From contig JACPZD010000036.1 of assembly GCA_016195665.1 (NCBI GenBank), positions 62,001 to 126,000 on the forward strand: a DNA stretch of 64,000 bases. The letters run 5' to 3'. This DNA comes from Gammaproteobacteria bacterium. Lineage in GTDB: Bacteria; Pseudomonadota; Gammaproteobacteria; SURF-13. Shown here one piece after another: positions 1 to 64,000 of this stretch (position 1 is the stretch's first letter; every line of letters starts with the position of its first letter). Position numbers and translations under genes: made by a program. The notes under the pieces were generated by a model. It was given only the letters and a program-made list of their open reading frames with translations, was not told the origin of the DNA and made no database searches.

Positions 1-455
1 CAAGCGAAGCGTTCGCCGGGCGCATTGGAGATTTTCTGACCGATCAGGTTCCAGGCTTCATCCCAGCCTATCGGAGTGAGCTTGCCGTCCTTGCGCAGCA
101 GCGGCTGAGTAATGCGGTCCGGGTTGTAGTGACCCTGTATACCGGCCTGGCCCATTTGACACAGCTTGCCGCGGTTCAACGGCGAATCGGGGTTGCCTTC
201 CAGCTTCAAGGCGTGTCCTTCACGCACCCGGCCGTGGATGCCGCAGAAGGCCGCGCATTGCATGCAGGTGGAGGCATACCATACGCCGATGCCCGGTATG
301 ACGTACTCTTCGGGGGAAAGGTAGGACATCACCGTTTCCTTACCCTGCTCCAGCGTCACCGTGGAGGGGAGGTCGCAACCGGCAAGCCCCGCACCCGCTG
401 CGCTCCAGCCCATTAATTTGAGAAAGCCCCTGCGGTTTATTTCGCTACCACTCAT
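1..455 (-). CDS. Molybdopterin oxidoreductase, Tat-exported lipoprotein (5' part only)
   Basis: The first 151 codons of a complex iron-sulfur molybdoenzyme-type protein; the rest lies beyond the left edge. The N-terminus has a twin-arginine motif (NRRGFLK, residues 7-13) followed by a hydrophobic stretch ending in a lipobox (GLAGC, Cys27), so it is probably exported folded and lipid-anchored. A C-x2-C-x3-C motif (CMQCAAFC) and a later Cys (KLCQMG) would bind one 4Fe-4S cluster, and the GWDEAWNLI stretch is typical of this superfamily. The pentaheme cytochrome gene ends 37 bases upstream. That order resembles the ActA-ActB start of alternative complex III or a related quinol/cytochrome oxidoreductase (Psr/Qrc-like). 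Which member it is cannot be told without the remaining subunits. Confidence 0.85.
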   Translation of the reverse strand, partial: MSGSEINRRGFLKLMGWSAAGAGLAGCDLPSTVTLEQGKETVMSYLSPEEYVIPGIGVWYASTCMQCAAFCGIHGRVREGHALKLEGNPDSPLNRGKLCQMGQAGIQGHYNPDRITQPLLRKDGKLTPIGWDEAWNLIGQKISNAPGERFA

Positions 456-492
456 AGCTGTTCATCCGTTCGTGTTTTCAAATTAAGGCTGA

Positions 493-1092
493 TTATTTAT
501 GACACTTCCAACAGTCGCCGGGTCCGCCGTTGGCTTCATGGCACGCGACACACCAGCCCATGGTCATCGGCTTTACCTTTCGCGCCACCGTCATCTCCCT
601 GAGATCGCCATGACAAGCGGCACACACCGGCGCCACGGTGTCCACGGAAAGCTCCTGTACCAGCTCCTCGTTATCGAAGATGAATTTCTTGAGGTGCTTT
701 TCGTGGGTGAAATGAACGAAATCGGGCACGTCGTGCACCTTCTTCCAGGGGATGGATTGGCGCTTTTCCCAATACTCGGTGAGCTTCTGGATGCGCGGCT
801 TGTCGGTGGCGATGACGCGATGACAGCCCATGCACTTACTGGTGGGTGGGATGCCGGCCACCTTGCTGCGGCGGCCGTAGCTGTGGCAGTAGAGGCAGTT
901 GATCTTGTTTACCTTGGTATGGATGTCGTGCGGGAACTCGATGGGCTGTTCGACCACGTCACCGTTGTAGTCGCCCGGCGGAGGGACAGGATATTTAATA
1001 TTGGGGGCTTCCGACGCGGCAGCGCTCGTCCCAATCAGGAAGCCGCCGACACACAGGAAGGTCAATAACCAACGCCGAAGTAAGTCATTCAT
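493..1092 (-). CDS. Pentaheme c-type cytochrome (ActA / cytochrome c3-like)
   Basis: Protein of 199 residues with an N-terminal membrane anchor or signal (LLTFLCVGGFLIGTSAAAS) and five CxxCH heme-binding motifs: CLYCH, CMGCH, CAACH, CVACH and CWKCH at the very C-terminus. Additional His residues (FPHDIH, FTHEKH) are likely distal ligands. Five hemes and position just upstream of a molybdopterin-type gene match the ActA subunit of alternative complex III, which passes electrons from quinol oxidation to periplasmic acceptors; related families have six hemes (QrcA). The ATG at 1092 was chosen over an upstream in-frame start because the signal peptide begins right after it. It probably starts the operon. 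Confidence 0.85.
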   Translation of the reverse strand: MNDLLRRWLLTFLCVGGFLIGTSAAASEAPNIKYPVPPPGDYNGDVVEQPIEFPHDIHTKVNKINCLYCHSYGRRSKVAGIPPTSKCMGCHRVIATDKPRIQKLTEYWEKRQSIPWKKVHDVPDFVHFTHEKHLKKFIFDNEELVQELSVDTVAPVCAACHGDLREMTVARKVKPMTMGWCVACHEANGGPGDCWKCHK

Positions 1093-1654
1093 CTTGTTAG
1101 TTCCGCTGTCTGGAAAACACGCACATTTCAAAACGCCCGCTGACCCTCTCATACCCTCTTAGGGACCAAGCGAACACACGGGAAACAGGCCGACGATGCC
1201 TTGGTAACTCGTAAAACCCGAGGCGCGCGGCAACAGCACGCCCTAACCTTTAGCGATTATGTCGGCCTAAGTGACTCACCCGGGGAATTGTTTGCAGAAT
1301 ATGCCTCGACGACCACGGCTACCGCGTCGGCATTTGCAAAAAACGCATCCTTAAAACACTCATCACAACAGGGAGCGACAGGGTGGGCGCCCAACTCAGC
1401 CTACACAATACTCAAAAGCAAAGCTCCCCTAAACGAGTAGATCATTGTCGAACTTCAAATCGTAAATCAACGCAAAGAGTGATGTCAATACTATTACAAG
1501 CCACATCAAAAATATGGCTCTCACTACATTGACACCGTGTCATCTAAGGTATACTCGCGGCAGGGTGGCCATAACTACTCATCAGTTATCCCAAAAGAGT
1601 CAATGACTTAAGCCCGTAAAACAGTTATCTCACAAAACATATCAGGGAGATCTT
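1093..1654. other. Intergenic region between divergent cytochrome operon and sspA
   Basis: About 560 bases with no convincing gene. An open frame at 1201-1440 has no recognisable domain, no good ribosome site and composition unlike the flanking genes, so I do not call it. The right part is AT-rich and must hold the sspA promoter. The left part should hold the promoter of the leftward cytochrome operon; I see no clear sigma-70 pair there. Confidence 0.6.
1529..1555 (+). promoter_or_regulatory. Possible sigma-70 promoter for sspAB
   Basis: A perfect -35 box TTGACA (1529-1534) is followed after 15 bases by TATACT (1550-1555). The spacer is shorter than the ideal 17, so strength is uncertain. 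It lies about 100 bases upstream of the sspA start in an AT-rich stretch and is the best match in this gap. Confidence 0.35.
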
Positions 1655-2281
1655 ATGTCGTTAATTATCAATAGAAGATCGGTCATGACTCTCTACTCCG
1701 GCCCGGTTTGTCCCTTCAGCCACCGCACCCGCTTTGCGCTCGCCGAAAAGAATATCGCGGTGGATATTATCCACGTAGATCCCGAACACCTGCCTGAAGA
1801 CGTGATAGACCTAAACCCCTACCATACCTTGCCTACCCTCGTAGACCGCGATCTGGTGCTTTATAACTCGCTCATTATCATGGAATATCTGGATGAGCGC
1901 TTTCCGCATCCGCCGCTGATGCCGGTGGACCCGGTGTCGAGGGCGCGGGCGCGGCTCATGATGTACCGTATCGAACAGGATTGGTACAGCGCCGTCGAAG
2001 AACTGGAAAATCCGGACAATCACCGCCTCAGCAAGGCCCGCAAGGCCCTTCGGGACAGCCTGACCGCCAGCGATCCGCTGTTCGGGCAAAAGACCTTCTT
2101 CATGAACGATGAGTTGTCGCTGGTGGACTGCGTTATAGGGCCGATTCTGTGGCGCTTACCGCATCTGGGGGTCGAATTGCCGCCCCAGGCGAAGCACATC
2201 GCCAAATATTCGGCGCGGCTGTTCGCCCGCGCGGGCTTCCTGGCCAGCCTCACGGAGGCCGAGCGGGAAATGCGAGTCTAA
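1655..2281 (+). CDS. sspA: Stringent starvation protein A
   Basis: GST-fold protein of 208 residues that in enterobacteria binds RNA polymerase and helps survival in stationary phase and under acid or starvation stress. The N-terminal thioredoxin-like domain has the SspA signature RSVMTLYSGPVCPFSHR, and the all-alpha C-terminal half has the FFMNDELSLVDCVIGPILWRL type helix. Length is close to the family norm of 205-215. The ATG at 1655 follows AGGGAG at a good distance, and the N-terminus aligns with known SspA proteins. sspB follows 90 bases downstream. In many gammaproteobacteria sspAB follow the cytochrome bc1 genes; here a divergent ACIII-like operon is the neighbour instead. Confidence 0.95.
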   Translation: MSLIINRRSVMTLYSGPVCPFSHRTRFALAEKNIAVDIIHVDPEHLPEDVIDLNPYHTLPTLVDRDLVLYNSLIIMEYLDERFPHPPLMPVDPVSRARARLMMYRIEQDWYSAVEELENPDNHRLSKARKALRDSLTASDPLFGQKTFFMNDELSLVDCVIGPILWRLPHLGVELPPQAKHIAKYSARLFARAGFLASLTEAEREMRV

Positions 2282-2371
2282 CAGCCCGCTGAAAAACGTC
2301 ATGGATGACTTTTCCAGAGTTTCCTAAAGTCGTGTAAAATAGCACCCCAGTGTCAGCTATTGGGAAAGACA

Positions 2372-2773
2372 ATGAACAGCCCTCCTATCAATATGGAGAT
2401 GACCTCCAGCCGCCCCTACCTGATCCGCGCGATCCACACCTGGATCGTGGACAACGGACTTGCCCCTCACCTGCTCGTCAACGTGACCGGGCCGGAGGTG
2501 AATGTACCTGTCAAGTACGTGCAGAACGGCAAGATCATCCTCAACACCAGCCTCTCCGCCGCTCATAATCTGGAAATCGGCAATGAGCTGATCGAGTTCA
2601 ACGCCCGCTTCGGTGGAACAGCCACCCACGTCAGCATACCGATCTCCGCCGTGCTGGCGATCTACGCCCGCGAGAATGGTCAGGGCATGGTCTTTAATGA
2701 ACTGGAGGGCGGCACACCCCCCAAACCCAACGCCGTCAAGCCCGGAAAACCCAAGCTTACACTGGTCAAATAA
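2372..2773 (+). CDS. sspB: ClpXP protease specificity-enhancing factor SspB
   Basis: Protein of 133 residues that binds ssrA-tagged and some other substrates and delivers them to ClpXP. The substrate-binding fold is recognised by SSRPYLIRAIHTWIVDNG and by GNELIEFNARFGG. A flexible Pro/Lys-rich linker ends in KPKLTLVK, the C-terminal ClpX-docking (XB) tail. I use the ATG at 2372, preceded by GGGAAAG, instead of a TTG 12 bases earlier. It forms an operon with sspA and is closed by a terminator directly downstream. Confidence 0.95.
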   Translation: MNSPPINMEMTSSRPYLIRAIHTWIVDNGLAPHLLVNVTGPEVNVPVKYVQNGKIILNTSLSAAHNLEIGNELIEFNARFGGTATHVSIPISAVLAIYARENGQGMVFNELEGGTPPKPNAVKPGKPKLTLVK

Positions 2774-2785
2774 CGCGCTACTTCC

Positions 2786-2823
2786 AGGGAAGCTCTGAGT
2801 TATTCAGAGGTTCCTTTATTTTT
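2786..2823 (+). terminator. Rho-independent terminator after sspB
   Basis: Stem CTCTGA / TCAGAG (2793-2798 with 2804-2809) with loop GTTAT, extended past a G-G mismatch by GGAA / TTCC (2788-2791 with 2811-2814), then the T-rich run TTTATTTTT. It begins 13 bases after the sspB stop codon. Confidence 0.8.
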
Positions 2824-2969
2824 GCATCTTGTATCTTTCTCTCTTGCATCTGTCTTTAATCCAGACATTCAAACAGCTTGACGACGCACCGTACACCCGG
2901 AAATATTTCCCATTCGGCAGGTAATGGCGTATCATCAAATCTTACCTAATCTTACCTTTTAGAGACCAC

Positions 2970-3218
2970 ATGGAAAACACTAAACTATCCAGCAAAGGGC
3001 AGGTCATTATACCCAAGCCCGTGAGAGACGCGCATAAATGGGATGCCGGCACCGAGTTTGTCATCCAGGAGAAGGGTAATGGAATTCTATTGAAACCTAT
3101 AACCCCCTTCAAGCCGGCCCGGCTTGAAGACGTATTCGGATGTCTCCACCACAAAGGCAAGCCTCTATCTCTCGAAGAGATGGATGAAGCCATTGCACTA
3201 GGCGCGCGAAAACGCTAA
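2970..3218 (+). CDS. vapB: AbrB/MazE-like antitoxin (VapB)
   Basis: Protein of 82 residues with the SpoVT/AbrB swapped-hairpin DNA-binding domain (TKLSSKGQVIIPKPVRD, residues 4-20), which typically binds the operator of its own operon. The C-terminal half (LEEMDEAIALGARKR) is of the type that wraps around and blocks a PIN toxin. Its stop codon overlaps the toxin start by one base (TAATG), typical of translationally coupled type II toxin-antitoxin pairs. Expression is presumably self-repressed by the complex. Confidence 0.9.
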   Translation: MENTKLSSKGQVIIPKPVRDAHKWDAGTEFVIQEKGNGILLKPITPFKPARLEDVFGCLHHKGKPLSLEEMDEAIALGARKR

Positions 3219-3619
3219 TGCTGGCCGTTGATACCAATATTATCGTAAGACTCGCCGTCACCGATGACCCCGAACAAACCGGGATCGTTCGACACCTATT
3301 TGCCCATAGCGAGATTTGGATATCGAAAACCGTACTACTCGAAACTGAATGGGTATTACGCTACAAATATGCCAACACGGCGAGAGAAATTCACGGTTTT
3401 TTCATAAAACTGCTTGGCCTGCCCAATGTCGCTTGCGAAAGCAATGAGCAAATTGCCAAGGCGCTTGCCTGGTATAAAGCGGGCATGGATTTAGCCGATG
3501 CACTGCACCTCGCATCAAGCAGCCTCGCCGCCCGGTTTGTTACCTTTGACAAAGACTGCGGCAAAAAGGCAGCCAGACTAAAAACCAAACCGCGCGTAAG
3601 GATAGCGGTGGCGGATTGA
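3218..3619 (+). CDS. vapC: VapC-type PIN-domain ribonuclease toxin
   Basis: PIN-domain protein of 133 residues. Acidic metal-binding residues are visible: AVDTNI (Asp5), LETEW, DLADALHLA and FVTFDKD. These make the four-acid active site used by VapC toxins to cleave RNA, in known cases tRNA or 23S rRNA. It overlaps the antitoxin gene by one base. The nearest family is the PIN group in which an AbrB-type antitoxin partners the toxin. It appears intact. Confidence 0.9.
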   Translation: MLAVDTNIIVRLAVTDDPEQTGIVRHLFAHSEIWISKTVLLETEWVLRYKYANTAREIHGFFIKLLGLPNVACESNEQIAKALAWYKAGMDLADALHLASSSLAARFVTFDKDCGKKAARLKTKPRVRIAVAD

Positions 3620-3718
3620 GGATGTGCTTTACTTAACTTGTTGGACTTCCCCTTAAACTACATGACCCCTCTCAGCTCTCCTCAACTACGACCCCTCTCA
3701 GCTATTGTGCAGAGTCCA

Positions 3719-4306
3719 CTATTTCACTGTGTCCTGGTACTCGAACAATTTTACTACTTTCTGCACGCCCTCGGTCTGGCGTGCAATCTCACCCGCCAAT
3801 TTACCTTCAGCTTGGGTCACCAGGCCCAGCAGATAAACAGTTCCGCGCTCCGACACGACCTTCACCAGCGTGGAATCAAAGCCCTTGGTGGCGATCATGC
3901 GCGCCTTGACCTTGCTGGTCAGCAGGGCGTCATTGCTGCGCGAACCGAACGAACTGGGCGCCGCGACGACGGTCTCGTTATGCACCTTTTTGACCTTGTC
4001 GAGCCCGCTCACGATTTTGTAGGCGCGCTGACCCAGTTGCTGTGTCGGCGTCTCGCCGGTCATCAGTACGACATTGTTGTAGCTGGTGACATTGAGATGG
4101 GTCTGGTCGCGAATCTCTTTGTCCGCATTGAGCGCGCCCATAGCTTTAACTTCGATGGTTTCGTCATCCACGATGGTGTCCGCTGTACGTCGGTCGTGCG
4201 CGACCGCTATGCCGGTGGCGGCGCCGCCGACCACTACCGCCGCGCAACCCTGCAATAAGGCCGCTGACAACGCTACTGCTGCTAGTAAAGAAAATGTAGA
4301 GTTCAT
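3719..4306 (-). CDS. dolP: BON-domain outer-membrane lipoprotein DolP (YraP)
   Basis: Lipoprotein of 195 residues with signal peptide and lipobox (ALLQGC), a short Ala/Gly/Val-rich linker, then two BON domains (roughly residues 45-115 and 125-190, second containing GTVYLLGLVTQAE). DolP binds anionic phospholipids, localises to the division site and maintains outer-membrane integrity. The ATG at 4306 is preceded by GGAGA; an upstream in-frame start lacks this. It is the last gene of the yraN-diaA-dolP set, starting 4 bases after diaA, as in enterobacteria. Confidence 0.92.
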   Translation of the reverse strand: MNSTFSLLAAVALSAALLQGCAAVVVGGAATGIAVAHDRRTADTIVDDETIEVKAMGALNADKEIRDQTHLNVTSYNNVVLMTGETPTQQLGQRAYKIVSGLDKVKKVHNETVVAAPSSFGSRSNDALLTSKVKARMIATKGFDSTLVKVVSERGTVYLLGLVTQAEGKLAGEIARQTEGVQKVVKLFEYQDTVK

Positions 4307-4310
4307 GGGT

Positions 4311-4922
<612 letters not shown>

Positions 4923-4990
4923 CTAATCCCTAAAGGCCCAAAATCATTCCGCCATCCCTGGCGAGACTTCAGTGCATCACCTGGGCCCCA

Positions 4991-5012
4991 GCCAGTACGT
5001 CCTCGTACTGGC
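4991..5012. repeat. Perfect 9-bp stem hairpin between yraN and diaA
   Basis: GCCAGTACG (4991-4999) pairs perfectly with CGTACTGGC (5004-5012) around a TCCT loop. It lies in the 143-base gap within an otherwise tightly packed operon. No T-run follows on either strand, so it is not a classic terminator. It could be an attenuating or mRNA-stabilising hairpin, or a REP-like unit. Confidence 0.6.
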
Positions 5013-5047
5013 GTTCGCGGCACCTAACCCGCCGCTCACCCCTGTTT

Positions 5048-5419
5048 TCACACCTGGAAGGCGTCTTTTACCCATTCCGCTTTATCCTCACCCGCAGCGG
5101 TTAGCACGGCGACTACATCAAAGCGGCAGGGGATGGTTGCGCCCAGCTTACGGTATTGCAGATAGTGTTGCGCGCAGGCGATCAGTCTGGACTGCTTGTG
5201 CCTGTCCACGCTCTCAATGCCTCCTCCGAAGCGAAGGGTGTTGCGGTAACGCACCTCGACAAACACGATGCTGCCCTTGTGTTTCATGATGAGGTCCAGC
5301 TCGCCGCGCTTGCAGCGGTAATTGCGTTCCAGCAATTGCAGGCCTTGCGCCTGAAGATAGCGGCAGGCGAGGTCTTCGGCCTGTTGTCCGCGCAATTGTT
5401 TGGCGGTGGTCTCGCTCAA
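5048..5419 (-). CDS. yraN: UPF0102 / YraN family endonuclease-like protein
   Basis: Protein of 123 residues with a restriction-endonuclease-like fold. The motif GELDLIMKHKGSIVFVEVRYR gives the E...D...E-x-K/R-type catalytic pattern of the family. Function is not firmly established; genetic context links it to DNA processing. I place the start at TTG 5419, which overlaps the lpoA stop (TTGA) and puts the family N-terminus (LSETTAKQLRGQQAEDLACRYL) first. The more upstream in-frame start would add residues without family similarity. Translational coupling to lpoA is likely. Confidence 0.88.
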   Translation of the reverse strand: MSETTAKQLRGQQAEDLACRYLQAQGLQLLERNYRCKRGELDLIMKHKGSIVFVEVRYRNTLRFGGGIESVDRHKQSRLIACAQHYLQYRKLGATIPCRFDVVAVLTAAGEDKAEWVKDAFQV

Positions 5420-7362
5420 CGCGCACCCTCGAGCAACTGCGGCGCGCCGTTGACAAAACGCGCCCATACCAGATGCCGGTGTATGCGGTTGGCGGCGTCC
5501 AGCGTCAGGCTGCCGGTTTCGCCTTCAAAGCGCTCCTCGGGTGCGCCGCGCAGACGGTCGATCTGCGCCAAAAGATGATACGCATCCACGCCCAGCGCAT
5601 AGAGCCGTTTGTATTGTGCGAAGGCGGCGGGCGACTGGCTGGCCAGCGCGTCACGCAAGACCTGCTGAGGGGTATTATCCATCAGCACCCAGGGTATGTC
5701 CGCAAACATAAGACCTTCGAGATCCTGGTCGGCGACCGGCGACGGGTTGGCGCTGTAGACATGTGAGGTCGCGTACACCGGCAATTCGGAGGCGTAAAAA
5801 AATTGTAACAAGGGGCGGATCGTACGCGCCTGCCTCGGCTGCGCCGCGAGGAAGATGAAGTCGGCGTCCTGACGACGCTGTGGTCGAATTTTTTTATTGC
5901 GCTTTTCGCCCGCGTCGGAGTATTTGAGCAGCCTGCGCACCGTGGCGGAAAAATCCACAGCGTCCGGCGGATAACTCTCCTGATCCACGACGATGCCGCC
6001 GCGCTGCTCAAGCCGGTTCTTGAAGGCATTATAAATCCTGTCGCCCCAGTCGCCGCTGGGCGTGAGCACCAGGGCCTGGCTGTGGCCCTCCAGCCAGGCT
6101 CGCTCGGCCGCCTGGCGGGCCTCGTCTTCGGGCGCGAGGCCGAATTGATAGAGATTGATCGGCGCGGCGTCGCTCTCATCGCCGTAGTTCAAGGTGAGGG
6201 TGGGCACGGGCAGCGCACCGAGACTGTACAGACTCTTGACGCCCTCCTTGTCGAGCGGGCCGAGCACCGCGCCGGCGCCCTCCTGCAACGCCTGTTGATA
6301 CATCTCCAACACCTTTGTGGCGCCTTCCTGGGCATTGGCCGCGCCGACATCGTAGACCGTGACGGGGAGATTCCCGCCCGCCTGCGCGCGCGCAGCGGCG
6401 AGCACGCCCTCGCGCACGGCACTCCCCGCCCCGGCGAGGGGGCCGCTGAGGGGTAATAACAGAGCGATCCGGGCTGGGCTCCCTATTGTAGTCGTGAGCG
6501 GAACCGTTGGCGTTACTCCCGGAGCAGGCTCAACGGGGGTTAGACTGGGTGCAGGCGCCGCCGTGATGGTGGCAAGATAGTGCAGCGTCTCTTCCGACGC
6601 GGGATGCTGGCGATAACGATGCCGCCAATCCGCGACCTGGGTCTTATACCGAACCGGGTCTTTGCCTGTGGCGCGGGCGATGGTCACGAGTTCCATCCAG
6701 CCGCTCAACACCTCCGGCGGCCCGGCTGCCAGTTGGCGCAAGGCGTCATCGGACATCATCGCCAGGGCCTGCACGATGCCGCGCTGATTGTCCTGGATGG
6801 CGATAGGGTCGGTGAGCAGCGGCTCCAGGGTTATCCGTGCCCGCGCGGTTTCAATGTGGTTGCCGAGCAGAGAATAGCTCTCCGCGCGCAGCAGGTGAGC
6901 CTCGGCCTGCAAGGAAGGAGCACCGGCTTGGGGCTCTTTGTCGAGCGCCTTCAGGGCATGCTGCGGATCGCCTTCGGACAACGCCACCTGCGCATCAAGT
7001 ACCTGCCTGCGGGTGAGCCGCTCGGCCGGCAAACTTTCCACAGCGACGCTGTCCACCAGCAGACGCGCCTGCTTGATGTCGCCGGCCTGCACATAAGCGC
7101 TGGCGGCGTGTAAGATGTAGTCTTGAAGCTGCGGTTCTGCGGCCTGTTCGGCCAGCGCCTGATAGGCACGCGCCGCACCCAGAAAATCGCCCTGATTTTC
7201 GAGTTCTTGCGCCTGTTGCCCCGTATTTTCGCTACGCACCGGGGCCGGTTGCGCCGGCTTTGTTGTGCTAAACGAAGGTATGCTCAGCGTGCCGCAGGCG
7301 CTCAAGGTCAACGCAAGCAGCACGAGTAATGCTAAGGGGGATACAGCGTGCGGGCGGTTCAT
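5416..7362 (-). CDS. lpoA: Outer-membrane lipoprotein LpoA, activator of PBP1A
   Basis: Lipoprotein of 648 residues (E. coli LpoA is about 680). Signal peptide with lipobox LTLSAC, then an N-terminal TPR-like helical domain (residues about 50-270), a Pro/Thr linker, and a periplasmic-binding-protein-like C-terminal domain beginning at RIALLLPLSGPLAGAG. LpoA reaches through the peptidoglycan to stimulate the synthase PBP1A. The ATG at 7362 begins the signal peptide. It is the first gene of the lpoA-yraN-diaA-dolP operon and is divergent from rsmI, with only 54 bases between starts, so both promoters share that gap. Confidence 0.93.
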   Translation of the reverse strand: MNRPHAVSPLALLVLLALTLSACGTLSIPSFSTTKPAQPAPVRSENTGQQAQELENQGDFLGAARAYQALAEQAAEPQLQDYILHAASAYVQAGDIKQARLLVDSVAVESLPAERLTRRQVLDAQVALSEGDPQHALKALDKEPQAGAPSLQAEAHLLRAESYSLLGNHIETARARITLEPLLTDPIAIQDNQRGIVQALAMMSDDALRQLAAGPPEVLSGWMELVTIARATGKDPVRYKTQVADWRHRYRQHPASEETLHYLATITAAPAPSLTPVEPAPGVTPTVPLTTTIGSPARIALLLPLSGPLAGAGSAVREGVLAAARAQAGGNLPVTVYDVGAANAQEGATKVLEMYQQALQEGAGAVLGPLDKEGVKSLYSLGALPVPTLTLNYGDESDAAPINLYQFGLAPEDEARQAAERAWLEGHSQALVLTPSGDWGDRIYNAFKNRLEQRGGIVVDQESYPPDAVDFSATVRRLLKYSDAGEKRNKKIRPQRRQDADFIFLAAQPRQARTIRPLLQFFYASELPVYATSHVYSANPSPVADQDLEGLMFADIPWVLMDNTPQQVLRDALASQSPAAFAQYKRLYALGVDAYHLLAQIDRLRGAPEERFEGETGSLTLDAANRIHRHLVWARFVNGAPQLLEGAR

Positions 7363-7416
7363 AGTGTGTGAGCTATTACTCTTTAATAGTGGAAGTATCA
7401 TGGTTGGGAGGGTTAA

Positions 7417-8268
7417 GTGTCAATTGATCGCGGAGTGCTTTACATCGTTGCCACGCCGCTCGGCAACCTCGGCGACATGAGCCCGCGCGCGGTGGAGGTG
7501 CTGTCAGGCGTGACGCTGATCGCCACCGAAGACACCCGCCATAGCGCCCCCTTGCTGCGCCACTTCGGTGTCAGAACACCCTGTATCGCCCTGCATGAAC
7601 ACAACGAGCGCGAGGTCAGTCCGGCCATACTGGGACGGCTTGCCAAAGGCGACTCCGTGGCGCTCATCTCCGATGCCGGCACGCCGTTGATCAGTGATCC
7701 CGGCTATCATCTCGTGCACACGGCGCGCGCAAAGGGCATACGGGTGGCGCCTATCCCCGGCCCGTGCGCCCTGATCGCCGCCCTCTCTGCCTCGGGCCTG
7801 CCCTCCGACCGCTTTGTGTTCGAGGGTTTTCTGCCTACCCGCACTGGCCCGCGCCGGACGCGCCTGTCGGAATTGCGCGACGAACCGCGCACGCTGATCC
7901 TTTACGAATCGCCGCACCGGATTCTCGATTGCATTGACGACATGGCGCAGGTATTCGGAGCCGAACGCCGCGCGGTCATCGCGCGCGAACTCACCAAGCT
8001 CTTCGAGACCCTCCATGAGGATACCTTGCCGAGACTGGCGGATTGGCTGCGCGCCGATGAAAATCAGCAGAGAGGCGAGTTTGTGATTCTCGTTCGCGGG
8101 AGTACACTAGAGGCACGGGGCGAGGCCGAAGCACAGCGAGTGGTACAGATTCTCATGACGGAACTGCCCGTCAAACAAGCTGCGGCGCTGGCCGCGCAAA
8201 TTACCGGATTGAAAAAGAATGCCCTGTATGACTACGCCCTACGTCTAAAAGATTCTCAATCTGATTAA
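7417..8268 (+). CDS. rsmI: 16S rRNA (cytidine-1402-2'-O)-methyltransferase RsmI
   Basis: Tetrapyrrole-methylase-fold enzyme of 283 residues that uses SAM to 2'-O-methylate C1402 in the decoding centre. Family motifs are visible: LYIVATPLGNLGDMSPRA near the start, TEDTRHS, LISDAGTPLISDPG and PIPGPCALIAALSASGLP. Start is GTG 7417, with the strong site GGGAGGG just upstream. It is divergent from lpoA, the standard arrangement. Confidence 0.95.
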   Translation: MSIDRGVLYIVATPLGNLGDMSPRAVEVLSGVTLIATEDTRHSAPLLRHFGVRTPCIALHEHNEREVSPAILGRLAKGDSVALISDAGTPLISDPGYHLVHTARAKGIRVAPIPGPCALIAALSASGLPSDRFVFEGFLPTRTGPRRTRLSELRDEPRTLILYESPHRILDCIDDMAQVFGAERRAVIARELTKLFETLHEDTLPRLADWLRADENQQRGEFVILVRGSTLEARGEAEAQRVVQILMTELPVKQAAALAAQITGLKKNALYDYALRLKDSQSD

Positions 8269-8282
8269 ACAACCAGCCTGGA

Positions 8283-9287
8283 ATGATGTCGGACTTACAT
8301 ATGAAACAGCAACTCATAGATCCCTTTGGCCGCAAGATCGAATACGTCCGCCTGTCGGTCACCGACAAATGCGACCTGCGCTGTTTTTATTGCCTGCCCA
8401 AAGGTTTTAAGGGCTTCGAAGAACCGGACAACTGGCTTAGTTTCGATGAGATCGAGCGTGTCATTGGGGCGTTCGGCGCCTTGGGTGTGAGCCGCGTGCG
8501 CATCACCGGCGGTGAACCGCTGGTGCGAAAGAATCTGCCGCAACTCGCCGCGCGCTTGTCTGTGCTGCCCGGCATCGAGGATTTATCGCTCAGCACCAAT
8601 GCCACACCATTGCAGAAACAGGCGATGGCGCTGCACCAGGCGGGAGTGACACGCATCAATGTCAGCCTGGACAGCCTAAACAGTCAGCGTTTCCAGGAGA
8701 TTACCGGCGGCGGCAAACTGGAGCAGGTACTGGACGGCCTGATGGCCGCCAAAGCGGCGGGCCTGCACCCCGTAAAGATCAATATGGTAGCGATGAAGGG
8801 CATCAATGACGACGAGATCGAGGACATGGTCGAGTTCTGCATCGTGCATGATTTCACGCTGCGCCTGATCGAGACCATGCCGATGGGCAGCACCGGTCGC
8901 GCGGCGACGGATCATTATCTTGACCTGCAAGAAGTTAAAAAACGGCTGGCCGAAAAATATGAACTCATCCCCAGCGTCATGCCCGGCGGCGGCCCGGCGC
9001 GCTACGTGCAAGTCGCCGGAACAAATTTGCGGATCGGCTTCATCACGCCTATCTCGCAGCACTTTTGCGAAACCTGCAACCGCGTGCGCCTGGGCGTGGA
9101 TGGCACGCTGTATATGTGCCTAGGGCAAGACCACAAATTTGAACTGCGCCCGCTGCTGCGCGTCGGCATCAGCGACAACGATCTAAAAGAAGCGCTGTAT
9201 CAAGCCATCTCGCTCAAACCCGAACGCCACGAATTCCGTGAAAAACCCGCGCAGGTAATCCGCTTTATGTCCATGACCGGGGGCTAG
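8283..9287 (+). CDS. moaA: GTP 3',8-cyclase MoaA (molybdenum cofactor synthesis)
   Basis: Radical-SAM enzyme of about 330 residues that converts GTP to the cyclised precursor for cyclic pyranopterin monophosphate. The N-terminal cluster motif CDLRCFYC (C-x3-C-x2-C), the SAM motif ITGGEPLVR, the C-terminal cluster motif CETCNRVRLGVDG...C and the C-terminal double Gly (MSMTGG) are all present. Three in-frame ATGs occur within 18 bases (8283, 8286, 8301) and no ribosome site decides between them. No other moa genes are in this window. The cofactor would serve molybdoenzymes such as the one at the left edge, if that one binds it. Confidence 0.95.
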   Translation: MMSDLHMKQQLIDPFGRKIEYVRLSVTDKCDLRCFYCLPKGFKGFEEPDNWLSFDEIERVIGAFGALGVSRVRITGGEPLVRKNLPQLAARLSVLPGIEDLSLSTNATPLQKQAMALHQAGVTRINVSLDSLNSQRFQEITGGGKLEQVLDGLMAAKAAGLHPVKINMVAMKGINDDEIEDMVEFCIVHDFTLRLIETMPMGSTGRAATDHYLDLQEVKKRLAEKYELIPSVMPGGGPARYVQVAGTNLRIGFITPISQHFCETCNRVRLGVDGTLYMCLGQDHKFELRPLLRVGISDNDLKEALYQAISLKPERHEFREKPAQVIRFMSMTGG

Positions 9288-9301
9288 TTCGTCTACCCCG
9301 C

Positions 9302-10192
9302 TCAAACCGGGTTAAACGACGAGTAATCATGAAACGTCCAGCTTAGCGGGATCGCGTTTTGCGTCTCGATAACTTCCTTGCACCGAAACTCAACCAAGCG
9401 CTGCGCGCCGGGAAACTCCACGGCATGACTCATGTCCCAAATTACCTTGGCTGTACCTGTAAGCTGTAGCGTTGCACCCTTGTCAAAATCCACAAACAAC
9501 AGACCTGCCTGGGGATAGGCCGTAATGTTGCCCAACGTGTTGAACATGTTATTGCCGATATAGTCCGGCCAGAGCAGGGTCTTCTCATCAAGCACTGTTA
9601 CAAAACCCGGATTGCCGCCACGGTGGGAAACATCCGCTCCGCCCTGGGGATGGAAACTGCCGATGAAAAATGTGTCGGCCTGCTTGACCCAGGCTTGCTG
9701 CGGCATGGTGAGCGCACTGCTCCGCGAGGCACTACTCGCGTGTGGAGTGATGTCCGGCAACTCCCACTCGCGCGCCTGGATATATTTCGGACAATTGGAA
9801 TACACCTGCTCGGCATAAACAACGACATTATTATCACGCAGCTCGCCCTTGCCGTTCACACGCATCCGCTTGCGTGTGGCGAACTCCATCACCAACATAC
9901 CCACGCCCGGATTAGCTTGCAGATTCTCGCGCAGGGGATCGTGGCTGAGTGGCGTGCCGTCTATCGCCACGGTTTGCTCATCTGTAGCGCGCATAAAACC
10001 CGGCTTGCCGGTTAGCACAGACACCCACACCTGGCCAGCTTTATCCACGCTGCTGAACACCACAAAAGGCTGGCGGCGCAGAAATTCCTGCGCCGCCAGC
10101 GGCATTGCCGCGCTTATAATTTTTCCGACGCGGCCGGCTTCATGTTGCACACCCGCGCGGGCCTGTACCTCCAGTTCGCCTGGGTGGTACAT
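9302..10192 (-). CDS. Pyridoxamine 5'-phosphate oxidase-like flavoprotein, two-domain
   Basis: Protein of 296 residues with a PNPOx-type split-barrel fold. Two similar halves are visible: residues about 30-120 (LRRQPFVVFSSVDKAGQVWVS, then GVGMLVMEFATRKRMRVNG) and about 175-285 (ADTFFIGSFHPQGGADVSHRGG, then AGLLFVDFDKGATLQLTGTAKVIW). Such proteins bind FMN or F420-like cofactors and often act as small reductases; the substrate is unknown. The start at 10192 lies 8 bases after the VOC gene stop, so the two form an operon. It converges on moaA with 14 bases between stops. Confidence 0.8.
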   Translation of the reverse strand: MYHPGELEVQARAGVQHEAGRVGKIISAAMPLAAQEFLRRQPFVVFSSVDKAGQVWVSVLTGKPGFMRATDEQTVAIDGTPLSHDPLRENLQANPGVGMLVMEFATRKRMRVNGKGELRDNNVVVYAEQVYSNCPKYIQAREWELPDITPHASSASRSSALTMPQQAWVKQADTFFIGSFHPQGGADVSHRGGNPGFVTVLDEKTLLWPDYIGNNMFNTLGNITAYPQAGLLFVDFDKGATLQLTGTAKVIWDMSHAVEFPGAQRLVEFRCKEVIETQNAIPLSWTFHDYSSFNPV

Positions 10193-10199
10193 TGGAGCT

Positions 10200-10655
10200 T
10201 TAGAAAAAACCGCAAGACGGAGCGCCCGGCGTCGGCGCCTGGCAGCCGCCTGCACCGCTAGTCGCATAAATCTCCAGGCGAATACCGTCGGGGTCTTCAA
10301 AAAATATACCACCTGATTGCGCACCCTCGCTGTGCGGCACCACGCCGTCGTAGTGGAACGGCACCTTGAGCGCCTTCAGCTTCTTTTCAAATGCCTTCAC
10401 CGTATCCATGTCCGGCACTTGAAATGACAAGTGATGTAGGCCCGGCTGCTGTTTTTCAAAGCGGCCTTTGCTTTGCTGCCAGAGTGTGATGGGCAATTTG
10501 TCGCCGTTGCTTAGAAACACCCATTCGCGCCCGGCTTGCAGTGATTCCTTCAGGAGTTGAAAGCCGAAAACCTCCTGATAAAATTTCTTGGAGCGCTGAA
10601 TGTCGCTGACGTTGAGACCTACATGGCCGGTTTCTAAGGTATGATGAGCGTGCAT
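10200..10655 (-). CDS. VOC (glyoxalase/dioxygenase) family protein
   Basis: Protein of 151 residues with paired beta-alpha-beta-beta-beta units of the vicinal oxygen chelate fold: TGHVGLNVSDIQRSKKFYQ at the N-terminus and GLHHLSFQVPDMDTVKAFE later, ending with EDPDGIRLEIYAT. The metal-site His and Glu are in the expected places (His11, His80 region, Glu near the end). Substrate unknown; glyoxalase I or fosfomycin-resistance-like activity is possible. ATG 10655 is preceded by AGGAGAA. The C-terminal tail after YAT is Gly/Ala/Cys-rich and atypical. Confidence 0.85.
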   Translation of the reverse strand: MHAHHTLETGHVGLNVSDIQRSKKFYQEVFGFQLLKESLQAGREWVFLSNGDKLPITLWQQSKGRFEKQQPGLHHLSFQVPDMDTVKAFEKKLKALKVPFHYDGVVPHSEGAQSGGIFFEDPDGIRLEIYATSGAGGCQAPTPGAPSCGFF

Positions 10656-10696
10656 AATGGTTCTCCTCTTGAATTTAATAGGCCAAGGATCAATAT

Positions 10697-10723
10697 AACT
10701 ACCTAATCTAGGTTTAGATAGTT
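10697..10723. promoter_or_regulatory. Dyad operator between VOC and CGNR genes
   Basis: Inverted repeat AACTACCTAA (10697-10706) and TTAGATAGTT (10714-10723), matching at 9 of 10 positions around a 7-base centre. It sits in the gap shared by the divergent VOC-PNPOx operon and the CGNR regulator gene. A smaller dyad ATAGT-N4-ACTAT follows near 10763. It is probably a binding site for the adjacent regulator. Confidence 0.6.
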
Positions 10724-10802
10724 GAGCATAACCTATATAACCTGTCAATAAATATTTTGATAGTTAGTACTATGCAGACCAAGACACCTGAATTGTGGCA
10801 CC

Positions 10803-11408
10803 ATGACGCCTAAACAAGACTTTCTTTTTATTGGAGAAAATCTGGCGCTGGACTTCATCAACACGCAGCGCATGCGCGATGGTCAAATCGTGGATGAACT
10901 CGAAGACTATGCCGGGCTAGTGGGCTGGTTTGTACAGGCGCGTGTACTGGACGCCGCACAGGCCAAAGCGGCGTTAAAGAAATGGGGGGGCAACGCTGAA
11001 GGCAAGCGCGTCTATGAGCAGGCGCACGCGCTGCGTGGCGCCCTGCGCTCGATGGCGGAACACCTCGCGCAGGGAAAATCCGTTCCTCAACACAGCCTTG
11101 ATGCCATCAACGAGGTACTGCGTCACGGTATTATTTACCATCAAGTGTCGCGCGCACGCGGTAAATTTGAAAAGCACCCGCACGCCACCCGAGAAGAGGC
11201 CATGCGGCTAATCGTGCCCATAGCCGAGGCAGCGGCTGATTTACTGTGCCACGGTGATTTGACTCTGGTTAAAAAATGCAACAACCCGCGCTGTATACTC
11301 TACTTCTACGACACCACCAAAAACCACGCACGACGCTGGTGCAGCATGGCAGGCTGCGGCAACCGCATGAAGGCGGCGGCGCATTACCGGCGCCTTCACT
11401 CGGCATAA
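10803..11408 (+). CDS. CGNR zinc-finger / ABATE-domain regulator
   Basis: Protein of 201 residues. The N-terminal ABATE domain (FLFIGENLALDFINTQRMR...) is a putative ligand-sensing module, and the C-terminal CGNR zinc finger (KKCNNPRCILYFYDTTKNHARRWCSMAGCGNR) carries four Cys and is thought to bind DNA. It is divergent from the VOC-PNPOx operon across a gap with a strong dyad, so it likely regulates that operon. The signal is unknown. It converges on the rhodanese gene with 2 bases between stops. Confidence 0.88.
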   Translation: MTPKQDFLFIGENLALDFINTQRMRDGQIVDELEDYAGLVGWFVQARVLDAAQAKAALKKWGGNAEGKRVYEQAHALRGALRSMAEHLAQGKSVPQHSLDAINEVLRHGIIYHQVSRARGKFEKHPHATREEAMRLIVPIAEAAADLLCHGDLTLVKKCNNPRCILYFYDTTKNHARRWCSMAGCGNRMKAAAHYRRLHSA

Positions 11409-11410
11409 CC

Positions 11411-11779
11411 CTAAACTAGGCGTTCACCGCCTGTGGCTGGCTCAGTAGCCTCAGTAGGCAAGCCCGCCTCAACCCAATCCTGCTTCCCCTCCACATATTC
11501 CCGCACGTGGGAGTAGCCCAGCGCGGCAAGTCTGTGTGCGGCAATAGCAGAATTCTGACACGGCGTGTTGGCGCAATAGACGATAATTTCCTGGAGCTTG
11601 TCCGGAAATAAACGCGGCGCGAGTTGATCTACCTGGTCGTGCGGTAGGTTAACCGCCCCGGGTAAGTGAGCCTGGTCGTAGTACTTTTGCGGCAAGGCCT
11701 CGGCAATCGCAACTTTTTCTTTGCCTTGAAGCTTGGCCTGTATCTCTTGACGGCTGATCTTGGTGACGGGGGCGCTCAT
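11411..11779 (-). CDS. Rhodanese-like sulfurtransferase
   Basis: Single rhodanese domain, 122 residues. The motif DQAHLPGAVNLPHDQ and the active-site loop YCANTPCQNS are clear; by position Cys in YCAN is the catalytic residue and would carry a persulfide. It begins at ATG 11779 after AAGGAGA. It is divergent from an HxlR regulator across a gap with two dyads. A role in sulfur transfer or thiol stress is a reasonable inference; the substrate is unknown. Confidence 0.88.
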   Translation of the reverse strand: MSAPVTKISRQEIQAKLQGKEKVAIAEALPQKYYDQAHLPGAVNLPHDQVDQLAPRLFPDKLQEIIVYCANTPCQNSAIAAHRLAALGYSHVREYVEGKQDWVEAGLPTEATEPATGGERLV

Positions 11780-11842
11780 ATCTATTCTCCTTGCTAAAGT
11801 GAGTTATCGAATCAGGGGGTTAGTGCTACACATGGTAACTTA

Positions 11843-11884
11843 TAGTAACTAGTTGCTATTGTAAAGTAGGTACTATATAGTTAC
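11843..11884. promoter_or_regulatory. Two dyad operators between rhodanese and HxlR genes
   Basis: TAGTAAC-TA-GTTGCTA (11843-11858) and GTACTATATAGTTAC (11870-11884) are near-perfect palindromes built on the same TAGTnAC half-site, 11 bases apart. HxlR-type regulators bind such paired sites, so this is the likely autoregulatory and rhodanese control region. Confidence 0.6.
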
Positions 11885-11907
11885 TACATTACTTACTAGA
11901 GAGCGCC

Positions 11908-12309
11908 ATGACCCTACCTGAAAGCCCAATCGGCTGTCCGATGGATGCCCTGTTACGTCTCTTGATGGGGCCTTGGACTTCCTACATTCTCTATATGTTG
12001 CGCAATAATGGCCCGACGCGGTTTGGTGAGTTGAAACGCCAGGTGGGCGGCATATCGGCCAAGGTGTTGACCGAGAGACTGCGCACCCTGGAAGAAGCGG
12101 GGGTCATCTACCGGCACTACGAAGCGACTATCCCGCCACAAGTGACCTATGGTCTCAACCAGCGCGGGAAGGAATTGGAAGGGATTATAGATACGCTCGA
12201 CGAAATCGCCCGGCGCTGGAATACTGAAGATGGGAAGGTCACGCCGAGCTGTGCGCCGGCAAATCAAATGCGGACAACTACCGGAAACAAAGCCAAAAAG
12301 TCTGCATAG
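11908..12309 (+). CDS. HxlR-family winged-helix transcriptional regulator
   Basis: Protein of 133 residues. Typical start CPMDALLRLLMGPWTSYILYMLRNNGPTRFGELKRQVGGIS, with one Cys (Cys10) before the first helix as in redox- or electrophile-sensing members (for example HypR, YodB). Wing region LRTLEEAGVIYRHYEA follows. Divergent from the rhodanese gene. The lone N-terminal Cys and the neighbouring thiol-chemistry genes suggest sensing of quinones, aldehydes or reactive sulfur; this is inference. Confidence 0.9.
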   Translation: MTLPESPIGCPMDALLRLLMGPWTSYILYMLRNNGPTRFGELKRQVGGISAKVLTERLRTLEEAGVIYRHYEATIPPQVTYGLNQRGKELEGIIDTLDEIARRWNTEDGKVTPSCAPANQMRTTTGNKAKKSA

Positions 12310-12325
12310 TAGCCTTGCCCCCTAT

Positions 12326-13585
12326 TTAGGGTGCTCGAATCTGATTGCTGAGGACATTCTCTTTATTCCTGCGATTGAGCACCACCGGCAGCAAGACAAG
12401 AGCAGCGCCTGCAATGCTCAAGCCCATGAGTCCAATAGTGTTGGCCGCCACACCAGCAAGCAAGGTAATCGCTGCTCCGCTCGCGCCCGCCAGCAGATCG
12501 CTGAACCCGATGACGCTGCCGCGTTCTGTTGCGCTGGTGAGTGCGGTAAGTTCAGCCGTGGCGGCAACGAAGGCGATGTTCCAGCCGAGGCCGATGCCGA
12601 ATAGCGCTAGCGCGTTGAGCGCGACGCTATGTACAGCCATCAGCGCCAGCACCGAGACGGCGAGCACCCCCAGGCCCATCTGCATCGCACGCGGACGCCC
12701 GATGCGTCCGATGAGTTTTCCCACCAGCAGCACCAGCGCGAACATACCCATGAAGTGGGCGCTCAGCACCGGAAAGACGGACTGTTGCGTGTGCCCATGA
12801 CCCGTCATCAGATAACCGATCATCGCCATCATGCCGACCATCACCGCGTAACTCGTGACGGCGACGATGATCGCCGTCGGCACGCCGGGGCGGCGCAGAA
12901 TTTCTTTCAACGGGGCGGCGGGAGCGGGTGTGCCGGAAGCAGTCTGCGCCGCCATCATCTCAGCGATACGGCGCGGATCGGGGCGCACGCACAACACCAA
13001 CAGCAGCCCCGCCAGCATGAAATCCGCCGCTCCATACCACGGGGCAGCGGGCAACTGCGTTGCACTTCCCTGCAACATGGGCATGAACACCAAAGGCCCC
13101 AGCAGCGCGCCGAAGACGGCGCCAAACAGCACCAGCGCAATGCCCCAGGCGCGGCGTTCCGGCGTATACATATCCGCCGCCGCGACACGCGACAGTAAAC
13201 CTATACCAAATCCAATGCCGAGCAAAATAAATCCCGTTACAACCAGCGACAGCGCGAGTTGACGTATGCCGAGAGCGGTGATGAGCGCGCCGCATACGCC
13301 GATGCCGAAGCCCGCTGCCAACACCGGCACCCGCCCAAAGCGATCCATAGCGCGCCCGCCCAGCAGCGCGGCGATGGAGCCGGACAGCATGAACAGCGCG
13401 GGGCCCATACCGGCGAGTAACGGCGCGCCGGTGAGTGTGGCGAAGGTCGCCGCCGCGATCGCCAGCACCAGTTGACCCATGGCGTATAACGCGGCCATGG
13501 AGGCCGCCAGCAACAGGGTGTTGCGCGCGATCACTTTAGCGAGGGGTGTGGCAAGGGCAGGCGTGGTGTCGTGTTGATTGTGCAT
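12326..13585 (-). CDS. MFS transporter
   Basis: Polytopic protein of 419 residues with about 12 hydrophobic segments. The MFS loop 2-3 motif is GGRAMDRFGRVPVL (about residues 76-89), and a central cytoplasmic loop lies at about 200-225. The family is broad (drug or metabolite efflux by proton antiport), and no substrate can be named. The gene lies downstream of the GST gene on the same strand with a 101-base gap containing a small palindrome, so it may have its own promoter. Confidence 0.85.
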   Translation of the reverse strand: MHNQHDTTPALATPLAKVIARNTLLLAASMAALYAMGQLVLAIAAATFATLTGAPLLAGMGPALFMLSGSIAALLGGRAMDRFGRVPVLAAGFGIGVCGALITALGIRQLALSLVVTGFILLGIGFGIGLLSRVAAADMYTPERRAWGIALVLFGAVFGALLGPLVFMPMLQGSATQLPAAPWYGAADFMLAGLLLVLCVRPDPRRIAEMMAAQTASGTPAPAAPLKEILRRPGVPTAIIVAVTSYAVMVGMMAMIGYLMTGHGHTQQSVFPVLSAHFMGMFALVLLVGKLIGRIGRPRAMQMGLGVLAVSVLALMAVHSVALNALALFGIGLGWNIAFVAATAELTALTSATERGSVIGFSDLLAGASGAAITLLAGVAANTIGLMGLSIAGAALVLLPVVLNRRNKENVLSNQIRAP

Positions 13586-13604
13586 GTTTTCTTATTTACC
13601 GTGC

Positions 13605-13618
13605 TAGGAACTTTCCTA
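13605..13618. promoter_or_regulatory. Palindrome upstream of the MFS gene
   Basis: Perfect TAGGAA / TTCCTA arms with a 2-base centre, 20 bases upstream of the transporter start. It differs from the TAGTnAC half-sites upstream of HxlR. Candidate operator; the regulator is unknown. Confidence 0.4.
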
Positions 13619-13686
13619 CTACACAGGCTATAACCCCCCCAACATAACCTGTCAAATTATTTTTTGATGATTATAGAAGGGGGGCT

Positions 13687-14343
13687 TTACGCTTGACTTC
13701 GATACTGCTCATACTGCTCCTTGACTTCAGTCTCCGCCTTGGCAGCGGCGAGCCATTCCTGCATCGCAGGAAGGCCTTGAAGGGTAGTTACATACGCCTG
13801 CGCTATGGGGGACAACGGCACGGCATAGGTAACGAAGCGAAAGGTAACCGGCGCGTACATGGCGTCGGCAATGCTGAATTTGCCAAATAGAAATTCACCG
13901 CCTTTCCCGAATCGGGTGCGGCAATCCTGCCAAATCTGCTGAATGCGCCGGATGTCCTTTTCCACTTCGGGCGTCATGCCTTTGCCGGGGAAATGGCCGC
14001 GGCAGTTCATGTTCATGTGCGTGCGCATATTGGTAAATCCGGAGTGCATTTCCGCGCTTACCGAACGCGCTATCGCACGCGCCTCAACATCGCGCGGCCA
14101 TAATTCTTTTTCGGGGAACTGTTCGGCGAGATGCTCCGCAATAGCGAGCGAGTCCCATATCGTCAACGGGCCGTGTTTTAAGGCGGGCACCAGGCCGGAT
14201 GGCGAATATTTCGATAGGTCATCACTGCCAATGGCCAAACGATTTTCTTTGAAGGGAATGGTGGCTTGCTTGAATAACAGCCAAGGCCGTAGTGACCAGG
14301 AAGAATAGTTTTTGTTTCCGATGATTAACGTAAAGTCACTCAT
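13687..14343 (-). CDS. Glutathione S-transferase family protein
   Basis: GST of 218 residues: thioredoxin-like N-domain with GNKNYSSWSLRPWLL (the Ser pair near residues 14-15 is the likely glutathione-activating site) and helical C-domain from about residue 85. The start resembles the YfcF / maleylacetoacetate-isomerase-like group. ATG 14343 follows GAGGAAAAG. It sits between a PNPOx-like gene and an MFS gene on the same strand, consistent with a conjugation-efflux detoxification unit. Glutathione would be supplied by gshAB at 53442. Confidence 0.88.
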   Translation of the reverse strand: MSDFTLIIGNKNYSSWSLRPWLLFKQATIPFKENRLAIGSDDLSKYSPSGLVPALKHGPLTIWDSLAIAEHLAEQFPEKELWPRDVEARAIARSVSAEMHSGFTNMRTHMNMNCRGHFPGKGMTPEVEKDIRRIQQIWQDCRTRFGKGGEFLFGKFSIADAMYAPVTFRFVTYAVPLSPIAQAYVTTLQGLPAMQEWLAAAKAETEVKEQYEQYRSQA

Positions 14344-14402
14344 GCTTTTCCTCGTTTCTGTTTTAAGCGTACTCCCCTACCTGTGCGCACCATTTGATAA
14401 AG

Positions 14403-14951
14403 TTAGTTATTATCAATCGCTGATAAGCCGTCAATGCTCCTTGCATTTTTTTCTTGGCGATACTCTTTTAACTTGGCATCACCCTTGGCCTCAGTCCATT
14501 TGTCAAGAAGGTCGCGCTGCCCTTGATAATCGAAAATCGGCACCGCAAATCCGCATGAATCGGAAATACGGGCGACCTTCGTTCGTATGATCGCCCGCAT
14601 ACCAAGGTTTTCCGGAAAGAAAGCAGACAAGGGTTCAAAATCAGGGTGAGCAGGGATTATGACTTCTCCCCTGCCGTGTAACCGGACAATTTTCGGCGCG
14701 CCTTCAAACGCGCAGAACATAATGACGATGCGGCCGTTTTCACGCAGGTGGGCGATTGTTTCGGCGCCGCTTCCCGTGAGGTCCTGGTAGGCAACGGTAT
14801 GTGAGTCAATAACCCGAAATGAATCCCCGCCTTTTGGAGAACAATTGACATGCCCATCCGGCGCCAAAGGGGCGGTGGCCACGAAAAAAACGTGCTGCCG
14901 CTGTATCCAGTCCGTTAACTCATCACTAATTTGTTCGTGAATTTTTCCCAT
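14403..14951 (-). CDS. Pyridoxamine 5'-phosphate oxidase family protein
   Basis: Split-barrel FMN-binding type protein of 182 residues: HVFFVATAPLAPDGHVNCSPKGGDSFRV at the N-terminus, GSGAETIAHLRENGRIVIMF in the middle. Members of this subfamily are widespread and functionally unassigned; several bind FMN or heme. It is the upstream gene of a run followed by GST (59-base gap). Confidence 0.85.
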   Translation of the reverse strand: MGKIHEQISDELTDWIQRQHVFFVATAPLAPDGHVNCSPKGGDSFRVIDSHTVAYQDLTGSGAETIAHLRENGRIVIMFCAFEGAPKIVRLHGRGEVIIPAHPDFEPLSAFFPENLGMRAIIRTKVARISDSCGFAVPIFDYQGQRDLLDKWTEAKGDAKLKEYRQEKNARSIDGLSAIDNN

Positions 14952-14969
14952 ACGATTACACAGAAGATA

Positions 14970-15258
14970 TCAACGATCAAGCTCAGCCGCATCTGCTGGA
15001 ATAAGCGAAAACCGCGGCGTCATGGGATTTACCCCATCCGACCAGACGGTTACGAGCGATGCACTCAAATTTAGCCCCCACCTTTTGACAAGTTGCGAGC
15101 CAGGCCTTTGCTTCGTCCATTGAATAGTCGGCATGACACCACGGCATCCAACGCCCGAGAACCTCGGCCGATGCTCGGACAACGGCAAAGAAGCTCGACA
15201 CATCATCGGGGCCAAAGGGGCGGATTGTGATAACGCCATCGCTAAATGAAGTACGCAT
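14970..15258 (-). pseudogene. Decayed GNAT acetyltransferase (RimJ/RimL-like)
   Basis: The first 60 codons (start RTSFSDGVITIRPFGPDDV, then GRWMPWCHADYSMDEAKAW) match the N-terminus of RimJ-type acetyltransferases, and the next part (VGAKFECIARNRLVGWGKSHDAAVF) matches their C-terminus. The roughly 80 residues between, holding the acetyl-CoA site, are missing. In addition, the expected ending FSLIPADAAELDR is found in another frame ending at 14970, implying loss of one base near 15003. So there is one internal deletion plus one frameshift; the gene should be inactive. Confidence 0.85.
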
Positions 15259-15273
15259 GCTGGGTCTTGCAGG

Positions 15274-15840
15274 CTACAGCCCAGAGCCGACTGGCGCGTC
15301 CGCTCCAGCGATTTGCTGGACCTTATAGGGCCCGACATCAAGTTCCCAGAAACCCGACGCCGACTTCTTCCCAGTCCGATCATGAACCGTCGCTTCGATT
15401 TGGTACTGCCCTGCCGGATCAGTTGGCTCGATCGTCAGGTCGAGTACTGGATCAGCAAGAATAAAGCTGCGCGCGCTTGGCACCTTCCCGCTATGCCGTG
15501 CCCAGTTGTTTTCTTTAAAAATGACTTTGCCTTTCGGGTCGGTAACTTTCACATCGATTGCAAAGTCCACCCGGAGATCTTCCTGGCGCGTGTACCCGGT
15601 AACGATGAACCCCGCATGCACCTGTTGATTAAAGCGTGCCTTGCGGATTCGGCGGATAGTTGGACCATGAGACGACGGGGTGGTCACCCACTCACGTATG
15701 AAGTCGGGAGATTCCGCTACAAATACACTGACAGCCAGGTCACCGGGAGTATTGGGGTCGATCGCCTTCGCAAGCTCCGGCATCGCGACCACAAAACCGA
15801 TCAGGATTAAGACTAATCTAAAGCCCGCAGTTCGTCCCAT
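15274..15840 (-). CDS. Secreted protein of unknown function
   Basis: Protein of 188 residues with a signal peptide (TAGFRLVLILIGFVVAMPELAKA). The mature part is beta-rich, with phrases such as DVKVTDPKGKVIF and DPAGQYQIEATVHD reminiscent of periplasmic immunoglobulin-like folds that interact with transport or surface proteins. I do not recognise the family. ATG 15840 follows GGGGA. It ends 15 bases before the GNAT remnant on the same strand. Confidence 0.7.
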   Translation of the reverse strand: MGRTAGFRLVLILIGFVVAMPELAKAIDPNTPGDLAVSVFVAESPDFIREWVTTPSSHGPTIRRIRKARFNQQVHAGFIVTGYTRQEDLRVDFAIDVKVTDPKGKVIFKENNWARHSGKVPSARSFILADPVLDLTIEPTDPAGQYQIEATVHDRTGKKSASGFWELDVGPYKVQQIAGADAPVGSGL

Positions 15841-15956
15841 TGCCAGTCCCCGATGCACACCTTGAAATAGACACCCTAAATGATGTCATTTATACGTCAA
15901 CCTGACACCCAAAGTCACGACTGGGTGTTGCAGGTCTGATTGTAACCTCGTTGCAC

Positions 15957-16019
15957 CTAGCCCAGTAACAACATGCGCAAGCCCAGCTCAGTCGTGAACA
16001 ACGCGAAGAAGCGTTCTAC
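15957..16019 (-). pseudogene. Remnant of a TauE/SafE C-terminus
   Basis: Reading leftward, this stretch encodes VERFFALFTTELGLRMLLLG and stop, nearly the same as the last residues of the intact permease at 16842 (LKRFFALFLAALGLRMLLLG). The nucleotide similarity continues in the CCCAGTAACAACAT block past the stop. Nothing of the upstream part of the gene remains. It looks like a duplicated or recombined end left behind after deletion. Confidence 0.7.
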
Positions 16020-16234
16020 GAAACGGCTACCGGCTGAAGCGCAAATACGCGCGCAAGCTTTGCAGCGGCGGCAATATCACCGCGCCTTAGTGCATCGTGC
16101 ACATCGTCAAGCTTGTACGCGTCTGTTACCGACAAATACGGTGACCATTCTGTCTCGTCTTCGAGAAGTTCAACATCGACCTCCGCAACATATTTGCCTT
16201 CGTGCACATATTTGACGATATGACGTTTGATCAT
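16016..16234 (-). CDS. Small protein paired with a DUF4258 gene (possible antitoxin)
   Basis: Protein of 72 residues starting IKRHIVKYVHEGKYVAEVDVELLEDE after the Met, with acidic character in the middle. ATG 16234 follows GAGGAGG and overlaps the stop of the upstream DUF4258 gene by 4 bases (ATGA). Small acidic partners of DUF4258 proteins are often considered antitoxins. Its last codons overlap the TauE remnant, so the C-terminus may have been altered. Confidence 0.65.
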   Translation of the reverse strand: MIKRHIVKYVHEGKYVAEVDVELLEDETEWSPYLSVTDAYKLDDVHDALRRGDIAAAAKLARVFALQPVAVS

Positions 16235-16575
16235 ATTTGGCCTCCTCTCTTGGTAAAGGTGCTGTCCCATCGGTCGGGATCAGGACGATAAGCGGTCACA
16301 ACCACAGCCGGGGAAGTAAATCCCTTCGGAATTCCCCATACAACATGAATGGGCTTGGCATCTTTATCCCATTGTAGCACCAGCACGGCTGGGCCCTTGG
16401 AGAAGGCCGGATAATCTTCGACAATAGTAGCTTTGTCCACACTCGCCAGTATGTCCCGAACGTATATTCCATCTGCCGCAATCTCTTCGTAACCATGCTC
16501 GGATATCCGCACTTGCTTTGCAGCAACGAGCTTCTGTACAGCCTCAAGGGTTTCGCTCAATTCACCGGGCCTCAC
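16231..16575 (-). CDS. DUF4258 protein (RelE-like toxin candidate)
   Basis: Up to 114 residues. The core RISEHGYEEIAADGIYVRDIL followed by VLVLQWDKDAKPIHVVWGIPKG and VVVTAYRPDPDRW has the beta-sheet pattern of DUF4258, a family related to RelE/ParE-fold toxins. The furthest start is GTG 16575 with no ribosome site; a TTG five codons inside is an alternative. It is coupled to the following small gene by an ATGA overlap, as in type II toxin-antitoxin operons. Toxicity is inferred, not shown. Confidence 0.7.
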   Translation of the reverse strand: MRPGELSETLEAVQKLVAAKQVRISEHGYEEIAADGIYVRDILASVDKATIVEDYPAFSKGPAVLVLQWDKDAKPIHVVWGIPKGFTSPAVVVTAYRPDPDRWDSTFTKRGGQI

Positions 16576-16627
16576 GGACTGTGCATCATTGACGCATAAC
16601 GGGACGCGAATTGAGGCGCACCCCGAA

Positions 16628-16793
16628 TGATTAAAGATAGGCTAAGAACTTATCCATAAATAATTTACCGCAGAGGGCGCAGAGGAATCAAGAAGGATCT
16701 GTTTCTCCTCCGCGTCCTCCGCGGTGAAGCTTTTTCACCGCAAGGGACGCAGGGGAACTATTTATGGATATGCTCTAATCCTATCTTTAATCA
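16628..16793. repeat. 166-bp MITE-like element with nested inverted repeats
   Basis: Perfect 14-bp terminal inverted repeats TGATTAAAGATAGG (16628-16641) and its complement (16780-16793), a second perfect 12-bp pair TATCCATAAATA (16651-16662 / 16759-16770), and a core made of the ACCGCAGAGG-type repeat (16667-16755) seen elsewhere in the window. It has no coding capacity and sits between a DUF4258 gene and the permease gene. Confidence 0.85.
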
Positions 16794-16841
16794 CGAGCGG
16801 GCGGTAGCCAACCTGACACGCAAAATCATGATGCGCAATAT

Positions 16842-17633
16842 TTAACCCAGTAACAACATTCGCAAACCCAGCGCGGCCAGGAATAGGGCAAAAAAACGCT
16901 TTAATTTGTCGGCGGGTAAGGTGTGTGCGAGTTTGGCGCCGAGGGGGGCGAATAGGACGCTGGCGAATGCGATGCCGGCGAAGGCGGGCCAGTAGATGTA
17001 GCCCGTGCTCCATGCGGGGAGGTGCGCCGCGTTCCAGCCGGTGATGATGAATCCTATGGTGCCGGCCACTGCTATGGGCAGGCCGCAGGCGGCGGAGGTG
17101 GCGACGGCTTGGCGGATGCCGATATTACACCACACCAGAAACGGTACGGTGAGGGTGCCGCCGCCGATGCCGACGATGGCGGATACCGCGCCGATCACGC
17201 CGCCTGTCGCACTCATGCCTACCCTGCCAGGCAGTTGACGATGTGGGGCGGTCTTGATGCCGAAGCCGATCTGCGCGGCGACCAGGAGTTCGAATACGCC
17301 GAAGATGATGCGCAGGGTATTGTTGGGGAGTTGGTCCACGATGGCGGCGCCGAGCAGGGTTCCGGCGATGATGCCTGGCGTCAGTTTACGGAACACGGGC
17401 CATAACACTGCGCCATGTTGATGATGGGCGCGCACCGATGAGAGTGAGGTGACCATGATGGTGGCGAGCGAGGTGCCTATGGCGAGGTGCATGATTATTT
17501 CCGGCGGCATGCCCTGACCGCGAAAGATGAATACCAGGAAGGGGACTACGATCAGCCCGCCGCCCACTCCGAACAGACCCGCGATGACGCCGACGAATGC
17601 GCCGACCAGGGGATAGAGCAGGAAAGGTTCCAA
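16842..17633 (-). CDS. TauE/SafE family permease (probable sulfite/anion exporter)
   Basis: Protein of 263 residues with about eight membrane segments. Both halves carry the family's Gly-rich repeat: GVIAGLFGVGGGLIVVPFLV (residues 15-34) and AVSAIVGIGGGTLTVPFLVW (about 153-172). Family members export sulfite, sulfoacetate or related organosulfur anions. The start is TTG 17633, 13 bases after the aldehyde dehydrogenase stop, so they likely share a transcript. A sulfur-oxidising lifestyle fits sulfite export. Confidence 0.88.
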   Translation of the reverse strand: MEPFLLYPLVGAFVGVIAGLFGVGGGLIVVPFLVFIFRGQGMPPEIIMHLAIGTSLATIMVTSLSSVRAHHQHGAVLWPVFRKLTPGIIAGTLLGAAIVDQLPNNTLRIIFGVFELLVAAQIGFGIKTAPHRQLPGRVGMSATGGVIGAVSAIVGIGGGTLTVPFLVWCNIGIRQAVATSAACGLPIAVAGTIGFIITGWNAAHLPAWSTGYIYWPAFAGIAFASVLFAPLGAKLAHTLPADKLKRFFALFLAALGLRMLLLG

Positions 17634-17646
17634 GCTAGGGCGCCTG

Positions 17647-19011
17647 TTATTTGATCCACACGGTTTTGATGTTCACAAATTCGCGTACTCCAAAATGTGA
17701 CAGCTCGCGCCCGTAGCCGGAATCCTTGACGCCGCCGAACGGCAAACGTGGATCGCTTTTCACAACCCCATTCACAAACGCAAGCCCGCATTGCAATCTG
17801 CGCGCTAAACGTTCTCCACGCGCGGCGTCGCGGGTCCACACGCTTCCTCCCAACCCAAACCGTGTGTCATTGGCGATGCGCACGGCGTCTTCTTCATCGC
17901 CGGCGCGAATGACGCACGCTACCGGGCCGAACAGTTCTTCATGATAGGCGCGCGTTTGATGGCCCACATGATCGAGTATGGAGGGCGCATAATAGGCGCC
18001 CGGGCCCGGCAAGGGTGCACAACCGGTCACCGGAGCTGCGCCGTAAGCAATGCTGTCGGTGACTTGCTGGTGCAGCGCATCGCGTTGACTGATGCGGGCG
18101 AGCGGGGCCAGCGATGTGCTTTCCAGCATGGGGTCGCCGGGCGTGAGTTTTTCGACGGCGTGCCGGAAGCGTTCGATGAACGACTCGGCGATAGCGGGTG
18201 TAACGATGAAGCGCTTGGCGGCGATGCAGCTTTGTCCGGCGTTTTGGAAACGCGCGGTGACTGCTTGCTGGACGGTGAATTCGAGATCGGCGTCGTCCAG
18301 CACGATGAAGGGATCGGAGCCGCCCAATTCCAGAACGAGTTTTTTGAGGTGTATTCCCGCCAGACCGGCGACCTGACGGCCGGCGGCGACGCTGCCGGTA
18401 AGGCTCACCGCGTGCACCCGGGGATCGGCGATGACCTTTTCCACTTCGTCGCTGGTAATCATCAGTCTCTGAAACACTCCTTCCGGAAGTCCGGCCTTGA
18501 TAAACAAGGCTTCAATCGCCAGCGCACAGTGTGGAACCGTGGAGGCATGTTTGAGGAGCACCGTATTACCCGCCAGCAAGGCGGGCAGCGCGCAGCGAAA
18601 TACCTGCCAAAAAGGGAAATTCCACGGCATGATCGCCAACACCGTGCCCAGGGGTTGAAAAGTCACGTAACTTTGGGAGGCGTCGGTCTTTATCTGCTCA
18701 TCGGCCAGGGACGCCACGCCATGTTCGGCATAGTGCTCACAGCCCCAGACGCACTTCTCTATCTCGGCGCGTGACTCACGCAGCAGTTTTCCCATCTCCT
18801 GGGTAATAAGCCGGGCGAGAAGGTCTTGTTCAGCACGCAGCAGGGGCGCCAATCTGCCTAGCAGGCCGGCACGCTCCGCCGGACTATGTCCAGCCCACAG
18901 CGTAGCGGTCAGCGCCGCCTTGGCCAGCGCTTGCTCCAGCCGCGCCTCGTCCCATGGCTCGACCGATGGCAAGGTCTCGCCGGTGGCGGGATTGATGCTC
19001 ATGAATGTCAT
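17647..19011 (-). CDS. NAD(P)-dependent aldehyde dehydrogenase (succinate-semialdehyde type)
   Basis: ALDH-superfamily enzyme of 454 residues. Cofactor and catalytic motifs are intact: MPWNFPFWQ, SLTGSVAAGR, the general base Glu in LELGGSDPF, and the nucleophile Cys in FQNAGQSCIAAKR. The start (SINPATGETLPSV) and the end (PFGGVKDSGYGRELSHFGV) resemble the short succinate-semialdehyde dehydrogenase group (GabD/Sad). Two starts nine bases apart (19011, 19002) are possible. It is divergent from slt and co-directional with the TauE gene. Confidence 0.9.
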   Translation of the reverse strand: MTFMSINPATGETLPSVEPWDEARLEQALAKAALTATLWAGHSPAERAGLLGRLAPLLRAEQDLLARLITQEMGKLLRESRAEIEKCVWGCEHYAEHGVASLADEQIKTDASQSYVTFQPLGTVLAIMPWNFPFWQVFRCALPALLAGNTVLLKHASTVPHCALAIEALFIKAGLPEGVFQRLMITSDEVEKVIADPRVHAVSLTGSVAAGRQVAGLAGIHLKKLVLELGGSDPFIVLDDADLEFTVQQAVTARFQNAGQSCIAAKRFIVTPAIAESFIERFRHAVEKLTPGDPMLESTSLAPLARISQRDALHQQVTDSIAYGAAPVTGCAPLPGPGAYYAPSILDHVGHQTRAYHEELFGPVACVIRAGDEEDAVRIANDTRFGLGGSVWTRDAARGERLARRLQCGLAFVNGVVKSDPRLPFGGVKDSGYGRELSHFGVREFVNIKTVWIK

Positions 19012-19083
19012 ATAATGACCCTTATTGAGCTACTCTTGAATAAGCGTACCGTCGGCGGGTAAAGACAGGGTTATTATACGGTG

Positions 19084-21084
19084 ATGAAGCTTTTTGGTTA
19101 TAGTTGTTTAATCGTCATATTGAGCCTCTTCTCGCCACTCGCAAGCACTGCTGAGCCGCGCGACCCAGATGCGATAAACTATGACGCCGAACGGCTGGCA
19201 TTTTGGGAGGCCAAGCAGGCGCTGGAGGAAGGCAAACTGTTTGTTTTCCAGCAACTGCTCGAACAATTGCAGGACTACCCGCTGCTCGGTTACTTGCGCT
19301 ACGACTATCTGCGCACCCGTCTCGACAAAACCCCTGACAACGAGATTCAGGATTTCCTTGCGCGCTATGGTGACTCACCTATCGGCCTCCGGCTGCGTGA
19401 GGCCTGGCTCAATGTGCTGGCCGGTGAAGGCCGCTGGGATGCCTACCTGCTGGAATATCCGAAGCACCCGCCGGGAAATACGGTGTTGCAGTGCTATGCC
19501 CTGGAGGCACGGCTGCGCACCTCGGGCTCGGATACTCCGGCCAATGAGTGGCTGGATGAAGTACAGGCGCTGTGGTTGGTGGGTAAATCCCTGCCCACCC
19601 AGTGTGACCCGCTGTTCAAGATTCTGCGGCGCAACGGGCGTTTGACTTCCGAGGTGGTCTGGGAACGGATCCGTCTGGCGATGGACAACCGCCAGCTCAG
19701 TCTCGCGCAAAGCCTGGCGAAGGATCTCGATAAACAGGATCGCGCCTGGGTGGCACGCTGGCAGCAAATGCACAAGGACCCGGAGCAGATGCTGGAGCAC
19801 CCTGATTTGGGCGGCGATGATCCCAAGGCACGGGAGATCGTTCTATACGGGATGAAGCGACTGGCACGCGATGATGCGGAAGCCGCCGCCGGCCGGTGGG
19901 AACGGCTCAAGGATGCTTACCCATTCAGTGAAGCTGAACGTGCTGTGACACAACGCGAAATCGCACTCAGGGCCGCCTTGCAACGTCAGCCCGAGGCCCT
20001 GGAATGGCTCGCGGCGCTACAACCGGCGCAGCTCGATGACACTGTACGGCAATGGCGAATCAAGGCGGCTCTCGCCAGACAAGACTGGAACGCGGCATTG
20101 AATTGGATTGACGCTCTGCCCGCCGAGGAGCGTGACAAAGAGCAGTGGCGCTACTGGCGCGCGCGCGCGCTGGAACAGGGTGCGGAGATAAAGACGCCGA
20201 AGATAGCCGCTCAAACCGCGGACGAATCGAAAATCACCGCGGAGCAAATCTATTCCGAGCTTGCTTCACAGCGCAGCTACTACGGTTTTCTGGCCGCCGA
20301 CCGCCTGAACCGCTCTTATGAAATTACTCACAAGCCAACACCCATGACCGAAACCGAATTGCGCGATTTTATGTCGCGGCCCGGTATGGTGCGCGCCCGC
20401 GAGCTATATGAGCTTGGCATGATTACCGAATCGCGCCGTGAGTGGGATTACTTTGTCGCGGCGGCTGATTCGCGTCAACGACAACTGGCGGCGGTTGTCG
20501 CGCATCGCTGGGGCTGGCATGACCGCGCCATCATCGCGAGCGCCAAGGCGAATTACTTCGATGATCTGGAAGTACGCTTTCCGGTCCTGTTCCGCAACCA
20601 GGTGTTGGCGAACGCCGAAACGCAGGATCTCGACCCCGCCTGGATCTACGGCGTGATGCGTCAGGAAAGCGCGTTCACAGTGGATGCCCGCTCCAGCGCC
20701 GGGGCGCTGGGGCTGATGCAACTCATGCCACAGACCGGGAAACAAACCGCGCAATTATTAAACACACCGTTGCGCGCCGCCAGCGAACTGCTTGATGCGG
20801 ATAAAAATATCCAGCTGGGGAGCGCCTATCTGCGTCGAGTGCTGGACAGTAATAACGGCGACATGGTGCGCGCCACCGCGTCCTACAACGCCGGTCCGCA
20901 TCGTGTCAAACAGTGGCTGCCGGACAGCAGCATGCCCGCCGATATATGGGTGGAGAATGTGCCATTCACGGAGACGCGTAATTACATCCAGCAGGTCATG
21001 GCCTACGCCACAATTTTTTATCAGCGCCTCGGCCGTGAGATCATTCCATTGAAAAAGCGGATGCAGGACATCGGTCCAGAATAA
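19084..21084 (+). CDS. slt: Soluble lytic murein transglycosylase Slt70
   Basis: Periplasmic enzyme of 666 residues (E. coli Slt70 is 645) that cleaves peptidoglycan with formation of 1,6-anhydromuramic acid. Signal peptide (CLIVILSLFSPLASTAEP), a long alpha-superhelical U and L region, then the C-terminal SLT domain from about residue 510 with the catalytic Glu in MRQESAF, followed by SSAGALGLMQLMPQT and YNAGPHRVKQW. A GTG immediately precedes the ATG; either could start it. Confidence 0.95.
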   Translation: MKLFGYSCLIVILSLFSPLASTAEPRDPDAINYDAERLAFWEAKQALEEGKLFVFQQLLEQLQDYPLLGYLRYDYLRTRLDKTPDNEIQDFLARYGDSPIGLRLREAWLNVLAGEGRWDAYLLEYPKHPPGNTVLQCYALEARLRTSGSDTPANEWLDEVQALWLVGKSLPTQCDPLFKILRRNGRLTSEVVWERIRLAMDNRQLSLAQSLAKDLDKQDRAWVARWQQMHKDPEQMLEHPDLGGDDPKAREIVLYGMKRLARDDAEAAAGRWERLKDAYPFSEAERAVTQREIALRAALQRQPEALEWLAALQPAQLDDTVRQWRIKAALARQDWNAALNWIDALPAEERDKEQWRYWRARALEQGAEIKTPKIAAQTADESKITAEQIYSELASQRSYYGFLAADRLNRSYEITHKPTPMTETELRDFMSRPGMVRARELYELGMITESRREWDYFVAAADSRQRQLAAVVAHRWGWHDRAIIASAKANYFDDLEVRFPVLFRNQVLANAETQDLDPAWIYGVMRQESAFTVDARSSAGALGLMQLMPQTGKQTAQLLNTPLRAASELLDADKNIQLGSAYLRRVLDSNNGDMVRATASYNAGPHRVKQWLPDSSMPADIWVENVPFTETRNYIQQVMAYATIFYQRLGREIIPLKKRMQDIGPE

Positions 21085-21106
21085 CCTATTAGTCAGAGAC
21101 TCCGTC

Positions 21107-22066
21107 ATGCGGCTGCGCAAAATTTGTATCCTGGGGGGTAGCGGATTTGTCGGGCGACACATCGCTCATACCCTGCTCGAGCAGGATTACGAGATACGCG
21201 TGCCTACTCGCCACCGCGAACGGCACAGAGATTTGCTGGTGCTACCCACCCTAGAATTGATCGAGGCCGATATCCACGATCCACAGACATTGACCGAACT
21301 ATTCAAAGGTTGCGATGCCGTCATCAACCTGGTCGGCATTCTTAATGAGAAGGGTCATGACGGCAGCGGTTTTCACTACGCCCATGTAGAATTCCCCCGC
21401 AAGGTGGTCGAAGCTTGTTCTGCCGCCGGTATCAAGCGGCTGCTGCACATGAGCGCGCTCAACGCCGATGCGCTGCACGGGCCCAGCCATTATCTGCGCA
21501 GCAAGGGCCAGGGCGAAGATTTGGCGCACAATGCACAAGGCATCCACGTCACCAGCTTCCGCCCCTCGGTCATCTTCGGCCCCGAGGACAGCTTTTTCAA
21601 TCGCTTCGCAAAATTGTTAAAGATGATGCCGGTGTTTTTTCCGCTTGCCTGTCCCAACTCGCGCTTTGCACCGGTCTATGTGGAAGACGTTGCACAGGTG
21701 TTTTGCCGTTCACTGACGGAATCCGCCAGTTACGGCCGGCGCTACGAACTGTGCGGCCCGCGCATTTATACACTCCGGAAATTGGTCGGGTACACCGCCC
21801 ATATCATCGGCGTGAAACGGCGCATCGTCGAACTAAGCGATACGCTTGCGCGCCTCCAGGCGCGCCTCTTCGAGTATCTGCCCGGCAAACCCTTTTCCAT
21901 GGACAACTATCATTCTCTGCAAAAGGACAGCGTCTGTCGCGGAGCCGTGCCGTTGCCGTTTGATCTCACCCCGACGCCGCTGGAAGCGGTAGCGCCTACC
22001 TATCTTGCGCAACAGCGAAGCAAGGCGCGCTACTCCGACTACCGGCGCAGCGCGGGCCACCGGTGA
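21107..22066 (+). CDS. NDUFA9-like atypical short-chain dehydrogenase / epimerase
   Basis: Protein of 319 residues with a Rossmann start ([19 protein letters not shown]) and the NDUFA9 subgroup features [11 protein letters not shown] and [19 protein letters not shown]. The mitochondrial relative is a complex I accessory subunit; bacterial members are NAD(P)-binding proteins of uncertain role. The gene lies between slt and cca with short gaps (22 and 10 bases), indicating one operon. Confidence 0.88.
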
Positions 22067-22076
22067 TGAAACACTG

Positions 22077-23288
22077 ATGGAGATCTACCAAGTCGGCGGC
22101 GCCGTGCGCGACAAGCTCCTCGGCCTACCGGTTACGGATCATGACTGGGTAGTGGTCGGCGCCACTCCGGCGGAGATGGAGGCGCGCGGTTTCAAACTGG
22201 TCGGCGCGGACTTCCCAGTGTTTCTGCATCCCGACACCCACGAGGAATATGCGCTCGCGCGCACCGAGCGCAAGACTGCGCCCGGCTACAAAGGCTTCGC
22301 CGTCCATGCCGCGCCCGATGTCACCCTGGAAGAAGATCTCAAGCGCCGCGATCTTACTATCAACGCCATGGCGATGCGTGAAGACGGCAGCCTTATTGAT
22401 CCCTTCAATGGCGCGCAAGATCTGAAAAATAAACTCCTGCGCCACGTCTCGCCCGCCTTTGCCGAAGATCCGGTGCGCATCTTGAGAGTGGCGCGCTTCG
22501 CAGCGCGCTTTGTAGAGTTTCACATCGCCGATGAAACCAACGCCCTCACGCGGCAGATGGTGAAGAACGGCGAGGTGGACGCGCTCGTGCCGGAACGCGT
22601 GTGGGCGGAGTTGGAACGCGCTCTGGGAGAAATCCGACCCTCGCGTTTTTTTGAAGTGCTGCGTGACTGTGGCGCACTGGAAAAATTGTTCCCCGAACTC
22701 GAATGCCTCTACGGCGTGCCTCAGCCCGCACAATACCACCCGGAGATAGACACCGGCGTACACGTGATGATGGTGCTCGATCAGGCGACCCGCCTATCCA
22801 GCGATGCACGGGTGCGCTTCGCCGCACTGTTGCATGATCTGGGCAAGGGTACGACGCCGCCCGCGGAGTGGCCGCGCCACATCGGCCATGAAGAACGCAG
22901 CGTGGACCTGGTAAAGACGATTTGCACGCGCTTTCGCGTGCCCAGCGATTACCGCGACCTCGCCGTGCTCGTCGCCCGATATCACGGCGACTGTCACCGT
23001 GCCGATGAACTACGCGCCGCTACGCTGCTGGAAAAATTGGAAGCGCTCGACGGCGCGCGCCGCCCGGAACGCTTTGAGCAATTTTTACTCGCCTGTCAGG
23101 CCGACATCCGCGGGCGCCCCGGCTTTGAAGACGACCCTTACCCGCAAGCCGAAATCTTTCGCGCCGCCTTGCGTGCCTACAACAGCGTGAGCGCGCAACC
23201 CTTGGTCGCGTCAGGTCTTAAGGGCGAGGCTATTGCGCAAGAATTGCATAGGCTACGCATCCAGGTTATTTCTCAAAAAACGAAATGA
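22077..23288 (+). CDS. cca: Multifunctional CCA tRNA nucleotidyltransferase / phosphohydrolase
   Basis: Enzyme of 403 residues that builds and repairs the 3' CCA end of tRNAs. Class II nucleotidyltransferase motif [19 protein letters not shown], then [10 protein letters not shown] and [16 protein letters not shown], and a C-terminal HD phosphohydrolase domain (HDLGKG, and [10 protein letters not shown]), which marks the gammaproteobacterial multifunctional form (E. coli 412 residues). ATG 22077 begins 10 bases after the previous stop, with only a weak ribosome site. Confidence 0.95.
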
Positions 23289-23323
23289 AAAAATAGCATT
23301 TTTTCTCCTTTCTCGGTTTCTCA

Positions 23324-23794
23324 TTAAGGCGCGGACAGCACCTCGGACTTTTGCGCTGAGGATGACCGTCCAAGAATATAGGCGATTATCAAACCTTCCA
23401 CTGTTGAGCCTATCAGCAGAATAGCCAACTCCAAAAAATTCAACAGCCAAGGCTCGCCCAACAGCGTGTGATAGATAAACCACTCCTGAAACAGCCAATA
23501 CATGACCCAAATGACCCCGCCCCAAAACATACCTTTCCCCACCCAGTTCTTACCGGGTATCGAGGGCTGAAGTATCTGAAACAGCCAAGCGTGGACAATG
23601 CTCAACACCACCAGACCAGCCACGGATAGCGGGATATTGCGTTGCGGCGTCAGTTCTATAAATAGCGCGCTTTGCAGCGCGGGATCATACAGCAGGGCAT
23701 GAACAGGAGGACTGGTGAATATCACGCCCAGTACGCCGTTTCCGACCAAGCCACCCGCCAACCCCGCAATCACTATCCGCGTGCCCGTATTCAT
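23324..23794 (-). CDS. Small integral membrane protein of unknown function
   Basis: Protein of 156 residues with about four hydrophobic segments (IVIAGLAGGLVGNGVLGVIF; NIPLSVAGLVVLSIVHAWLF; MFWGGVIWVMYWLFQEWFI; FLELAILLIGSTVEGLIIAYIL). I recognise no function. It begins after the VOC gene on the same strand (19-base gap) and ends near the cca stop. Confidence 0.7.
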   Translation of the reverse strand: MNTGTRIVIAGLAGGLVGNGVLGVIFTSPPVHALLYDPALQSALFIELTPQRNIPLSVAGLVVLSIVHAWLFQILQPSIPGKNWVGKGMFWGGVIWVMYWLFQEWFIYHTLLGEPWLLNFLELAILLIGSTVEGLIIAYILGRSSSAQKSEVLSAP

Positions 23795-23813
23795 TTATCC
23801 GGCCGCGGACAAG

Positions 23814-24176
23814 CTACTTCTTTTGTGGCTTAGGCTGCCATAGGCCCAGCGCTGCGCCAGTCGGGTCCGCAATCACACTCAACCAACCGTAATCGGCCAC
23901 TTCCATGACATCCTTGTGGATAGTCGCACCCAATGCCTTCGCTTTTTTTGTCGCGGCATTGATGTCATCCACGAGGACATACGCCATCCAATGCGAGGGC
24001 AAATTGGGCACGGGATTTTTCATCATGCCGCCGCCGGTGCCTTCGCCTACGCTAATCATGGTGTAGTCCATTCCCGGTATTTCTTCCAGTTTCCATTCAA
24101 ATAAACGCTGATAAAATTTTTTCGCCTTGGCTTCATCGTTAGTTAACAGTTCGACGTGTACAAATGGGTTTGCCAT
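23814..24176 (-). CDS. VOC family protein (glyoxalase-like)
   Basis: Protein of 120 residues: FVHVELLTNDEAKAKKFYQRLFEWKLE, then MAYVLVDDINAATKKAKALG and IADPTGAALGLWQ. This is the short bacterial glyoxalase/bleomycin-resistance-like group with degenerate metal sites, often linked to AHSA1 and ArsR genes as here. ATG 24176 follows AAAGGAGGA. It is probably the third gene of an ArsR-AHSA1-VOC unit. Confidence 0.85.
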   Translation of the reverse strand: MANPFVHVELLTNDEAKAKKFYQRLFEWKLEEIPGMDYTMISVGEGTGGGMMKNPVPNLPSHWMAYVLVDDINAATKKAKALGATIHKDVMEVADYGWLSVIADPTGAALGLWQPKPQKK

Positions 24177-24194
24177 AGCATCCTCCTTTGGATT

Positions 24195-24265
24195 TGCAGG
24201 TTGGATCAAGAGCGAAGCATGCATCCAACAAAGCTGTGATGTCGGGTCCGCTGCGCTTGACCCGA
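24195..24265. repeat. Intergenic hairpins between AHSA1 and VOC genes
   Basis: Two stems: GTTGGAT with ATCCAAC, and TCGGGTC (24242-24248) with GACCCGA (24259-24265) around CGCTGCGCTT. They resemble common REP-like intergenic units. Confidence 0.5.
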
Positions 24266-24274
24266 TCCACGAAG

Positions 24275-24733
24275 CTAAGTCGCACTCTTTGCAGGAGCCA
24301 ACCGATCAAGCGTCGCGTTCCAGCCCCAATCGTGTTCGTCGTACGCTTTTTGATTGGGGAAGTGTTCGTGAGTCAAGATGATTTCGGCGCCTTGCTGCAA
24401 ATTGCGAAACTCGACAGTGACCAGCGTCTCGCCGATATCGTCCATGTGCGTACCACGCCAGTTCCAGGTATACACCAGCTTGCGCGGCGGTTCCACGACT
24501 CGATAAACGCCGTACAGGTCATACACTACACCCTCCGGCGAACGCATGGCAATACGGTACGGACCGCCCACGCGCAGATCAATTTCCGCGCTCGGTGTGG
24601 TGTAACCCGCCGGGCCCCACCACTTTTTCAGCTCTTGCGGGTCGGTCCACGCTTGGAAGACCTGTTCGCGCGGGGCCGGGAAGGTGCGCTGGATGCGGAG
24701 CGTGATCGCTTGTTGTGATTTTTGGTCGGCCAT
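24275..24733 (-). CDS. AHSA1/SRPBCC-domain protein
   Basis: Protein of 152 residues of the START/Bet v 1-like fold: RIQRTFPAPREQVFQAWTDP, ELKKWWGPAGYT and GETLVTVEFRNLQQGAEIILTHEHFPN are typical of the bacterial AHSA1 group. These proteins bind hydrophobic ligands; function here is unknown. It starts at ATG 24733 after GAGGAGAAAAT. The start region overlaps the tail of the upstream ArsR gene by 106 bases. Confidence 0.85.
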   Translation of the reverse strand: MADQKSQQAITLRIQRTFPAPREQVFQAWTDPQELKKWWGPAGYTTPSAEIDLRVGGPYRIAMRSPEGVVYDLYGVYRVVEPPRKLVYTWNWRGTHMDDIGETLVTVEFRNLQQGAEIILTHEHFPNQKAYDEHDWGWNATLDRLAPAKSAT

Positions 24734-25071
24734 ATTTTCTCCTCACACGGGGCATTCAAATAAGCTGCCAGTGCGTCAAACTGATGCTCCCAAAAGCGCC
24801 GGTAGCCGGCAATCCATTCGGCGGCGTCCTTAAGCGGCTCGGCAACAAGTTGGCATCGACGCACGCGGCCGTCTTTTTCCTGGACCAGCAGTCCCGCCCT
24901 CTCCAGCACGCGCAAGAGCCTCGAGATCGCTGGCAGCGAGGCATCAAACGGTTCGGCCAATTTCATCACCGACGCCTCACCGCGGATCAATTGCGCGAGT
25001 ATGCCGCGCCGTATCGGGTCGGCCAAGGCTGAAAAGGTGTTATCTAATACAGCTTCATTATGTTTAACCAT
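24628..25071 (-). CDS. ArsR-family winged-helix repressor
   Basis: Protein of 147 residues. The DNA-binding core TFSALADPIRRGILAQLIRGEASVMKLAEPF and ISRLLRVLERAGLLVQEKDGRVRRCQL is standard. No metal-binding Cys pair (CVC) is seen, so it belongs to the non-metal group usually paired with AHSA1 genes. After about residue 113 (CEEKIWPTKN) the sequence is simply the overlapping AHSA1 reading frame in another frame and looks unlike the family. In one other frame a TGA lies just upstream of the AHSA1 ribosome site, so a past frameshift may have lengthened it. Confidence 0.85.
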   Translation of the reverse strand: MVKHNEAVLDNTFSALADPIRRGILAQLIRGEASVMKLAEPFDASLPAISRLLRVLERAGLLVQEKDGRVRRCQLVAEPLKDAAEWIAGYRRFWEHQFDALAAYLNAPCEEKIWPTKNHNKRSRSASSAPSRPRANRSSKRGPTRKS

Positions 25072-25116
25072 AGTGTTAAATATAATGCAGAAAAACACCT
25101 CGTGTCAAGCAGATAG

Positions 25117-25150
25117 GTAGGATGGGCACGTCTTATGTGCCCACCAGCAG
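25117..25150. repeat. GTAGG-type hairpin repeat
   Basis: TGGGCAC (25123-25129) pairs with GTGCCCA (25137-25143), preceded by GTAGGA. It is related to the longer GTAGGGTGGGCA repeat at 30386. It lies in the 136-base gap before the ArsR gene. Confidence 0.55.
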
Positions 25151-25207
25151 GGTGGCGAATATGAGGTAGGCTGCCCCTACCCTGACTCGGCGGCCAGGCG
25201 TTATAGC

Positions 25208-25807
25208 CTATAACACCGTGGGTCTATCCGGTAATTCATTGATGTCGCCGCTGCGTTTCGGATAATGCTTATCCAGATGCGCACCGACGGCTTTAATGCC
25301 ACGAATCACCCCTTGCTCGAACAAGCGGGAGGTCGCTCCCGGCGTCCTGCCTCCCGCGACATTAGTACTTCCGTGTACGTCAGTCGCTCCCGGCGTCCTG
25401 CCTCCCGCGACACTGGGCCTTCCCCGGCCGGCGCGGAATGCAGCTTCCATATCGCGGCAAATTTTTTCCCAACCTTCTGCGCCGACATGGGTATGGATGC
25501 CACGATCAGCGACAATCTCGACATCGCGGTCAGCGAGCAGCAGATAAATCAAGACGCCGTTGTTGTGCTCGGTGTCCCACACTCGCAAATCAGAAAAAAT
25601 CTCCAAGGCACGCTCACGCGCGCTCTGATTTCTGAATAACGGGCCGATGTCCAAACCCGCTTCTACTGCGAAGCGAATCTCGCCCTGATGGGTGCGCTCA
25701 GCCTCACGAATCGCAGCCTCAATCGCGTGCATGGCTGAAGGCGGAAAGGCGCGCCGCACCTGCCAGTGTCCGGAGCAAAGATGTTTAATCAAGCGGGAGA
25801 GCGACAT
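25208..25807 (-). CDS. TPM-domain protein with inserted repeat-encoded segment
   Basis: Protein of 199 residues. The TPM domain is visible from residue about 25 (AIEAAIREAERTHQGEIRFAVE) to LADRDVEIVADRGIHTHVGAEGWEKI. A foreign stretch at residues 132-159, GRTPGAT occurring twice, interrupts what should be a continuous helix (AAFRAG ... FEQGVIRGIKAVG). It is encoded by two tandem copies of the 51-bp repeat described separately. TPM proteins with YgcG and LemA partners are thought to act at the cell envelope. It is the last gene of lemA-ygcG-this gene, 3 bases from its neighbour. Confidence 0.85.
   Translation of the reverse strand: MSLSRLIKHLCSGHWQVRRAFPPSAMHAIEAAIREAERTHQGEIRFAVEAGLDIGPLFRNQSARERALEIFSDLRVWDTEHNNGVLIYLLLADRDVEIVADRGIHTHVGAEGWEKICRDMEAAFRAGRGRPSVAGGRTPGATDVHGSTNVAGGRTPGATSRLFEQGVIRGIKAVGAHLDKHYPKRSGDINELPDRPTVL
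25332..25412 (+). repeat. Two tandem in-gene 51-bp repeat units (one full, one partial)
   Basis: Unit 1 covers 25332-25382 (51 bases, GTCGCTCCCGGCGTCCTGCC and on to GTACGTCA). Unit 2 follows directly at 25383-25412 and repeats the first 30 bases. Together 81 bases, divisible by three, so the frame of the TPM gene is kept. Read on the coding strand they give VAGGRTPGAT twice. Confidence 0.9.
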
Positions 25808-25810
25808 TGC

Positions 25811-26644
25811 TTACCATCTCCCCGATGCACCGCCGCCGCCAAAACCACCGCCGCCGCCTCTGAAGCCTCCGCCGCCAAAACCGCCGCTCCGGCCAAGGCC
25901 GCCACCCCATCCACCGCGCCCGGTGTTGATGCCCGCGAACAACGCGAGAAAGGCCATTAGAATCGCCAGCAGAACGGCTGTCAGCAAGGAGCCGATGACA
26001 AACCAGACTATCACTCCGGCAATCGCACCCGCGGTCAGTGCCGCGGGCAGACGGCCTATCATAGCGCGCAACGCGGGCGCGACAAAAAAGGCCAGCAGAA
26101 AGGCCAAGGGGAATAATTGTTCGATGGAGCTGGCTGTAGTTTCAGTGGTTACCGAAGGGGTCGGCAAAGGTTCGCCTTCGATGACCTTAATCATGGCTGC
26201 TACGCCGGCCTGTATCCCGCCATAAAAGTCACCGCTCTTGAAATAGGGCGTGATCGTTTCGGCGATGATGCGTTTGGCGATTGCATCGGGCAGTGCACCC
26301 TCCAAACCATAACCCACTTCGATGCGCATGGCGCGGTCATTTTTGGCGACCAGCAACAATGCGCCGTCGTCTACACCTTTACGACCCAGCTTCCATTGCT
26401 CCGCCACACGTAGGGAATACTGTTCGACGGCCTCGGGTGCGGTGGTCGGCACGATGAGCACCGCAATCTGGCTGCCTTTTTTAGCCTCAAAGGCTTGCAG
26501 AGTCTGTTCGATATTGGATTTCTGCTCGGCCGTGAGCGTGCCGGTCAAGTCTGTCACCCGCGCGGTGAGGGGCGGCACAGCCACTTCGGCAACCGCTGCT
26601 GTGGCAACCAGCCACAGCAGCAGTGCTGGCCAGAGTTTTGGCAT
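25811..26644 (-). CDS. YgcG-family TPM-domain protein
   Basis: Protein of 277 residues: signal peptide (PALLLWLVATAAVAE), TPM domain (VTDLTGTLTAEQKSNIEQTLQ ... IEVGYGLEGALPDA), then two or three membrane segments (about 175-245), and a Gly-rich C-terminal tail with repeated FGGGG-like units, the usual YgcG layout. Function is not firmly known; TPM domains of related proteins act in photosystem repair or have phosphatase-like activity. It overlaps the lemA stop by one base. Confidence 0.88.
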   Translation of the reverse strand: MPKLWPALLLWLVATAAVAEVAVPPLTARVTDLTGTLTAEQKSNIEQTLQAFEAKKGSQIAVLIVPTTAPEAVEQYSLRVAEQWKLGRKGVDDGALLLVAKNDRAMRIEVGYGLEGALPDAIAKRIIAETITPYFKSGDFYGGIQAGVAAMIKVIEGEPLPTPSVTTETTASSIEQLFPLAFLLAFFVAPALRAMIGRLPAALTAGAIAGVIVWFVIGSLLTAVLLAILMAFLALFAGINTGRGGWGGGLGRSGGFGGGGFRGGGGGFGGGGASGRW

Positions 26645-27258
26645 TACTGGACTGGCTTCCCGGGAAGCGGTCCGAAGTCCACTACGGGCGGTTTGGAAAT
26701 GATCTCTGCGTCCTTCACCTCAAAGCTGGGCTTGGTTTTGTAGCCAAACACTTTCGCGGTGAGATTACTCGGGAAGCTGCGCACCGTGACGTTATAGTCC
26801 TGCACCGCCTTGATATAACGGTTGCGCGCCACCGCGATGCGGTTTTCGGTGCCTTCGAGTTGCGCCTGCAAATCGCGGAACGAGGCATCGGATTTCAGTT
26901 GCGGATAATTCTCGGCAACCACCAACAGGCGTTGCAATGCACTGGTCATTTCGCCCTGCGCGGCGAGAAATTTCTGGAAGGCCTGTTCGTCGTTGATGAG
27001 TTCGGGCGTCGCCTGTATCGCCCCCACCTTGGCGCGCGCCTCGGTCACGCCGAGCAGTACGGCTTTTTCCTGCGCGGCAAAACCCTGCACCGTCTTAACC
27101 AGATTGGGCACCAGGTCGGCGCGGCGTTGATATTGGTTCAACACCTCCGCCCAGCTCGCCTTGATCTGTTCGTCGGTGGACTGGAGGGTGTTGTAACCGC
27201 AGCCGCCAAGTAAGGTGGCCAGTAACAGGACGAAACTTGACAGTAAACCTTTGCGCAT
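26644..27258 (-). CDS. LemA family lipoprotein
   Basis: Protein of 204 residues with a lipobox (LLGGCGYN) and the long coiled-coil LemA core: NQYQRRADLVPNLVKTVQG, then AIQATPELIND and YNVTVRSFPSNL. LemA is an all-helical envelope protein of uncertain function, usually co-transcribed with TPM/YgcG genes as here. First gene of this three-gene operon; its stop overlaps the next start (TAATG). Confidence 0.92.
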   Translation of the reverse strand: MRKGLLSSFVLLLATLLGGCGYNTLQSTDEQIKASWAEVLNQYQRRADLVPNLVKTVQGFAAQEKAVLLGVTEARAKVGAIQATPELINDEQAFQKFLAAQGEMTSALQRLLVVAENYPQLKSDASFRDLQAQLEGTENRIAVARNRYIKAVQDYNVTVRSFPSNLTAKVFGYKTKPSFEVKDAEIISKPPVVDFGPLPGKPVQ

Positions 27259-27338
27259 GACGATCTCCTTGACTCAAGGGGGTAATTTAACGGCGTAAAG
27301 ATGGGGCCGACCGGCCAAAAATACAATACCTTATTCTG

Positions 27339-28529
27339 TCACAACCGGCTGCGAAAATCTCGCAAACTGAATCCCAGCACGGGGCCGTTAAAATCGCGTG
27401 TCAGTGCTAGAACCTTGAAGACCTCGCCCATTTCGCCCGGCAGCGTAAGCCTTTTGATCTCATCGGCAAGCTGTATACGCGGCCTCGCCTCAGCGGAGTG
27501 AGTTTGCGACGCAAGCTCGGTCAACCCGCAAGCGATCAGAAAGTTGGCTTGGGTAGTATAACCGGCGACATCGAGTCCCGCCTCATGGCCTGCCTCGGCG
27601 AGCGCGGTGAAATCCACATGCGCGGCGATGTCCTGCAATCCCGGATACAAAAAGGGGTCGTCATGGGCATGGTGGCGATAATGACAGAGCAAGGCGCCAC
27701 AATCGCGTTCCGGATGATAAAGCTCATGACGCGGATAGCCGTAATCAATCAATAATAACATACCGCTCTCGATTGCAGCGGCAACCGTCCGCACCCAGGC
27801 GGGCGCGGCCAGATTGATTTCAGAAATATATCCCGGCTTGAGATCGGGCGATGCCACGCAAATTTCCGCAATGCGTTCAGCCAAGGCCGGATCGCTTACC
27901 GGCCCTGCCCGCCATGCAAACTTATCGTCCTTGCAAGCAACATAAAGCTCCGATATCCCTTCGGCATCAAGCTGAAACCGGTGCACCGGCATCGCATCCA
28001 GGACTTCATTGGCGAATACAAAACCGCGCAGTTTTTGTTTGGGAAATTCATCGAGCCAAATGACACGCCCTGACAAATGCGGTATACGCTGTATTAACGT
28101 CGCCCGTTGCCGCTCTCGCAGTTCGGCGCTGATTTCCAGAATAAAATACTGCTGGGGCAGACTGTTCAATACCTCTAATTCAGCCAACAAATCCGCAGCC
28201 ATGGCGCCCGAGCCCGCGCCGAATTCCAGGATATCGCCGCCGCCCAAGGCTTGCAGAACTTGCCGGCACTGCCGCGCCACACACCGTGCAAACAGCGGCG
28301 AAATCTCCGGCGCGGTGACAAAATCTCCGGCGGCGCCGAATTTGTTAAGCCCCGCGCTGTAATAACCCAGTCCGGGCGCATACAGCGCCAACTCCATATA
28401 ACGGGCAAAGGTGATTCGACCGCCTTGCCGTTCGATCCCATCCCGAATCAACTCCGCTAGCCGCTGACTATGGCGCAGCGAGTCCTCGTCCGGGACAGGT
28501 AATTCGGAAACAGGGGTAGTGAATTTCAT
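27339..28529 (-). CDS. SAM-dependent methyltransferase, MidA/NDUFAF7 family
   Basis: Protein of 396 residues of the COG1565 family: FARYMELALYAPGLGYYS, DFVTAPEISPLFARC, SAM-binding loop ILEFGAGSGAMAADLL and FANEVLDAMPVHRF. The mitochondrial relative methylates an Arg of a complex I subunit and is needed for complex I assembly. The bacterial target is unknown. It is divergent from pteridine reductase and sits in the commonly conserved cca-methyltransferase-pteridine reductase-folK-folB-plsY neighbourhood. Confidence 0.9.
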   Translation of the reverse strand: MKFTTPVSELPVPDEDSLRHSQRLAELIRDGIERQGGRITFARYMELALYAPGLGYYSAGLNKFGAAGDFVTAPEISPLFARCVARQCRQVLQALGGGDILEFGAGSGAMAADLLAELEVLNSLPQQYFILEISAELRERQRATLIQRIPHLSGRVIWLDEFPKQKLRGFVFANEVLDAMPVHRFQLDAEGISELYVACKDDKFAWRAGPVSDPALAERIAEICVASPDLKPGYISEINLAAPAWVRTVAAAIESGMLLLIDYGYPRHELYHPERDCGALLCHYRHHAHDDPFLYPGLQDIAAHVDFTALAEAGHEAGLDVAGYTTQANFLIACGLTELASQTHSAEARPRIQLADEIKRLTLPGEMGEVFKVLALTRDFNGPVLGFSLRDFRSRL

Positions 28530-28593
28530 TGTGGAGGGTTTCGACGCCGCGGATTTTGAGTTAGGCTTGAAACATTAAGGCACGCATACTGAC

Positions 28594-29340
28594 ATGCAGA
28601 ATAATACAGATAATCCAAAAGTGGTATTGATTACCGGCGCCGCGCATCGCGTGGGCGCGGCGGTGGCCGAGGCGCTGCACGCCGAGGGGTTTAATCTGGT
28701 CTTGCATTACCGGCTATCCAAGGATGCCGCGCAGACCTTGCAGGCCAAGCTTAACACGGTGCGTGAAAATTCGGTGACCCTGATAGCGGGAGACTTGCTC
28801 GATACCGCCAAGCTACCAAGACTGGTGCAACAGGCCATTGATGTTTGGGGGCGGCTCGATGTGCTGATTAACAACGCCTCGAGTTTTTATCCCACGCCTG
28901 TTGGCGAGGTCACAGAGGCGCAATGGGACGATCTCATGGGCAGTAATCTCAAAGCCCCGTTTTTTCTCGCGCAGGCCGCCGCCCCCACCCTCGCCGCGCA
29001 CCACGGCTGCATCGTCAACATGGCGGACATCCACGCCGAGCGGCCGCTTAAAGCTTATCCCGTCTACAGCGCCGCCAAGGCCGGACTGGTGATGCTCACC
29101 AAGGCCCTGGCCCGCGAATTAGGCCCCTCGGTACGCGTGAACGCCGTCGCCCCCGGCCCGGTGTTCTGGCCCGACAACATGGACGAAGAGACCAAACAAC
29201 ACATCAAATCACGCACCGCGCTGAAACGCGCCGGGCATCCCAGCGACGTGGCGCGTACTATACTGTTTCTGATCCGCGACGCGGGTTACATTACCGGGCA
29301 GGTGATCGCCGTGGATGGCGGGCGGTCTATTTATAGTTAG
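28594..29340 (+). CDS. Pteridine reductase (short-chain dehydrogenase)
   Basis: SDR of 248 residues. Cofactor motif TGAAHRVGAAVAEALH with an Arg in place of the usual Gly, as in PTR1/FolM pteridine reductases; NNASSFYPTPVGEV; catalytic Asp-Tyr-x3-Lys set (NMADIHAERP, YPVYSAAKAGLVML); FLIRDAGYITGQVIAVDGG. It reduces dihydropterins or dihydrofolate with NADPH. Its closeness to folK and folB supports a folate or pterin role. Confidence 0.9.
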   Translation: MQNNTDNPKVVLITGAAHRVGAAVAEALHAEGFNLVLHYRLSKDAAQTLQAKLNTVRENSVTLIAGDLLDTAKLPRLVQQAIDVWGRLDVLINNASSFYPTPVGEVTEAQWDDLMGSNLKAPFFLAQAAAPTLAAHHGCIVNMADIHAERPLKAYPVYSAAKAGLVMLTKALARELGPSVRVNAVAPGPVFWPDNMDEETKQHIKSRTALKRAGHPSDVARTILFLIRDAGYITGQVIAVDGGRSIYS

Positions 29341-29349
29341 GGGCTTCAT

Positions 29350-29907
29350 ATGGCGCGGTTCTGGTTAATCCTCAGTCTTGTTGCCTCGCTGGCTGTACCG
29401 ACAATTTCTTTTTCTGCGGGGCTCGCGCCCTGGGAGCTTGGAATGTCAAAGGCGGAGGTAGGTAGCCTTAGCGAGTTCGGGCCATACCGTACCTTCTCCA
29501 ACGGGGACTTAGAAACATTCAACGGTATCTACGACGGAAAGAAAGAGAACGTTCAGTTCTTTTTCGATGCCAATGGACTGCGTCGTATCGGCGTGTATCT
29601 ATATGAAGGGCACGACTTAAATGTGGCAAGGGGTGTGTGGAGAAAGGCTTATGACTCACTCGCAAAGAAATTTGGGAAAGCTGAGACTCCGGACATAAAG
29701 GTTGCATCTAACAATGAGCCGGCCAACTCCGAGAGTTTATCCATCGCTGCGTCGGTCAACGTTGACATCGCGGGAAAAACTCAGATGGCACCTGTTGGTC
29801 AACCCAAAGACATGTTCGTCTTCTCGAGCTTCTGGCGCCGAGGCGGCGCAGCGCCACTTATCTCCGCGTTAAGCCCGATGGTTTCTCCCATCCCCTGTCT
29901 CTGCTAA
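29350..29907 (+). CDS. Secreted protein of unknown function, tail probably altered
   Basis: Protein of 185 residues with a signal peptide (FWLILSLVASLAVPTISFSAG) and a mature domain starting APWELGMSKAEVGSLSEFGPY, as in small periplasmic proteins that follow calcium- or phosphate-type signals; I cannot name the family. The last 20 or so residues (RRGGAAPLISALSPMV...) are compositionally different and end just before the next gene. The C-terminus may be truncated by recombination. Confidence 0.65.
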   Translation: MARFWLILSLVASLAVPTISFSAGLAPWELGMSKAEVGSLSEFGPYRTFSNGDLETFNGIYDGKKENVQFFFDANGLRRIGVYLYEGHDLNVARGVWRKAYDSLAKKFGKAETPDIKVASNNEPANSESLSIAASVNVDIAGKTQMAPVGQPKDMFVFSSFWRRGGAAPLISALSPMVSPIPCLC

Positions 29908-29917
29908 ACTGCTGAGC

Positions 29918-30154
29918 ATGAAGTATACCCAGTACTTCCGGGCCATGCGGCAACGGTCCGACCGGGCCGGTATTGATCTGGCCTGGATAGAGCGGGCGGT
30001 GCAATATCCCATTAGAGAGACGCTCCAGCAAGATGGTCGTATCCGCCGCTGGGCTTCGATCCAGGAAGCCGGCGGCAAATATTTGCGGGTCGTTTTGTTG
30101 CCGGATGGCGAGACGATTCACAACGCCTTTTTCGATAGAGGGTTTACACCATGA
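29918..30154 (+). CDS. DUF4258-like protein (toxin candidate)
   Basis: Protein of 78 residues; core VQYPIRETLQQDGRIRRWASIQEAGGKYLRVVLLPDGETIHNAFFDRGF. Small RelE-like folds of this type are often paired with DUF2283 proteins. The stop overlaps the start of the DUF2283 gene (ATGA), as in a toxin-antitoxin operon. Activity is inferred from context only. Confidence 0.75.
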   Translation: MKYTQYFRAMRQRSDRAGIDLAWIERAVQYPIRETLQQDGRIRRWASIQEAGGKYLRVVLLPDGETIHNAFFDRGFTP

Positions 30155-30348
30155 AGATACAGTACTTCCAAGATACGGACACTTTATACATTGAGCTTCG
30201 GCCCGCTGATGTGGCCGAAACGAAAGATTTGGACGAAAACACGCTGCTGGATCTCGATAGCATGGGCCAGGTTTGCGGCATCACCATTGAGCACGCCAGC
30301 GAGCGGGCTGATATTCCCCATTTCTCTTTTGAACAAATTGCAGCCTAA
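30151..30348 (+). CDS. DUF2283 family protein (antitoxin candidate)
   Basis: Protein of 65 residues: KIQYFQDTDTLYIELRP, then ETKDLDENTLLDLDSMGQVCGITIEHAS. This is the DUF2283 signature. These small proteins usually accompany DUF4258 genes, and the pair is often listed as a putative type II toxin-antitoxin system. Confidence 0.85.
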   Translation: MKIQYFQDTDTLYIELRPADVAETKDLDENTLLDLDSMGQVCGITIEHASERADIPHFSFEQIAA

Positions 30349-30385
30349 CTTTGATTTCGTGATCACAAGGTGAAGCATCGTAGTT

Positions 30386-30468
30386 GTAGGGTGGGCAAAC
30401 TGTTTTTGTTTGCCCACGCGATTCAATCCCAAATTTGAAACTTGTGGGCAACAAGTTGCCCACCCTAC
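30386..30468. repeat. GTAGGGTGGGCA palindromic element
   Basis: Outer arms GTAGGGTGGGCAA (30386-30398) and complement (30456-30468). Two further hairpins nest inside: GTGGGCAAAC / GTTTGCCCAC with a 7-base loop (30391-30417) and GTGGGCAAC-AA-GTTGCCCAC (30444-30463). Its right end overlaps the folK stop codon. Confidence 0.85.
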
Positions 30469-30956
30469 TCGCCTTCCATTACGACTCGCCAGATGCCGTG
30501 CCGAGACTTGCCAAAAGCATCCCACAATTCCGCATAGGTTTTCCCCGCGATGGGATGCTTTAATTCACCGGCGATTTCAGCCAACGGACCCAGCACGAAG
30601 GCGCGCTTGAGTATATCGGGGCGCGGCAGGACCAGCCCTGATTCGTGGAGTCGCAGGTCGCCGTAGACCAGTAAATCGAGGTCGAGGGTGCGAGAGGAAT
30701 AGCGCGGGCCGCTGCGCACCCGGCCGTGCCGGTCTTCGATATCCTGCAAGGCGCGAACCACGCTATGCACGTCTTGGTCGCTATCGAAACCCACCACCAG
30801 ATTATAAAAATTATCGCCTTCGAAGCCGTAGGAATTGCTTTCGTAGATGGACGACACCGTCAAGCCGCCAAAGCGTTTGCGGAGGGCGGCCAAGCCGGAA
30901 CGGATGTTATGTTCGCGCTCGATGTTGCTGCCGACGCTGACATAGACGCGGGTCAC
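30465..30956 (-). CDS. folK: HPPK, 2-amino-4-hydroxy-6-hydroxymethyldihydropteridine diphosphokinase
   Basis: Folate enzyme of 163 residues that transfers pyrophosphate from ATP to 6-hydroxymethyl-dihydropterin. Motifs: RVYVSVGSNIEREHNIRSGL, and GPRYSSRTLDLDLLVYGD with the metal-binding Asp pair, then LPRPDILKRAFVLGPLAEIA. I use GTG 30956, which overlaps the folB stop (GTGA), instead of a distant upstream start. The TAG stop at 30465-30467 lies in the end of the GTAGGG repeat. Confidence 0.93.
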   Translation of the reverse strand: MTRVYVSVGSNIEREHNIRSGLAALRKRFGGLTVSSIYESNSYGFEGDNFYNLVVGFDSDQDVHSVVRALQDIEDRHGRVRSGPRYSSRTLDLDLLVYGDLRLHESGLVLPRPDILKRAFVLGPLAEIAGELKHPIAGKTYAELWDAFGKSRHGIWRVVMEGE

Positions 30957-31312
30957 GATGGATTCCGGCCGCGTTCGATGATGACGCCTACGTCCACTGC
31001 GCCGCGTACCGCGCCTTTTTTGTTGACGCGCAGGCGCAGCCAACTGATGCCAAATTCATTCAGCACAATCTCCGCGACACGCTCGGCCAGCGTCTCCACC
31101 AGTTGAAATTGATTGGCGCCTACATACTCTATCAGGCGCTTGGCCACGGCCTTGTAATCCAGGGTGTCTGCAATCTTGTCGCTCGCCGCCGCCTTGCGGA
31201 TGTCGGCGGCCATGTCGAGATCGAGAATGACGGCCTGCTTGACGCGCCGCTCCCACTCGAAGATACCGATGACCGTGTCAATTTTAAGATCGTGGAGGTA
31301 GATAATGTCCAT
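30953..31312 (-). CDS. folB: Dihydroneopterin aldolase
   Basis: Enzyme of 119 residues that produces 6-hydroxymethyl-dihydropterin from dihydroneopterin; some also epimerise. DIIYLHDLKIDTVIGIFEWERRVKQ, TLDYKAVAKRLIEYV and LVETLAERVAEIVL are the family motifs, including the catalytic Glu of the ETLAE region. It precedes folK with overlapping stop and start. Confidence 0.95.
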   Translation of the reverse strand: MDIIYLHDLKIDTVIGIFEWERRVKQAVILDLDMAADIRKAAASDKIADTLDYKAVAKRLIEYVGANQFQLVETLAERVAEIVLNEFGISWLRLRVNKKGAVRGAVDVGVIIERGRNPS

Positions 31313-31320
31313 AAAGACTT

Positions 31321-31465
31321 AAGGGCGCCTCTAAAAATTCGATCAAGCCGATGACGGCAAGGCGAAAACGGGCGAAAAAGCGCAGTTGACACGCAGTCAA
31401 TGAGCATTTTGAGCCTGTTTTCAACGCCGCCAGCGCGGCTTTAGCGAATTTTTAGAGGCGCCCTT
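31321..31465. mobile_element. 145-bp MITE-like element with perfect 21-bp terminal inverted repeats
   Basis: Left end AAGGGCGCCTCTAAAAATTC plus G (31321-31341) is the exact complement of the right end (31445-31465). There is no coding capacity. It occupies most of the gap between folB and plsY; the left end is 8 bases from the folB start. No clear target-site duplication is visible. The element could carry outward promoter signals. Confidence 0.85.
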
Positions 31466-31499
31466 GACCGCGAGCCGCCTAACGGTTCCAATAGGGCCT

Positions 31500-32126
31500 A
31501 TGATTGTACCTGCACTCACCTTGGTCTTGTTAATTTTTGGTTACCTGCTCGGCTCGCTGTCGAGCGCCATCATCGTGAGCCGCGTCATGGGCCTTCCCGA
31601 CCCGCGTAAACAAGGTTCCGGCAATCCCGGCGCGACCAACATCTTGCGGCTGGCCGGCAAAGGCCCGGCGGCGATAGTCTTGTTGGGCGACATGATGAAG
31701 GGTTTAGTCCCGCTGCTCGTAGCCGGTTACTTTGAGTTGCCGCCTATGGCGCTGGCCGGTATTGCGCTGGCGCCCTTTTTAGGCCATCTCTATCCGGCCT
31801 TTTTTGATTTCCAGGGCGGCAAAGGCGTGGCGACCTTTCTCGGCGTGCTACTCGGTCTGTCGTGGATGGTAGGGACTTTGACGTTGCTCACATGGCTGGC
31901 CGTGGCGTTACTGTTTCGTCTCTCTTCGCTCGCCGCGCTCAGTGCAGCCTTGATGGCGCCGCTTTATCTGCACTGGTTTCATGCGCCTTTACCCTTACTG
32001 GTGGTCAGTATCATTATGAGCACGCTGCTGGTGCTGCGCCATCAAATCAATATTCAAAATCTGCTCAAAGGCGCTGAACCGAAGATCAATTTCCTGCGCA
32101 AAACTGAACCGGAGACAAAGCAATGA
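31500..32126 (+). CDS. plsY: Glycerol-3-phosphate acyltransferase PlsY
   Basis: Integral membrane enzyme of 208 residues with about five membrane segments that moves an acyl group from acyl-phosphate to glycerol-3-phosphate, the first step of phospholipid synthesis. The three family motifs are visible: SSAIIVSRVMGLPDPRKQGSGNPGATN, FLGHLYPAFFDFQGGKGVAT and the C-terminal RHQINIQNLLKG. ATG 31500 was chosen because the hydrophobic N-terminus (VPALTLVLLIFGYLLGS) follows at once. Confidence 0.94.
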   Translation: MIVPALTLVLLIFGYLLGSLSSAIIVSRVMGLPDPRKQGSGNPGATNILRLAGKGPAAIVLLGDMMKGLVPLLVAGYFELPPMALAGIALAPFLGHLYPAFFDFQGGKGVATFLGVLLGLSWMVGTLTLLTWLAVALLFRLSSLAALSAALMAPLYLHWFHAPLPLLVVSIIMSTLLVLRHQINIQNLLKGAEPKINFLRKTEPETKQ

Positions 32127-32569
32127 AAATTCAGCTCCTGCCGCTCTTTGAGAGGCTGATCGGCGCTGTAATCTCTGTGCTGCTGGTCTTCATCACCCTG
32201 GGGATTATCATCGGCGTCGCGCAGTTATTCCTGACACTGGGCGATCTGTTGGCCACCAAAGGGCTGGCTAGACAGTATCAACAGATTATTTCCGATGTGC
32301 TGACGCTGTTTATCCTGATCGAACTGTCTCGCACGCTGGTGGATTATTTTACCACCAATCGGCTGCGCATGACCTTTATCGTGGATGCGGTGATCGTATT
32401 TGTGCTGCGCGAGATCATGATCAAGCTCTTCGAGCACAAGATTACTCCTGAGGAGATCTATGCCTTGAGTGTCTTATTGCTCGTGCTGAGCATATTGCGC
32501 ATCGGCTCGGTGGTGGTCTTTCAGCGCGAGAAAAAGATGATGGAAACCGGCCTCAGAAACCAAGGCTGA
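32123..32569 (+). CDS. PsiE-like phosphate-starvation-inducible membrane protein
   Basis: Protein of 148 residues with four membrane segments and the PsiE core YQQIISDVLTLFILIELSRTLVDYF and MTFIVDAVIVFVLREIMIKLF. Function unknown, though E. coli PsiE is induced by phosphate starvation and activated by PhoB. It overlaps the plsY stop by ATGA. Confidence 0.85.
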   Translation: MKIQLLPLFERLIGAVISVLLVFITLGIIIGVAQLFLTLGDLLATKGLARQYQQIISDVLTLFILIELSRTLVDYFTTNRLRMTFIVDAVIVFVLREIMIKLFEHKITPEEIYALSVLLLVLSILRIGSVVVFQREKKMMETGLRNQG

Positions 32570-32580
32570 CGAACGGCGCC

Positions 32581-32602
32581 GGCCGAATGAATTCGGCCCT
32601 AC
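32581..32602. repeat. GGCCGAAT palindrome with GTAGG end
   Basis: GGCCGAAT-GA-ATTCGGCC (32581-32598) followed by CTAC(C). The same block occurs at the end of gshA (54729-54750). The CTA forms the TAG stop of the leftward gene. Confidence 0.75.
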
Positions 32603-33981
32603 CTGCGCACCTTCAGAATGACCCCGCCCGGCTGCAGAGAGAGGGTCTCCAGCGTGCCGCCCAATTCGGCGATGTTGAGTCCGAGCTTGCGGTTCTCCGG
32701 GGCGCTGGGATCAAACACGATATGAGTAATGCCCTTGAGATAGATCAGCAGGGTCTCGCCGTCCTTGGCCGCCGGCGGTAGAGGCAAAACCTCGCACTTG
32801 CAGGCGATCATGGTGCGCGCCGGCCATTGACTTGCTACACGGAGGGATTTCTTATCGGCCTCTTCCATGATTAGCGTGTGGATGAGTTGATCGTGGGGCG
32901 ATAGCAATCCCCGTTTTACTGCTTCGTAGTAATTTCTGTCTATCGTCATGAACCACGTGGCGACAATTACCAGCAGCGCGAACACACCGCCGCGCTTTCC
33001 TGCGTACCCCGGAGGCCCCAGGGACTCGTTGAGGGCGATCAGCTGCGGCAAGCCGTAATAGAGAATAACAACCAGCGTCAGCATCGCCCAGGCGTCATCG
33101 GCGGCAACGGCGCCGAACAGCAATGCCAGCACCAGCATGGCGCCCATAAAATCATCCATCAGTTTTCGGGCATTGAGGGCGATAACGAGAAGTGTCAGGC
33201 CGGCAACCAGTAACCCCGTAACCGTAACAGCGGCGCCCCCTTCTTGTCCGCCGCCCAACATCACGGCGGCCAGCGGCTCCAGCGGATTGCGCCACCACGA
33301 CAGCCCGTGCCAGCCCGCCTGCAACAAAAGTGCAAACAACACGGCCAGTATCACCCCAATATACATGTGCCGCTGTTGACGTGTGTCCAGCGGATTTTTG
33401 TACCAATGCCCCAGCAATGCCGCGGGGTAGGCAAGCCCCGCAGGATGCAGGGTCACGGTAGTCGCGACCAGCAGCATCTGGGTAAAATAATTACCGCCGA
33501 GCGGGCGTGACGCTGCACGATAGCTGCGATCCAGCCACGCGCCCAGCCCGAACATCAAGAGCAGATACGGCCCGGCCGCCAGCGCATCGGCCTGAGCGAG
33601 CGTCAGCGGCGCGATCAGCAACAGGCCGGTGGCGACCAGCGCGGTCTCCTGGCTCAGGCTCCGCCTGCTCCACCGGTAGAGCAGCGCAGCGGCGGCGAAC
33701 GTGGCGAGCAGGGTAAAGACCTTGGCCGCGATCAGACTGCCGGGCCAGTAGACGCCCAGCGGGATAAAGATCAGGGCGCGGAAATCCGGGACGCCGAAGA
33801 TGACGATCGGATTGACAACATCCCCCGCGACAGACCAATTGAGCAACAAGGCGCGCGCCGCCCCTTCGTCGAGGCCGTACGGCGTGCTCCGCCCCAGCCA
33901 CAGGGCGAGGGCGCCCCACAGCAAGAATACGGCCAGGCCCCAGTAGCGGGCAATGAAGCGTGATAAGGTATCCAAGGGCAT
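32599..33981 (-). CDS. GT-C-type polytopic membrane protein (PMT/ArnT-like)
   Basis: Protein of 460 residues with about 10-11 membrane segments. After the first segment comes YGLDEGAARALL, the luminal acidic motif typical of lipid-linked glycosyltransferases of the GT39/GT83 group, and a soluble C-terminal domain (from about 380). It may transfer a sugar to lipid A, protein or another acceptor, but no close family could be named. The stop codon lies in the GGCCGAAT repeat. Confidence 0.75.
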   Translation of the reverse strand: MPLDTLSRFIARYWGLAVFLLWGALALWLGRSTPYGLDEGAARALLLNWSVAGDVVNPIVIFGVPDFRALIFIPLGVYWPGSLIAAKVFTLLATFAAAALLYRWSRRSLSQETALVATGLLLIAPLTLAQADALAAGPYLLLMFGLGAWLDRSYRAASRPLGGNYFTQMLLVATTVTLHPAGLAYPAALLGHWYKNPLDTRQQRHMYIGVILAVLFALLLQAGWHGLSWWRNPLEPLAAVMLGGGQEGGAAVTVTGLLVAGLTLLVIALNARKLMDDFMGAMLVLALLFGAVAADDAWAMLTLVVILYYGLPQLIALNESLGPPGYAGKRGGVFALLVIVATWFMTIDRNYYEAVKRGLLSPHDQLIHTLIMEEADKKSLRVASQWPARTMIACKCEVLPLPPAAKDGETLLIYLKGITHIVFDPSAPENRKLGLNIAELGGTLETLSLQPGGVILKVRR

Positions 33982-33982
33982 T

Positions 33983-34074
33983 TAGGGGCTAGGGGCTAAA
34001 AAGTGAGGCGTAAGGGGTGAGGGGTGAGGCGTAAAGCAGCTTTCACCTCACTCCTCACGCCTAACTCCTCACAG
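33983..34074. repeat. TGAGGNG heptamer repeat, inverted (copy 1)
   Basis: Head part consists of heptamers such as GTGAGGCGTAAGGGGTGAGG, a short spacer (AAAGCAGCTTT), and the complementary CACCTCACTCCTCACGCC block. Both arms can pair into a long hairpin. It lies in the gap before bepA. Confidence 0.75.
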
Positions 34075-34196
34075 TATTTAAGTATAGAGTAAACGAAGGT
34101 CTATGGCCATTTCCTTGCGGCCGGCCGGTGCCTGTGGCGAAACCAACCGCTATGCTGATGGTCACAGTAGCAGAGGCAACTATTTAAGGTGCTTGA

Positions 34197-35645
34197 TTGA
34201 AACATATTTTATTGGTACTGACTATTGCGTGTTTCATATCCGTGGCGACCGCCCGCGAAGCGGGAACGCTGGATTTGCATCTCCCCGAGATCGGCAATAG
34301 CGCGGGGTCGGTGATTTCTCCCTTGCAGGAGAAGCGTCTCGGCGAGGCCTTTATGCGCGAGGTGCGCCAAACACTGACCATCAATGACGACCCGGAGATC
34401 GCTGACTATGTCCGCACCCTGGGCGAACGGCTGACCTCGAACAGCGACACCCAGGGGCGTGATTTCAGCTTCTTCGTCGTAGAGAGCCCTGAGATCAACG
34501 CCTTTGCCGGGCCGGGCGGCTATCTCGGCATCAACAGCGGGCTGATACTCAGTACCGAATCCGAAAGCGAGCTCGCCTCGGTGGTCGCGCATGAAATTGC
34601 GCACGTGACCCAACAGCATCTGGCGCGCAGTTTTGAAAAGGCCGACAGGCTGAGTATACCCGCAATGGCAGCCTTAGCGGCGGCGTTGATTATCGGCAGC
34701 CGCAGCGGCGAGGCCGGTCAGGCGGCGGTCGCGGCGGTGCAGGCGGGAGCGGCGCAGGCCCAGATCAATTTTACTCGCGGCAACGAAGAAGAGGCCGACC
34801 GGGTGGGTCTCCAGAGCCTGGCGCGCGCCGGTTACGATCCGCGCAGCATGCCGGTGTTTTTTGAGCGTCTGCAGCAAGCCATTCGCTTTGAAGGAAATCA
34901 GGCGCCGGAATTTCTGAGGACTCACCCGGTGACGACCTCGCGCATCGCCGACACCCGTAACCGCGCGGAGCAATATCCGTATCGCCAGATTCAGGATAGC
35001 CTGGAGTACCACCTCACTCGCGCCAAGCTGCGGGTGTTGAGCGAGGCCAATCCCAGGATTAGCGTCAAACGCTTTGCGGAGGCGCTCAAGCAGGGTCAGT
35101 ACCGCAACGAGCAGGCCGAGCACTACGGTTATGCGCTGGCGCTGTTAAAGAGCGGAGAGACGACGGCGGCCCGCACCGAGGCGCAGCAGCTTATCTCCCG
35201 CGACAAGGAGAATTTCCACTACCTGGCCCTGCTGGCGCAGATCGAAATGGCGGACGGACAATCCGCAAAGGCCCTGGATCTCTATGGCCGGTCGCTGGAA
35301 CTTTATCCCGGCAATCGGCCGCTTACCCTGTTGTATAGCCAGGCCTTGTTACAGGCGGGGCAGCCCGAGAAGGCGCGGCGACTACTGCAAGACCACCTGC
35401 GGCACCGTTCCGCGGAGCCGGCCGTTTACCAACTTCTGGCCCAGGCGGCCGGTCAGACAGGCCGGCAGGCCGAGGCCCATCAGGCCCAGGCGGAGTATTA
35501 TTATTTGAACGGTCAAACCGACGCCGCCATTCAACAGCTTACCCGGGCCCTCGGCCTCAAGGACACGGACTTTTATCTCGCCTCGCAGATCGAGGCACGT
35601 CTCAAGGAACTCAAAGACGAGGCGGCGCTGGCAAGCAAAGAATAG
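34197..35645 (+). CDS. bepA: Periplasmic metalloprotease/chaperone BepA (M48)
   Basis: Protein of 482 residues with a signal peptide, M48 protease domain and C-terminal TPR region. HEIAHVTQQH carries the HExxH zinc motif (about residues 136-140) and EEEADRVG the third ligand. BepA helps LptD assembly and degrades misfolded outer-membrane proteins. The start is TTG 34197, preceded by AAGGTG, which begins the signal peptide KHILLVLTIACFISVATA. Three helix-turn-helix TPR-like units follow from about residue 305. Confidence 0.92.
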   Translation: MKHILLVLTIACFISVATAREAGTLDLHLPEIGNSAGSVISPLQEKRLGEAFMREVRQTLTINDDPEIADYVRTLGERLTSNSDTQGRDFSFFVVESPEINAFAGPGGYLGINSGLILSTESESELASVVAHEIAHVTQQHLARSFEKADRLSIPAMAALAAALIIGSRSGEAGQAAVAAVQAGAAQAQINFTRGNEEEADRVGLQSLARAGYDPRSMPVFFERLQQAIRFEGNQAPEFLRTHPVTTSRIADTRNRAEQYPYRQIQDSLEYHLTRAKLRVLSEANPRISVKRFAEALKQGQYRNEQAEHYGYALALLKSGETTAARTEAQQLISRDKENFHYLALLAQIEMADGQSAKALDLYGRSLELYPGNRPLTLLYSQALLQAGQPEKARRLLQDHLRHRSAEPAVYQLLAQAAGQTGRQAEAHQAQAEYYYLNGQTDAAIQQLTRALGLKDTDFYLASQIEARLKELKDEAALASKE

Positions 35646-35699
35646 TATAATGACAAATCTTTCCAGTTATTCAACGACCTGATTTCGGAGTATGCTTAG

Positions 35700-36179
35700 A
35701 TGGACAAGCAACGCAGACGCTTTCTGAAAAGCAGTCTGGTCACCAGCCTGTTGGGCCTGGCCGCCGGTGCAGGGCTGTTCATCCCGCGCTGGGTGTGGGC
35801 CGCGTGGCCGAGCACAGCCTTCCAATCCAAGACCCTGTTCGGCGCCCTGGAGCCGCTGTTCGGCAGCGGCAGTGTCAACCTGACCCCTGCCGATGAGGAC
35901 ATCACCCTCACCGTCACCGATCTCGCCGAGAATGGCGCCGTGGTGCCGGTGACGGTATCGAGCCGCCTGCCCGACGTGGAATCCATTACCTTGCTGGTAG
36001 ATAAAAATCCCAATAGCCTGGTGGCCCAGTTCAAGCTGGCGAAAAACACCCAGGCCTATATCAAGACCAATATCAAAATGGCCGAGACCTCCAAGGTCTA
36101 CGCCGTGGTCAAATCAGGGGACAAACTTTACAGCACCAATAAAAAGGTCAAGGTCACCCTGGGCGGTTGCGGGAATTGA
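35700..36179 (+). CDS. soxY: Thiosulfate-oxidation carrier protein SoxY
   Basis: Protein of 159 residues with a Tat signal (KQRRRFLKSSLVTSLLGLAA) and a C-terminal GGCGN, whose Cys carries the sulfane/sulfite intermediates of the Sox cycle as thiocysteine derivatives. It forms a heterodimer with SoxZ. Only soxYZ are present; soxXA, soxB and soxCD are not in the window, so the rest of the pathway must be elsewhere or absent. Confidence 0.94.
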   Translation: MDKQRRRFLKSSLVTSLLGLAAGAGLFIPRWVWAAWPSTAFQSKTLFGALEPLFGSGSVNLTPADEDITLTVTDLAENGAVVPVTVSSRLPDVESITLLVDKNPNSLVAQFKLAKNTQAYIKTNIKMAETSKVYAVVKSGDKLYSTNKKVKVTLGGCGN

Positions 36180-36212
36180 AGCCTGACAGCAAACCCCGGT
36201 TGAGAGAAAATT

Positions 36213-36527
36213 ATGCCAGATAATAAGATTAAGATCCGCGCCACCCTCGAAGGGGAGGTTACCACGGTCAAGACCCAGATTATTCATCCTATGGATACGG
36301 GCCTGTTCAAAGATTCCAAGGGCGTGCCGATCCCGGCCTGGTTCATCCAGGAGGTCAAGGTGGAGCACAATGGTAACCCCATACTTGAAGCCGCGTGGGG
36401 CATCGCCATCTCCAAAAACCCTTATATGGCCTTCAACTTCACGGGCGGCAAGAAGGGCGATGCCCTCAAGTTGAGCTGGGTGGATAACAGGGGCGGCTCG
36501 GATTCAATTGAAACGACGATAACGTGA
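36213..36527 (+). CDS. soxZ: Thiosulfate-oxidation protein SoxZ
   Basis: Protein of 104 residues: IKIRATLEGEVTTVKTQIIHPMDTG, IPAWFIQEVKVEHNG and PYMAFNFTGGKKGDALKLSW are the SoxZ signature. It supports the SoxY carrier arm. It has no signal peptide and is exported with SoxY. The stop codon TGA (36525-36527) is part of a TGAGGNG repeat. Confidence 0.94.
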   Translation: MPDNKIKIRATLEGEVTTVKTQIIHPMDTGLFKDSKGVPIPAWFIQEVKVEHNGNPILEAAWGIAISKNPYMAFNFTGGKKGDALKLSWVDNRGGSDSIETTIT

Positions 36528-36610
36528 GGGGTGAGGAGTGAGGGGTGAGGAGAAATCTACTTTACGCTTTACTCCTTACTCCTCACACCTCACCCATAGC
36601 GCCTAACCCC
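36524..36610. repeat. TGAGGNG heptamer repeat (copy 2)
   Basis: GTGAGGGGTGAGGAGTGAGG head, short AAATCTACTTTACG spacer, and a complementary CTCCTTACTCCTCACACC tail. It fills the soxZ-dusB gap, including the soxZ stop codon. Confidence 0.75.
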
Positions 36611-36619
36611 TGCCGTACT

Positions 36620-37624
36620 ATGCAAATCGGACCTTACAAACTTAATAACAATCTCGTGCTGGCGCCGATGGCGGGAGTCACCGACCGGCCGTTCCGCCAG
36701 CTTTGCAAGAATCTGGGCGCCGGGCTCGCGGTCTCCGAGATGGTGTCCTCGAATTCACTGCTGTGGGGCAGCGAGAAGACCCGGCGCCGCGCCAATCACG
36801 AGGGCGAAACCGAACCGCGCACGGTGCAGATCGCCGGCGCCGATCCCAAGCTCATGGCGCAAGCCGCGCAATACAACGTGGACAAGGGAGCGCAGATCAT
36901 AGACATCAACATGGGCTGCCCCGCCAAAAAGGTGTGCAACGTCATGGCGGGCTCCGCCCTGCTGCAGGACGAACCTCTGGTCGGCCGCATCCTCGACGCC
37001 GTGGTCGCAGCCGTGCGGGCGCCCGTCACACTCAAGATCCGCACCGGCTGGGATAAAAATCATCGCAACGGTATCCTCATAGCGCGGATCGCCGAGCAGG
37101 CGGGCATTAAATCGCTGGCCGTGCACGGCCGCACTCGCGCCTGCGCCTATACCGGCGAAGCCGAATACGACACCATCGCCGCCATCAAGGCGGCGGTCAA
37201 TCTCCCGGTCATCGCCAACGGCGACATCCGCACCCCGCAACAGGCGAAATACGTACTCGAGCACACCGGCGCCGACGGCGTTATGATAGGACGCGCCGCG
37301 CAGGGCAAGCCGTGGATCTTCCGCACCATCGGCCATTATCTTGCCACCGGAGAACTGTTACCCGAACCGGGTATCGAGGAGATCCGTGAGATCATGCTCG
37401 GCCACATCGCCAACCTCTACCAGTTTTACGGCGAACACACCGGCGTATTAATGGCGCGCAAGCATCTCTCCTGGTACAGCAAGGGTCAGATCGGCGGGGG
37501 CGCCTTCCGCCAGACTATCAATGCGGCGCAGACCGTAAACGACCAGTGGACGCTGACGCGGGACTTCTTCGACTCCCTGGCGGCGCGCGGTGAAGCCGAG
37601 CTGCCTGAGGAACTGGCGGCATGA
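36620..37624 (+). CDS. dusB: tRNA-dihydrouridine synthase DusB
   Basis: FMN enzyme of 334 residues that reduces U17-region uridines of tRNA. Motifs: LAPMAGVTDRPFRQLCK, DINMGCPAKKVC with the catalytic Cys, LKIRTGWD, VHGRTRACAYTGEA and DGVMIGRAAQGKPWIF. The ATG at 36620 (QIGPYKLNNNLVLAP) begins the conserved fold; an upstream in-frame start is inside the repeat and was not used. It overlaps fis by four bases, the standard dusB-fis operon. Confidence 0.95.
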   Translation: MQIGPYKLNNNLVLAPMAGVTDRPFRQLCKNLGAGLAVSEMVSSNSLLWGSEKTRRRANHEGETEPRTVQIAGADPKLMAQAAQYNVDKGAQIIDINMGCPAKKVCNVMAGSALLQDEPLVGRILDAVVAAVRAPVTLKIRTGWDKNHRNGILIARIAEQAGIKSLAVHGRTRACAYTGEAEYDTIAAIKAAVNLPVIANGDIRTPQQAKYVLEHTGADGVMIGRAAQGKPWIFRTIGHYLATGELLPEPGIEEIREIMLGHIANLYQFYGEHTGVLMARKHLSWYSKGQIGGGAFRQTINAAQTVNDQWTLTRDFFDSLAARGEAELPEELAA

Positions 37625-37872
37625 GCAAACCGAAATCGCAAAACAAACCGCTGCGCGAATGCATCAAGGAAGCGCTTGAGCTGTACTTCGAGGACCTGGA
37701 CGGACATAAACCCGACGATCTCTACCAGATGGTGTTGAGTGAAGTCGAACAGCCGCTGCTGGAAATACTGCTGCGCTATACGCGCGGCAACCAAAGCAAG
37801 GCGGCGGAGATCCTCGGCCTCAATCGCAGCACGCTGCGAAAAAAGCTGAGTCAATACGGATTGGACAAGTAA
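37621..37872 (+). CDS. fis: DNA-binding protein Fis
   Basis: Nucleoid-associated protein of 83 residues. The core PLLEILLRYTRGNQSKAAEILGLNRSTLRKKLSQYGL is the Fis helix-turn-helix. E. coli Fis has 98 residues; the shorter N-terminus is usual outside enterobacteria. It overlaps dusB and is followed by a repeat before purH. Confidence 0.95.
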   Translation: MSKPKSQNKPLRECIKEALELYFEDLDGHKPDDLYQMVLSEVEQPLLEILLRYTRGNQSKAAEILGLNRSTLRKKLSQYGLDK

Positions 37873-37875
37873 ATA

Positions 37876-37967
37876 AGTGAGGCGTGAGGAGTGAGGAGAA
37901 AACTGCTTTACCTCTCACTCCTAACGCCTCACGCCTCACAGTCTTTTTCGCCTCACGCCTCACTCAC
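37876..37967. repeat. TGAGGNG heptamer repeat (copy 3)
   Basis: GTGAGGCGTGAGGAGTGAGG head (from 37877), AGAAAACTGCTTT spacer, then CTCTCACTCCTAACGCCTCACGCCTCAC and a second CGCCTCACGCCTCACTCAC block ending next to the purH start. It fills the fis-purH gap. Confidence 0.75.
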
Positions 37968-37969
37968 AT

Positions 37970-39535
37970 ATGACCACCGCCCTCATCAGCGTCTCCGACA
38001 AAACCGGCATCGTCCCGTTCGCACAACGTCTGCAAGCGTTAGGTGTGCGTATTCTGTCCACCGGCGGCACCGCGAAGCTGCTTTCGGCCAACGGCGTCAA
38101 GGCGACCGAGGTCTCGGAGTACACCGGCTTTCCTGAGCTTATGGACGGCCGCCTCAAGACCCTGCACCCCAGGATCCATGGCGGGCTGCTGGGGAGGCGC
38201 GGCTTGGACGACGCTGCGATGGCCGAGTACGGTATCCCTGCCATAGACATTTTGGTGGTCAACCTGTATCCCTTCGAGCAGGTCACTGCGGCGGCGGACT
38301 GCGAACTCGGCAAGGCCATTGAGAACATTGATATCGGCGGCCCCGCCATGCTGCGCGGGGCCGCAAAAAATTATTCCGCGGTCACCGTGGTGGTTGACAG
38401 CGGCGATTACGATACCGTGCTCGCCGAGATGGAAAATCACGGCGGCGCGGTGAGCGGCGCGCTGCGCTACTCGCTCGCGGTCAAGGCCTTCGAACACTGC
38501 GCGCGTTACGACGGTGCGATTGCAAATTACCTGGGTACAATAAAGGAAAGCGCCGCAGCCGGGCGCGAGCCCTTCCCGCGCACCTACACCATGCAGTGGA
38601 TGAAGTCGCAAACCCTGCGTTACGGTGAAAATCCGCATCAACGCGCCGCCTTTTACATCGAGCCCAATCCGCCCAGCGGCTGCATCGCCAGCGCCGATCA
38701 GATCCAGGGCAAGGAGCTGTCGTTTAACAACATCGCCGACGCCGACACCGCGCTGGAATGCGTCAAATCCTTTAACGAAGTCCCCGCCTGCGTGATCGTC
38801 AAGCACGCCAATCCCTGCGGCGTCGCGCTCGGCAAGACATTGCTGGAGGCCTATGAACGCGCCTACGCAACCGATCCCACGTCGGCCTTCGGCAGCATCA
38901 TTGCCTTCAATCAGCCGCTGGACGCCGCCACCGCCCGCAGTATCATCGAGCGGCACTTTGTCGAAGTGCTAGTCGCCCCGAGCATCGAAGATGAGGCCCT
39001 ACCGATACTCGCCGGCAAGAGTAACGTGCGCGTCTTGAGTTGCGGCCCCTGGGCCGCGGAGCCACGCGCGCAACTGGACTATAAACGCATCACCGGCGGA
39101 TTGCTGATTCAGGAAAGCGACCTCGCCATGATTACCGCCAAGGATTTCAAGATCGTTACACGGCGTGCCCCGACGCCCGTCGAGATACAAGACATGCTGT
39201 TCGCCTGGAAGGTCGCCAAGTTCGTCAAATCCAACGCCATCGTGTACTGCAAAGACGCCATGACCATCGGCATCGGCGCAGGACAAATGAGCCGTGTCTA
39301 CAGCGCCCGCATCGCCGCCATAAAGGCCGCCGACGCGGGCCTGGCGGTGGCGGGTTCCGTAGTCGCAAGCGACGCCTTCTTCCCGTTCCGCGATGGTGTG
39401 GACGCCGCCGCAGAGGCCGGCGTCACCGCCCTAATCCAGCCCGGCGGCTCGCTGCGCGACCCGGAAGTCATCGCCGCCGCCGACGAACACGGCATGGCGA
39501 TGGTGTTTACGGGGATCAGGCATTTTAGGCATTAA
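37970..39535 (+). CDS. purH: Bifunctional AICAR transformylase / IMP cyclohydrolase
   Basis: Purine enzyme of 521 residues. N-terminal MGS-like cyclohydrolase part ([43 protein letters not shown]) and C-terminal transformylase part ([47 protein letters not shown]). It performs the last two steps to IMP. Start ATG 37970 lies just after the repeat. Confidence 0.97.
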
Positions 39536-39540
39536 CTACT

Positions 39541-39687
39541 TCACGCAAAGGCGTAAAAATGTTTATAGAACTACATTCACCGCAGAGGATACAGAGGACG
39601 CATATTAAAACGATTTGATTCTCCTCCGCGTCCTCCGTGGTAAATCGTTCTTTTTATATTGATTTGCGACTTTGCGCCTTGGCGTGA
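39541..39687. repeat. 147-bp compound repeat filling the purH-purD gap
   Basis: Outer arms TCACGCAAAGGCG (39541-39553) and CGCCTTGGCGTGA (39675-39687) match at 12 of 13 positions. The core is an ACCGCAGAGG ... CCTCCGTGGT pair (about 39580-39645). It begins 5 bases after the purH stop and ends 10 bases before the purD start. Confidence 0.8.
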
Positions 39688-39697
39688 GATTGATTAT

Positions 39698-40987
39698 ATG
39701 AAAATTCTCATCATCGGCTCCGGCGGCCGCGAACATGCGCTGGTCTGGAAGGCGGCGCAATCGCCAAATGTCACCAAGATCTTTGTCGCGCCCGGCAATG
39801 CGGGCACGGCGCGTGAACCGAAGACAGAGAACGTCGCCATCAAGGCTGAAGATATCGCGTCGCTGGTGGATTTTGCGCGGAAAAATCACATCATTCTCAC
39901 TATCGTTGGGCCGGAGACGCCGCTGGCGCTGGGCGTGGCGGACGCCTTCAACGCCGCGGGGCTGCGCTGCTTCGGACCGACCCGTGCCGCTGCTCAACTC
40001 GAATCGTCCAAGGCCTTCTCCAAGGATTTTCTGGCGCGCCACCACATCCCCACTGCGGGCTATAGCGTGTTCACGGATGTCGAACCGGCCTTGGCTTACA
40101 TTCGTAAACTGGGCGCGCCTCTGGTGATCAAGGCGGATGGTCTCGCCGCGGGCAAGGGCGTGGTGATTGCGGCTACCTTGGCCGAGGCCGATGCGGCGGT
40201 CACCGACATGCTGAGCGGCAACGTATTCGGCGCGGCAGGCAGGCGCGTGGTGATCGAGGAATTTCTGCAAGGCGAGGAGGCGAGTTTTATCGTCCTGGTG
40301 GACGGCGAACATATTCTGCCGCTCGCCACCACGCAGGATCATAAGGCGCGCGACGACGGCGACCGCGGCCCCAACACCGGCGGCATGGGGGCGTATTCGC
40401 CTGCGCCCGTCGTGACGTCCGCCGTGCATGCGCGCATTATGCGCGAGATCATCGTGCCTACGGTGTGCGGCATGGCCGCCGAAGGCAACCCCTATACCGG
40501 CTTTCTCTACGCGGGGGTGATGATCAGCCCGGAAGGGGCGCCGCGCGTGTTGGAGTTCAATTGCCGGTTGGGCGACCCGGAAACGCAGCCCATCATGATG
40601 CGTCTGCGCTCGGATTTGATCGAGTTATGTGAAGCCGCTTTGGACAAGCGCCTCGATAGGGTGCAAGCGGAGTGGGATACGCGCGCGGCGCTCGGCGTGG
40701 TGCTTGCCGCCGGTGGTTATCCGGGCCCGTATCGCACCGGTGATGTCATCCACGGCATGATTCAAACAGGAGATAGCGACCGGAAGATTTTTCATGCCGG
40801 CACCGCGCTGCGGGGCGACGATATTGTTACAGCGGGCGGCCGTGTCGCCTGTGTCTGCGCCTTGGGAGCCGACGTGAAAGAAGCGCAGCAGCGCGCCTAT
40901 GAACGAGTTCGGAGTGTCGGCTGGGAGGGAATGTATTACCGCACCGACATCGGTTACCGTGCGGTGGCTAGGGAGGGTAAGGGGTGA
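39698..40987 (+). CDS. purD: Phosphoribosylamine-glycine ligase
   Basis: ATP-grasp enzyme of 429 residues: LIIGSGGREHALVWK, FVAPGNAGTA, VIKADGLAAGKGVVIA, EEFLQGEEASFIVLVDG, NTGGMGAYSPAPV, EFNCRLGDPETQPIM. It makes glycinamide ribonucleotide. ATG 39698 begins the fold. The last residues (VAREGKG) run into repeat-like GGTAAGGGGTGAGGGG sequence. Confidence 0.97.
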   Translation: MKILIIGSGGREHALVWKAAQSPNVTKIFVAPGNAGTAREPKTENVAIKAEDIASLVDFARKNHIILTIVGPETPLALGVADAFNAAGLRCFGPTRAAAQLESSKAFSKDFLARHHIPTAGYSVFTDVEPALAYIRKLGAPLVIKADGLAAGKGVVIAATLAEADAAVTDMLSGNVFGAAGRRVVIEEFLQGEEASFIVLVDGEHILPLATTQDHKARDDGDRGPNTGGMGAYSPAPVVTSAVHARIMREIIVPTVCGMAAEGNPYTGFLYAGVMISPEGAPRVLEFNCRLGDPETQPIMMRLRSDLIELCEAALDKRLDRVQAEWDTRAALGVVLAAGGYPGPYRTGDVIHGMIQTGDSDRKIFHAGTALRGDDIVTAGGRVACVCALGADVKEAQQRAYERVRSVGWEGMYYRTDIGYRAVAREGKG

Positions 40988-41210
40988 GGGGATTGTCAGG
41001 CAGCTTCGCAGCCTGACCTACGCCTTTTTTACTACATTCACCGCAGAGGACGCAGAGGACGCATATTACTCATAAGTCAGTAATTAAGACTACACTTCAT
41101 GCTACGTCTCCGCCCCCTATTGAGGGGGCGGGACAGGGTGGGGGTAGAGTAAACAGGGTTTTTACTCAGGAGTCACATTATAACGTTGTAGCCTTATTTT
41201 CTGACTCCGT
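40988..41210. other. Intergenic region after purD with hairpins and a half repeat
   Basis: GTCAGGC (40995-41001) pairs with GCCTGAC (41011-41017), with T6 at 41025-41030, so it may terminate purD. Next comes a half copy of the ACCGCAGAGGACGCAGAGG family (41038-41062) without a right arm. CGCCCCC / GGGGGCG follows at 41111-41130. No gene is seen. Confidence 0.6.
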
Positions 41211-41729
41211 TCAGGTATTTGCAGCGGCGTTGTTGGCGCTGCGGCGTTTGCGCGGGGCCTTGAACCACTTCTTTTTACAATCCAGCAGGCGTTGTTCGAT
41301 GCCGTCGAGATCGGGAATGACTGCGGTTTCGCCATCCACCACCACGCGGCTCAATATCACCGAATCGGCCTCGGGTGTGTAGTCCATCGCCGCAATCCTG
41401 CTTTCATCAATGTTTGCGAGCTGCGGTATGCCCTGTACCAGCACGGCGAAAAAGTTGATATCGGGATTCCCCCCTAACGCATTGAGCACCACGATCTTGG
41501 CGCGCACTGGAACAGACGGTTTTGATTGCCCGCACATGACCTCAAACGAAAGCAGCGGAACATCTCTCTCACGCCAGCTCAATAGGCCGAGCAACCACTC
41601 CGGCCCCTCGGCGACGGGCGCCGGCTCGGAATAGTTGATCACCTCGGCGACGGCCGTGTTCGGCAGCACCAGGTGCCCGCCGCCGATCGGGATGATCTGA
41701 CTGCGTATCGAGAGATGTGTATCAGCCAT
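41211..41729 (-). CDS. chpC: CheW-like protein ChpC of the type IV pilus chemosensory system
   Basis: CheW-domain protein of 172 residues: IIPIGGGHLVLPNTAVAEVINYS, LLGLLSWRERDVPLLSFE, VVLNALGG. Last gene of the leftward pilG-chpC operon. CheW-like scaffolds link the MCP to the histidine kinase. A TTG 15 bases upstream is an alternative start. The C-terminal tail is basic and Ala/Asn-rich. Confidence 0.85.
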   Translation of the reverse strand: MADTHLSIRSQIIPIGGGHLVLPNTAVAEVINYSEPAPVAEGPEWLLGLLSWRERDVPLLSFEVMCGQSKPSVPVRAKIVVLNALGGNPDINFFAVLVQGIPQLANIDESRIAAMDYTPEADSVILSRVVVDGETAVIPDLDGIEQRLLDCKKKWFKAPRKRRSANNAAANT

Positions 41730-41831
41730 GGCGCGGCGCTTCAATAAAATCAGTTTTTCTTTTCAGTGGGTAGTTCATGCTTTTTCACTAGTTGTGCAAA
41801 ATTTTTTATCGTATCCTCTGCGATGCAGTTT

Positions 41832-43001
41832 TCAAAGTTCTCTCGCCCTGGGCAGATAGACTACATCGGGCTGATCTACATGACTCAGTTGCTCAACCAA
41901 TCTCTTCGCAAGCACCTCGGGCGTTCCGTTAAAGCTCACCAAGCCGGCTTTGCGCGCATGATCGGGCATACTGGAGATAAGACAGCTCTCCGCATCCTGC
42001 GCCCATACTACTCCGCCGTGTTCGACAATACTCTGCGCCCCCCTCAATCCGTCGTTGCCCATGCCGCTGAAGATGACGGCCCCGGCGTGACGGCCGAAGC
42101 GTTGTGCGACGTTGGTCATGATGGCGTCAATGGAAGGCCGGTAGAGCCGGTCGTCCTGGGTAAAGGGTTTGAGTTCAAGTTGCCCCTCGGCATTGATGAC
42201 CAGATCCTCTTCGACCGGCGCCAGCACCACTTGATGATGACGCAGGCTGTGACCCGACTGAGCGGGTATCACTTGGAATGCGGCAGTGGAATCGAGTTGC
42301 TGCGCCAACAGCGTGGCAAAACCCGTCCCGATATGTTGCGCCAGCACAAATGCGATCGGCAGTTCAACGGGGATGGCGTTCAAAAAACTTTTCACCGCCT
42401 GCGGACCGCCGATCGAGGCGCCCAGCACCCATACCCGCAGAACCCCGGCATTCGATACCGGCATCTTCGGCGCAGCCGGTTTACCGATTGGACGTAGCGG
42501 TTCCGGCGCGGGCGTGAACTGCACCGGTTCCGGCACGGACGCCGGTTGTTCTGCGGGTGCTGTTGCGGCAGCCTCGTCTTTAATGGCCTTGGCTTGCCGA
42601 TGATGCACAACTAAAGCCACCAGCTTCTGGGCGAGCCTGCGGCCCCAATCGCCGTGATGGGCGGCGGCGATGATATGGGTGGAGGCGCTGTCGTTAAACA
42701 GGACCGGCAGATCGAATCGCTCCAGCAACTGGTCGAGAAAATCCTGCTCCGACATACAGGGATGTATTAGTGTCGTGGGAGGCAGGACGCCGGGAGCGAC
42801 CGCCTCGGTCTCGTCATCCAGGTCCAGCAGCAACACGTCCGCGCCCGTCCGGCTGAGCTTGCTCAGAAATTCTTCGCACGGTGGTTCGTTAATCACCACC
42901 TCAAGCCCGCCCTTTTCCACCAGGGATTGCAGGTTGGTGCGCTGGCGTTCCTGGGCGGAGGCGATGGCGACGCGCAGTTTTTTTCCAGAGGCGCCGCTCA
43001 T
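41832..43001 (-). CDS. chpB: Chemotaxis methylesterase ChpB (CheB)
   Basis: Protein of 389 residues. N-terminal REC-like domain without the usual phospho-acceptor layout (LRVAIASAQERQRTNLQSL); C-terminal CheB methylesterase with nucleophile Ser in GASIGGPQAVK, His in LAQHIGTGFA and Asp in FSGMGNDGLRGA. It removes methyl groups from PilJ glutamates. A 17-residue segment (VAPGVLPPTTLIHPCMS, residues 68-84) is encoded by one copy of the 51-bp repeat and lies in the REC-like domain. It begins 2 bases after chpA ends. Confidence 0.9.
   Translation of the reverse strand: MSGASGKKLRVAIASAQERQRTNLQSLVEKGGLEVVINEPPCEEFLSKLSRTGADVLLLDLDDETEAVAPGVLPPTTLIHPCMSEQDFLDQLLERFDLPVLFNDSASTHIIAAAHHGDWGRRLAQKLVALVVHHRQAKAIKDEAAATAPAEQPASVPEPVQFTPAPEPLRPIGKPAAPKMPVSNAGVLRVWVLGASIGGPQAVKSFLNAIPVELPIAFVLAQHIGTGFATLLAQQLDSTAAFQVIPAQSGHSLRHHQVVLAPVEEDLVINAEGQLELKPFTQDDRLYRPSIDAIMTNVAQRFGRHAGAVIFSGMGNDGLRGAQSIVEHGGVVWAQDAESCLISSMPDHARKAGLVSFNGTPEVLAKRLVEQLSHVDQPDVVYLPRAREL
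42750..42800 (-). repeat. In-gene 51-bp repeat in chpB
   Basis: Full 51-base unit ending GGACGCCGGGAGCGAC on the + strand, opposite in orientation to the TPM copies. It adds exactly 17 codons to chpB and reads VAPGVLPPTTL. Confidence 0.9.
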
Positions 43002-43003
43002 GG

Positions 43004-46000
43004 CTAATGGAGTGTGGCGATCCGGCCGCCGACCAGGCTGTCAATGTTCTTCAACAACTCGCTTTCCTGGTAAGGCTTACCCATGTAGCTGTTCACGCCG
43101 ATCTGCATGGCGCGCTCACGGTGCTTTTCACCGGTGCGGGAGGTAATCATGATGATGGGGATGTGCTTGAGCCGCGGTTCATTGCGGATCAGGGTGGCGA
43201 GTTCATAGCCGTCCATGCGCGGCATTTCGATGTCCAGCAACATGACGTCGGGGATGTGCTCTTGCAGCAAGGCTACCGCATCCACGCCGTCTTTGGCCGC
43301 CAGCACCTGGATATTATGGCGCTCCAGCAGCCGGGTGGTGACCTTGCGCACGGTGATGGAGTCATCCACCACCATCACCGTCATTATGCCCGTGGATGCG
43401 GGCGCCGCCGGCTCCGCGACGGCCTGCTCCGTGGTGCGCATCATGCCGAGGCGCACCAGGGCGGGAATATCCAGAATCAACACCACGCGGCCGTCGCCAA
43501 GTATGGTGGCGCCGGTGATGCCGCGCACCGTACTGATCTGCGGGCCGACCGACTTCACTACGATCTCGCGGCTGCCCATGATGGCCTCGACTTGCAACGT
43601 CACATAGTGATCGCCCGCGCGCATCATCAACATGGGTAATTTTCTGCGCGGGCCTGGCAGATAGGGGTGGGCGGTGCCCAGCAGCGTGCCCAGATGCATG
43701 AAGGTGTAACCCCGCCCGTCCATCCTGTAGGTCGCACCCGGCTGGGCGTGAAACTCTTCCAACTCTTCATGCGTGACGCGCGTAATGCGTTCGATGCTGG
43801 TGAGCGGAATAGCGAATACGTCCTCGCCGACATGCACCAGCAGCGCCTGGTTCACCGAAAGCGAGAGCGGCAAGCGCAGCGTGAAGGTGGCGCCCTGGCC
43901 CGGCTTGAAGCCGATATCGAGCGTCCCGCCCAGTTGCTTCACTTCGCTGTTCACCACATCCATGCCCACGCCGCGGCCGGAAATCTGGGTGATCTCCGAG
44001 ACGGTGCTGAAGCCCGGCTCCAGGATAAACTGGATCACCTCGTTATCCGTCATATCGGCGCTCTTGCTCAGCAGGCTGCGTTCGTGCGCCTTCTTGCGGA
44101 TGGCGGCGACGTTGAGGCCGGCGCCGTCGTCGCTGATTCGTATCGCTATATCCGTGCCTTGCCGCTCCACGCGCAAGGTGATCGTACCGGTTTCAGGCTT
44201 GCCGGCGGCGCGGCGCGCCTTGGCCGGCTCAACGCCGTGGTCAACCGCATTACGCAGCAGATGTTCCAGACTGGGCACAATCCTGTCCAGCACCGTTCTG
44301 TCCGTCTCGACCTCGGCGCCGAACACGCGCAACTCCACCAGTTTTCCCAAGTCGTGCGCGACCTGCCGGACGATGCGCCGCATGCGCGGCATGACCACGG
44401 CGAATTGCACCATGCGGGTGCTCATCAAACCCTGTTGCAGATCTGTATTGATGCGGGATTGCTGCAACAGCAGGGTCTCCGACTCGCGCGTCAGATTCTG
44501 GAGCTGACCTTCCACATTTTCTAGGTCGTTGACACCCTCGATCAAGCTGCGTGACAGTTGTTGTATGGAGGAAAAGCGATCGAACTCGAGCGGGTCGAAC
44601 TCTTCGTCCTGGCGTCCTGTCTCGGCGTAGCGGAACAGGATTTGCGCCTCGGTTTCGATCTCGAGCTTGCGGAGTTGCGCGCGCAATCGCGCCACGACCT
44701 GATCCATTTCCGACAGGTTGTACTTGAATGAGCCGATCTGTTGTTCCAGACGCGAGCGCGAGATACTGATCTCGCCCGCGAAATTCACCATGTTGTCGAG
44801 CAGATCGGCGCGCACCCTGATCTGCTCATGCTGGATGCGCGACAGATGGCGATGCTCTTCCTCGGCAGGTTCGAACTCCTCCTGCTCTCCGACCGCTTCG
44901 GCCGGCGCTGCCCCCGGCGTCCTGCCTCCCGCGACATCAGTACGTCCCTGTACGTCATCGGGCTGCTCCGCCACAGGTTCGAGTTCGGCCGTCTTAACCG
45001 GCGCGGGGGCGGTCTCCGGCTGCTCGGGGAGCTGCCCTGGGGGATGGCCGTCAATCAGGCCCTGGATGTGGGCGATCAACTCGGGCGCCGGCGGGATCGG
45101 CAGGTTGGCGGCGGCGAGATCGAGCATCTGCAACAGCCTATCCTGGGTCTGCTGCATAAGCACCGGGAGTTGCGGCGAGACGGGCAGGTGGCCGTCCACG
45201 ATCGCCGTGATGAGGGATTCCAGGCTATGACTGAGATCTCCCATCGCGGTGATAGCCGCCATGCGTGCGCCGCCCTTCAGGGTGTGTAATTGCCGTCGCA
45301 ACTCCTCCATCAAATCCTCGTTGGACGGATCGGCGCTCCATTGTTGCAGAGTGATCTCGCAGGCCTCCAGTATCTCTTTGCCTTCTTCGAGAAATACCTC
45401 GACGACTTCACTGTCCTTTTCAGCCGCGGCGGACTCACTGAACCGGTTCATCACCGCCGGAGCAGGTCTCTCCTGCGACGTATAGGGAAGAGCGACAGCG
45501 AAGGGTTCTATTAGTGTCGCAGGAGGCAGGATGCCGGGAGCGCCTTCGATGGCGTTCAACTGATGCGCCAGCTCAACCTCATACAAGGCCGATATGTCGG
45601 CCATCAACGCCGTGTTGTTCGGCCAGGAAAACTTGGGATCCTTGAGCGCCGCGATGGTTTCTTTAGTGAAGGCAATGGTGCGGCGGAACAGGTCAATGAT
45701 TTGCGGCGTGATGACGGTTTGGTTGGCGCTCAACGATTTGACATATTTTTCCAGCAGACCCGCAGGCGCGGCGATGTCTGGCACGCCCGCCATGCTGGCG
45801 CTGCCGTGCAGCGTATGCAGGGTGCGGCTCAATGCATCGGTGACGCGGCACTCGGTCGCTCCCGGCGTCCTGCCTCCCGCGACACTAGTAGTACCCTTCG
45901 CTGTCGCTCTTCCCTGTACGTCGGCATCCTGGGCGATGCACTGGTCAATGAATGTCTGAATCTTGTCGAGATGCCCGGCCGCCTCTTTACCGAAGATTTC

Positions 46001-48619
46001 AAGCAGCAATGTATCCATCTGCGGCTCTACTTCGCGCGCCGGTCTGACAATAACCTCCGGCGCGACCACCCCCTGGCTCAAGGTCACGCTGTCGCTGGGA
46101 AGCTGCACTATCGGCGACGGAGCGGCAGGCGCCTCTACAGGCTGCGGAGCAGGTCGCTCCCGGCTTCCTGCCTCCCGCGACATTAGTACGTCCGTGTACG
46201 TCACGAGACCGCCGGGCTGGCTCATCGCCCTGGCCTGATCCATCATGGCCTGGATGTCCAGGGCGGGCGGGGCGCCTCCCTTGAAATGCTCGACGAGCTG
46301 CGGCAATGCCGCCTGCGCCCGCTCGATCAGATCAATGACGGCCTGATGAGCCGGCACGGTATTGTCTATCACCCGGTTGAGCATGTTCTCGAAGGCCCAC
46401 GCGAATTCACCGATGGCGGTGGCGCCTACCATACGCCCGCTGCCCTTCAAGGTGTGGAACGAACGCCGGATGACGGTCAAGGCCTCGTGATCCTCGGGAT
46501 TCTTCTGCCAGACGGGGAAATGCGCGGCGATGGTGTCCATCTCCTCTCCCGCCTCCTCAAGAAAGATCTCGATGATCTCGTCGTCTATATCCGCGGGACG
46601 GGCGGCGGGTGTGGTGAGCGCTGACGGCGGGGCCGCCTCGGCCTGTTCCGAGGTATAGGGAAGAGCGGCAGCGAAGGGTTCTACTAGTGTCGCGGGAGGC
46701 AGGACGCCGGGAGCGACCGCAGGCGGCTCGGGTCCGGCGCCGGCCTCGGCCTGGATCCCGGCCGCCGGGGCCAATTCAATAGATTCCGGCGCAGGCGCGG
46801 AGACTTCATCCGCGACCAAGGCGTGCGTCTCTCCAAACAGGTCACTGGGCGCCAACGCCTCTGCTGCTGCGGGGGGCTGTTCGCCGGCATCGGTGAAGCT
46901 GAGCTGGCGCACGCTCTGCTGGGCCATATTAAGAATGGCCTCGCGATCGCTCCGCCCTTCGTCCAGCGCCTCCAGATAGTATTCGACACTGCTGATCACA
47001 TCGGCCAGGTTATCCAACTGGTGCTGGCTGGGGATGATCTTGCGCTCGATCAGATCCTCGGTGATACGTTCCTTACAATCGGACAGGATCTCGGCGGAAC
47101 GGGTCTCGGACACTACCTGCAAGGCGCCGATGATCTGGTTGAGCAGGGCCGGTACATGCACCAGCAGGTGATGCTGCATGGGCGTCACGATAAACGCCGT
47201 GATGGATTCCTTCACCCGCGAGAGATCGGCCTTGATCTCCTTGACGACCGTCGAGAAGAGCTGCCGGTATTCCGCGCTGCTGAGCAAATTTTCACTGTCG
47301 GCCGGCGCCGGACTTGCGCCGCTTTGCACGGCGAAGCGATCCTCCGCCGCGCGCGGTTCCTCTTTACCCAGGGCATCGAGAGAAGACTCTACATACAGCA
47401 AGGCGCCGGCCATCTCCATCAGCGCCGCCTCATCAACCGGTGCATCGCCTTGCACCATCTCCTTGAGTAGGTTGACCTGATTGAGAATCCGTTTGCGGGC
47501 GAGCCCCAGGCCCAGCATGCCGACGGTGTCGGCGATTTGCCGCAGCGGCTCTTCCAGCGACTGCAACTCACTGTTGACCGGCAACTCGCTGCGTACAAAG
47601 ATATCCAGGGTATCCTTGACGCGGGACAGATCCTCGCGGATCACCGCCGAGACGGTGCGCAACAGTTCGAGATTGGGACCGGCCAGACTGGTGCGGGCCT
47701 GCTCGATCTCGTCTTCCCTGGGCAGCAGGGCGTCGAGATCGAAGGCGTATTTCAAGCCGAGCACCCGCGCGCCGGCCGAGGTGGCTTGGGCCACGTAATA
47801 GAGCATGTTCTTCAACAACTCGCGCGGCGGATGGGCGATCAGTTCCTCTTCGCCGCCGTCAATCAGACGCTTGACCTGACGATCCACCTGTCCCAGCAAG
47901 AGCTTCACGGAGACGCTCGGCTCCAGGCCGTTTTCCAGCAGAGCCTCGATCAGGCCGTGGGTCACCCACCATAGTTGCACCACCGCGCCCTGGCTGGACG
48001 CCTCATCCAGACGCTGGATGACCTTGTTCAATTCCTTGAGATGCTGCATGGCGGCCGGCGTGCGGTACCAGTGGACCAGACTGCGTTGATAGGCGCTGCG
48101 CTGCCGCCGCGCCACCGCGCGGATATCCGGCTGGCCCTGAACGACCAGCTCCAAGGCCGGGCGCGCTGGCGGCGCGATGCTGAGGTCGGGGGCGAACAGC
48201 GCGCCCTGCGAGAGCAGGTTCTGACCGCGCGCCGCGCGCAGGTCATTCAACAACGGCAGCAGCACCAGGGGCGTATCCTGCTGATGGCCGCTCTGCAGGC
48301 GCTCCAGGTAATTGGGCAGTTGCAGGATGGCGCGCATCAGGACTTCATAGGCGTCGTCGCGCTGCTGAATTTCTTCCCTGGCCAGGGCCTCCGCGAGGTG
48401 TTCCATCTCTTCGGCGAGCATGGCCGCGCCATACAGCTCGATCATCTGCAGGGTGCCGTGCACCTGGTGCAGATGGGTCACGCAAAAACGCATCTGCGCG
48501 CTGTCGTGTGGATTGAGCACAAAGGCCTCTAGGGCGTGCCGCGCCTCGGCGAGGCTCTGATCAATCTCGCCCTTGACCCATTTCAGGGTGCCGTAATCAA
48601 TGAGCGCGGCGGGATTCAT
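43004..48619 (-). CDS. chpA: Hybrid histidine kinase ChpA with several Hpt domains
   Basis: Protein of 1871 residues, the kinase of the type IV pilus chemosensory array. FimL-like N-terminal Hpt-related region (HQVHGTLQM near residue 51), then canonical Hpt domains with His near 722 (FHTLKGSGRM), 935 (LHTLHGSASM) and 1112 (LHTLKGGARM). Next are the dimerisation and HATPase domain (HLLRNAVDHGVEP, DDGAGLN), a CheW domain (residues about 1600-1730) and a C-terminal receiver with Asp near 1796 (MLLDIEMPRMDG). Pseudomonas ChpA has about eight Hpt-like domains; this one has fewer. ATG 48619 follows AAGGAG and overlaps the pilK stop. Five repeat-encoded segments lie in linkers. Confidence 0.93.
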   Translation of the reverse strand: MNPAALIDYGTLKWVKGEIDQSLAEARHALEAFVLNPHDSAQMRFCVTHLHQVHGTLQMIELYGAAMLAEEMEHLAEALAREEIQQRDDAYEVLMRAILQLPNYLERLQSGHQQDTPLVLLPLLNDLRAARGQNLLSQGALFAPDLSIAPPARPALELVVQGQPDIRAVARRQRSAYQRSLVHWYRTPAAMQHLKELNKVIQRLDEASSQGAVVQLWWVTHGLIEALLENGLEPSVSVKLLLGQVDRQVKRLIDGGEEELIAHPPRELLKNMLYYVAQATSAGARVLGLKYAFDLDALLPREDEIEQARTSLAGPNLELLRTVSAVIREDLSRVKDTLDIFVRSELPVNSELQSLEEPLRQIADTVGMLGLGLARKRILNQVNLLKEMVQGDAPVDEAALMEMAGALLYVESSLDALGKEEPRAAEDRFAVQSGASPAPADSENLLSSAEYRQLFSTVVKEIKADLSRVKESITAFIVTPMQHHLLVHVPALLNQIIGALQVVSETRSAEILSDCKERITEDLIERKIIPSQHQLDNLADVISSVEYYLEALDEGRSDREAILNMAQQSVRQLSFTDAGEQPPAAAEALAPSDLFGETHALVADEVSAPAPESIELAPAAGIQAEAGAGPEPPAVAPGVLPPATLVEPFAAALPYTSEQAEAAPPSALTTPAARPADIDDEIIEIFLEEAGEEMDTIAAHFPVWQKNPEDHEALTVIRRSFHTLKGSGRMVGATAIGEFAWAFENMLNRVIDNTVPAHQAVIDLIERAQAALPQLVEHFKGGAPPALDIQAMMDQARAMSQPGGLVTYTDVLMSREAGSRERPAPQPVEAPAAPSPIVQLPSDSVTLSQGVVAPEVIVRPAREVEPQMDTLLLEIFGKEAAGHLDKIQTFIDQCIAQDADVQGRATAKGTTSVAGGRTPGATECRVTDALSRTLHTLHGSASMAGVPDIAAPAGLLEKYVKSLSANQTVITPQIIDLFRRTIAFTKETIAALKDPKFSWPNNTALMADISALYEVELAHQLNAIEGAPGILPPATLIEPFAVALPYTSQERPAPAVMNRFSESAAAEKDSEVVEVFLEEGKEILEACEITLQQWSADPSNEDLMEELRRQLHTLKGGARMAAITAMGDLSHSLESLITAIVDGHLPVSPQLPVLMQQTQDRLLQMLDLAAANLPIPPAPELIAHIQGLIDGHPPGQLPEQPETAPAPVKTAELEPVAEQPDDVQGRTDVAGGRTPGAAPAEAVGEQEEFEPAEEEHRHLSRIQHEQIRVRADLLDNMVNFAGEISISRSRLEQQIGSFKYNLSEMDQVVARLRAQLRKLEIETEAQILFRYAETGRQDEEFDPLEFDRFSSIQQLSRSLIEGVNDLENVEGQLQNLTRESETLLLQQSRINTDLQQGLMSTRMVQFAVVMPRMRRIVRQVAHDLGKLVELRVFGAEVETDRTVLDRIVPSLEHLLRNAVDHGVEPAKARRAAGKPETGTITLRVERQGTDIAIRISDDGAGLNVAAIRKKAHERSLLSKSADMTDNEVIQFILEPGFSTVSEITQISGRGVGMDVVNSEVKQLGGTLDIGFKPGQGATFTLRLPLSLSVNQALLVHVGEDVFAIPLTSIERITRVTHEELEEFHAQPGATYRMDGRGYTFMHLGTLLGTAHPYLPGPRRKLPMLMMRAGDHYVTLQVEAIMGSREIVVKSVGPQISTVRGITGATILGDGRVVLILDIPALVRLGMMRTTEQAVAEPAAPASTGIMTVMVVDDSITVRKVTTRLLERHNIQVLAAKDGVDAVALLQEHIPDVMLLDIEMPRMDGYELATLIRNEPRLKHIPIIMITSRTGEKHRERAMQIGVNSYMGKPYQESELLKNIDSLVGGRIATLH
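44907..44957 (+). repeat. In-gene 51-bp repeat in chpA (residues about 1221-1237)
   Basis: 51-base unit in the same orientation as the TPM copies, read as DVQGRTDVAGGRTPGA. It lies after the third canonical Hpt domain, in the linker before the kinase core. Confidence 0.88.
45476..45544 (-). repeat. In-gene 69-bp repeat in chpA (residues about 1026-1048)
   Basis: Long form with 18 extra bases, orientation opposite to the copy at 44907. Read as GAPGILPPATLIEPFAVALPYTS. Linker between the Hpt domains with His935 and His1112. Confidence 0.88.
45855..45923 (+). repeat. In-gene 69-bp repeat in chpA (residues about 899-921)
   Basis: Long form, read as DVQGRATAKGTTSVAGGRTP and on. It lies just before the Hpt with His935. 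Confidence 0.88.
46153..46203 (+). repeat. In-gene 51-bp repeat in chpA (residues about 806-822)
   Basis: Short form, read in a third frame as YTDVLMSREAGSRERP. It lies after the Hpt with His722. Confidence 0.88.
46649..46717 (-). repeat. In-gene 69-bp repeat in chpA (residues about 635-657)
   Basis: Long form, read as VAPGVLPPATLVEPFAAALP and on. It lies before the Hpt with His722. Confidence 0.88.
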
Positions 48620-49512
48620 CAGACACACTCCTTGGAGAGCCCGTCGGCGGCCGTGCTGGAGACATGGCCATTCAGCGCCGGGAGACGCCGGTAGGCAAGG
48701 GTGTTTTCAGACGTGAGCCGCTCCATGCGCGGACTGGACCAATCCGTGACCTCGCCGGGACCGAGCACCAGCACCCCTCCCGGCCGCAGATACTTCATCA
48801 GAATATTAAGAATATCCAGCCGGCGGGAACGATTAAAATAGATCAGCACATTCTGGCAATAGATAATATCCATCTCGCCGAGGGCCGCATGCCGGTCTTC
48901 CACAATGTTCATCTGACTAAAGCAGACCCGTTTGCGCAGAGCCTCGCTCACCTGATATTGCTCCGGTTCTATGGGAATGAAGTAGCGCTGCACAATGGTG
49001 GGGTCCATGCCGATGAACTTGCGGCGGTTATAGACGCCGTGGCGAGCGGTGGTCAGGGCCGAACGGCTGATGTCGGTAGCGGTGACGCTGAGATAATACT
49101 GGACACCCAGCGAGGCGAGATGCTGATCTATGACGATGGCGAGCGAATAGGCCTCCTCGCCGGTGGCGCAGCCCATGCTCCAGGCGTTCACGGACAGCCT
49201 GTCCGCACCCTCCGCCGAGCGCGGCAGACAACGCTCCCGGATCAGGCGCAACGATTCGGGATGCCGGAAAAAGCGTGTCTCGTGGACGGTGAGCCTGTCC
49301 ACCAGGGTCGCCCACTCGACCACCCGGCCCGGCGCCGACACGATCAGATCATAGTAACTCTGATAATCCGGGCAGCCGATTTCACGCATGCGCAGCCCGA
49401 TGCTGGTAACGAGAAACGACTTACGCTCTACGGGTAAACTGGTTCCCGTGCGTTGCTCCAGCAGTTCCGCCCATTGGTAAAACTGCTTGTCGTCCATCTT
49501 CGGCAGGGTCAT
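48619..49512 (-). CDS. pilK: CheR-type methyltransferase PilK
   Basis: SAM-dependent MCP methyltransferase of 297 residues: DRLTVHETRFFRHPESL, WSMGCATGEEAYSLAIV (SAM loop), ATDISRSALTTARHGVY and IIYCQNVLIYFNRSRR. It adds methyl groups to PilJ. Start candidates are 49512 and a Met five codons on; neither has a good ribosome site. It overlaps the chpA start. Confidence 0.92.
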   Translation of the reverse strand: MTLPKMDDKQFYQWAELLEQRTGTSLPVERKSFLVTSIGLRMREIGCPDYQSYYDLIVSAPGRVVEWATLVDRLTVHETRFFRHPESLRLIRERCLPRSAEGADRLSVNAWSMGCATGEEAYSLAIVIDQHLASLGVQYYLSVTATDISRSALTTARHGVYNRRKFIGMDPTIVQRYFIPIEPEQYQVSEALRKRVCFSQMNIVEDRHAALGEMDIIYCQNVLIYFNRSRRLDILNILMKYLRPGGVLVLGPGEVTDWSSPRMERLTSENTLAYRRLPALNGHVSSTAADGLSKECV

Positions 49513-49574
49513 GGCTGGCCACAATCATTAGATACATTTTCCACCGATAGCACTCGCTCACTGGCAACGCTGGC

Positions 49575-51659
49575 CTAACTTGGCAATTTGAAACCCGCGA
49601 CCGACTTGCGCAGATCGTTGGCGAGATCGGCCAGATTGCCGATGGATGCCGCCGTCTCGTTGGAACCGACCGAGGTCTGCGTCGTGACCTCCCGGATCTC
49701 GTTCATCGTGTTCGAAATGGAGGTCGCCCCGAAGGCCTGCTGGCGCGCGGTGTGCGAGATGCTTTGAATCAGTCCGGCGAGCTTGCTGGAGACGCTTTCA
49801 ATCTCTTTCAGCGCCGCACCCGCATCCTGCGCCAGCTTGGCGCCGTTCACCACGCCCGAGGTGCTTTGTTCCATCGAGATGATCGCCTCGTTGGTGTCGG
49901 TTTGAATCGTTTTAACGAGGGCGTCAATCTGTTTGGTGGCGTTGCTGGAACGCTCGGCGAGGCGCTGCACCTCGTCGGCCACCACCGCGAAGCCGCGGCC
50001 CGCCTCACCCGCCATGGCCGCCTGGATGGCGGCATTCAAGGCGAGAATGTTGGTTTGATCGGCGATGTCGTTAATCAACTCGACGATATCGCCGATCTCC
50101 TGTGAGCTTTCACCGAGACGTTTGATGCGCTTGGATGTTTCTTGAATCTGTTCACGGATACTGTCCATGCCCTGGATGGTGTTCTGCACCGCCGTGGCGC
50201 CCTTGCCGGCGATCTCCACCGAGTTTTGCGCCACCGCCGCAGACTCCGCAGCATTGGCGGAGACCTCTTCGATCGAGACCGCCATTTCATTGATCGCCGC
50301 GCTGGTGTCGGTGATCTGCTGGGCTTGGTGGTCACTGGCCTGCGCCAGATGGATGGCCGTGGCCTGGGTCTCCTGGGCGGCCGAAGAAACGTGCACGGTG
50401 ATTTCGTTGATGTTGGTCACCAGGGTGCGCAAGGCGTCAATGGCGTAATTGACGGCGTCCGCGATGGCGCCGGTGATGTCTTCCGTCACTGTCGCGCGTG
50501 CGGTCAAATCACCGTCGGCGAGGTTGGCCATCTCATCCAACAACCGCATGATGGCGGTCTGGTTGCGGCGAATTTCATCGGCGCTGACCGCCAAGCGGGC
50601 CAGTGCGTCGCGACGCAGCTTGTAACCCAGGGTGATGAGCAACACCAGCGCGAAAGCGCCCAGGATATAACCGGTAGTGGCCGAAATCGTGCGGTTACGT
50701 TCTAAACCGGCATAGGCGCTCACCAGGTCAGTGGTATCCTTGAACAGCGCGTCGCTGCTTTCAAACACGTCCTTGGCGGCGTCTTGCACCTTAAACAAAT
50801 CCGGGAATTTTTCCAGAATAAGCAGATCGAGCTGGGTGATGGATCCGAACAGGTCGGCGATTTCATCCAGTCTCTTGCGGGCATCGGGGTCCTCGACGCG
50901 CGTGATCCGGAGCGCCTCGTTACCCGAGCGCATTCCCTCCAGGGCAGTGACAAACGCCGCCGCATCATGGCGGAACAGATCGGCCGCCTGGGCCGCCGCC
51001 TCGGAGCCGCGTCCGCCCTGGAACACCTTGTTGACGTGCGCGGCGATCTGCTGGCTGAGCGCCACCAGACGCCCCGCGACAGCGATATTTCCCTGCTGCG
51101 CCATCAGCCGCGTCATGGCCCTTTCACTTTCCGCCTGAGTCGCTTTCTCCACCGGCGCGCCTTTTTTAATGAGGGCGTCCAGCAGACCCTCCGAGGCCTT
51201 GGTCAATTTGGGGCTTACCTCGTTGATCGTCTTGACGAACTCGGTGGAAGCCTTCACCAACTGCTCGTTGCTCAAGATAACATCGGCGTTGGCGCCATAG
51301 CGCTTCCACTCCTTCTCCACCTTGCCGAGCTGCGACGCCGCGGCATCGGGCGTGGGGGGCAGGCCGGTGAGGGTATTGCCGCCCTTCAGGCGCGAGACAA
51401 TCTGGGCGAACTGGTCGCGCGCGTCCTTCAACTGCGGGAAGGCCTCCGAACGGGTGACGGCCGCCTCGGCGTTTTTGGCGATACGCTGCGACAGCACGCG
51501 CAATTCGCCGGCCAGGCTGATGTATTCCTTATCGTAGTTGGATTGCTGTCCCACATAACCGAAGTTAAGCGCCAGCAGCACAATAAAGGTAACCAGCGCG
51601 CCGATCAGGATTACCAATTCTCGGTCGCGGCCCAGCGTCTTACGAGGGTTTATTTCCAT
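49575..51659 (-). CDS. pilJ: Methyl-accepting chemotaxis protein PilJ
   Basis: Receptor of 694 residues: N-terminal membrane segment ([21 protein letters not shown]), a large periplasmic helical PilJ sensor (two repeats, residues about 50-320), second membrane segment ([17 protein letters not shown], about 335), HAMP, and the cytoplasmic signalling hairpin with [21 protein letters not shown]. It senses signals from type IV pili in Pseudomonas. ATG 51659 follows AGGGAGT. Confidence 0.95.
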
Positions 51660-51762
51660 ACATTACTCCCTGCCAACCAACGTTGTCATGTCACCCGCCA
51701 AGCGGGTAACGGTCATCAAATCACTTCGAGCGCCTTGGGGGCGCGATTTTTAGAGATTCCCA

Positions 51763-52305
51763 TCAGGCGTTCGCCTGCAGGAAGGAGGGGCTTTGCACCA
51801 GTTTATGGGTGCTGAACACCGGCCACTGTTCCTCCCCATGCTTATAACTGCCGCGCAAGTAATCCCTGGCGAGATTGATATCCGGCGGCGCAGATTTGTA
51901 CTCCTCCTCCAGAAAATGTTTCATGCCCAGCACTTCATCCACCACCAATCCCGCGAACAGCCCCGCATGCTGCACCACCAGGACCCGGCTGCGGCGCCCT
52001 ATAATCGGGGCCGGCCTGCCCAGAAACGATTGCAGCGTGACAATGGGCAACAAATTGCCGCGCACGTTGGCGATGCCCTTCAGCCAGGACTTTGCCCTCG
52101 GCACCTGGGATAAACCGGGATAGGTCAGTATCTCGCGCACCTCCATCAGGGGAGCGACCAGCAACGCCTCGCCCAATCTAAACGCGATGCCCGACCAGGT
52201 CTTCTTGACCTCCTCCTGGCGCGGCAGACCCACCGCATGCTGTTTACTGCGCCGATCGATATCGCGCAGCAGGGCCACAGGACCTTTAGATGCAGATTGA
52301 GTCAT
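51763..52305 (-). CDS. pilI: CheW-like coupling protein PilI
   Basis: Protein of 180 residues with a CheW domain (GIAFRLGEALLVAPLMEVREIL, NVRGNLLPIVTLQSFLG, VLVVQHAGLFAGLVVDEVLGM). It links PilJ with ChpA. The ATG at 52305 has GGGG upstream; a TTG directly before it was not used. Confidence 0.92.
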   Translation of the reverse strand: MTQSASKGPVALLRDIDRRSKQHAVGLPRQEEVKKTWSGIAFRLGEALLVAPLMEVREILTYPGLSQVPRAKSWLKGIANVRGNLLPIVTLQSFLGRPAPIIGRRSRVLVVQHAGLFAGLVVDEVLGMKHFLEEEYKSAPPDINLARDYLRGSYKHGEEQWPVFSTHKLVQSPSFLQANA

Positions 52306-52331
52306 CAACGCAGCCCCATTCAGTTACGCCC

Positions 52332-52697
52332 TCAAGTACCCAGCGCGGCCTTGATCTTATCCAGCAGTTCCGCCTCGTTCACGGGCTTGGTCACGTAATC
52401 CTTGGCGCCCTGCCGCAGCCCCCACACCCGGTCTGTTTCCTGATCCTTGGTGGTGACGATGATGATGGGGATATTGGCCGTATCCGGATTTTTGCTGATC
52501 TGGCGCGTGGCCTGAAAACCGCTGATGCCGGGCAGTACTACGTCCATCAGAATCAGGTCCGGTTTGATCTCCTTGACCCTGGCGATAGCCTCTTCCCCGG
52601 TGCCGGCCGTCAACCCCTCGTGCTGATTGCGCTCCAGCAGCGTCTTCAGTACATGGGTATCGGTGGGAGAGTCATCCACTATGAGTATGCGTGCCAT
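52332..52697 (-). CDS. pilH: Response regulator PilH
   Basis: Single receiver domain, 121 residues. Acidic pocket IVDDSPTD, phospho-acceptor in LILMDVVLPGISG, and Thr/Lys in VTTKD and VTKPVNEAELL. PilH is thought to antagonise PilG as a phosphate sink. ATG 52697 follows GAGGGGAAAG. Confidence 0.94.
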   Translation of the reverse strand: MARILIVDDSPTDTHVLKTLLERNQHEGLTAGTGEEAIARVKEIKPDLILMDVVLPGISGFQATRQISKNPDTANIPIIIVTTKDQETDRVWGLRQGAKDYVTKPVNEAELLDKIKAALGT

Positions 52698-52802
52698 TCT
52701 TTCCCCTCGTCTCCTAAAATCAAGTCATTTAATCAGTAAAATCTTGCATAGTGCTCAAATCCAAGCAAACTACATGCCATTATGCCTTACCCGGCGGAGT
52801 TC

Positions 52803-53192
52803 TCAATGCGGTTTGACCACATAGCGCTTGATCGCGCTGAACAGCTCTTCCTTGGTAAACGGTTTGGTGAGGTATTGCTCCGACCCCACGATGCGGCCAC
52901 GGGCGCGGTCGAACAGGCCGTCCTTGCTCGACAACATGATCACCGGCGTGGTCTTGAAAAGCTGGTTGTGTTTGATGAGGGCGCAGGCCTGGTAGCCATC
53001 CAGCCTCGGCATCATGATGTCTACGAAGATGATGTCGGGCCGCTGGTCGGCGATCTTGGACAGGGCCTCGAAGCCGTCCACCGCGGTAATGACGTCGCAG
53101 CCGGCCTTTTTCAGCAGGGTTTCGGCGGTGCGGCGTATGGTCTTGCTGTCGTCAATGACCATGACCTTCAGGCCTGCAAACTCATTGTCCAT
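52803..53192 (-). CDS. pilG: Response regulator PilG
   Basis: Single receiver domain, 129 residues: VIDDSKTIRRTAETLL, phospho-acceptor Asp in IIFVDIMMPRLDGYQ, LSSKDG, and YLTKPFTKEEL. PilG promotes pilus extension (PilB). ATG 53192 follows AGGGG; the upstream in-frame Met was not used. First gene of the pil-chp operon and divergent from gshAB. Confidence 0.94.
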   Translation of the reverse strand: MDNEFAGLKVMVIDDSKTIRRTAETLLKKAGCDVITAVDGFEALSKIADQRPDIIFVDIMMPRLDGYQACALIKHNQLFKTTPVIMLSSKDGLFDRARGRIVGSEQYLTKPFTKEELFSAIKRYVVKPH

Positions 53193-53307
53193 GCTCAACG
53201 CCCCTATCATAAATAATCACCCGCCATGCGGTCTGCTCTCGGATGCAGAGAAGCGCACGCCAACCTGCCCGCCGCCGGCGCTGTATCCGCACGGCTAGAA
53301 GATCTTA

Positions 53308-53337
53308 TTGTGGCGCCGCAGCACCCGGCCATATAGT
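53308..53337 (+). promoter_or_regulatory. Possible sigma-70 promoter for gshAB
   Basis: TTGTGG (53308-53313), 18-base spacer, TATAGT (53332-53337). It lies in the 249-base gap between divergent pilG and gshA, about 105 bases before gshA. A modest match. Confidence 0.35.
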
Positions 53338-53441
53338 ATTATCCTAATATTTAATCGCGCGCTAGTACTTTTACCGTTTATGGAGCAGATCGCCGCGGTA
53401 GCCAATCTATTGACACTCCTGAAGTCTCTCAAGGTGACCTG

Positions 53442-54782
53442 ATGAAACCCGAACCGCTGCACATCGTTCCTCACCTGACCACTGCGTTGAACGGGCCGTT
53501 GCAGCACATCGAATCGCTGTTCCTCAAACACCAGGCCGGCATCGAGCGCTGGCTGCGCGGCCAGTGGCTGGAAACCCGCGCGCCGTTTTATGCCTCCGTA
53601 GATCTGCGTAACGCCGGGTTCAAACTCGCCCCGGTGGACACCAATCTGTTTCCCGCAGGCTTCAACAATCTCAATCCGGCCTTTCTGCCGTTGTGCATCC
53701 ATGCGATCCAGTCCGCCATCGAGCACACCTGCCCGCGCGCGGCCAGGGTGTTGCTGGTCCCCGAAAGTCATACCCGCAATCCGTTTTATCTGGAGAGCCT
53801 GGCCACCCTGCGGGACATCATTCTGAAAGCCGGCTTCGAGGTACGTATCGGCTCCTTGCTGCCGAATCTTGAGAGCCCGAGCGACATTATTTTGGCATCC
53901 GGCCGGAAGTTGCGTCTGGAACCCATCGTCCGGGACGGCGACACGGTGAGCGTGGCCGGCTTCACACCCTGCATGGTGCTGCTCAACAATGATCTCTCCG
54001 AAGGCGTCCCAGCCATGCTTGAAGGACTGGAACAGCCGGTCGTCCCGCCGCTCGCCATGGGCTGGTCCAGCCGCCTCAAGTCCCAGCATTTCGAACAGTA
54101 CCGCCAGGTCGTGATGGAGTTCGCCGAGTTGGTGGACATAGACCCGTGGCTGATTGACCCCTACTTCCGGCAGTGCGGCGAGATCAACTTTATGAAGCGC
54201 GAGGGTGAGGACTGTCTCGCCAAAAACGTGGACGCGCTGCTCACCACTATCCAGCATAAATATGACGAATACGGCCTCGACAAGCGTCCCTTCGTAGTGG
54301 TCAAGGCCGACGCCGGCACCTATGGCATGGGCATCATGAGCGTCTACAGCAGCGAGCAGGTGCGGGAGTTGAACCGCAAGCAGCGCACCAGGATGGCGGC
54401 CTCCAAGGGCGGCCAGGCGGTCACCCAGGTGATCTTGCAGGAAGGGGTTTACACCTTCGAAAACTGGGGCGTAGAAGAGGCGGTCGCGGAACCGGTGGTG
54501 TACATGATAGACCACTACGTCGTCGGCGGTTTCTACCGGGTACACAAAAATCGCGGCGTGGACGAAAACCTCAATGCGCCGGGGATGCACTTTGAGCCGC
54601 TGGCCTTTGCCCAGCCCTGTAATGCCCCTGACACGGGGCTAGCACCCGATGCCGATCCGAATCGCTTCTACGCCTACGGCGTGATCGCCCGTCTGGCCCT
54701 GGTCGCGGCGGCGAGAGAGTTAGCGGCGGTAGGGCCGAATTCATTCGGCCAAGCTGCGAATAAATTCGCACCTACAACATGA
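53442..54782 (+). CDS. gshA: Glutamate-cysteine ligase, Acidithiobacillus type
   Basis: Protein of 446 residues of the ATP-grasp glutamate-cysteine ligase family first defined in Acidithiobacillus (TIGR02049), not the E. coli GshA. Motifs: APFYASVDLRNAGFKLAPVDTN, PESHTRNPFYLESLATL, VVKADAGTYGMGIMSV. It makes gamma-glutamylcysteine. The final 19 residues or so (VGPNSFGQAANKFAPTT) are encoded by a palindromic repeat. The stop overlaps the gshB start by ATGA. Confidence 0.9.
   Translation: MKPEPLHIVPHLTTALNGPLQHIESLFLKHQAGIERWLRGQWLETRAPFYASVDLRNAGFKLAPVDTNLFPAGFNNLNPAFLPLCIHAIQSAIEHTCPRAARVLLVPESHTRNPFYLESLATLRDIILKAGFEVRIGSLLPNLESPSDIILASGRKLRLEPIVRDGDTVSVAGFTPCMVLLNNDLSEGVPAMLEGLEQPVVPPLAMGWSSRLKSQHFEQYRQVVMEFAELVDIDPWLIDPYFRQCGEINFMKREGEDCLAKNVDALLTTIQHKYDEYGLDKRPFVVVKADAGTYGMGIMSVYSSEQVRELNRKQRTRMAASKGGQAVTQVILQEGVYTFENWGVEEAVAEPVVYMIDHYVVGGFYRVHKNRGVDENLNAPGMHFEPLAFAQPCNAPDTGLAPDADPNRFYAYGVIARLALVAAARELAAVGPNSFGQAANKFAPTT
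54729..54775. repeat. GTAGG-ended palindromic repeat inside the gshA 3' end
   Basis: GTAGG at 54729-54733 and CCTAC at 54771-54775 frame two hairpins: GGCCGAAT-TC-ATTCGGCC (54733-54750) and GCGAAT-AA-ATTCGC (54756-54769). The second gene's ATG begins 4 bases beyond. The first hairpin matches 32581-32598. Confidence 0.85.
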
Positions 54783-55735
54783 CCCTCCGCCTTGGCGTAG
54801 TCATGGACCCCATCGCCGCCATCAACATCAAAAAGGACAGCACCTTCGCCATGTTGCTGGAGGCGCAGCGGCGCGGTTGGCCGATCGCCTATATGGAGCA
54901 GGGTGATTTGTTTCTGCGCGACGGAAAAACATTTGCGCGCATATGCACACTACGCGTACAGGACAATGCCGAACACTGGTTCGATTTAGGGGCCGAAACG
55001 GTAGAGTCTCTTAGCGCGCTCGATGTCATTCTCATGCGCAAGGACCCGCCGTTCGACATGGAGTATATCTACGCCACGTATTTATTGGAGCGCGCGGAAA
55101 CCGAAGGCGTTTTGGTCGTGAATAAACCGCAATCGCTGCGCGACTGCAATGAAAAATTATTTACCGCCCGGTTTCCGCAGTGCACACCGCCGACGCTGGT
55201 CACCCGCAGCAAAACGCGATTGCGCGATTTTCTGAACGAGTTTGGCGATATTATTTTGAAACCACTGGGCGGCATGGGCGGCGCCTCGGTGTTCCGGTTA
55301 CGCGCGGGCGATCCCAATCTCAACGTGGTCATCGAGACCATGACCGAGCATGAGCAGCGTTTCGTCATGGCGCAAAAATTCATTCCCGAAATCAGCGAGG
55401 GCGACAAGCGCATCCTGATGATCAACGGCGAGCCTGTCCCTTATGCGCTGGCGCGCATCCCCGCCGAGGGCGAGACGCGCGGCAATCTCGCGGCCGGCGG
55501 CCGCGGCGTGGGCGTGCCGCTCTCGCCGCGTGACCGCTGGATTTGCGAACAGGTCGGACCGGTGCTGCGGGAAAAGGGATTATTGTTCGTGGGGCTGGAC
55601 GTGATCGGCGATTATCTTACCGAGATCAACGTCACCAGCCCTACCTGCGTGCGTGAACTGGATGCTTTGTATGGCCTCAATATCGCCGCCTTGCTTCTCG
55701 ACGCGGTCGAGAAGCAAGTAGCAAGTGACAAGTAG
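54779..55735 (+). CDS. gshB: Glutathione synthetase
   Basis: ATP-grasp enzyme of 318 residues: GVVMDPIAAINIKKDSTFAML, LMRKDPPFDMEYIYATYLLE, ILKPLGGMGGASVFRL, GRGVGVPLSPRDRWIC and EINVTSPTCVRELD. Completes glutathione synthesis. Start overlaps the gshA stop. The end (KQVASDK) is next to another repeat-like TAGCAAGT / ACTTGCTA inverted pair. Confidence 0.96.
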   Translation: MTLRLGVVMDPIAAINIKKDSTFAMLLEAQRRGWPIAYMEQGDLFLRDGKTFARICTLRVQDNAEHWFDLGAETVESLSALDVILMRKDPPFDMEYIYATYLLERAETEGVLVVNKPQSLRDCNEKLFTARFPQCTPPTLVTRSKTRLRDFLNEFGDIILKPLGGMGGASVFRLRAGDPNLNVVIETMTEHEQRFVMAQKFIPEISEGDKRILMINGEPVPYALARIPAEGETRGNLAAGGRGVGVPLSPRDRWICEQVGPVLREKGLLFVGLDVIGDYLTEINVTSPTCVRELDALYGLNIAALLLDAVEKQVASDK

Positions 55736-55817
55736 ATTTAACTGTAGAGCGGGTTTCTGCGCTTCGCGCCCCACCTTGCTACTTGCTGCTTACAATTTCT
55801 CTCTTCATTTTTCCCCC

Positions 55818-55843
55818 TCTCCCTTCACGCCTCACACCTCACC
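55818..55843. repeat. Half copy of the TGAGGNG heptamer repeat
   Basis: CTCCCTTCACGCCTCACACCTCACC-type sequence without the other arm, directly upstream of the small frameshifted gene. Confidence 0.6.
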
Positions 55844-55847
55844 ATCC

Positions 55848-56032
55848 ATGCCTACCCTAACCACTACCCGCGAAGATCATCTGATCGCCTGGCTCTGGGT
55901 GGCCTATACCTTAGATTTATCCCGCACCCCGGCCTGCTGCACCTGTTGCCGGTGCTGATGACGGCGGCCGTGAGTTTTGGCGTGGTCAGCGGTATAATAA
56001 CGGCTGCCATGCTGGAAAAGATGTCTGGATGA
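55848..56032 (+). pseudogene. Frameshifted small membrane protein upstream of tonB
   Basis: The first frame begins MPTLTTTREDHLIAWLWV (55848) and meets a stop at 55958. A second frame starting near 55905 reads FIPHPGLLHLLPVLMTAAVS and continues GFVVSG-like to AAMLEKMSG, with a TGA at 56030-56032 that overlaps the tonB ATG (ATGA). Joined, they would give a roughly 61-residue hydrophobic protein co-translated with tonB. A one-base shift near 55900-55910 separates them; it could be real or a sequence error. Confidence 0.6.
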
Positions 56033-56970
56033 CCGCCTTATCCTCAGTCCTGCCCGCCCCGCTGCCAGTCACCGCGCGTGACCGGCTGGGGCTCACCCTG
56101 TTTCTGGCGGCGGCGCTGCATGCCATCGTGATACTAGGAGTGAGCATCGAACAGTTTGTGCTCAAACCCCTGCGTGACAACTTGCCCGTCATGGAAATCA
56201 CGCTGGTGACCCGGCCCGCTACGACGCCGCCCGAACAGGCCGACTATCTCGCCCAGGCCAATCAGGACGGCGGCGGCAATACTGCGGAGCGGGTACAGGT
56301 GATTACCACTCTCCCCGCCCTCACGCCTGCGCCCCAGACCGGCGTCGAACCCGCCCCTCAGCCGGTAGTCGAACCGCCGCCTCCCGAACCGGTGGCCAAA
56401 CCTGAGCCCATCGTGCCGCAGCAGCAAGAAGCCAGACCGGTCTTAACCAAACCTGAAGGCAAAAAAGAAGTGAAGACCGCACCCAAACCCTCACCCAAAC
56501 CGGCGACGGCGCCGCCCGCGTTGCCGTCCGCCGCGGAACTGGTCAACCGCAGCCTGCAAATGGCGAGCCTGAGCGCGCAGATCAGCGACTCCGCGCTGGC
56601 CTACGCCCAGCGGCCGCGCCAGACGTTCATCTCGGCCAAGACCCAGGAATATAAATACGCGAGTTATATGGAGGCGTGGCGGGTCAAGGTCGAGCGTATC
56701 GGCAATCTCAATTACCCCGATGAGGCCAAGCGCGGCAACCTGACGGGCAGCCTGATTCTGGACGTGGCCCTCAACCCCGATGGCGGCATCAACAACATGA
56801 CCTTGCGCCGCTCCTCGGGGCATAAAGTGCTCGATGACGCCGCGCTGCGCATCGTCAAGCTCGCCGCGCCCTACGCGCCCTTTCCCAATGACATCCGCAA
56901 GGATACCGATATCCTGCACATCACCCGCACCTGGCAATTTCTGAAGGATAACCGTCTCGCCAGTCAATAA
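56029..56970 (+). CDS. tonB: TonB family energy-transducing protein
   Basis: Protein of 313 residues: N-terminal membrane anchor (LTLFLAAALHAIVILGVSI), a long Pro/Glu/Lys-rich periplasmic spacer (about residues 100-170), and the C-terminal TonB fold (YPDEAKRGNLTGSLILDVALNPDGGI, LRRSSGHKVLDDAALRIVKLAAP). It passes proton-motive energy to outer-membrane receptors. The gshB-tonB-yqgE order is typical of Pseudomonas-like genomes. Confidence 0.92.
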   Translation: MTALSSVLPAPLPVTARDRLGLTLFLAAALHAIVILGVSIEQFVLKPLRDNLPVMEITLVTRPATTPPEQADYLAQANQDGGGNTAERVQVITTLPALTPAPQTGVEPAPQPVVEPPPPEPVAKPEPIVPQQQEARPVLTKPEGKKEVKTAPKPSPKPATAPPALPSAAELVNRSLQMASLSAQISDSALAYAQRPRQTFISAKTQEYKYASYMEAWRVKVERIGNLNYPDEAKRGNLTGSLILDVALNPDGGINNMTLRRSSGHKVLDDAALRIVKLAAPYAPFPNDIRKDTDILHITRTWQFLKDNRLASQ

Positions 56971-56997
56971 TGGGCATACTTAATACGAAGCTTGATT

Positions 56998-57093
56998 TAC
57001 CGCAAAGGACGCAGAGGAAAAATGAGTGAGAATCGCTAAATTTGTAAGGTTTGGGTTTTGACGCGCTGTATCCTTAGTGTCCTCTGCGGTGGA
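56998..57093. repeat. ACCGCAGAGG-family repeat before yqgE
   Basis: Left arm TACCGCAAAGGACGCAGAGG (56998-57017), right arm GTGTCCTCTGCGGTGGA (57077-57093), with an unrelated 50-base centre. It fills most of the tonB-yqgE gap. Confidence 0.75.
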
Positions 57094-57164
57094 GTCGTTT
57101 GTCTCGTGCACCCACCCTTGTATCAGGTTCGTCTTTGGCCGATACTGTATATGGCGTCTCCACT

Positions 57165-57737
57165 ATGCTTGAATCAGGCTACCTAACGAATCACTTCCTG
57201 ATCGCCATGCCCGCCCTGGCGGACCCGAACTTTTTTCGCACCGTGACCTATATCTGCGAACACAACAGCGACGGCGCGATGGGGATCGTCATCAACCGGC
57301 CGCTCGACATCCGTCTCGGCGAGATTCTCCGGCAGGTCAACATAGAAGGCGGCGACGATGATATCGCCAATGAACCGGTGTGCATGGGCGGCCCTGTCCA
57401 GTACGAACGGATCTTCATCCTCCACCAGCCGCTGCTGCATTGGGACTCCACCCTGCCGATCACCGAAACCCTTGGGCTCAGCACCTCGCGCGACATCCTG
57501 ACCGCCATCGCGCGCCGTGAATTTCCCGGCCAGGCCCTGGTGGCGCTCGGCTATGCCGGCTGGGGGCCGGGCCAACTGGAGGAAGAGCTCGCCCAGAACG
57601 CCTGGCTGAGCGGCCAGGCCCAAGGAGCGACTGCGCGCATCCTGTTCGAAACGCCTTACGAAAAACGCTGGAGCGAGGCAGCCGCCATGCTCGGTGTGGA
57701 CATCAGCAATCTTTCCGGCCAGGTGGGGCACGCATGA
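57165..57737 (+). CDS. UPF0301 protein YqgE/AlgH
   Basis: Protein of 190 residues: YLTNHFLIAMPALADPNFFRTVTYICEH, AMGIVINRP, CMGGPVQYERIFILH, LVALGYAGWGPGQLEEELAQNAWL. Family function is unclear; AlgH was linked to alginate control in Pseudomonas. The ATG at 57165 starts the conserved domain. It overlaps ruvX by four bases. Confidence 0.93.
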   Translation: MLESGYLTNHFLIAMPALADPNFFRTVTYICEHNSDGAMGIVINRPLDIRLGEILRQVNIEGGDDDIANEPVCMGGPVQYERIFILHQPLLHWDSTLPITETLGLSTSRDILTAIARREFPGQALVALGYAGWGPGQLEEELAQNAWLSGQAQGATARILFETPYEKRWSEAAAMLGVDISNLSGQVGHA

Positions 57738-58165
57738 ATAATAATGACGCACTGCCGGTACTCGGCTTTGACTATGGCGCCCGCCGTATCGGCGTCGCGG
57801 TGGGACAACCGCTGACCCATACCGCAACCCCGCTGGAGACGGTGCGCGTGACCGGTGCGCAGCCCGACTGGACGGCCATCAGCCGCATCATCGAAACCTG
57901 GCGGCCGAACGCGCTGGTGGTGGGCGTGCCGTTCAATCTGGACGGCTCGGAGCACGCCATGACCCGCGCCGCGCGTCGTTTCGGCCGGGAACTGCACGGC
58001 CGCTATAAACTCCCCGTGCACACCGTGGACGAGCGGCTGAGCTCCCACGAAGCTCTTGGCCCGCACCCCGTGAAACGCCGCAGCAAACAGGACATAGACA
58101 GCCTTGCCGCCCAGGTGATTCTGCACACCTGGCTGCAAGATCTGCCCAGGAGGGCCGACTCGTGA
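57734..58165 (+). CDS. ruvX: Holliday-junction resolvase-like protein RuvX (YqgF)
   Basis: RNase H-fold protein of 143 residues: [16 protein letters not shown] (first catalytic Asp), [25 protein letters not shown] and [17 protein letters not shown]. Essential in many bacteria and linked to 16S rRNA 5'-end maturation. ATGA overlap with yqgE, GTGA overlap with pyrR. Confidence 0.95.
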
Positions 58166-58674
58166 GCGATTTTTTGGACATTGATGTAGAGTCGTTGCTG
58201 GCAAGAATGGCGGATGAGATTACCGCCTTATTAAGGAAGCGGAACATCTCGGATCCCCTGATGATCGGCATTCACACCGGCGGGGTGTGGCTCGCCGAAC
58301 GGCTGCACCGCCTCCTCAACATCCGCGAACCGCTCGGCACGCTGGACATCTCCTTCTACCGCGACGACTTCACGCGCATCGGCATGCACCCGCAGGTGAC
58401 GCCCTCGCACCTGCCCTTCGATCTCGACAACCGGCACGTCATGCTGGTGGACGATGTCTTGTACACCGGCCGCACGCTGCGCGCCGCGCTCAACGAGATC
58501 TTCGACTACGGCCGCCCGGCGAGCGTAATGCTCGCAGTGCTGGTGGATCGCGGCGCGCGCGAGCTGCCTATCGAGGCGGCGGTGACCGGACAGCGTATGG
58601 AACTCAACAGCAACGAACATATCAAATTGCACGGCCCCGACCCGTTGCGGCTGAGCATACGCAAGCGTGACTGA
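58162..58674 (+). CDS. pyrR: PyrR pyrimidine regulator / uracil phosphoribosyltransferase
   Basis: PRTase-fold protein of 170 residues: [24 protein letters not shown], and the PRPP loop [18 protein letters not shown]. In Gram-positives PyrR attenuates pyr transcripts; in gammaproteobacteria of this gene order it is less studied. GTG start 58162. It is followed by pyrB 10 bases downstream. Confidence 0.94.
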
Positions 58675-58684
58675 GCGTCCATAA

Positions 58685-59689
58685 GTGAGACAAGGCAACA
58701 TTCAAGTAGACCCCCAAGGCCGTCTGCGCCACTTTCTCACCATTGAGGGGCTTACACCCTCGATACTCACTGAAATCCTCGACACCGCGGAGTCGTTCGC
58801 CGCGACCAGCGAACAGGCCGTGAAAAAGCTGCCGTTGCTGCGCGGCAAAACCATCGTCAACTTATTCTTCGAGCCCAGCACCCGCACCCGGACGACGTTT
58901 GAACTCGCCGCCAAGCGCTTGTCGGCGGACGTGCTCAACATCAACGTGAGCGCCTCCTCCACCACCAAGGGCGAATCGCTGCTCGACACGCTGCGCAACC
59001 TGGAGGCCATGTACTGCGACATGTTCGTGGTACGCCACGCCGAGAGCGGCGCCGCGCATTTCATCGCTCAGCATGTCGCACCGCACGTGAGCGTCATCAA
59101 CGCGGGTGACGGCAGCCACGCGCATCCCACGCAGGCCATCCTCGACATGTTCACCGTGCGCCGCCACAAGGGCGACTTCGGCAAGCTTTGCGTGGCGATC
59201 GTGGGAGACATCCTGCACTCCCGCGTGGCGCGTTCGCAGATCCACGCCCTCACCACGCTCGGCGTGCCGGAGGTGCGCGTTATCGCGCCGCACACCCTGC
59301 TGCCGGCGCAGATCGAAACGCTCGGCGTGCACGTCTATCACGACCTGCGCGAGGGCCTGCGCGATGTGGACGTGATCATGATGCTGCGCCTGCAGCGCGA
59401 GCGTATGCAGGGCGCGCTTCTGCCCAGCGAACGCGAATACTTCCACCTCTACGGCCTCACCGAAGAGAAGCTGGCCTACGCCAGGCCGGACGTCATCATC
59501 ATGCATCCCGGACCGATCAATCGCGGCGTGGAGATGGACTCCGCCGTCGCCGACGGCCCGCGTTCGGTGATTCTGCAGCAGGTGAGTCACGGCATCGCGG
59601 TGCGGATGGCCATCATGACATTGGCGATGCGTGTCCGTCCGCTTGCAGCGGAGGCGGGCGAAGCGATGACCGCAAGGAAAACCAAGTGA
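58685..59689 (+). CDS. pyrB: Aspartate carbamoyltransferase catalytic subunit
   Basis: Enzyme of 334 residues that makes carbamoyl-aspartate. Carbamoyl-phosphate site [49 protein letters not shown], and [16 protein letters not shown]. Begins at GTG 58685. The N-terminal extension is typical of ATCases that associate with a DHOase-like subunit, and that gene follows at once (TGATG overlap). Confidence 0.96.
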
Positions 59690-60972
59690 TGCGCCTGCGC
59701 ATTTCCGGAGGCCGGGTCATAGACCCCGCCCAGGGCGTGGATAAGGTCCAGGATGTGTATGTCGCCGAGGGAAAAATCGCCGCGCTGGGCAAGGCGCCCG
59801 ACGGCTTCACCGCTGACCGTGAGATCGTTGTCCGACACCAGGTCGTATGCCCGGGGCTGATAGACCTGTGCGCGCGGCTGCGCGAGCCCGGTCAGCCCCA
59901 TAAGGCGACCATCGCCAGCGAAACCGCCGCGGCGGCGAGCGCCGGGATCACCACCCTGTGCTGCCCGCCCGACACCGACCCGGTGATAGACACTCCTGCC
60001 GTGGTCGAACTGATTCATCACCGCGCCGCACAGGCCGGCACGGCGCGAATATTGCCTCTTGGCGCCCTCACCAAGGGGCTCGCCGGCAATGAGATCGCAG
60101 AGATGATGGCCCTGACCGAGACCGGCTGCGTTGCGATCAGCAACGCCGGCCGACCGGTCACCAACACCCTGGTCATGCGCCGGGCGATGGAATACGCCGC
60201 CACCCATGACCTGTTGCTGATTTTGCGCGCGCAGGATTACTGGCTGTCACACGGCGGCTGCGCGCACGAGGGCAAGGTGAGCACCCGCTTGGGATTACCC
60301 GGCATTCCCGAGAGCGCCGAGACGGCGGGGCTGGCGCGGGATTTATTGCTCATCGAACAGACCGGCGTGCGCGCGCACTTTGGTCAGCTCTCCACCGCGC
60401 GCGCGGTGCAGATGATCGGACGCGCACAGCACGACGGCCTGCCGGTGAGCGCCGACGTCAGCGCCCACCAGCTCCACCTCACCGAAATGGATCTCGGCCA
60501 CTTCGACAGCGCCTGCCATGTCTCGCCGCCGCTGCGCACCCTGCGCGACCGCGACGGACTGCGCAAGGGTTTGGCGGACGGCGTCATCGCCGTGGTCTGT
60601 TCCGATCATCAGCCGCACGACCCCGACGCCAAACTGCTTCCCTTCACCGAGACCGAGCCGGGCATCTCCGCGCTTGAGAGTTTATTGCCGCTCACCTTGC
60701 GGCTGGTGGATGAGGGTGTGCTCAGCCTGACGGAGGCCCTGGCCCGGCTCACCTCCCAACCGGCCCGCATCCTCGGCATCGAGGCCGGCAGTTTGGCCAT
60801 CGGGAAACCCGCCGACATCTGTATCTATGACCCTGATCGCTATTGGGCACTCAGCGCCGCAACCCTCATCAGTCACGGTCACAACACCCCCTTTCTGGGC
60901 TGGGAGTTCAAGGGGCGGGTGACTCACACGTTGCTGGGCGGTAGGTTGGTCTATGTTACTGACTCGCAATAG
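59689..60972 (+). CDS. Non-catalytic dihydroorotase-like subunit PyrC' (PyrX)
   Basis: Protein of 427 residues with the amidohydrolase fold of class I dihydroorotases, but the metal site is broken. The usual HxHxRxPG becomes LCARLREPGQ (no His pair), and the HLST site reads QLSTARAV. SDHQPHD remains. In Pseudomonas an inactive DHOase homologue (PyrC') is needed to assemble the dodecameric ATCase, and the same gene follows pyrB. An active pyrC must be elsewhere. Confidence 0.9.
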   Translation: MRLRISGGRVIDPAQGVDKVQDVYVAEGKIAALGKAPDGFTADREIVVRHQVVCPGLIDLCARLREPGQPHKATIASETAAAASAGITTLCCPPDTDPVIDTPAVVELIHHRAAQAGTARILPLGALTKGLAGNEIAEMMALTETGCVAISNAGRPVTNTLVMRRAMEYAATHDLLLILRAQDYWLSHGGCAHEGKVSTRLGLPGIPESAETAGLARDLLLIEQTGVRAHFGQLSTARAVQMIGRAQHDGLPVSADVSAHQLHLTEMDLGHFDSACHVSPPLRTLRDRDGLRKGLADGVIAVVCSDHQPHDPDAKLLPFTETEPGISALESLLPLTLRLVDEGVLSLTEALARLTSQPARILGIEAGSLAIGKPADICIYDPDRYWALSAATLISHGHNTPFLGWEFKGRVTHTLLGGRLVYVTDSQ

Positions 60973-61022
60973 GCCCATAAAATGGTGTATATTAGGCCCA
61001 CACATTCACCGGAATTATGTCT

Positions 61023-61217
61023 ATGCGCACCCATATCGAACTGGATGACAAACTATTAAACCAGGTGCTTCAACTAGGTGGTTTTACCACCAAGAAAGAA
61101 GCCGTTGGTAAAGCCCTGGAGGAGTATGCCAAACGGCTCAAGCGTGACGAGTTATTGAAACTGCAAGGCAAAGTGAAGTGGCGGGGAGACTTACGCAAAC
61201 TGCGGGCCCTACGCTAA
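61023..61217 (+). CDS. vapB: VapB-type antitoxin
   Basis: Protein of 64 residues of the VapB family (RTHIELDDKLLNQVLQLGGFTTKKEAVGKAL). Ribbon-helix-helix-type DNA-binding N-terminus and Arg/Lys-rich C-terminus. The second ATG (61023) has GGAATT at a better spacing than the first at 61017. The toxin follows 4 bases after the stop. Confidence 0.9.
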   Translation: MRTHIELDDKLLNQVLQLGGFTTKKEAVGKALEEYAKRLKRDELLKLQGKVKWRGDLRKLRALR

Positions 61218-61221
61218 TCTC

Positions 61222-61626
61222 ATGGTCCTGGTAGACACCTCCGCCTGGGTCGATTTTTTTAACGGTCACGCCTCAGCGGAAGCGCGAACCCTGCAGCGGC
61301 TAATCGCTTCCGACGAGGTGATCGCCATTACCGGCGTGATACTCACGGAAATATTGTCGGGGCTGAAAACCGAGACCCAGGCCACAAAGGTCGGCGATTT
61401 ACTCTCGGTATTCGAATATCTTGATGGACTTACCCAACAAGACTATCTGCTGGCGGCCAAGATCTATCGTACCTGCCGCGGCAGGGGTACGACCTTAAGT
61501 TCAACTGTTGATTGCCTGATCGCCCAACTCGCACTCAGCCGTAACTGTTGGTTGCTGACCAAAGACAAGGATTTTCAGCTTATAAAAAAATTCTTCCCAC
61601 TTAAACTGTGGAAGATTGAAGCATGA
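61222..61626 (+). CDS. vapC: VapC-type PIN-domain ribonuclease toxin
   Basis: PIN-domain protein of 134 residues: VLVDTSAWVDFF (first acid), ILTEILSGL, SSTVDCLIAQLAL and LLTKDKDFQ. Second vapBC pair of the window; its sequence differs from the one at 3218. It interrupts the pyr gene run. Confidence 0.92.
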   Translation: MVLVDTSAWVDFFNGHASAEARTLQRLIASDEVIAITGVILTEILSGLKTETQATKVGDLLSVFEYLDGLTQQDYLLAAKIYRTCRGRGTTLSSTVDCLIAQLALSRNCWLLTKDKDFQLIKKFFPLKLWKIEA

Positions 61627-61653
61627 GCCTGCAAGATTACCACCCTCATTGAA

Positions 61654-62532
61654 ATGAAACCCCACCGCAACACCCTCCACGTTGAAGACGCCGTCGTGCT
61701 CAGTCACGTTGCGCATCCCGGCAATCAATTTATCCTGCGGGTGCAGGCGCCGCAGTGCGCCGCGCACGCCAGGCCCGGCAGCTTCGCGCACCTGTCCTGT
61801 GATCCGTTACTGCCGATGCGCCGCCCGCTTTCCATCATGCGCGCCGATCCAAGGCAAGGCTGGGTGGAATTTCTCTACAAGGCCTTGGGCAACGGCTTGC
61901 GACTGCTGGCGCAGCGTGAGGTGGGCGAATCCCTCAGCATGATGGGACCCATAGGGGTGCCCTATACGCTGTACCCTGACAAGCCACGCCCGCTGCTCAT
62001 CGGCGGTGGCGTCGGCATACCGCCCATGGTGTTCATCGCGGACGTGTTGCGCCAGTCAAATGAATCCTATCACCCGTTCGCCATCATGGGCTCGGAGGTG
62101 CCGTTCCCGTTTACCGCCCGGCCTTCACGGATCATGACGCCGGGAATGCCCGACGGCGTGATCGCGTCCATGCCCCTGCTCGAGGAATGGGGCATAGCGA
62201 GCCGCTTGGCCAGCCTGCAAGGCTATCCCGGTTGCTTTGAGGGTTATGTAACGGAGCTGGCGCGCGCCTATCTCAATGCGCTAAATCCCGAACAGCGCGC
62301 CGAAGTGGAAATATTTGCCTGCGGTCCAAACGCGATGCTGGAGGCGGTGGCCAAACTCGCACGCGAGTATCGTTTACCGTGCCAAGTCTCGCTGGAGGAA
62401 TACATGGCCTGCGCGGTGGGCGGTTGCGCGGGTTGCGTGGTCGAGGTGCAGACCCCACTGGGCCCCGCGATGAAGCGGGTGTGTGTGGATGGGCCGGTGT
62501 TTGACGCCGCCACGATTGCAAGCTTTGCGTAG
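61654..62532 (+). CDS. pyrK: Dihydroorotate dehydrogenase electron-transfer subunit
   Basis: FAD and 2Fe-2S protein of 292 residues that passes electrons from the class 1B dihydroorotate dehydrogenase PyrD to NAD. FAD motif RRPLSIMRAD, NAD-binding loop GGGVGIPPMVF, and cluster motif CAVGGCAGC with a fourth Cys at RVCVDGP. Most gammaproteobacteria use the quinone-linked class 2 enzyme without PyrK, so a class 1B PyrD should exist elsewhere. Confidence 0.9.
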   Translation: MKPHRNTLHVEDAVVLSHVAHPGNQFILRVQAPQCAAHARPGSFAHLSCDPLLPMRRPLSIMRADPRQGWVEFLYKALGNGLRLLAQREVGESLSMMGPIGVPYTLYPDKPRPLLIGGGVGIPPMVFIADVLRQSNESYHPFAIMGSEVPFPFTARPSRIMTPGMPDGVIASMPLLEEWGIASRLASLQGYPGCFEGYVTELARAYLNALNPEQRAEVEIFACGPNAMLEAVAKLAREYRLPCQVSLEEYMACAVGGCAGCVVEVQTPLGPAMKRVCVDGPVFDAATIASFA

Positions 62533-62558
62533 CGCGCACGATCAGATCGGCAAAAAAA

Positions 62559-62620
62559 TCACCGCGGAGGACGCGGAGGGGAAACTATTTAATTTTATTC
62601 TTCCGCGTCCTCCGCGGTGA
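62559..62620. repeat. ACCGCGGAGG repeat between converging pyrK and pilU
   Basis: TCACCGCGGAGGACGCGGA (62559-62577) and its perfect complement (62602-62620), 24-base AT-rich centre. It fills the gap between the two stop codons and could act as a bidirectional terminator. Confidence 0.85.
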
Positions 62621-62628
62621 ATATTAGG

Positions 62629-63756
62629 TTAGTATTTACTGGGATCCACCAGGGTCACCCCTTCCAGCGTGGAGCCGATCTTCTTCATCTTTTGCTCATC
62701 ATGGAGCTTGACCATCAGGCGCAGGTCGTTGGCGGAATCGGCGTAGCGGACGGCGTCTTCGTAGCTGATCTCGCCTTTCTGATAAAGATCATACAAGGCC
62801 TGATCGAAGGTCTGCATCCCAGACTCCGTGGAGCGTGTCATCAAGGTCTTGATTTCGTGTACCGCGCCCTTGAACAACAAGTCGGACATGAGCGGGGTAT
62901 TGAGCATAATCTCGATCGCCGCACAGCGGCCCTTGCCGTCGGCGCGCGGCAACAGGCGCTGGGCGATCACCGCCTTGAGGTTTAGCGAGAGGTCCATCAA
63001 CAACTGGTCGCGGCGATCATCGGGAAAGAAATTGATGATACGGTCGAGCGCCTGGTTGGCGCTGTTGGCGTGCAACGTGGAGAGACACAGATGCCCCGTT
63101 TCGGCGAAGGCGATGGCGTGACTCATGGTCTCGCGGGCGCGGATCTCGCCGATCAGTATCACGTCCGGGGCCTGGCGCAAGGTGTTCTTCAGCGCCGTCT
63201 CGAAGGACTCGGTATCCACCCCCACTTCGCGCTGGGTAACGATGCAGTTCTGATGCCTGTGCACATATTCGATGGGATCTTCGATGCTGATGATATGACC
63301 ACTGCTGTTCTGGTTGCGGTAACCGATCATGGCCGCGAGCGAGGTGGACTTGCCGGTGCCGGTGCCCCCCACGAAGATCACCAGGCCGCGCTTGGTCATG
63401 GAGATGTCTTTTAGTATCGGGGGCAACCCCAGATCTTCCAGCTTGGGGATTTCGGTTTGAATCCTGCGCAACACCATCCCCATGCTGTTGCGTTGCTGAA
63501 ACACATTGACGCGGAAGCGGCCGAGACCCGCGACGCCGATGGCGAAATTACACTCCAGGGTACGTTCAAACTCCGAGCGCTGATGGGCGTTCATGACGCT
63601 CATCACCACATCGCGGGCCTGCTCCGTGGTCAACGCCGTCTCCACCACCGGCTTGATCTCGCCGTGCACCTTGAGGCTGGGCGCCACACCCGCGGTAATG
63701 AACAGGTCTGATGCGCCTTTCTCCACCATCATCTTGAGAAGATCGTTAAAGACCAT
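62629..63756 (-). CDS. pilU: Twitching-motility ATPase PilU
   Basis: PilT/PilU-type retraction ATPase of 375 residues: Walker A GGTGTGKSTS, ISIEDPIEYVH (Asp box), REVGVDTESF, RQAPDVILIGEIR (Walker B) and AETGHLCLSTLHAN (His box). The C-terminal tail (LVKLHDEQKMKKIGSTLEGVTL) is typical of PilU, not PilT. pilT is usually adjacent and would lie beyond the right edge. ATG 63756 follows AGGAGATAT. Confidence 0.94.
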   Translation of the reverse strand: MVFNDLLKMMVEKGASDLFITAGVAPSLKVHGEIKPVVETALTTEQARDVVMSVMNAHQRSEFERTLECNFAIGVAGLGRFRVNVFQQRNSMGMVLRRIQTEIPKLEDLGLPPILKDISMTKRGLVIFVGGTGTGKSTSLAAMIGYRNQNSSGHIISIEDPIEYVHRHQNCIVTQREVGVDTESFETALKNTLRQAPDVILIGEIRARETMSHAIAFAETGHLCLSTLHANSANQALDRIINFFPDDRRDQLLMDLSLNLKAVIAQRLLPRADGKGRCAAIEIMLNTPLMSDLLFKGAVHEIKTLMTRSTESGMQTFDQALYDLYQKGEISYEDAVRYADSANDLRLMVKLHDEQKMKKIGSTLEGVTLVDPSKY

Positions 63757-64000
63757 GGGCAGATATCTCCTAAGTTAGATTTTCGCACTGCCCGGGATGA
63801 ACCGCGCAGGCGACCAAAGGGGAGAATTGCAGGTCTCCCCCAGCCCTCACTCCAACTCTCTCCCGGAGGGAGAGAGGGCAATCGTTCCCTGCACCCTTCG
63901 CTTCGCTCTTCCCTCTCGGGAGAAGGGACAGGGATGAGGGTCGAACCCCATCGCTTGTGCCGCAGCAAGCTGCGGACTGGATTAATTAAATGAATCTTTA
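63757..64000. other. Non-coding end of window with a hairpin repeat
   Basis: CTCTCTCCC-GGA-GGGAGAGAG (63856-63876) is a strong hairpin, flanked by CCCTCA and TGAGGG. The segment CCCTTCGCTTCGCTCTTCCC (63894-63913) resembles the extra 18 bases of the in-gene repeat. No gene is seen. Confidence 0.5.

Follow-up and report, generated by a model that had tools for sequence, protein, structure and literature searches.

What do five copies of one short repeat do inside a single signalling protein, and how did they get there? The gene in question (positions 43004–48628, minus strand) lies in the window, that is, the whole stretch of 64,000 nt that was analysed (contig JACPZD010000036.1), and encodes a ChpA-type hybrid kinase of 1874 aa with Hpt, H-kinase_dim, HATPase_c, CheW, and response regulator domains. 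Hpt is represented by four Pfam stretches, PilJ- and CheR-type genes stand before chpA, and a CheB-type gene follows it. Given this domain set and these neighbours the name ChpA is sound: several Hpt domains, dimerisation, HATPase, CheW, and receiver domains are present, together with CheB/CheR/PilJ-type genes, as in the Pil-Chp hybrid kinase. Residues are numbered here from the GTG at position 48628, while a preliminary description of this locus had started at the ATG at 48619, which explains why its residue numbers are lower by 3 and otherwise agree with ours to within one residue; its His722, His935, and His1112 are our His725, His938, and His1115, each the first residue of an HTLKG/HTLHG motif. 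That description placed all five copies in linkers of the phosphorelay, never in a domain core, and suggested that they might change linker length, and hence phosphotransfer geometry, or might simply be tolerated. Judged from the sequences, the repeats very probably stem from a small mobile DNA element, non-autonomous in its movement, whose copies ride in ChpA as tolerated passengers.

The open reading frame holds two 69-nt copies on the plus strand, and one 69-nt and two 51-nt copies on the minus strand. Copy 1 (long, 46649–46717, plus strand, antisense to the gene, residues 638–660, VAPGVLPPATLVEPFAAALPYTS) is found in the linker preceding the Hpt domain with His725, and copy 2 (short, 46153–46203, minus strand, sense, residues 810–826, TYTDVLMSREAGSRERP) in the linker following it. 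Copy 3 (long, 45855–45923, minus strand, sense, residues 903–925, DVQGRATAKGTTSVAGGRTPGAT) is treated separately below. Copy 4 (long, 45476–45544, plus strand, antisense, residues 1029–1051, GAPGILPPATLIEPFAVALPYTS) lies in the linker joining the Hpt domains of His938 and His1115, and copy 5 (short, 44907–44957, minus strand, sense, residues 1225–1241, DVQGRTDVAGGRTPGAA) in the linker upstream of the dimerisation domain. The preliminary description had overlooked a sixth copy of the cluster (short, 42750–42800, plus strand), which is antisense and in frame at codons 68–84 of the neighbouring CheB methylesterase-type gene (ChpB, 389 aa, 41832–43001, minus strand), as well as a tandem pair at 25332–25433 and about 100 copies elsewhere. 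Both members of the pair (25332–25382 and, with a variant hairpin 1, 25383–25433, minus strand) are in frame in a 199-aa TPM-domain ORF. By chance, 0.25 copies would be expected in chpA, and the probability of five or more is approximately 6e−6. In another genome, a CheR/PilK-type gene (L156), of the type that adjoins chpA in the window, carries an in-frame long-form unit.

The placement in linkers held for copies 1, 2, 4, and 5 but not for copy 3, which interrupts the second Hpt domain in its first interhelix loop, 13 residues N-terminal of His938, and separates helix 1 from the helix bearing this histidine. The anchors flanking it are 41 residues apart, or 18 once the insert is subtracted, and 17–18 in all five relatives in the ChpA alignment, where an exact empty site is present at this position. 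The fold of the second Hpt domain was predicted from the single sequence with moderate confidence (mean pLDDT 73); in this model, a four-helix bundle, fragment residues 46–65, mostly insert, make up a loop of low confidence that connects two of the helices. The best structural match of the model was the CheA phosphotransferase domain 1tqg, and by sequence the domain gave weak matches only to solved structures. Copy 3 is thus in a surface loop and not in the packed core, yet it is part of the Hpt fold and not of a linker; the structure prediction that had been proposed as a check places one copy within an Hpt fold, though in a loop.

Could the segments nevertheless act as functional spacers, determining how long or how flexible the ChpA linkers are and with that the phosphotransfer geometry between Hpt domains? 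Four of the five copies stand in linkers beside Hpt domains and the clustering in chpA exceeds chance, but the alignment with five relatives (44–58% identical) speaks against it. Between fixed anchors, the linkers of these relatives are 61–205, 41–142, 36–49, and 45–113 residues long and unrelated in sequence; for the linkers holding copies 1, 2, 4, and 5 this spread is mostly larger than the 17–23 residues contributed by an insert, and at three of the four, linkers of relatives reach or exceed the length seen here although their sequence is unrelated. The comparison with relatives therefore turned out against the spacer claim, and tuning of phosphotransfer geometry found no support. The ChpA of a sister genus (G002) has a tandem pair in the linker preceding the Hpt domain with His725 and a partial antisense unit in the linker preceding the dimerisation domain, in both cases differing from the host's copies in orientation and in the point within the linker; these are independent insertions at permissive places. 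Since one copy also lies within an Hpt fold and units of the same family occur in dozens of unrelated proteins, a spacer function is very improbable. The other option, that the segments are simply tolerated, is well supported: dozens of unrelated proteins, both in this genome and in other genera, contain the unit in frame, the sister genus has its independent copies, and a CsoS2-type carboxysome ORF holds six. The ChpA inserts are passive passengers, and altered phosphotransfer is unsupported.

The five copies belong to a large family. With a 26-nt core and up to 3 mismatches, the genome (2.38 Mb) gave 105 matches, 55 on one strand and 50 on the other, against 0 for the reversed control, so that the ChpA copies are not a product of chance. 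The core was present in all five other sampled genomes of the host's family (7–42 copies each) and in 42 of the 369 genomes sampled from the class, and at least 119 stretches with the unit were found in named genomes, the matches listed including Nitrosomonas eutropha, Methylomonas koyamae, Sedimenticola, Halomonas, a Pseudomonas, and a Phycisphaerae MAG, the last of which may be a binning error. Repeats commonly give rise to assembly errors, and an assembly or annotation artefact, or an ordinary tandem duplication of chpA coding sequence, was considered as well; however, the copies differ from one another, are found on many contigs in either orientation and with flanks unique to each, and turn up again in genomes and isolates that were sequenced independently, a spread that already refutes such an origin and leaves it a practically negligible probability. 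The searched phages and complete E. coli genomes lacked the unit. The sole plasmid match, at 83%, lies in an annotated DNA primase gene of the Lonsdalea populi plasmid NZ_CP072857.1 (3584–3635). Probable type I restriction modification (HsdM-like) genes from Nitrosomonas, Rhodanobacteraceae, Pseudomonas, and others (L151, L189, L195, L164, L176) carry the unit at similar loops, which suggests that it travels with horizontally moved genes.

The unit is 51 nt (17 codons) or 69 nt (23 codons) long and folds, on a single strand, into a pair of adjacent hairpins. Based on 225 short and 24 long copies, the consensus of the short form was YGAY-GYAC-ANGGAN-GTRC-NART-GTCGC-GGGA-GGC-AGGAY-GCC-GGGA-GCGAC, while in the long form the region of the first hairpin is extended. 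Hairpin 1 consists of pairs 5-18, 6-17, 7-16, and 8-15 plus base 1 with base 21, and the consensus beside it reads YGAC and TART. Covariation far above that of shuffled sequences was seen for pairs 1-21, 5-18, 6-17, and 7-16 (e.g., 6-17 was Watson-Crick in 160 of 181 against a shuffled mean of 80, and 1-21 in 164 against 91), and the predicted fold of the unit had a z of approximately −3. Hairpin 2 is nearly invariant, in part because it served as the search key, with two-sided changes (GAC with GTC) in its inner stem in other genomes. Tandem copies, such as the pair in the window, are spaced exactly 51 nt apart.

Both lengths are multiples of three, which keeps the reading frame, and four of the six frames of the unit are largely free of stop codons, so that as a rule a gene that receives a unit just gains residues. 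In the stretches around copies that were used for the analysis of the host genome, with gene calls from a home-made codon model, 88 of the 110 copies were wholly within predicted genes and in frame, distributed over 67 ORFs. The commonest reading was DVQGxTSVAGGRxPGAT (sense), followed by VAPGVLPPATL (antisense). Genes with an in-frame unit, some of them coding for essential enzymes, include those of valyl-tRNA synthetase (ValS), phosphoglycerate mutase (GpmI), succinyl-CoA synthetase (SucC), phosphofructokinase (PFK), PriA, MnmE, DnaG, and enolase. Of the 40 proteins scanned, at least 17 have the insert inside a Pfam domain envelope; in the rest it is at domain junctions, termini, or in unassigned parts. 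Sense copies outnumbered antisense ones inside genes, 59:29 in the host genome and 78:18 in other genomes (some of these sites being homologous), an excess that may come from peptide tolerance. The six copies of the CsoS2-type ORF (L092, 2729–6124, with CsoS2_M, i.e., CsoS2 mid-region, and AAA matches) include two in tandem, and the carboxysome genes at this locus (CsoSCA is adjacent) point to a chemoautotrophic host.

In order to find filled and empty versions of the same site, both flanks of a copy were joined and the joined sequence was searched elsewhere. Many pairs were recovered, and in the clear ones (e.g., L122 vs. L109, L145 vs. L167, and L163 vs. L253) the flanks meet exactly, without target duplication and without loss. 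Several units are nested in another, inverted unit, which gives a direct empty site. The preferred target is approximately CYKG^C, with C, C/T, T/G, and G/C in the 5' flank and C as the downstream base in about three quarters. Target base −3 and base 19 of the unit covary, T going with a pyrimidine and A/G with a purine (Fisher p approximately 2e−6), although not as simple pairs; guide bases would be expected to produce such a dependence, but differences between lineages are a possible confounder. A second, unrelated dispersed repeat, intergenic and with 18 matching stretches in the genome (e.g., L117, L129, L122, L128), has some members that hold the 51-nt unit and others that show the empty site, including the one in the window, part of which (31400–31431, plus strand) is the empty version of the site filled at L117. 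In L170 and L228 a longer intergenic palindrome (GACAAAGGGCC...GGCCCTTTTGTC) holds the unit in its loop, and a sister contig (L166) has the clean empty site.

A mobile element tolerated by its carriers would account for these observations as follows. The unit would spread in trans with a mild sequence preference, landing almost anywhere, and purifying selection would remove the copies that damage proteins, as their location and frame bias suggest. Survivors would then collect in surface loops, linkers, and disordered proteins, and the long variable linkers of ChpA may have let five copies accumulate. With less confidence, we guess from the anatomy of the unit that it may be moved as single-stranded DNA by a trans-acting HUH enzyme (Y1, of the IS200/IS605 or RAYT kind). 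The ends of IS200/IS605 elements have a hairpin after a tetranucleotide, insert precisely without target duplication, prefer a 5' tetranucleotide, and depend on guide bases. The unit resembles them in its hairpin preceded by a tetranucleotide, its precise insertion, the lack of target duplication, and the preferred 5' tetranucleotide, but no transposase or full-length relative with its ends was found, and its target dependence is possibly due to lineage. The host genome has nine Y1_Tnp genes. No mobilising enzyme was found among them, as the Y1 loci examined in the host and its relatives have no adjacent unit, their surroundings showing other palindromes or none, apart from one copy about 1.3 kb from a Y1 gene in G004; Y1 transposase loci were accordingly rejected as source of the unit for lack of any association in the loci scanned.

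Would the unit then be a REP that a RAYT encoded in its own genome mobilises, as in the known REP/RAYT systems? It is a small palindromic unit of high copy number with inverted pairs, inserted without target duplication in a genome with nine Y1_Tnp genes, and GTAG- and CGTC-tagged REPs have likewise been reported, for several species, inside genes (such as uvrA, DNA polymerase I, and tRNA synthetases; Di Nocera and others 2013, PMC3733652). Head-to-head pairs and intragenic copies are thus common to both, but REPs are mostly intergenic, whereas the unit is mostly intragenic and has two hairpins, the first with a stem covarying freely around a fixed loop. The GTAG tag is absent, its place beside hairpin 1 being taken by YGAC and TART, and so is the combination of a CGTC tag with an 8–9 bp stem starting with A-T and a 4–5 nt loop: the reverse strand of the unit does end in CGTCR, but its stem is 4 bp (plus pair 1-21) and its loop 6 nt. 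Moreover, none of the scanned Y1 loci of the host and relatives contains a RAYT gene flanked by the repeat, and the Y1 genes in L278 and L279 have GTAG-type palindromes nearby, not the 51-nt unit. A REP/RAYT origin is therefore possible but doubtful.

Other known systems differ as well. Among known kinds of element, Rickettsia palindromic elements (RPEs) and intragenic REPs come closest. RPEs are dispersed palindromes that interrupt many protein genes, even those of conserved enzymes, while keeping the frame (Ogata and Claverie; PMC2229807, PMC3733652), and a guanylate kinase with an RPE insert remains active (PMC2229807). Our unit is comparable in being dispersed palindromic DNA in many unrelated ORFs, with the frame kept and apparently tolerated, but RPEs are long stem-loops of 105–146 bp from Rickettsia, while the unit is 51/69 bp with two separate hairpins, not a single long stem, occurs in Gammaproteobacteria, and, going by published descriptions, shares no described sequence with them. 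The empty sites lack the target site duplication of DDE-type MITEs. Matching neither RPEs nor REPs in tag, stem, or layout, the family is a distinct one. A literature search that took in few subscription papers returned nothing relevant for the encoded peptides or the core DNA, and an earlier description may exist.

It could also be argued that the unit is selected as RNA: as mobile CsrA/RsmA-binding sites, its two hairpins would regulate or sponge CsrA once they are transcribed. Published motifs are the RsmE hexaloop ANGGAN, the SELEX CsrA consensus RUACARGGAUGU, and the CsrB repeat CAGGA(U/A/C)G (PMC7652899). Both loops of the units (e.g., at 44907–44957 in the window) fit these motifs strikingly well and vary at the published free positions: of 225 copies, 186 have C-ANGGAN-G as loop 1, with precisely the N positions varying, and 214 have CAGGA(U/C/A)G as loop 2, although hairpin 2 served as search key, which inflates its conservation. 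The match of loop 1 is not a search artefact, because hairpin 1 was outside the search key for most copies. A csrA gene is present in the host genome, and the sense strand is favoured inside genes. However, 29 of the 88 in-gene host copies are antisense, and the RNA there would have no GGA loops, while no CsrA was found in one genome with 17 copies, where an assembly gap is possible. Between codirectional genes 13 copies are sense and 17 antisense, which supports neither a role in transcripts nor selection as sense RNA. CsrB/RsmZ-type RNAs share the loop motifs, but the unit occurs in both orientations, mostly within coding sequence, and Rfam returned no family for the chp region and 13 repeat-bearing loci. 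Selection as RNA is hence unlikely, and we give equally little credence to the combined form of the idea, a mobile CsrA-binding module in which a pair of GGA-loop hairpins spreads as in-frame DNA, with sense transcripts binding or sponging CsrA and the peptide harmless. The match of both loops nevertheless poses a direct, testable question.

Most in-frame palindromic elements described so far come from Rickettsia, apart from sporadic REP examples in other organisms, and the present family places 17 or 23 codons inside housekeeping enzymes of many gammaproteobacterial lineages. Its copies amount to a large collection of natural peptide insertions that have passed selection, which can be used for mapping permissive sites in proteins, and in searches for the enzyme that moves such elements the unit offers a defined substrate. 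ChpA is also a warning that short repeated segments in multidomain signalling proteins are not necessarily functional spacers. At four loci (L146, L168, L203, and L233) the unit is closely preceded by another, separate hairpin, whose loop is CAGGGATG (GGCCGCAGGGATGCGGCC), hinting at a wider superfamily of AGGGA hairpins.
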